A DNA stretch of 24,742 bases from a virus. The first letter of the stretch is position 1, and each line of letters opens with the position of its first letter. Both the position numbers and the translations under genes were made by a program. Below are positions 1 through 24,742 of this stretch, in pieces. The notes below the pieces were generated by a model, which was given only the letters and a program-made list of their open reading frames with translations, was not told the DNA's origin and did no database searches. Location of the stretch: positions 1 to 24,742 of IMG/VR virus record IMGVR_UViG_3300026097_000100. One strand, 5' to 3'.

Positions 1-3000
1 ACAAGCCGTCTGGGTTGAGCTCACTGCCTACCACATAACTTGTGGTGCTGAAAACTTCGCCTTCGCCTGTGTATTGTGCAGGAGGAACATCGCTTTCTGT
101 CCATTGGTAAACATCTACACTGCTACCAGGAAACAGTTGACCCCAGCGACGTGCTTTGTAATTGAGATCATCCTGGTGATAATCAATGTATCTCACATTG
201 CTGGTATCCCACCACATTTCGCCGACATGCTCATCTGCCCAATATTGCCCATTGTTATTACTTGCGCCAGTATTATACTGAGCAGGGTCTAACCCGCTAA
301 TATAATCAATGTTTTGTCTTGCACTGCCCAGTATCTTGCCTTGCAGTGGATCAATATAGTCAAGATATCTAGTAATGCCGCCACGATCTTTGTTGTATGT
401 AAACACACTGTTGAGCAACTGTATATCCACAACTGTTTGTTGACTGTAGATTTTTTGCCATGCAATGTTTTTACCAGGATTGTTAAACTGTGCTACTCTG
501 CCAAAGTCTCCTACACTATCGCCTAAGTCATCCTGTGGTGACCCTACTAGCAGCACGCCATCTTTGTAGTTTATACTGGTACCATATAGATCTAATGCTC
601 TTTGATTTTGATCAAATATCTGTTGCCCAAACACAAACTTTCCTGGATTGTTTACACTTGCATTTGCACTGAGTAGGAAATCGTAAGTGTACGCAACACC
701 AGATCTCTCTAATGTGTCTTCGAAACTGGTTGCACCACTGTCAAACACTGTAGTGTTGTCGTCATAGGTTACTGTTTTTACAGCAGCACTGTCTGGTGCG
801 CCTACAACTAATGTATCTGCATTTACGTCAATGTCCACACTTGATCCAAAATGCCCGAATTCAACGGCAACAGGAGGTATCATAGTCTGTGTATATGACA
901 TTGGCTCAAATCCAATATCAGTCCAGGCATCACCCAGTCCCGGGAGTACCTGTAGCTTTATGAAATCATCAGCGGCACTGGCGTTTTCTAAACTCAGTAA
1001 TAGTCGCTGATTGCTAACTGATGCTAAGACATTAGGAATATCGGCTGTGTTGATATCGTTGGCATACAGATGCAACCAACTGCTCTCTTGCCAGTACACC
1101 GTATCTGTTATAGCAGTACCAACAGGCACTGTTTGTGTGCTCAAATAAATGTCTGCGCCATCTATAACAAAAGTTCCACTATTCCAAGAGATTGCACTGG
1201 TCCAGGTAGTAGGTGTGCTTACCAGTACATCATAGTTGTTAATACGGAGACTGGTGCCTGGAGTAAGCGCAGGGTCGCCCACGGTGCTGATTATATTACC
1301 ATACAATCTTGCTTGATTGGTCCACCTATCCACACTGCCCGACTGTGGTGCTATTGTGCTGTCGTTTGGCATGCCAACATAAACACTACAGTTGGTACCA
1401 CATTGAACTACAGCACTGCCAAACTTGCCCAGTCTCTGATTATTGTTGCTTTGAATACTCTGCATCATTTGGAAGTCATTGGTTTCAATTTCCAGTATAT
1501 CTGCCACAGCAATGACTACATCATCATCTAGTGTTATCACACTGCCATTGACAGAAAATTCACCATTGTTAACAAATCCATCGTCTCTAATTAAAAATTT
1601 GTTGTTTAACTTTACAGTAACAGGCCCTGTAGGTGTTCTTTGTACTGCAAACTCTTTGGTTGTGGTATTAGAAAGCTGGAAACGTTCTACACTTCTGTCG
1701 ATAATTTGCACACTGCCTGCAAAGTCTACTAATTCAGGATCATCATCCGGAGCACCAATTATAATTTGGCGACCATCTGTGGTAGTACTAATTGCATGAC
1801 CAAATCTTGGATTGGTACTGCTGTCGTCAGTGATGCCAGCATAGGTAAAGCTATCTACCAGTGTCCAGTATGTTGAACTACTAATAATCACTGTTCCCGA
1901 AACACCTGATGTAAACGTTATAGAATCTGTACTAGAATTATAAGTGTAATCCTCAAAAGGTCTTTGCAATACATCATTGACAATGACATTAAAACTGTAT
2001 ATACTATCCGCAGTGTACAGATCTTGAATACTAAAAGGACCAATGGTGCTTGTTGCTGGTTGATAAGTTTTGCTTTGTTTTCTGCTGATGCGGATCTCGT
2101 CGCCGTCGTTTGGCGCAGTGGTAAACACAACCTGTCCGCTACCGTATACCCAGTCTGTGCCTGCAACAGTTGGTATGTTATTTTTAAGCACGCTAATCTG
2201 TTCACTGCCGATGCCAAAGTCGCTGCTGTCATCATCTACAACAATAACAGCACCGATATCAAAAGTATTATTTGAACCATTGCCTGTGAATTCTACAACT
2301 TGATTTTGTACATCTACTCTGTTGTATGCATAAACTGTGTCTTCGCCAGGAGCACCAACATACATCCAACGATCGTCAGCACTGATTGCCACGCTATATC
2401 CAAATTCACTGTCTGTTTCTGTTGTTGATTCAAGCAGGCATTGAGTGTTTCTATAGCTACCGTTGTCAGGGTTTCTTCTTATAACAAAAGCATAGCCTCT
2501 GTTGTTTAAACTGTCTGGAGCACCGGCAATTGCATATTCTCTTTCGCTAGCATCCAAACTGGTTCCATATCCAACCAAATCATCTGTGTCTGGTGCAAGA
2601 ACACCTGTTTGTACATATGTTGTTGGCGTGGATTTGTTATAGGTAAAAACTCCACCTTTGAGGCCGTTATATCCAGGTGACCCAACCAGCCCACCTTGCT
2701 TGTTAAGTCCTTGTGCAATGCTTGTGCCATATAGCGTGTCAGTGTCGTCATCATTAGGGTCAAGACTAACAGACTCAGTGAACGGGTTGGTTTTCTCATA
2801 CTGTGCCCAATGCCCAGTACCGTCGTCGTCTACCCATGCTTTGCTACCTGCTACCAGTTGGTTTACAAAACTCAGTTGAGAAATATCACTGGCTTGCGAA
2901 ACTCTTACACTTTCTAACACAAATGCCACGCCAACAGCAGTAATTGTGGTTGTGTCGCCTGGCAAAGATAGGCTCACAGTGACAGACTGTATGCTCGGTG

Positions 3001-6000
3001 TACTAGCTACTTGGTATGCACCATCGACATTTTGATCGAAATTTTTGATTAACAAATTACTGGTTGTATTCAGCCCGTGTGGCCCGTCAAACAGTATAGT
3101 ACAAGTTCCGTTAAGGTTATCTGTGACCTGAGTTACTAATACCGGTAGCAGATTTAATGTGTACACATTCCAATCATAGGCGTTGTCTTTTGCTACCCAG
3201 ATTGTGGATCTACGTACCAGTTCGTCCAATTGATTCACTACAGAAGACAAGTCATTCACATCAAACACTTTGATATCAACTTCGTCCCAGTTTACATATC
3301 CTGCACTCGGCAACACAGTATCTGGCTGTCCTAATGTGAATTCAGGTAGTATATTTGTGCTGGATATCTTGTAACTCTGTTTCCAGATATTGTCAACCAG
3401 TATTGATTGATCAGCAGTGCTCTCAGTTTGAGGTTCAATGATGCTTACAGTACTAGGATTAGAAAACAAGTTTTCCTCAATCAAACGCAGTTCGAAATAG
3501 CGTCGGTTAGCATTTGCACCATAGGTTGCACGTTGTATTGCCCAATTTTCAGTGATTTCGTATTCTGCAACTTCTTTATTAAGGTTTGCTAAACTGAAAA
3601 TTTCTGCACTTTGTAGTGTGCCTTTTGTGCCCAAAAACTGTTTGTATAGGTTAACCTGACTGATGTCATCAAGATTTAAATTTTGCATGTACTGTCTTGG
3701 ACGGAATCCAATTAGGCCAAAACCTAACAGGTCTGCATCTCTTTCAAGATTGGCAGTGTTGGTGTCATAATAGTTGCGTATGAGATCGGCTTTGGTTGCT
3801 GCATTAGGCAGTAGACCTTTTGTAATCATAGTATAATCGCTTTTGATCCACACTGAGAAGTCAAAAGTTTCATTGGGCGGAATTATTTCTGCAGCACTCC
3901 AATATGCATTTTTATACAGCACAATCTCGCCTTTGGTGTAAGCTTGATTTGGTTGCCATTCCTGCACATTGTCTTGGTTGAGTATAAATCCTTGAGCATC
4001 CAGTGTGCCGTTCCACTCAAAGGTTGTGTATCCATTTACTAACAGCCTGCCTTGTCTTGCACCTGTGCCTGGATCATAAATTAAATCATTAAAAATACTG
4101 GTATTGTCCAACACTATCAAGTGTTCGTACGCTGTGAACTTGGCATTTAACAAATTGAATGTGTTATTATTAAAACTTCGCAGTGTAAGTGTGTTATCCA
4201 ATCTTTCTACCACAAAATCATCTGATTTGATTGGGTTTTTGTTTTGATTCAACAACACATTATTAGCGTCAGGCGCAATCAAACTTTCAGCAACAGCACT
4301 GTCCTTGGTTACTTGAATTTGATCTGCACCCGGATTAAGATTTATCATACTGCCGACTGCCCAATTGCTTTGCGCCCAGTATACGAACTCTTGCGCCATT
4401 TGGCTCCAATTCAGTACAATATTGTTTTCAACACGTTCAAAAGTCATACCCTGGCCATCTAAGAATCGACCGTAACTCACAAGGAAATCGACTACTGTGC
4501 TTTCTGTGCTAAAGGTGTACCCGTAGGGCACTCTGGTTACACTGGTTTTAAAGTCTTTTGGTATACGATAGGTATCGCTGCCCACAGTAAAATTAGCAAA
4601 GTTCCCATTGGGAATACTTGTTAATATTTCAAAATATGGGTTAACTGTGCTGTAGCCATACACCGTATACCCATTATCAGTGCGCTGTATCATCACGCTA
4701 CTATAAGTGAGTTCACTGAATGCTGGATTTTTGTACAGTAACAATTGATAACTTTCATCAGGTAACAACAAACTGCTGTTCAAACTGTTCGGTGAGCTTT
4801 TTTCTGTAAACAGTTTAAGATAGGTCTTATCACTGAATCCAGCCATTCTGTATGCTAATCTTACATCAATGTTATTAAGTCGCTGCTCCAGTAAGGCAGT
4901 GCTATCCAGTCCTAGTATTCGGTTATAATCTACAATCCAGTTAATGTAACTGTTTTTTGCTGTGCCATCGCCATACACCGACAACTGCGCAGGGTCCAAT
5001 CTGAATCTATTGTTAAGCAGGTATTGGCCAAAGTCCGTGTTAAACTGGTATTCATCTCTATCTGCAAACAAACTGAAATATTCTGCAGGTTTAGTTAATG
5101 CTAATAATCTCTGTAGAGCAAACACAAAACTGCTGCTTCTGCGCCATGCTGTTTCCACAGTGCCTTGATCACCGAACAGCCAACTCTTTCTAAAACTGTT
5201 GCTGTCATACTCTCCTACAACAACATCAAATGGAGCTAATAGATTGCCTTCGCTGTCCACAGGCAGTACGTCAAGCAATTGTGGTCTAGCAAATTCCGAC
5301 ACAGTTCTAGGACTGACTGGATCGTTAATTAATCCGTCTCGCAAATTTTCCCACAGTACTAAGTTACCACTGGTATAAGGTGCTGGACCGTACTGATTCT
5401 CCCACCAGTCTGGTTGTTCTGTAAGTCCTAGCATTTCCCACGGACGAGTATGAGGGCTGTCTGTATCGTATAGATAATCATAGATAGCTCGCCAGTTACC
5501 TAATAGTGGAGTGCCATCCAGTTTGTTTTCACTGTTGCTGTAGTTCCAGGTAAACTTGTTGTTTGCATCAAATGTTTGCGAGTTGTAAGGTAGTTTGTTA
5601 GTGCCTACCCACTTGAGAAAACTTTCGCTAAGTATTTGATTTACTTCGCTTAAATCGTAGTCTGTGCTTCGAAACTGTCCTGGAATAATATCTTCTGGTT
5701 CAATGGGCGGATCATATCTATCGGCAACTTTGATGTTATTGTAAATGCGTTTTTCAAATTCCAACAACACATCATCACGCAAGTCGCCAAATGACACAGT
5801 TTTGCTGCCATCATGTCCAAGAATCACTTCAGTGGGTGTTACATAGGTATCATCTAGATATTTTTCGGGCAGGCTTGCTGCAAATAACCCTAAACTTGCT
5901 GGACTAGGAGGAGCGTAACTGCCGTAAGTTTCGCTGTATTCTCGAATTTTTAGTACATCGCCATTGGCAAGTGCAACATTTACTGTGATTCTAGGACCGT

Positions 6001-9000
6001 CGGTGGCTACTGTGTATTCGTGTCCATCAGCTAACAGTATTTCGTCGTTAAGGTAAACCAATAAACCTTGATAGTTTGCAGATGTAAAATTATAGCTACG
6101 CAGTGTATCAAACACGTTACTGCTTATAGGAGTAATTGTATAAACAGTTTCGTCGTATGTCTCTCCACTAGCCAGTGTGTCGCTCCAATAGAAAGGACTG
6201 TTTTGGTTTTTGGCAATGTTGATGTTTTTGATTGCTTGATCGAGAATATCAGCTGTGGTTTGATTCTGCCAATCGTTCTTTGCCACTTCGTCCAAGATTA
6301 AATTTTTATATTTTTCGTACTCGTTGCCTGCAAATTCTATAGCAGTAAAATAATCAAATCTGCTGTCGTTTAGGAAAGTGCCAAGCATGGTCATCGGCGA
6401 ACTCTGTTGCAGTATGGTTCTGCCAAAGGGCACAATATCGCCTAGATCTCTTGTGTTGTTCGATCCGTGAATTACACCCTCAAACTCACTAGCATTTTCA
6501 CAGATAGTACCGTAATGGTTTCTAATTGTACCCAATGTAAGTTCATCAGTGGTGGTGTTTATAGCATTGTTTTCCAAGTTGCCGGGCACTGTGTAATAGG
6601 CAACCTGGCTGGCTGTATTACTAAGCACACGCACCTCAACAAGATCACCTTGATTGGGTGCACTGTCAAATTCTATTTCAGTAACGCCACTACTGTTTGT
6701 TGTATACGAATAGGTGCTGGGCAGTACAAAAACACCATTTACATAAACCTGCACAGGCACATCAGCACTATCGGCAATAACCTCTACATCTAAGATGAGG
6801 TTATTGCCCGTGTATTCAAAACTAAAGCTTTGTCGTGACACACGTTGATTGTTGCTGGTCTGCCACCCTATAAGCTCCGCAAAATCAGTTCTATTGATAT
6901 ATTGTCTAACGTAACCTGTGCCGATGTTTTTGTCAATACTGGCAGTGTTTTCAACAAAGGTAAAACTGTCAGTGTTAATGTTGTTTTCGAAAACAATGTC
7001 GCCCACATTGTTTATTGACAAGTACTTGAGCGGCTGGCCTAACACAGAGTCATCTTGTCCGGATCCTAGTGCGTAACTGAACAGTTTGGTTCCTGTAAAA
7101 TCCGAACTTGGGTAAACTGTGTTGTCTACAAAACTAAACCCATTTTCATCAAATATATCAAACAGTGGAGCTTGATTAACACCGATCTTTTCTTGTGCTA
7201 ATATCCAATCTGAACCGTCATATCGATAAGTTTTTCCTTGACTGGTTACCCCGCTTTGTACCAACACAGTTTGATCAACCTCGGCACCCGGGGTATTGAT
7301 ATCTGCAGGTTGTAGATCAATCACTGTTTCACTGCTGTCATCAAATTCTACAAAATTAACAAGATAAGTTTTGTTTCGCACTGCTGGATCTGAGTCGTTA
7401 GCAAAAATTACTCGTGTGCCTTCTGCAAAACTGTAGCCATCTACACTATAACCAAGTGTACCGTTAATGTTACTAAATGCATCTGTTTCTCTAAAGTCGA
7501 TAATATTGATAGGCGCAATGCTTTCAGTGCCAGAATTAAATAATTTAATTCCAGCTTTAAATTCTATTACAGGTCTTTGTGCACGTTGATTGTTGTCAAT
7601 TACAGGCACAGTATTGTTGTATCCAGCTGTGGCATTGATTACATCAATGTGGAACCATCTGTTACTGCGTGTCCACGCATTGAGATCTGCACTGGCACGA
7701 TTTATGGTAAAATAATCCTGTTGTGTAGGTGCATTTAAACTTTCCTCAAATCCGCCTACGTCAAATCCAACACTGTCAAAAGGCACTGTGCTACTTTGTG
7801 TATACGACTCTGGAGTTACGAAACTATCAACAGGTAACAGCTGAATAGAGGAACCAACACCTTCCACATAATATTCGTTGCCGCTGTAGTTTGCTGGATC
7901 AGTCTCGCCTTCAAATTGAACTTTCAGCCCGTTAGTGAACACAACTCCATTTGGACTGGTATAGTTAGAGGCACCCAGTATTTCATCTATGTCTAACACC
8001 TGATCGCCGCTTTGGTCTACCAGTTTAATAACACCAAAGAAATCTGGGTTGTTTGCATCTTGATAATAAAGCACATCAAGGTTTGCAGTAAGCAGTGGAA
8101 TCTTTTCGTAAAGTCCTTCGCTGGTTTTGTAAAACTGTGTGCTAGCAAACTGTGTGCCGTAATTGATGTTTACCTTGTTAAGTTGATCAATTTCACGAAT
8201 ACTATTCAATCGCATAAACGGATTTTCTCCGTTTTCGTCGTAGACGAATTCTATCTGCCACACACTGTATTTTGTTGCATCATCCGTGAGGATCTCACTT
8301 TGATCAAACGGAATATCATCAAATTCGGCAAGATTGCTGTCAAACTGTGTTGTTCGGACCCAGCCACCGTCTTCGCCAGGAATTGACTCAGTAAAAATCA
8401 CAGTGCGATTTTCTAAATCGCTGATGCCGTCAATCCCGTTGTATTGATCTAAAAATTCGCTTACATAGATGTTGTTAATTTGATTGTATTTCAAACCAGT
8501 GACAAGGTCCACTGACCCAGATTCCGGCAGTTCAAAGAAAAAGTTTTGTGCGCTCTTGCTCGGCACATTGAATGTTATGGTTCCGAGGTCTTCGCCGTTG
8601 TTTACTACGCCCAGCACATCTCGTGAACTTTGACTGTTTTGACTCAGTGTACCGTCGGCTCCGGGCACGCTTTGTATAAAAAATGGGTTACCAGTTTGTG
8701 ACAGTTCAAACGTATAAGCACCTTCTCTAACAAGTGTGATTGTGGGCAATGTTCCGCTAATATCGCTGAATGTGTATCCACTAGAGGTTCTGGCAACTTC
8801 AAAATCATCTGTTAGTGGAACATTTGTGCTGCTAACGTCTACGTTGTCAGGACCTTCGGGTAGCCAGTAGTACTGAGCAAAGTTTACAAATTTGTCAAAG
8901 TCAACAAAAGGATCCCAACTGTAAAATTCGCTATCAAACAATCTATCGTGGCGTTCAACATTAGCACCTTTTACTCTTAATCTATCAATGTATCCAGGAT

Positions 9001-9271
9001 ATGTTAATGTATCTGTGATAGTATTGGTATTGTTTTCCAAAAACACAAGAGCAGGTTCTAATTGATAATTAGCTCTTTCTGTAGTAGGTTCAACAATGTA
9101 GTTGTCGTTGGGATTTACACCTGGTCCGACGGTTCTTCCGATGTAACCTTGAGTTGGTTTAAGCTTTGGCTCTTGTACCAGCTGATCCAGTGTACTGCTG
9201 AGAAACTGCTTGTTGGTTTCAGTTTGAAAAATTTCAGGTAAGAAATCAATGGTTCTTATTCTGTTAGCCAA
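1..9271 (-). CDS. Giant baseplate/tail structural protein, C-terminus beyond window
   Basis: I read this frame from 9271 to 2 and found no stop: 3090 codons, with the C-terminus outside the window. The TTG start directly follows the gp6 TAA, has GGAG eight bases upstream, and gives (M)ANRIRTIDF, matching the Met-Ala start of all six upstream genes. Features in order: N-terminal FLPEIFQT (about residues 10-17); an aromatic segment with EFYSWDPFVDFDKFVNF (about 92-141); PHTRPWEMLG (about 1272); DADLLGFGLIGFRPRQYM (about 1845-1862); WVDDDGTGHW (about 2146); then seven FG-GAP-like repeats (about 2180-2930). From memory, similar segments occur in giant virion proteins of T4-like marine phages, but no alignment was possible. 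Its place after gp6 is that of the T4 wedge gene 7, yet T4 gp7 has only 1032 residues and I see no clear match to it. A role in the baseplate periphery or host contact is inference. Confidence 0.9.
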   Translation of the reverse strand, partial: MANRIRTIDFLPEIFQTETNKQFLSSTLDQLVQEPKLKPTQGYIGRTVGPGVNPNDNYIVEPTTERANYQLEPALVFLENNTNTITDTLTYPGYIDRLRVKGANVERHDRLFDSEFYSWDPFVDFDKFVNFAQYYWLPEGPDNVDVSSTNVPLTDDFEVARTSSGYTFSDISGTLPTITLVREGAYTFELSQTGNPFFIQSVPGADGTLSQNSQSSRDVLGVVNNGEDLGTITFNVPSKSAQNFFFELPESGSVDLVTGLKYNQINNIYVSEFLDQYNGIDGISDLENRTVIFTESIPGEDGGWVRTTQFDSNLAEFDDIPFDQSEILTDDATKYSVWQIEFVYDENGENPFMRLNSIREIDQLNKVNINYGTQFASTQFYKTSEGLYEKIPLLTANLDVLYYQDANNPDFFGVIKLVDQSGDQVLDIDEILGASNYTSPNGVVFTNGLKVQFEGETDPANYSGNEYYVEGVGSSIQLLPVDSFVTPESYTQSSTVPFDSVGFDVGGFEESLNAPTQQDYFTINRASADLNAWTRSNRWFHIDVINATAGYNNTVPVIDNNQRAQRPVIEFKAGIKLFNSGTESIAPINIIDFRETDAFSNINGTLGYSVDGYSFAEGTRVIFANDSDPAVRNKTYLVNFVEFDDSSETVIDLQPADINTPGAEVDQTVLVQSGVTSQGKTYRYDGSDWILAQEKIGVNQAPLFDIFDENGFSFVDNTVYPSSDFTGTKLFSYALGSGQDDSVLGQPLKYLSINNVGDIVFENNINTDSFTFVENTASIDKNIGTGYVRQYINRTDFAELIGWQTSNNQRVSRQSFSFEYTGNNLILDVEVIADSADVPVQVYVNGVFVLPSTYSYTTNSSGVTEIEFDSAPNQGDLVEVRVLSNTASQVAYYTVPGNLENNAINTTTDELTLGTIRNHYGTICENASEFEGVIHGSNNTRDLGDIVPFGRTILQQSSPMTMLGTFLNDSRFDYFTAIEFAGNEYEKYKNLILDEVAKNDWQNQTTADILDQAIKNINIAKNQNSPFYWSDTLASGETYDETVYTITPISSNVFDTLRSYNFTSANYQGLLVYLNDEILLADGHEYTVATDGPRITVNVALANGDVLKIREYSETYGSYAPPSPASLGLFAASLPEKYLDDTYVTPTEVILGHDGSKTVSFGDLRDDVLLEFEKRIYNNIKVADRYDPPIEPEDIIPGQFRSTDYDLSEVNQILSESFLKWVGTNKLPYNSQTFDANNKFTWNYSNSENKLDGTPLLGNWRAIYDYLYDTDSPHTRPWEMLGLTEQPDWWENQYGPAPYTSGNLVLWENLRDGLINDPVSPRTVSEFARPQLLDVLPVDSEGNLLAPFDVVVGEYDSNSFRKSWLFGDQGTVETAWRRSSSFVFALQRLLALTKPAEYFSLFADRDEYQFNTDFGQYLLNNRFRLDPAQLSVYGDGTAKNSYINWIVDYNRILGLDSTALLEQRLNNIDVRLAYRMAGFSDKTYLKLFTEKSSPNSLNSSLLLPDESYQLLLYKNPAFSELTYSSVMIQRTDNGYTVYGYSTVNPYFEILTSIPNGNFANFTVGSDTYRIPKDFKTSVTRVPYGYTFSTESTVVDFLVSYGRFLDGQGMTFERVENNIVLNWSQMAQEFVYWAQSNWAVGSMINLNPGADQIQVTKDSAVAESLIAPDANNVLLNQNKNPIKSDDFVVERLDNTLTLRSFNNNTFNLLNAKFTAYEHLIVLDNTSIFNDLIYDPGTGARQGRLLVNGYTTFEWNGTLDAQGFILNQDNVQEWQPNQAYTKGEIVLYKNAYWSAAEIIPPNETFDFSVWIKSDYTMITKGLLPNAATKADLIRNYYDTNTANLERDADLLGFGLIGFRPRQYMQNLNLDDISQVNLYKQFLGTKGTLQSAEIFSLANLNKEVAEYEITENWAIQRATYGANANRRYFELRLIEENLFSNPSTVSIIEPQTESTADQSILVDNIWKQSYKISSTNILPEFTLGQPDTVLPSAGYVNWDEVDIKVFDVNDLSSVVNQLDELVRRSTIWVAKDNAYDWNVYTLNLLPVLVTQVTDNLNGTCTILFDGPHGLNTTSNLLIKNFDQNVDGAYQVASTPSIQSVTVSLSLPGDTTTITAVGVAFVLESVRVSQASDISQLSFVNQLVAGSKAWVDDDGTGHWAQYEKTNPFTESVSLDPNDDDTDTLYGTSIAQGLNKQGGLVGSPGYNGLKGGVFTYNKSTPTTYVQTGVLAPDTDDLVGYGTSLDASEREYAIAGAPDSLNNRGYAFVIRRNPDNGSYRNTQCLLESTTETDSEFGYSVAISADDRWMYVGAPGEDTVYAYNRVDVQNQVVEFTGNGSNNTFDIGAVIVVDDDSSDFGIGSEQISVLKNNIPTVAGTDWVYGSGQVVFTTAPNDGDEIRISRKQSKTYQPATSTIGPFSIQDLYTADSIYSFNVIVNDVLQRPFEDYTYNSSTDSITFTSGVSGTVIISSSTYWTLVDSFTYAGITDDSSTNPRFGHAISTTTDGRQIIIGAPDDDPELVDFAGSVQIIDRSVERFQLSNTTTKEFAVQRTPTGPVTVKLNNKFLIRDDGFVNNGEFSVNGSVITLDDDVVIAVADILEIETNDFQMMQSIQSNNNQRLGKFGSAVVQCGTNCSVYVGMPNDSTIAPQSGSVDRWTNQARLYGNIISTVGDPALTPGTSLRINNYDVLVSTPTTWTSAISWNSGTFVIDGADIYLSTQTVPVGTAITDTVYWQESSWLHLYANDINTADIPNVLASVSNQRLLLSLENASAADDFIKLQVLPGLGDAWTDIGFEPMSYTQTMIPPVAVEFGHFGSSVDIDVNADTLVVGAPDSAAVKTVTYDDNTTVFDSGATSFEDTLERSGVAYTYDFLLSANASVNNPGKFVFGQQIFDQNQRALDLYGTSINYKDGVLLVGSPQDDLGDSVGDFGRVAQFNNPGKNIAWQKIYSQQTVVDIQLLNSVFTYNKDRGGITRYLDYIDPLQGKILGSARQNIDYISGLDPAQYNTGASNNNGQYWADEHVGEMWWDTSNVRYIDYHQDDLNYKARRWGQLFPGSSVDVYQWTESDVPPAQYTGEGEVFSTTSYVVGSELNPDGL

Positions 9272-12200
9272 TTACTGTACTCCACTGTTATCAGCAGTTC
9301 TGAGCTGACTGCTGGTTAATGCATCAATCACTTCAACATCGTTGACTGTTGCTGCATTTACAAAAATCTCATCTGGCTCGCTGCGAATCTCATACAGGTC
9401 GCCAAAACTCTTAAGAGGGTCAACAGGCACTAGCACAACACTGCTGATAATGTCGCCAAGCTGATCGTGTAAGTATGCGCTTAATTCACTGAAGAAAAAG
9501 GTATCGCCAAAATCCCATTTGTCAATTTCAAAATAGGTATTCGTTGCAGCAACTGTGCGACTTTTAATTTCACTTACGCTGGCTGTGCTATTGACGTTTT
9601 TAATTACCTTTATCAGTGCACGTAGGTCTGTGTCTGCTTTCTGTCCAAACAGTGGCTTGAATCTTACACTGTTTAGTATCACATTGTCAGATATCATTTT
9701 GTACTGATTCAACCCGGCATAGTCCGCTGACAGTTCATTGATTGTGGGTCTTGCTGGTTCCAACACTGTGTTGGTGCTGTCTTTGATATAGCGTTGATAG
9801 GCTGAATAGTACGAATTGGTCACTAAGTATATATCAATGATATTGCTAGTGCCTGGATCAATTCGTCGGCTCAAGGGACTGTTGTGCCTGTACTGGAAAT
9901 ACAGATCTTGTCTTCCAGTATATGCTTCATAACCAGTGGCACTGTTTACAGTTCTAATTCCAGTGCTGCTTACAGAAAGTTCATAAAAATCTTCTTCGGC
10001 GGTAGCATAAAATATTTGTTCGTCTGCGTATTCACTTTTTGCCAGTTCAATTGCATCTAGCGTGGCTAAATCAGTGACCACAGTGCCAGTAGCTAATGGT
10101 ACATATCTTTCTAGATTATCAAAGTCTGTTTGTCTTTGAAGGAAAACCAGTTTATTATTTGGATTGGTTTCAGGAGCAACTAGTGTGTCAAAATAATCTG
10201 GGTCATCAGGAACAGCATCATTGTCAAAATCACCGTAACTGATTCTCACTCTAAAGTCGTCCACAAAGCCATCGCTTTCAGCTGGTTGCCCAATGATATC
10301 CAATTTTTCATCGCTGTTTAACGGGCTACTGGAATCTGGCCGACTGTTTGTTTTGAGAACATTAATAAAATCATTTACAACAGTGCCCGTTTTAGGATCA
10401 AACACCTGTTGACTGCCGTCATAGAAAAATCTAGTTTCCAATATGCTTGCAAAAAATCTTTGCAAACTACGACTGGTTACAGTGTATGTCTCACCATCTG
10501 TTTCAAATTTAACCAGCCAACTGTTGTCAAGGTTTGTGCCACTGGTATTTTGTGCACCAGCAAAGCTGAATGTGTTAGCAGGATTGAGATTTGTGTTGGT
10601 TATAATATACCATGTGCCAGCATCGTTATCATAACCAATGCCAAAATCTTTGTAAAGTTGTATTTGTTCTGTGATGCTCTGCTCAAGTGTGCTTGGTAAA
10701 TCTGTAACAAAAATTGGTATAACTTGTGTAGGCACTGCTAGTGTAGGAATAAAGGTGTTCAAACTTACAGGCCCTGTGCCATCTGTGAGATTTCCTGTGC
10801 CAAAGTTGGTACCATCCAGGGTTAGATCATTTACTGTTGCCCATAGCACAGTTTTCTCTTCTGGTCCAGAGGGCGTGCCTAACTGCAATCTGTTGTTGCG
10901 ATCAAAAAAGAAACCAGTTGGAGGTACAAATTTTACAAGTGCATTTTCTATGATATATTTTTTATTGTCGCTGGTAGTAGGACCGACTGGAGCAGGCTCT
11001 CCACTTGCTACAAATCTAAAGTAACCAGTGGTAACATTATTTTGACTGGTGCTTTGTACCCAATCAAGATTTAACACAGCAAGGCTAGGTCGTGTAAAGT
11101 TTTCAAAATAGAACTCTTGCATGCCTCTTTCGGCAACTGCAGGTTCCAGTTGATTTTGCACCACATTGTTAATATCATTTGTGTCCACAAATGTAAACGT
11201 GAAGCTGGGATTTAGATCCTGCTCGTAGATCAGGCCATCGCTGGCAAACACATTTGTTGAACTGTATTTTCCTGTGACATCCACAAGATCTAGATATCTA
11301 CTGGTACCAATCGAACTTCGGTTTATTGCCTTGCTTTTGATAATAGTGCCAAACAAGGTGTATGGAAGATTGTTGTAGTCTTCACCATTGACCATGCGAT
11401 TTTGTGTGTAGTATCTAGCAGGAGCTCGTGTTTTGATATCCGCAATGTTTTCACGACGATCAGCGTTGCTCACTGGTTGACTTAGCTGACAGGTAAATGT
11501 TATGGTTTCGTTGCGTCCACTTCTGCTCACATAGGTAAAGCTGAGGCTTACATTTTGCATGTCCTGTGGATTGATAATGTAGCTTAATCCATTACTGGCT
11601 CTTACGTAGGTTCTAAACTGCCCTACAGGAATTGTACTGAACACTCCGTCGCCAAAATTTAAGTTGATTTGATCGTTTGCTCTGCTAGCCACACTAAAGA
11701 ACTTGCGCTCGCCCGGTTCCAGTTGATTGCTACCGCCAGCATAGATGTTGTCCACTTTGGTCCATTCTTCTTCTACAGCATTAGCATCGTTGACTTTGTA
11801 CAGCCACACATCGTCGTTGTTAATACCTTCGATGTTCACATTCACTGTTCTATTTGCAATTCTTTCAGCAAGATTAAAGTTCTGTGCTTGTAAACTGCCT
11901 TGCTTAAAGAAAAAGAAAAATCCAGTGTTAGGGCTAGCATACCCCTGTCTATCATTTCTGTACAGAAAGTTGAATTCACCGTTAGGCTGAGGACTTGGTT
12001 CATAAACAAAATCTGCATCTTCAGTGGTTGCACTTACAGCTTCAAACGCCATGTTGGTGTTGTTTACAGTGCTCGTAAATGGCACTACCGGAAGTAAGCC
12101 TTGAATAAGATTCAACGTGTACTGTTCTGTGTCTGTGCCCAAGATGTTTTTGCTTGCAACAGGACGGCCAAATCGTTGGCTGTCCACCATTGCTGCATTT

Positions 12201-12679
12201 ACAATCACTGTAAACTGTTCTAGCCATGAGGTATTAACAGTGTCGTTCCAGTTTACCACAACACTGCTTAGATTGATGCCGTTATAGTCCACAACATTTT
12301 CAGTTGTGCTTACGCTGGTTACTTTTAAAAAGCCGTTTGCTTCTTCGTTTCTTTTGGGAGTATAACCTACAAGATTGGCAAGACGTACAACACTATCACG
12401 TCGTTCAGCAGTGTCTAAAAAATTCTCTCGGGTATTAAGGTCATTGCGGAAGCTCAGTGCCTGGCCCATGAAAGCCATGAGATCCAAGAGTGCTACAAAC
12501 TCCGAACTTTCAATATAGTCATTGAAACTTTCTGGATAGTAGAGTCGAATATAGTCTACAAAACTTTTTCTCAGTGTTTCAAAATCGTAGCTTTGAAAGT
12601 CTGCTTCTCTATAGGTTTCGTAGATGCGTTTCCAGTCTTCAACGCCAAATATTGCGGTTTGTCTTGTTGTGTTTGCCAT
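9272..12679 (-). CDS. gp6: Baseplate wedge protein gp6
   Basis: gp6 forms the inner ring of the contractile-tail baseplate, linking wedges around the hub. The first 120 residues are very typical of T4-like gp6: SYDFETLRKSFVDYIRLYYP, ESSEFVALLDLMAFMGQALS and NTRENFLDTAERRDSVVRLA. Residues of about 320-440 look like the baseplate J-like region, with NLNFGDGVFSTIP and, further on, NRMVNGEDYNNLPYTLFG. The C-terminal part (LLxxVRFKPLFG-like, about 990 onward) is followed by a segment on end-to-end contacts in the family. At 1135 residues it is much longer than T4 gp6 (660). The ATG is preceded by GGAAGG about seven bases upstream, and a late promoter element lies 18 bases before the start. The stop is followed without any gap by the TTG of the giant gene in the same frame. 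Confidence 0.93.
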   Translation of the reverse strand: MANTTRQTAIFGVEDWKRIYETYREADFQSYDFETLRKSFVDYIRLYYPESFNDYIESSEFVALLDLMAFMGQALSFRNDLNTRENFLDTAERRDSVVRLANLVGYTPKRNEEANGFLKVTSVSTTENVVDYNGINLSSVVVNWNDTVNTSWLEQFTVIVNAAMVDSQRFGRPVASKNILGTDTEQYTLNLIQGLLPVVPFTSTVNNTNMAFEAVSATTEDADFVYEPSPQPNGEFNFLYRNDRQGYASPNTGFFFFFKQGSLQAQNFNLAERIANRTVNVNIEGINNDDVWLYKVNDANAVEEEWTKVDNIYAGGSNQLEPGERKFFSVASRANDQINLNFGDGVFSTIPVGQFRTYVRASNGLSYIINPQDMQNVSLSFTYVSRSGRNETITFTCQLSQPVSNADRRENIADIKTRAPARYYTQNRMVNGEDYNNLPYTLFGTIIKSKAINRSSIGTSRYLDLVDVTGKYSSTNVFASDGLIYEQDLNPSFTFTFVDTNDINNVVQNQLEPAVAERGMQEFYFENFTRPSLAVLNLDWVQSTSQNNVTTGYFRFVASGEPAPVGPTTSDNKKYIIENALVKFVPPTGFFFDRNNRLQLGTPSGPEEKTVLWATVNDLTLDGTNFGTGNLTDGTGPVSLNTFIPTLAVPTQVIPIFVTDLPSTLEQSITEQIQLYKDFGIGYDNDAGTWYIITNTNLNPANTFSFAGAQNTSGTNLDNSWLVKFETDGETYTVTSRSLQRFFASILETRFFYDGSQQVFDPKTGTVVNDFINVLKTNSRPDSSSPLNSDEKLDIIGQPAESDGFVDDFRVRISYGDFDNDAVPDDPDYFDTLVAPETNPNNKLVFLQRQTDFDNLERYVPLATGTVVTDLATLDAIELAKSEYADEQIFYATAEEDFYELSVSSTGIRTVNSATGYEAYTGRQDLYFQYRHNSPLSRRIDPGTSNIIDIYLVTNSYYSAYQRYIKDSTNTVLEPARPTINELSADYAGLNQYKMISDNVILNSVRFKPLFGQKADTDLRALIKVIKNVNSTASVSEIKSRTVAATNTYFEIDKWDFGDTFFFSELSAYLHDQLGDIISSVVLVPVDPLKSFGDLYEIRSEPDEIFVNAATVNDVEVIDALTSSQLRTADNSGVQ
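9280..9283 (-). promoter_or_regulatory. Ribosome binding site deciding the TTG start of the giant gene
   Basis: GGAG lies eight bases before the TTG at 9271, inside the last codons of gp6. No ATG is near. The site, together with the Ala second codon (GCT), is the reason for choosing this rare start. Confidence 0.65.
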
Positions 12680-12697
12680 AATTACCTTCCGATAGAG

Positions 12698-12720
12698 TAT
12701 TTATGGCAAACATAAACGGC
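12698..12720 (-). promoter_or_regulatory. T4-like late promoter, extended, before gp6
   Basis: On the minus strand the site reads GCCGTTT, seven bases, then CCATAAATA. CATAAATA differs from the T4 late consensus TATAAATA at one base. The whole 23-bp block recurs before the gp48-like gene at 19902-19924 with three differences. It ends 18 bases before the gp6 ATG, so the leader would be very short. Recognition by gp55 is inferred from the T4 system. Confidence 0.7.
12700..12716. repeat. Inverted repeat over the gp6 late promoter
   Basis: TTTATG, loop GCAAA, CATAAA: a perfect 6-bp inverted repeat. One arm overlaps the late promoter -10-like box. It shares bases 12712-12716 with a second inverted repeat, so the two hairpins cannot form together. 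Confidence 0.5.
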
Positions 12721-12729
12721 GCAGTTTAT
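12712..12729. repeat. Inverted repeat at the gp25 stop codon
   Basis: ATAAAC, loop GGCGCA, GTTTAT: a perfect 6-bp inverted repeat covering the gp25 stop (12726-12728). There is no T-rich run on the gp25 strand directly after it, so it is at best a weak terminator; it may instead protect the end of an upstream message. Confidence 0.45.
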
Positions 12730-13100
12730 ACGTAAGAGGCAGATTGACTGTTTTCGTCGAATCGAATGATCAAGGTTTCTACACCTACACCAGCAACTGT
12801 TTCTACTTCTAGCTCTACTAGCACGCCGTTTTCTTCACTATACACTGCAATACTGCTCACAGTGATTCTTGGATCGTTGCCGACTACTCTCTGTATTTCT
12901 GCTTCTATGGTCTTGATAGTCTGTGGGCTTTGAGGTTCAAAAATGTAGTTCCAGATGTTGGAACCGTTAAGAGGACGCATCACGCTTTCTCCCTGACGAA
13001 TAGTGAGAGCGTTTAGTAGGTCTCGTTTGATCAAATCAAAATCAGTAAGGGTATAGTTCTTAAACTGATTAATTGTGTTGTATCCGATAAAAGTTGCCAT
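12726..13100 (-). CDS. gp25: Baseplate wedge protein gp25
   Basis: gp25 is the small wedge protein that helps hold the gp6 ring to the sheath and hub in contractile tails; the fold is shared by phage and type VI secretion baseplates. The protein has 124 residues, close to T4 gp25 (132). FEPQSPQTIKTIEAEIQRVV (about 52-72) includes the position of the family's E-P-R-like loop (here E-P-Q), and DPRITVSSIAVYSEENG is the following strand region typical of the family. The ATG has AGGG ten bases upstream and lies 16 bases after the gp5 stop. The downstream gene is gp6, the usual neighbour. Confidence 0.92.
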   Translation of the reverse strand: MATFIGYNTINQFKNYTLTDFDLIKRDLLNALTIRQGESVMRPLNGSNIWNYIFEPQSPQTIKTIEAEIQRVVGNDPRITVSSIAVYSEENGVLVELEVETVAGVGVETLIIRFDENSQSASYV

Positions 13101-13116
13101 GTTGTATTTACCCTAT

Positions 13117-15330
13117 CTATGTACTGGTATACTTTGGTGCAGTGACCTTGCTTTCTGTTACGATGCTATTAGCCGCATCGTCCACTGTACCACGTGACAC
13201 AGTGTTGGTACTAGATGCACTTTGATTGAATCCTTTTATCGACTCAGAAAGTTTTTGATTTGCTAGTTCAACACTGTATTGAGCACTTCTTGCAGATTGA
13301 TTAATTTTAGTAGTGGTGGTTTCATCAGGTGCTGTGTTGTTAATCCACTGTTTTACACTGGTTGCACCAAACTGGCTGGCCGGTTCTACCAATGCTGCTA
13401 TACTTTCTGCACTTTCACTGCCAGTGAGTATGCCTTCTGATCTCAACTCATTGAATCCTGTGGTGTACAAATCAGTCTTAATAAAATCTTGCAGTGCTTC
13501 GTCGCCTAACACACCTGGTAAATTGCTTACACCGTTTTTGCCACTCCACACACTAGTACTCTGTAACACCGTGCTTAAATCACTAACTCCATCCTTAAGG
13601 AAAAATTCAGTAACCCCGGGCTTGAGATACCCAGCACTTTCCAGTTGGGGAGCACTAAATCCGTATTTGCCTACGCCTAGATCATTGCTTATATTGTTAA
13701 AGGCCTGTGGCACGTTGGTGCTTGCTTGTGCTAGCATGCCTGTGATCTGTTCGGGTTGCAAATTACCAATGCTCACATCTACTGGTGTTTGTGTTTCGTA
13801 CTGTTCTGCTGTGATTGCAGTGAACTCTTGATTTTGCACTTGATCCAGCTTGCTTTCTACTTCTGGTAATAATGGCACAGTTTCGCTTTGAGCATATGTA
13901 GTTGTTTTGTTTACCCCGGTGTTGTGCAAGGGCCACGGCTCGTGTGTAGGAGCTCGGGTAACCACACTCTCAATTGCACTGTTTTCCACAGTCCAGCCTT
14001 GATTTTGAACAAATGCAGTGTCTGGCAGTTGTTGTTTTGGTATAGGGGTAGTCTTGGGCACACTGGGTGCTCGTCCTCCATTGAGATCGATACATCCAGC
14101 ACTGAGAGTCATGCCTGACCCGCCTTCCCATGTTCCGGCTTTTTCACTTTCTAAACTTATACTGCCGTCACTTTTAACACCTACAAACTTGTTGCTGTAC
14201 AACAACATGCTGTCGTTGCCTGTTAGTTGCACTTGTTTGGCTTCCATGTTTAGAGTGGTGCCACTGTTGATGTTTACTGCTTGCCCGTTTATGTTTACGT
14301 TTCTATCAGCATGCAAGTTGATATCACCACTTCTGATGTTAACACTGTTAGCCGCATACACATCTACTGTGCCTTCTGCGCCCAATTCCCACCAACTTTG
14401 TCCATTTGCATGACTGATGTAAAGTGTGTCGCCACTGTCGCTCATTATGATTTGATGACCTTTGGCAGTTCTGATTCTAACCAACTGATCATTGCCGTCG
14501 ATGTCGCCATCGTCAAGTACAACACTGTGTCCGCCTTCTCTGCCCACAACTCGCATGCTTTCAGGTGGCACACTGCCTGGATTATTGGCATCTTGATTTA
14601 ATCTAGTTTGCAATGTATCGCTAGAATATCCGCCTTGGTATATCGGTCTACCCGGAGTGCTTATGCCAAACACAGTGCTAGGACTTTCTCGGTAGCTGTT
14701 ACTGCCAATTGTGCCTCTTAGAGGATCATTCAGCAGGCCCTGCTGTAATAATACAAAGGCTTGTACTTGATGTACGGGTTTAGGACTGGCAAAAAATTGT
14801 GGTGCTTGAGTTAGCCCACTGTTGTTGTCGTTGAACTCTACAACAGGCAATCTTTCACTGTTGGCAAAATAAGGACTGCTGTCTCTTTCTTCATTGATCA
14901 CTTGACTGCTGGCACCAATGGCTGGCATCATGTGGTGCGCATCTTCGTTTACTACACTGCCAAGATAGTAGCCGATTGTAGGATCTCCATTGGCAAACAC
15001 AAACAGCACACGAGTACCCACGTCGGGAGGTGTAAACCACATGCCATAGCTGTGTCTATTCTGGACAAACGCACCTTCTGTGCTTTCTGGTGCACTGGGT
15101 TGTGTGCTGCCATAAAACGGCGTGACATAGCTAACAGGAGTCCATCCACTGGGCTCGTTTTCATCTGGACCGCTAAGAAACTCATTGTACACTAACAGCT
15201 TGCCTGTTCTGGTTGTGTCAGTGTTGTTTTTTACAATGCCCACAAAAGGACCAGTTTCGGTGGGTGCACCTCCTGCGTCCAGTTTGTATCGTTTGCTACG
15301 CCCTACACTTTTTTCTATGTTAGTTGCCAT
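13117..15330 (-). CDS. gp5: Baseplate central hub/spike protein gp5, without lysozyme domain
   Basis: This is the trimeric central spike at the tail tip. The N-terminal 200 residues form the OB-fold-type region (PFVGIVKNNTDTTRTGKLLV, later MWFTPPDVGTRVLFVFANGD, which is the VgrG/gp5 signature). From about 270 the sequence runs into the VgrG-like barrel (HSVVLDDGD, IRTAKGHQIIMSDSGDTLYI) and from about 320 to 400 into short valine/asparagine/isoleucine repeats of a beta-helix needle (NSVNIRSGDINLHADRNVNI). T4 gp5 (575 residues) has a lysozyme domain between OB fold and needle. I see no lysozyme-like segment here. About 300 residues after the needle (440-737) are unlike T4 and of unknown role. 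It starts seven bases after the preceding stop. Confidence 0.9.
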   Translation of the reverse strand: MATNIEKSVGRSKRYKLDAGGAPTETGPFVGIVKNNTDTTRTGKLLVYNEFLSGPDENEPSGWTPVSYVTPFYGSTQPSAPESTEGAFVQNRHSYGMWFTPPDVGTRVLFVFANGDPTIGYYLGSVVNEDAHHMMPAIGASSQVINEERDSSPYFANSERLPVVEFNDNNSGLTQAPQFFASPKPVHQVQAFVLLQQGLLNDPLRGTIGSNSYRESPSTVFGISTPGRPIYQGGYSSDTLQTRLNQDANNPGSVPPESMRVVGREGGHSVVLDDGDIDGNDQLVRIRTAKGHQIIMSDSGDTLYISHANGQSWWELGAEGTVDVYAANSVNIRSGDINLHADRNVNINGQAVNINSGTTLNMEAKQVQLTGNDSMLLYSNKFVGVKSDGSISLESEKAGTWEGGSGMTLSAGCIDLNGGRAPSVPKTTPIPKQQLPDTAFVQNQGWTVENSAIESVVTRAPTHEPWPLHNTGVNKTTTYAQSETVPLLPEVESKLDQVQNQEFTAITAEQYETQTPVDVSIGNLQPEQITGMLAQASTNVPQAFNNISNDLGVGKYGFSAPQLESAGYLKPGVTEFFLKDGVSDLSTVLQSTSVWSGKNGVSNLPGVLGDEALQDFIKTDLYTTGFNELRSEGILTGSESAESIAALVEPASQFGATSVKQWINNTAPDETTTTKINQSARSAQYSVELANQKLSESIKGFNQSASSTNTVSRGTVDDAANSIVTESKVTAPKYTST

Positions 15331-15337
15331 GATTTAC

Positions 15338-18300
15338 CTAGCGTCTCCTTGATGCGGCACTGCGTCCGCCAATTGTTCTTGTGCTTTCAGTGCCGGCATC
15401 ATCGTCTGGAAACTGATCATTGGGCACTATCTCTACAACTATGCCTCTGTCTTCAGCGGCAGCACTTCGTCCGCCAATACGTTTTGTAGTTACGTCACTT
15501 GCTGGGCTGTTGCGATTTAAATTTCGTTGTGCTTGCGCTGCATCTCTATTGCCTGCGCCGCCTGCACCTGTTTCTTCGCCGCCCACTGTGGTTGTTTCTC
15601 TTTCTCTTTCAGCAAGCGCCTGTTCCACTGTACCTTGGCTGTCAAGAGGTTGCTGATCTAGCAAATTTTTCGGCGCTCTTTTACTGCTTTCCAGTGGTCT
15701 ATACACACCAGATAATCTTTGAGTAAACGACCCTTCTCGAAACATGCTGGTCACTGTGGTTGCACACCAGATAATACTTTCTTGTGCTGCATTGGGCTGT
15801 GTAACATCGCCATTGGGACCTTCAATAGAGATATCTCTATTGTTCTCATACACATTGCTCAGTCCTGTGGCTAAATCATAGTCTACAACAGGATTGAATC
15901 TCAATTCAAAAAGGACCTCGCTGGCATCAAAGTTTACCGAACCGTCTGGAGCAAACGGTTCCAACGTCAGTGACCGGTTGTAAACTATTTCGTTTTGTTG
16001 TATCCAATCCGGATCACCTACTATGTCCAGTTCAGCACTAGCTACGTCAGCAAAACTGTACAGTCTATCGCTGAGATTGGCAGCAGGCACGCTACTGCCT
16101 CTTTCGCCCATTTGCAAACTCTGTCCTGGTGCACTGCTGTAAATTTGTGTGCCGCCGAATTGTCCTGGATCTCTGGTGTCGATTCTACCGTCGTTGCCAA
16201 TGACCATAAAAAAGTTTTTGTCTACATTGATTTCGAAATCCAACACTTCCGTGTTCTGTCCTGTAAACCAATATTTGTACAATTTGTGCACACCACGATA
16301 TTCTGAATTTGGAAAATATGCACTGCGCGGATTGTTGATTTGATATTTGTTTATCAAATAGGTTATTTTGTATGCTATGGTTCTGCGCTTGCGATCGTAG
16401 CCAAGAGGGACTACTTGAGTTTTTACTCTGTACCACTGAACTGTAGGCACACTGCGAGGTACGCCGTTTGGATCTTCTGGTCCTACCGGTTGTCCAGTTT
16501 TTTCGTCTATGTAGATATCCTGTTGACTGGTCACATAGCTGCTGGTTCTCAACAGTAGGTCAATCAGTTGAACTATCTGTGTACCTGCAAGCACGTTATA
16601 GGTTTGCGATTCTTTATCATAGTTTAGCTTGCTGGTAAGATACTTTCTTGCTGCTTGTTCTGCTGTGAGATTGCTGGCTTTGGTTTTACTGACCTTGCCG
16701 GGTTTGACAATTTTGGCATTTCGTAGTGCAGGATCTTGAAACACAATTTCATATTCGTCGGGTATTTCTGCACTTTCACCGGCCATTCTCTGCTGTTGAT
16801 CGTTTAGTGCCTGAGTAAGACCTTGCACCACTGTTTGTGTTGTGCCACTTTGATTCTCGTTTTGGCCTTCGTCCTGTGTGTTTGTTAAAACCTTGTTTCC
16901 ATTAAACAGTTGATCAATGGTGCTGGCTGTGAGCTGAATGTTAAAAGGAATAGAGCCTCTTGCAGTGCTGAATGCAATGTTTGTGCCTACACAGGCCCCT
17001 GAAATCTTGTACTCTGTGGCTTTGGTCGCTATCTTATAACCAAATCCTGTGATCACAAACGGTATAAATTTTTCCTGTATTGCATTGGCATCAGTGGTAG
17101 CAGGCAGGCCAAGATCACTGGCAGTCACAAGATTGCCGGCACCGTCATAACCGTAAAAGCGTATTACCATCAAATATGATTGAGCAAGTCCGTCGGCTCT
17201 GGCTTGACTCACAGTGGTATCTGGTCCGAGGTGATCTATCACAGCATTGTTCAATCTGTTTAGCAGAGTGATACCTTGAGGTTCTACAACGTCAAACTCC
17301 AGCGTGACTGCATTGTGCGGACTGCCCACAGCCTGTGTGCCCACAACACTGTCTAGTGTGAAATTTTCAATGTAAAAGTCCACGTTAAACCATTCGTTGC
17401 GTTCGGCTGCAGGTGCTCCGGCACTTTGTACTAACAGCTGACTGCTTGGTAGTATTTTGTCTTCTGCAATCACAAAGTTTGCAAACTCTTCTGGGGTCAT
17501 TAGATACCAGCTCAGTGCATAGGTCATATTGGTTATGCCACTGAGAATGTTTGCTCGGCTCTCAATTGGATCCAGAAACTCGCTGGCTACCTCAGGACGA
17601 TCGCTTGCGCCTGTGCTAGTACCAACTGTGCTGGGTGTATCCGTAACTTCGTCATCCGATGCTGCTACATCACCTGCTTGTGTTCTTTCTACATCAACCG
17701 TGGCGCGATCGCCGCCTACCGAACTGGTTGCGCCGCCTGATGCGTCATTGCCAACAGGAGAGTCAGTGCCTGCAGGTCCACCAATATTACTATCTACATC
17801 ATCTGCAGTATTAGGTGTTCTAGCATTTGTTCCAGTGTTAGTGTTTTCTGGTTCAGAGACAACTCTTCCAGTTGCTTGATCTAATACAACATCTTCCTGC
17901 GGAGGTGACTGGACATTTGCGTCATTGTCTCGAGCATCCTGTTCGTTGCCCACAATTTCGCCAGCACTGTTCTTGGGTGTACTCTGTTCTTGAACTTGCT
18001 GTTGTCTTTGATTATCTTGAGCTCGTGCTCGGATTCCTACTAACTGTTGTTGTATGTCTTGCAACACATTACCGGTCGTCTCAATGAGATCTTGCAGTGA
18101 TGCTTGTTCATCAAGTGAAAGATCAGAGCTGGCTATCTGTTCGCTTAATAAGTTTAAGGAATCAATTGATGCATCAATTTGAGCATCTAATTGATCAACT
18201 CTGTTTCCTATAAAATCAGGATCTCCGAGTAATGCACCGCGATTGACTTCATTTTGGAGCAAAGTGGTTTGCTGTTGTAAAGTAAAACTTAGTGCTCGGA

Positions 18301-18340
18301 CCCTGTTATAATGCTTGAGAAACTCGTTAAAGGTTGCCAC
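15338..18340 (-). CDS. Large probable baseplate hub protein
   Basis: This 1000-residue protein lies between gp53 and gp5, where a hub component is expected. Residues 1-110 are rich in Leu and Gln and look like a coiled coil. About 115-260 is a low-complexity linker of Gly, Ser, Thr, Asp and Asn. From about 265 to 490 and 640 to 780 the sequence is ordered; RRTIAYKITYLINKYQINNP and LYKYWFTGQNTEVLDFEINV are of a type I associate with hub-linked proteins of T4-like marine phages. The region near 900 has a conserved-looking SMFREGSFTQRLSG. The tail ends with IGGRSAA twice. It starts at GTG, two codons after and in frame with the gp53 stop, with a weak GGGG upstream. A gp27-like role is possible but not shown. 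Confidence 0.8.
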   Translation of the reverse strand: MATFNEFLKHYNRVRALSFTLQQQTTLLQNEVNRGALLGDPDFIGNRVDQLDAQIDASIDSLNLLSEQIASSDLSLDEQASLQDLIETTGNVLQDIQQQLVGIRARAQDNQRQQQVQEQSTPKNSAGEIVGNEQDARDNDANVQSPPQEDVVLDQATGRVVSEPENTNTGTNARTPNTADDVDSNIGGPAGTDSPVGNDASGGATSSVGGDRATVDVERTQAGDVAASDDEVTDTPSTVGTSTGASDRPEVASEFLDPIESRANILSGITNMTYALSWYLMTPEEFANFVIAEDKILPSSQLLVQSAGAPAAERNEWFNVDFYIENFTLDSVVGTQAVGSPHNAVTLEFDVVEPQGITLLNRLNNAVIDHLGPDTTVSQARADGLAQSYLMVIRFYGYDGAGNLVTASDLGLPATTDANAIQEKFIPFVITGFGYKIATKATEYKISGACVGTNIAFSTARGSIPFNIQLTASTIDQLFNGNKVLTNTQDEGQNENQSGTTQTVVQGLTQALNDQQQRMAGESAEIPDEYEIVFQDPALRNAKIVKPGKVSKTKASNLTAEQAARKYLTSKLNYDKESQTYNVLAGTQIVQLIDLLLRTSSYVTSQQDIYIDEKTGQPVGPEDPNGVPRSVPTVQWYRVKTQVVPLGYDRKRRTIAYKITYLINKYQINNPRSAYFPNSEYRGVHKLYKYWFTGQNTEVLDFEINVDKNFFMVIGNDGRIDTRDPGQFGGTQIYSSAPGQSLQMGERGSSVPAANLSDRLYSFADVASAELDIVGDPDWIQQNEIVYNRSLTLEPFAPDGSVNFDASEVLFELRFNPVVDYDLATGLSNVYENNRDISIEGPNGDVTQPNAAQESIIWCATTVTSMFREGSFTQRLSGVYRPLESSKRAPKNLLDQQPLDSQGTVEQALAERERETTTVGGEETGAGGAGNRDAAQAQRNLNRNSPASDVTTKRIGGRSAAAEDRGIVVEIVPNDQFPDDDAGTESTRTIGGRSAASRRR
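15354..15373 (-). repeat. Direct repeat copy 2 encoding the IGGRSAA tail motif
   Basis: This 20-bp segment matches 15459-15478 at 18 of 20 positions. Both encode IGGRSAA in the C-terminal tail of the large hub protein (about residues 990 and 955). Confidence 0.75.
15459..15478 (-). repeat. Direct repeat copy 1 encoding the IGGRSAA tail motif
   Basis: This is the first copy in the reading direction, about 105 bases from the second. The distance is a multiple of three, so both are read in the same frame. Confidence 0.75.
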
Positions 18341-18343
18341 GGA

Positions 18344-18643
18344 TTAGAACCCCAGCACTGATTTCAATGTGCTCTTTTTGGGCAGATAAATGTTTGTGCC
18401 TGTGACAAAGTCGTTGAGTGGATCTGTCAAGCTGTTAGGGTTGCGCTGTGCAAATACCCACCATAGGTTGGGTGTGCCATACAGGTCATAGGCCAACAAA
18501 TCTGGTCTAAGATTGTAGGTCTGATTTATAGTAAATCTTTGATCATCAGCTAACTTGGGGATACTGCGGTTGATCATTGGTCCTAGGTATTCGCCCACTT
18601 GCGGTGTAGAGAAGTATGGCGACGTTGATTGATAATCGGCCAT
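18344..18643 (-). CDS. gp53: Baseplate wedge protein gp53
   Basis: gp53 joins neighbouring wedges around the hub. The 99-residue protein has the typical core: RPDLLAYDLYGTPNLWWVFA (about 46-65), comparable to the T4 segment with YGNPQLYWVL, followed by the LysM-like end TGTNIYLPKKSTL. It is half the length of T4 gp53 (196), as expected for a form reduced to the N-terminal conserved core. The ATG overlaps the upstream TAA by one base (TAATG) and has a strong AAAGGAGG nine bases upstream inside the end of the gp48-like gene, so translation is probably both coupled and directly initiated. Confidence 0.85.
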   Translation of the reverse strand: MADYQSTSPYFSTPQVGEYLGPMINRSIPKLADDQRFTINQTYNLRPDLLAYDLYGTPNLWWVFAQRNPNSLTDPLNDFVTGTNIYLPKKSTLKSVLGF

Positions 18644-19884
18644 TACCAGAATCCTCCTTTAATGAGACTGCCATTAGCGTACTCTTTGAGACTGAAGTCT
18701 TGGCTGACCTGCAGTCTGTTTTGCACAGGCAACAGCGTGATTGTCATTTGCAATTTAGTAGGCACATATGTAGCTGAATCACTGCTGAGATTCGCAGTTT
18801 TACTACTCAGGCGTGCTGTAGGATTTTCAGCGCCGCTGAATAAATTACTGGTTAGCAGGCGATTTATCCTGCTACTCCACGAAGTAAGAGCATCGCCTGT
18901 GTTTTTGTTTTGCAGATTGGTTTGCAGTGTTTCGCCTGCTCTAATTTGCGACACACCGGCACGTATATAATCCACATCATCGGGCAGTGTGTAGTTGAAC
19001 TGTGAAATCACACAAGGTGCTTCATTGAACTGATAATCACCTAAGCCTGTGAGAAACAACAGTGGCGGAGGCGATCCTCTTTGACTGTCCTGTCCGTAGA
19101 ACATTTTACTGGCACTTTTTAGAAAATGTATCACTGCAAGAAGATAATCTGCTTCTGCGGTGTCCTGTGCTGTAAAGGTGGCTGTCATTACCACTTCGCC
19201 TACTTTGCTGCCTTTGTAAAAATAGCTTTGGTAGTTGCTATGTGTAGGCTGATACTGATTGTATTCTGCTGCATACAGAATTTGAATACTTGGTGTGTAA
19301 GGGAACACAATTCCGTCTGTGGCAATCAGTGGACGCAGTATACCAGCTCCATTTGAAATGCCTCCGGGACCGTTTGGACCTAAGCCTTGTCCAACATTTG
19401 ACTCTTTGTACAGATAATTGGCGCCACTGGCTAATCTCAATTTCACACGCCAATCGCTGGTAGCTTTTGGATCGCGCTGTTGTTGTGCAGCACTCTGGCG
19501 TCTCAATCTTTCCAAGGCAGCCTGATTGCTCTGTGCAAGTTCTTCTGGATCTTCAACTGGGATTGTAGGGTCAGCAGCATCATCAAATACTTGTGGTTCT
19601 TGAACAGGTGCTGGGGCGGCAATAGTTCTTGTCTCGGGAGAAGTTCCAAACGAAGGATCATCTGGAAAAATCGTTGTTAAAAGTTCAAGGTCTTCGTTGG
19701 TTTGTTCAATGTTTTCCAGTATGTTAGCTTTTTGGTCTTCCAGTGCTCGTAGGCCACGCTGAATTGCCTCTGTTTGTCGCTGTCTAGTAGGCAGAGCCTG
19801 AATGGTGTTGATTTCGTTTTCTGTTGCATTCAACTGTTGAAATAAACTTTCTAAAGTTTCTGTTAATTCCGCTTGGCTGGCCAC
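18643..19884 (-). CDS. gp48: Probable tail-tube cap/baseplate protein (gp48/gp54-like)
   Basis: The 413-residue protein begins the baseplate operon. Residues 1-70 form a likely coiled coil (many Leu, Gln, Glu), 75-130 a Pro/Ala/Glu-rich linker, and from about 145 a conserved domain starts with DWRVKLRLASGANYLY. It goes on with IVFPYTPSIQILYAAEYNQY, AVIHFLKSASKMFYGQDSQR and LQMTITLLPVQNRLQVSQDF. The order of a helical segment ending in FYGQ, a segment with APCVISQFNYTLPDD and a C-terminal strand set resembles the tube-cap proteins gp48 and gp54 of T4; which of the two is uncertain. The start is GTG at 19884 with AGGAG six bases upstream, 17 bases after a late promoter element. Confidence 0.72.
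   Translation of the reverse strand: MASQAELTETLESLFQQLNATENEINTIQALPTRQRQTEAIQRGLRALEDQKANILENIEQTNEDLELLTTIFPDDPSFGTSPETRTIAAPAPVQEPQVFDDAADPTIPVEDPEELAQSNQAALERLRRQSAAQQQRDPKATSDWRVKLRLASGANYLYKESNVGQGLGPNGPGGISNGAGILRPLIATDGIVFPYTPSIQILYAAEYNQYQPTHSNYQSYFYKGSKVGEVVMTATFTAQDTAEADYLLAVIHFLKSASKMFYGQDSQRGSPPPLLFLTGLGDYQFNEAPCVISQFNYTLPDDVDYIRAGVSQIRAGETLQTNLQNKNTGDALTSWSSRINRLLTSNLFSGAENPTARLSSKTANLSSDSATYVPTKLQMTITLLPVQNRLQVSQDFSLKEYANGSLIKGGFW
18653..18660 (-). promoter_or_regulatory. Strong ribosome binding site for gp53
   Basis: AAAGGAGG lies within the last codons of the gp48-like gene, nine bases before the gp53 ATG. It is the best Shine-Dalgarno match among the baseplate genes here. 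Confidence 0.7.
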
Positions 19885-19901
19885 TGTGTTCTCCTATGTG
19901 T

Positions 19902-19924
19902 TATTTATGGGAATCAAAAACGGC
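19902..19924 (-). promoter_or_regulatory. T4-like late promoter, extended, before the baseplate operon
   Basis: On the minus strand the block reads GCCGTTT, seven bases, then CCATAAATA, identical at 20 of 23 positions to the block before gp6. The box CATAAATA ends 17 bases before the GTG of the gp48-like gene. Its upstream edge is 11 bases from the -35 box of the opposite promoter. Confidence 0.72.
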
Positions 19925-19935
19925 TAACTTAATGA

Positions 19936-19963
19936 TTGACAACCGTGCTCAAAGCTGTATACT
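19936..19963 (+). promoter_or_regulatory. Sigma70-type promoter for gp55-gp47-gp46
   Basis: A -35 TTGACA (19936-19941) is followed after 16 bases by a -10 TATACT (19958-19963). The first matches the bacterial consensus fully, the second at five of six positions. The gp55 ATG is 23 bases further on, with GGAG at 19977-19980. This would be read by unmodified host polymerase, fitting early or middle expression of gp55 and the recombination genes. Confidence 0.75.
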
Positions 19964-19986
19964 AAGTACAACCTACGGAGAAATAG

Positions 19987-20895
19987 ATGCCTGAACCCAA
20001 AAAACCCAGAAAAGTCAATTATCTAAACAACAGAGATATTCTCAAAGAGATTCACAAAAGCAAGAGCACATATTGTGCATTCCGTGATAAACTGGCTGAT
20101 CATCAGTATGATATTATTTTGCCCAGTGTGGACAAGATCAATCAGCGTACCATTGCAGAAGCAAGACGCAACCAAGCTGACCGTATCAAAAGAGCCACTG
20201 GAGAAATTGTGGATCCTAAGAAAATTGCCAACACCGATCTTGTATTTCGTGTGACCTGTTGGGAGCATATTCCCAAAGTACCTAAAAAGCTAACCAAGGC
20301 ACAAGAAAAGAAAAAGTCAAAGCTGGAAGATCTATTGGAAATGGACGATGTGGATCTAGAAGATGATGGTCTACAAGAGTTAATGGAAGATGTCAAACAG
20401 GATCTTAACTATATTAAACTGCCGTTTCCTCCTTTCTATCACTACAGAATTGACGAAAACAAAACTCCATATCTGGTGGGCAAAAGTCACTGGCGAGGTG
20501 ATTTGGAAACTGGAGAGTTTTGTAAGGACCACGGCAAAATGACTGACAAGCTAGCACATATGTTTATCAAACTGTGTGAACGCTATGCTACACGGTCAAA
20601 CTGGCGTGGGTATACTTACAACGACGAAATGCGCGGGCAGGCACTGCTACAGTTATCGCAGATTGGATTGCAGTTTGATGAATCAAAATCACAGAATCCT
20701 TTTGCCTATTATACAGCAGCAATTACTAACAGTTTTACTAGAGTGCTGAATTTGGAAAAGAAAAATCAAAATATCCGCGATGATATTCTTGAACAAAACG
20801 GATTAAATCCAAGTTACACCAGACAGTTTAAGAATTCCAGAGAAGCTAATACACTAGCTGAATACGCAGCACACGGATTACCGCCAGAAGAGTAA
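19987..20895 (+). CDS. gp55: Late-transcription sigma factor gp55
   Basis: gp55 is the phage sigma factor that lets host RNA polymerase read TATAAATA late promoters; in T4 it works with gp33 and the gp45 sliding clamp. The N-terminal VNYLNNRDILKEI matches the start of T4 gp55 (YNYVNNKELLQAI). The core, about 197-262, has the sigma region-2-like pattern: NWRGYTYNDEMRGQALLQLS, FDESKSQNPFAYYTAAITNS, then NLEKKNQ. At 302 residues it is longer than T4 gp55 (185). The extra part is mainly between about 30 and 190 and includes a very acidic stretch (about 110-138). I do not see a clear copy of the T4 C-terminal clamp-binding tail. It is first in its operon, four bases before gp47. Confidence 0.88.
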   Translation: MPEPKKPRKVNYLNNRDILKEIHKSKSTYCAFRDKLADHQYDIILPSVDKINQRTIAEARRNQADRIKRATGEIVDPKKIANTDLVFRVTCWEHIPKVPKKLTKAQEKKKSKLEDLLEMDDVDLEDDGLQELMEDVKQDLNYIKLPFPPFYHYRIDENKTPYLVGKSHWRGDLETGEFCKDHGKMTDKLAHMFIKLCERYATRSNWRGYTYNDEMRGQALLQLSQIGLQFDESKSQNPFAYYTAAITNSFTRVLNLEKKNQNIRDDILEQNGLNPSYTRQFKNSREANTLAEYAAHGLPPEE

Positions 20896-20899
20896 TATT

Positions 20900-21916
20900 A
20901 TGAGCAATTTGTTTAAACGAGCCATTGTGTTCACAGACATCCATTTTGGTTTAAAATCAAACAGCGCATTGCACAATCAAGACTGTCTAGACTTTGTGGA
21001 TTGGGTGATCAAATTAGGCCGAGAACAGAACTGCGAAACCTGCATGTTCCTAGGAGACTGGCATCACCAGCGTGCCAGCATCAACTTGAATACCTTGCAT
21101 CAGAGTTTGGAAGCATTGGAAAGACTGAATGCTGCTTTTGATGTTGTGCACTTTATTCCTGGCAATCACGATTTGTACTATCGTGACAAGCGTGATGTCA
21201 CAGGTGTTACTTGGGCAAAGCACTTGCCCAATCTTAACATCTGCAACGACTGGTTTGAGTCAGGAGATGTAATTATTGCTCCATGGCTAGTCGGTGACGA
21301 TCACAAGCGTCTACAAAAAATGAGTTCCAAATACATGTTTGGGCACTTTGAACTACCGCACTTTAAAATGAATGCCATGGTAGAAATGCCTGATCACGGT
21401 GAACTTAAAAACGAGCATCTTGGGCACTACGATCAAGTGTTTTCAGGACATTTTCATTTGCGCCAAACCAAAGGCAATATCAATTATATTGGCAATTCGT
21501 TTCCGCACAATTTTGCAGATGCAGGCGATACCGAACGTGGATGCATGATCTTAGATTGGGGCAGTGAGCCAGAATACCATGCTTGGCCAGATCAGCCATT
21601 GTATAAAGTACTAGACCTTAGTAGACTATTAGATGATGCTAATAATATATTACTTCCTAAAATGCATGTGCGTGTAAATTTAGACATTGATATTTCGTAC
21701 GAAGAAGCAAATTATATCAAAGAAAAATTTGTTGCAGATTTTAATCTTCGCGAAATGGCACTTATTCCAAACAAACGAAGTGCACTAGAAGATGATGCAC
21801 AACCTGGCGAAATTCATTTTGAAAGCGTTGATCAAATTGTAACTGATCAGATTGTTAATATTGAAAGTGAATTTTACGATAACAAATTATTGTTAGACAT
21901 TTATAACAACCTATGA
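20900..21916 (+). CDS. gp47: Recombination endonuclease subunit gp47 (Mre11/SbcD-like)
   Basis: gp47 is the metal-dependent nuclease of the gp46/gp47 complex, which resects DNA ends for recombination-dependent replication and takes part in host DNA breakdown in T4. All phosphoesterase motifs are visible: D13-x-H15 (FTDIHFG), G52-D53 (LGDWHH), G88-N-H-D91 (PGNHDLY), H149 (FGHFEL) and G183-H-x-H186 (SGHFHL). The length, 338 residues, equals T4 gp47 (339). The final four bases overlap the gp46 start (ATGA), so the partners are translationally coupled. The start has a GAAGAG stretch about seven bases upstream at the end of gp55. Confidence 0.96.
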   Translation: MSNLFKRAIVFTDIHFGLKSNSALHNQDCLDFVDWVIKLGREQNCETCMFLGDWHHQRASINLNTLHQSLEALERLNAAFDVVHFIPGNHDLYYRDKRDVTGVTWAKHLPNLNICNDWFESGDVIIAPWLVGDDHKRLQKMSSKYMFGHFELPHFKMNAMVEMPDHGELKNEHLGHYDQVFSGHFHLRQTKGNINYIGNSFPHNFADAGDTERGCMILDWGSEPEYHAWPDQPLYKVLDLSRLLDDANNILLPKMHVRVNLDIDISYEEANYIKEKFVADFNLREMALIPNKRSALEDDAQPGEIHFESVDQIVTDQIVNIESEFYDNKLLLDIYNNL

Positions 21917-23676
21917 TCCAAATTAAAGACCTAACTGTAAGAAACTTCATGAGTGTAGGGAACGCTACACAAGCCATTAACTTTGATCGACAGGATCTTA
22001 CCCTTGTGCTAGGAGAAAATCTTGACCTCGGCGGCGACGGTAGCCGTAACGGCACAGGTAAAACCACTATCATTAATGCACTCAGTTATGCACTATTTGG
22101 CAGTGCATTGACAAACATTCGCAAAGATAATCTAATTAACAAAACTAATAGTAAGAATATGCTGGTTAGTTTGGACTTTAGCATATCAGGTATGGACTAT
22201 CGTATCGAGCGAGGCAGAAAGCCAAACATCTTAAAATTTTATGTAAACAATCAAGAACAAGAACCTAACGACGAAAGTCAGGGAGACAGTAGAGAAACAC
22301 AACAGGACATTGAGCGACTGTTTGGCATGAGTCACGACATGTTCAAGCATGTGCTAGCACTAAACACCTATACGGAACCGTTCTTGAGTATGCGCACCAA
22401 CGATCAACGTGCCATTATTGAACAGTTGTTGGGTATTACCCTACTCAGCGAGCGAGCTGATCGTATCAAAGAGCAGATGAAAAGCACCAAAGACGCTATT
22501 TCGCAAGAAGAAATGCGCATTCGTGCAGTGCAGGAAGCAAACAGTCGCATTGAAGAACAGATTCGTAATCTTGAAAATCGACGCAATTTGTGGATTCGCA
22601 AACGCGACGAAGACATACAAAATTTTACCAGTGCAATCGAAAGTCTAGCGCATGTAGATATTGATCAGGAACTGGAAAATCATCGTGCACTAGACGATTT
22701 CCACGATAAAAGATCTCTAATCGACAATGCAAATGCTTGGATTAAAAGTATTCACACAGACAATCGCAAGCAGGAAAAACTAGTTGAAAAACTGCAAAAA
22801 GAAATTGCAGATCTAGAAAGTCAACGCTGTTATGCTTGTGGTCAAGAACTACACGACAATCAGCATGAACAGATTCTCAATGACAAACGTGAGATGCTAC
22901 AGGAAACTGCTCAACAACTACTGACAAATCAAGCACAAGAATCGGAACACCTAGAAACAATAAATGACATTGGAGAGTTAGGCACAGCACCGAGAGTGTT
23001 TTATGACACTATTGAACAAGCATACGAGCATCAGAACAGTCTAAACACATTGGTACAACAGTTAGAAAGCAAACAAGCAGAGGCAGATCCTTACAGCGAA
23101 CAGATTGAGGAAATGAAAAATCAGGCACTACAAGAAGTTACCTATGATACACTTAACGAATTAACCAGACTGCAAGAACATCAGGACTTCCTGCTTAAAT
23201 TGTTAACTAACAAAGACAGTTTCGTACGCAAAAAAATTATTGATCAAAATCTCAGCTATCTAAACAGCAGACTCACACACTATTTGGATAGAATTGGCTT
23301 GCCACATACTGTAATATTTCAAAATGACTTATCAGTGGAAATTCAGGAGCTGGGCAGAGATCTAGACTTTGATAATCTTAGTCGAGGCGAGCGTAACAGA
23401 CTAATATTGTCAATGAGCTGGGCGTTTCGTGACGTATGGGAAAGCCTGTATGGCGCTATTAACTTGTTGTTTATTGACGAACTAGTGGATTCGGGTATGG
23501 ACACCAATGGCGTGGAAAACGCACTGGGTATTCTCAAGCAACAGGCAAGAGAACGCAACAAAAGTGTGTGGCTAGTATCGCACAAAGACGAGCTCGCAGG
23601 GCGTGTGCACAATATACTCAAAGTAATCAAAGAAAACGGATTTACAAATTACAATACAGACGTTGATATTACATAA
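21913..23676 (+). CDS. gp46: Recombination endonuclease subunit gp46 (Rad50/SbcC-like ATPase)
   Basis: gp46 is the SMC-type ATPase partner of gp47. Walker A is RNGTGKTT (about 45-52). A Q-loop-like segment with NTYTEPFLSM follows near 155. A long coiled coil (about 180-420) is interrupted by the zinc-hook CYAC (306-309), where two molecules can join. The ABC signature LSRGERNR starts at 489, Walker B is LLFIDE (518-523) with the D-loop VDSGMD, and the switch histidine is in VSHKDE (H557). The length of 587 is close to T4 gp46 (560). No Shine-Dalgarno site precedes the ATG, consistent with coupling to gp47 by the 4-base overlap. Confidence 0.96.
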   Translation: MIQIKDLTVRNFMSVGNATQAINFDRQDLTLVLGENLDLGGDGSRNGTGKTTIINALSYALFGSALTNIRKDNLINKTNSKNMLVSLDFSISGMDYRIERGRKPNILKFYVNNQEQEPNDESQGDSRETQQDIERLFGMSHDMFKHVLALNTYTEPFLSMRTNDQRAIIEQLLGITLLSERADRIKEQMKSTKDAISQEEMRIRAVQEANSRIEEQIRNLENRRNLWIRKRDEDIQNFTSAIESLAHVDIDQELENHRALDDFHDKRSLIDNANAWIKSIHTDNRKQEKLVEKLQKEIADLESQRCYACGQELHDNQHEQILNDKREMLQETAQQLLTNQAQESEHLETINDIGELGTAPRVFYDTIEQAYEHQNSLNTLVQQLESKQAEADPYSEQIEEMKNQALQEVTYDTLNELTRLQEHQDFLLKLLTNKDSFVRKKIIDQNLSYLNSRLTHYLDRIGLPHTVIFQNDLSVEIQELGRDLDFDNLSRGERNRLILSMSWAFRDVWESLYGAINLLFIDELVDSGMDTNGVENALGILKQQARERNKSVWLVSHKDELAGRVHNILKVIKENGFTNYNTDVDIT

Positions 23677-23705
23677 TATGAATATTTTGTCTCGCAAGAG
23701 TACGC

Positions 23706-23715
23706 ACTAAGTACA
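23706..23715 (+). promoter_or_regulatory. Shared ACTAAGTACA motif before the GIY-YIG gene
   Basis: The same 10 bases are found at 19961-19970, overlapping and following the -10 box of the gp55 promoter. In both places the motif ends 16 bases before a start codon if the second ATG (23732) is used here. No convincing -10 or -35 precedes this copy. Confidence 0.35.
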
Positions 23716-23731
23716 CGCCCAGAGAATGTAT

Positions 23732-24169
23732 ATGGATTGGACTTACAAAGGCGAAATAGTAGAGGAACTACCAGCAGATTGCGAAGGGTTTGTTTACCTT
23801 ATTACCAATCTTGCTGACAACAGAAAATATGTTGGCAAAAAACTAGCAAAATTCAAAACAACTAAACCACCTCTTAAAGGCAAAAAAAATCGACGCAGAG
23901 GCACAGTAGAATCGGATTGGCGTGACTACTGGGGTTCAAGTGATCATCTGAAAGCAGATGTAAAACAATTAGGCGAGGAAAATTTTTCAAGAGAGATCTT
24001 ATACTTTTGCTCCAGCAGAGGCTTGATGAGTTATCTAGAAGCACGAGAACAATTCGAAAGGCAAGTATTACTAACAGACGAATATTATAACGGCATTATT
24101 AATGTCCGTGTAGGCAGCAGTAAAATTCTCAAAGAAGAACTGGGCAAATATCATGGCAAAGAAAAGTAA
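23732..24169 (+). CDS. GIY-YIG-type nuclease
   Basis: The N-terminal pair of motifs is GFVYLI and, ten residues later, KYVGKK, the GIY...YIG strands of this nuclease family. KPPLKGKKNRR is basic and could bind DNA; RDYWGSS resembles a segment common in phage members. Near the C-terminal end, YLEAREQFE supplies the likely metal-binding glutamate. The family includes free-standing homing endonucleases of T4 (Seg genes) as well as repair nucleases. Two ATGs are possible: at 23726 the AGAGA sequence is too close, whereas the ATG at 23732 has GAGA six bases upstream, so I prefer the second (145 residues). No intron or DNA-binding extension is visible, and the gene overlaps the next one by 17 bases. 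Confidence 0.8.
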   Translation: MDWTYKGEIVEELPADCEGFVYLITNLADNRKYVGKKLAKFKTTKPPLKGKKNRRRGTVESDWRDYWGSSDHLKADVKQLGEENFSREILYFCSSRGLMSYLEAREQFERQVLLTDEYYNGIINVRVGSSKILKEELGKYHGKEK

Positions 24170-24398
24170 ACTTACAGCACATCAAAGAGCACAAAAGAAA
24201 ATACAGCAAGACAAACAAAAAGCAGACAGCATTAGAGAGCAGAGTCTACAGTCATCAAAATCAAAAAATAACCTAGAAAAATTTAAAAACATCACACCAG
24301 CCCAAGCCGAAGCGTGGGCTACCAAGGCAACAAAAATCAATCCATCTCCAAAGGCACAAGGCCGCAAGGTCAATTACAGGCAACTCACAGGCGAATAA
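24153..24398 (+). CDS. Small basic protein of unknown function
   Basis: I do not recognise this 81-residue protein. It is rich in Lys and Gln (KKIQQDKQK) with a helical first half, and the second half is ITPAQAEAWATKATKINPSP followed by a basic end (GRKVNYRQ). It has no cysteine, no signal peptide and no membrane segment. It starts inside the end of the nuclease gene (17-base overlap) with no good ribosome binding site, so it is probably coupled to it. A nucleic-acid-binding role would fit the charge but is only a guess. The frame continues open for 44 codons after its TAA. Confidence 0.6.
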   Translation: MAKKSKLTAHQRAQKKIQQDKQKADSIREQSLQSSKSKNNLEKFKNITPAQAEAWATKATKINPSPKAQGRKVNYRQLTGE

Positions 24399-24437
24399 CA
24401 AACAGCACATAAGGCTTGTCCGCCAGAAATATGGACC

Positions 24438-24533
24438 GTGGAAAACCCAGCGAAGGAACCTAGTACCTGGACACGAGAAGCAGTAATGCTCAGTGGTTAT
24501 GCTGTTATCACAAAACTCAGAATTCCTAAGTAA
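24438..24533 (+). CDS. Possible micro-gene or detached 3' part of the preceding gene
   Basis: After the TAA at 24396-24398 the same frame is open to a TAA at 24531-24533. The peptide (KACPPEIWTVENPAKEP, then STWTREAVMLSGYAVITKLR) looks like real protein, with Trp, Cys and alternating hydrophobic residues. The only starts in this frame are GTG at 24438 and ATG at 24486, neither with a Shine-Dalgarno site. It may be a small gene with an unusual start, or the end of a longer 126-residue gene cut by a stop. Confidence 0.3.
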   Translation: MENPAKEPSTWTREAVMLSGYAVITKLRIPK

Positions 24534-24542
24534 GAGTAGCAC

Positions 24543-24662
24543 ATGAGGAACGAGGCTACTCCACGAGTCGACGTAGGTAGGGGAAAGGTCAGAGCCCCAA
24601 GGAATGAGTATAAACGCACAAACACCTACTTCCTAAGTCTCGGCTGGATAAGACTCACATGA
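24543..24662 (+). CDS. Possible 39-residue basic micro-protein
   Basis: ATG at 24543 opens 39 codons ending in TGA (24660-24662). The product is basic (VDVGRGKVRAPRNEYKR) and ends in TYFLSLGWIRLT. TAAGAG eight bases upstream is a weak ribosome binding site. The segment also contains several short inverted repeats and looks richer in G and C than the genes before it, so it may instead be part of a structured RNA. I do not recognise it. Confidence 0.3.
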   Translation: MRNEATPRVDVGRGKVRAPRNEYKRTNTYFLSLGWIRLT

Positions 24663-24674
24663 AGTCCCGAGAAT

Positions 24675-24700
24675 AGACGGAACCGCTACAGGTTCCGTCT
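24675..24700. repeat. Perfect 10-bp hairpin
   Basis: AGACGGAACC (24675-24684), loop GCTACA, GGTTCCGTCT (24691-24700). There is no T-run after the stem on either strand, so it is not a standard terminator. It could end the operon transcript by slowing polymerase or by protecting the RNA end, or be part of a longer RNA structure. Confidence 0.6.
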
Positions 24701-24742
24701 GACTGAAACAATCTACATGAAGCATAAACTCACTTCGTTCGT

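Follow-up and report, generated by a model that had tools for sequence, protein, structure and literature searches.

FG-GAP propellers are adhesion modules in animals and bacteria. Among phages, cyanophage S-TIM5 encodes a protein with FG-GAP_2 repeats (AEZ65754, 407 aa), and Agrobacterium phage Atu_ph07 encodes another (YP_009611985, "hemagglutinin"). Both proteins score above the FG-GAP_2 cut-off and have a predicted fold similar to the one described here; each is small and separate, and neither is an insertion. The gene of the Atu_ph07 protein, gp320 (L102:7019-8200), adjoins a tail sheath gene. UniProt already names FG-GAP repeats in uncultured phages. The BFVD entry A0A6J5S3H5 (uncultured Caudovirales) is named FG-GAP repeat, and A0A6J5L8L4, from the same source, is the best viral match to our predicted fold (E=1.4e-31) and possibly belongs to the same family; we found no literature description of either entry. 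Here we analyze a stretch of 24,742 nucleotides from an uncultured virus (IMG/VR record IMGVR_UViG_3300026097_000100; hereafter the window), in which a first-pass annotation had recognized seven FG-GAP-like repeats in a presumed tail protein.

A giant gene in the baseplate operon

The repeats lie in a giant virion-structural open reading frame (ORF), of which 3,090 residues are present and whose 3′ end lies beyond the end of the contig. Genes encoding gp53-, gp5-, gp25- and gp6-like proteins are located upstream of it, while genes for a late sigma factor and SbcCD are found on the opposite side.

2..9271 (−): giant ORF (phrog_10938, E=1.6e-282)
9272..12679 (−): gp6-like baseplate wedge gene (phrog_10646, E=2.2e-287)
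12726..13100 (−): gp25-like baseplate wedge gene (PF04965, E=3.8e-10)
13117..15330 (−): gp5-like hub / tail lysozyme gene (phrog_13211, E=2e-29)
18344..18643 (−): gp53-like baseplate wedge gene (phrog_7145, E=6.5e-24)

Given these four baseplate genes, the late sigma factor and SbcCD, the window derives from a T4-like phage; we use the group name jumbo phage because contigs of near relatives span 315-344 kb, the window itself being a 24.7 kb fragment. By synteny, the giant gene occupies the position of T4 gene 7, directly after gp6 in the baseplate operon. We could not establish homology of its protein to gp7 by profile comparison or by fold (the scaffold model is weak); hhalign against a single gp7 sequence returned a probability of 0.3%. 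The apparent start codon is a TTG that abuts the stop codon of the gp6-like gene, with GGAG upstream (window 9255-9290). Elsewhere in the window, positions 23726-24169 probably encode a homing endonuclease, for which the top PHROG label, "NAD synthetase", looks erroneous. Isolated phages included no nucleotide relatives of the window, and psbA, a sign of a cyanobacterial host, was absent from eight large contigs.

At the protein level, window residues 1-146, ~430-2049 and 2943-3089 match PA5oct-like phages, Atu_ph07, SCTP-2 and PBECO4, and phrog_10938 also matches the C-part of L011 (E=3.3e-66). Pectobacterium phage CBB carries a homologue of this scaffold, CBB_236, which was found in virions by mass spectrometry with 21 unique peptides (PMC5259590). 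Together with the baseplate-gene synteny, this detection bears out the initial assignment to a phage tail or baseplate protein. The structure model of the scaffold is weak (pLDDT 70, pTM 0.49), and no solved baseplate protein matched it. This weak model also matches small chitin-binding domains, and sub-threshold CBM_5_12-like (chitin-binding) pieces occur at window 3896-3961 (residues 1771-1792) and in L011:12572-17254.

Seven repeats and a predicted beta-propeller

A strict regular expression applied to the 3,090 residues detected exactly seven motifs, starting at residues 2181, 2235, 2290, 2490, 2617, 2808 and 2896 (DNA 2731 down to 536, minus strand), in agreement with the first-pass annotation; neither 2,000 shuffled versions of the protein nor 5,000 of the segment contained a single one. 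All seven blades were recovered (E from 1e-6 to 8e-14) by a family blade HMM from which the window and its nearest kin had been excluded. Pfam FG-GAP_2 (PF14312) matched at E=1.8e-10, with 41.2 bits against a cut-off of 23 and three stretches passing individually, and the same family was matched in all six members examined. With a profile of the S-TIM5 FG-GAP protein, which contains no close kin, the segment scored E=2.1e-7, and the top-scoring one among 200 shuffles reached 0.31. The seven repeats are thus real. The original FG-GAP family, PF01839, to which the first-pass annotation had looked, has no match in the window; by profile, the repeats instead belong to the FG-GAP_2 branch. No PHROG covers the propeller. 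The parts of the giant protein are as follows.

2786..9271 (−): scaffold preceding the propeller, residues 1-2162 (isolated jumbo phages match at 1-146 and ~430-2049)
2786..2854 (−): left junction hairpin, residues 2140-2162, aligning in the empty-site relatives L133 and L106
446..2785 (−): inserted propeller with extra domains, residues 2163-2942 (AlphaFold2, Foldseek, comparison with L133)
2675..2731 (−): blade 1, FG...GSP motif
2516..2569 (−): blade 2, FG...GAP motif
2348..2404 (−): blade 3, FG...GAP motif
1871..2314 (−): blade 3 c-d loop insert, about two beta-domains, residues 2320-2467 (DSSP; indels between relatives)
1748..1804 (−): blade 4, FG...GAP motif
1499..1675 (−): blade 4 c-d loop insert, residues 2533-2591 (DSSP of the model)
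1367..1423 (−): blade 5, FG...GMP motif; its a-b loop contains an invariant CxxxC
902..1315 (−): blade 5 c-d loop insert, residues 2653-2790, Flagellin_IN-like in relatives (DSSP of the model)
794..850 (−): blade 6, FG...GAP motif
536..586 (−): blade 7, FG...GSP motif
2..445 (−): scaffold following the propeller, residues 2943-3090 (matches PA5oct-like phages, Atu_ph07, SCTP-2 and PBECO4)

Across an alignment of 67 sequences, the unit lengths are fixed at 19, 18, 19, 19, 19, 19 and 17 residues for blades 1-7, and the glycine of the FG pair is nearly invariant. Both cysteines of the CxxxC in the blade 5 a-b loop (window 1388-1402) are invariant in all 67 proteins, and may form a disulphide or a metal site in the virion protein. 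Flagellin_IN was matched in the blade 5 insert of two of six members, L002 reaching 21.5 bits where the cut-off is 22.7.

AlphaFold2 modeled residues 2118-2976 with a pLDDT of 90.3 and a pTM of 0.88, and DSSP divided the model into seven a-b-c-d strand units, that is, seven four-stranded blades. The top solved structures in Foldseek were integrin alpha headpieces, with E values down to 9e-10 and TM scores up to 0.60 on the integrin and ~0.3 on the query, the alignment being gapped by the inserts. Sequence profiles independently picked integrin alpha-4 as the best solved structure (E=0.02). The integrin-type propeller proposed from the repeat count is therefore upheld by the model, according to which the inserted region is almost certainly a complete seven-bladed FG-GAP beta-propeller of the integrin-alpha type.

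The insertion site and its occupants

The propeller had initially been placed in the distal part of the protein. It is in fact internal: conserved scaffold resumes after it, and intact relatives extend far past the point at which the contig ends. Complete relatives measure 4,450-5,110 aa, with one shorter exception (L043, 3,371 aa). The propeller constitutes a block of ~780 residues (446-2785) inside the shared scaffold, and at the same junction L133 has six residues, its left arm aligning to window residues 2138-2162 and its right arm to 2943-3003. L106 and the PA5oct-like L007 show an empty-site arrangement resembling that of L133. These alignments indicate that the propeller was almost certainly inserted as one block into the giant virion protein. 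It is absent from the giant protein of the isolates compared, Atu_ph07 among them, and a tblastn search of INPHARED for propeller relatives yielded nothing except a 38-residue piece of phiL7; bacterial genomes yielded none. Since isolated relatives have no propeller at that spot, the module, which would serve in binding or docking, was probably acquired. A LamG-like reading of the SCTP-2 insert, made by eye, was unconfirmed by Pfam.

At least 426 IMG/VR stretches, i.e., hundreds of uncultured phage contigs, carry the propeller, and from these our scans took 6 and then 80 loci. We built a tree of 102 scaffold segments with midpoint rooting, in which two isolate branches are long. The presence of the propeller changes only twice on this tree, a number as low as which was reached in none of 500 label shuffles. 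A single branch (SH-aLRT 99) unites 80 members, comprising all 79 propeller proteins and one protein without it, L160, whose site is occupied by a YHYH domain (PF14240, E=3.3e-29). In L160:6309-8309, the YHYH domain in place of the propeller is followed by a jelly-roll-looking segment. With two label changes and YHYH in L160, the simplest reading is that the propeller was gained once and replaced once, although loss in other lineages would also be possible. Judged from the sequences compared, the site acts as an acceptor for large modules, being empty, filled by the propeller or filled by YHYH depending on the relative, and it marks a slot for large-domain exchange among jumbo phages. A bolder proposal, that jumbo-phage baseplates have a general cargo slot behind the VDxxGxGxW hairpin for unrelated surface-binding domains (integrin-like propeller, YHYH, others) and that the propeller is a main baseplate adhesin of a large uncultured clade, seems to us less likely than not.

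Sequence divergence differs between the propeller and its surroundings. In related pairs, the median identity is 70% in the propeller region vs 78-81% in the flanking scaffold. Most long indels fall in the propeller region, as small modules within the inserts, and module indels of 27-53 aa occur in the inserts even between close relatives. The b-c and d-a loops are more variable than the a-b loops. One module of ~40 residues, YTIxxxGTTDFTxIGAxxNxVGxxFxATGAGTGTG, occurs 41 times, distributed over 30 of the 87 proteins at varied positions, in blade inserts as well as the C-terminal part (L003, L005, L067, L015, L079 and others), and may be present in one relative and absent from another; Pfam did not detect it in L002 at E up to 1. 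The scaffold also contains a present/absent module, of 87 residues, after window residue 1332 (L034/L040 and L041/L060), and the proteins that differ in it are ~92-95% identical there.

Candidate functions and comparison with known systems

We lean, with modest confidence, toward the propeller being an exposed host-binding module, a reading that leads the alternatives and is unproven. Propellers of the VCBS superfamily, FG-GAP/integrin propellers included, often bind carbohydrates or proteins (PMC9218822). As such a module, the propeller would stand out from the baseplate and hold a host polysaccharide or surface protein during adsorption, and its variable d-a and b-c loops, along with the swappable inserts, could tune specificity. 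The lower identity of the propeller relative to its flanks, the variability of these loops and the exchange for YHYH in L160 speak for this reading, but any exposed domain would be expected to evolve faster and to have variable loops. We found no glycan or receptor site. Furthermore, that all 87 near relatives sampled retain all seven blades, with one loss among the 80 members of the clade, argues against host binding; the propeller is inherited more vertically and is more conserved than typical receptor-binding domains.

The same constancy sustains a serious rival, which we regard as quite possible without being probable: the propeller may be a structural platform on which a fiber, a whisker or a neighboring wedge subunit docks, making no host contact. 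Seven blades and unchanging motif lengths throughout the clade, vertical inheritance in 79 of 80 members, and the strong conservation of the a-b loops of blades 3 and 4, as for an internal interface, would all suit such a platform. However, empty-site relatives such as L133, with its six residues, keep both scaffold flanks, so that a baseplate can be built without the propeller, and in L160 the unrelated YHYH domain substitutes for it. Because relatives provide a clean empty site, the role of the propeller, be it host binding or docking, is testable by a defined deletion.

Two further explanations fare far worse. Calcium-dependent adhesion with true integrin mechanics might be expected from the integrin alpha chains being the best solved match by both profile and fold, but it is largely refuted and very improbable: the calcium sites once suspected in the loops did not materialize, DxDxDG-type loops being absent from the window and loosely matched in just 7 of 86 relatives, and the repeat is of the FG-GAP_2 type rather than PF01839. 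The mobile modules nested in the inserts might suggest that the repeats are carried along as an evolutionary passenger, a mobile domain under no selection for function, but this idea is refuted in practice by a reading frame uninterrupted in all 86 sampled relatives and by blades conserved across deep divergence.

Compared with the integrin alpha-chain propeller (PDB 4wk0, 9ckv), the propeller of the window shares seven four-stranded blades and FG...GAP motifs, whereas it has no calcium loops, is built from a short repeat of the FG-GAP_2 type, carries large domains in its c-d loops and sits in a phage virion protein. Compared with the jumbo-phage proteins CBB_236, PBECO4 gp538, Atu_ph07 gp180, SCTP-2 gp140 and those of PA5oct-like phages (phrog_10938), the giant protein has the same scaffold in the same slot after gp6; unlike it, those proteins have no propeller, and their insertion site holds 6 to ~1,500 residues of different sequence. 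Our literature search, which mostly did not extend to subscription journals, found no report of an FG-GAP propeller in a phage baseplate protein. FG-GAP repeats are known from a few phage proteins, while a propeller built into a baseplate protein is apparently new.
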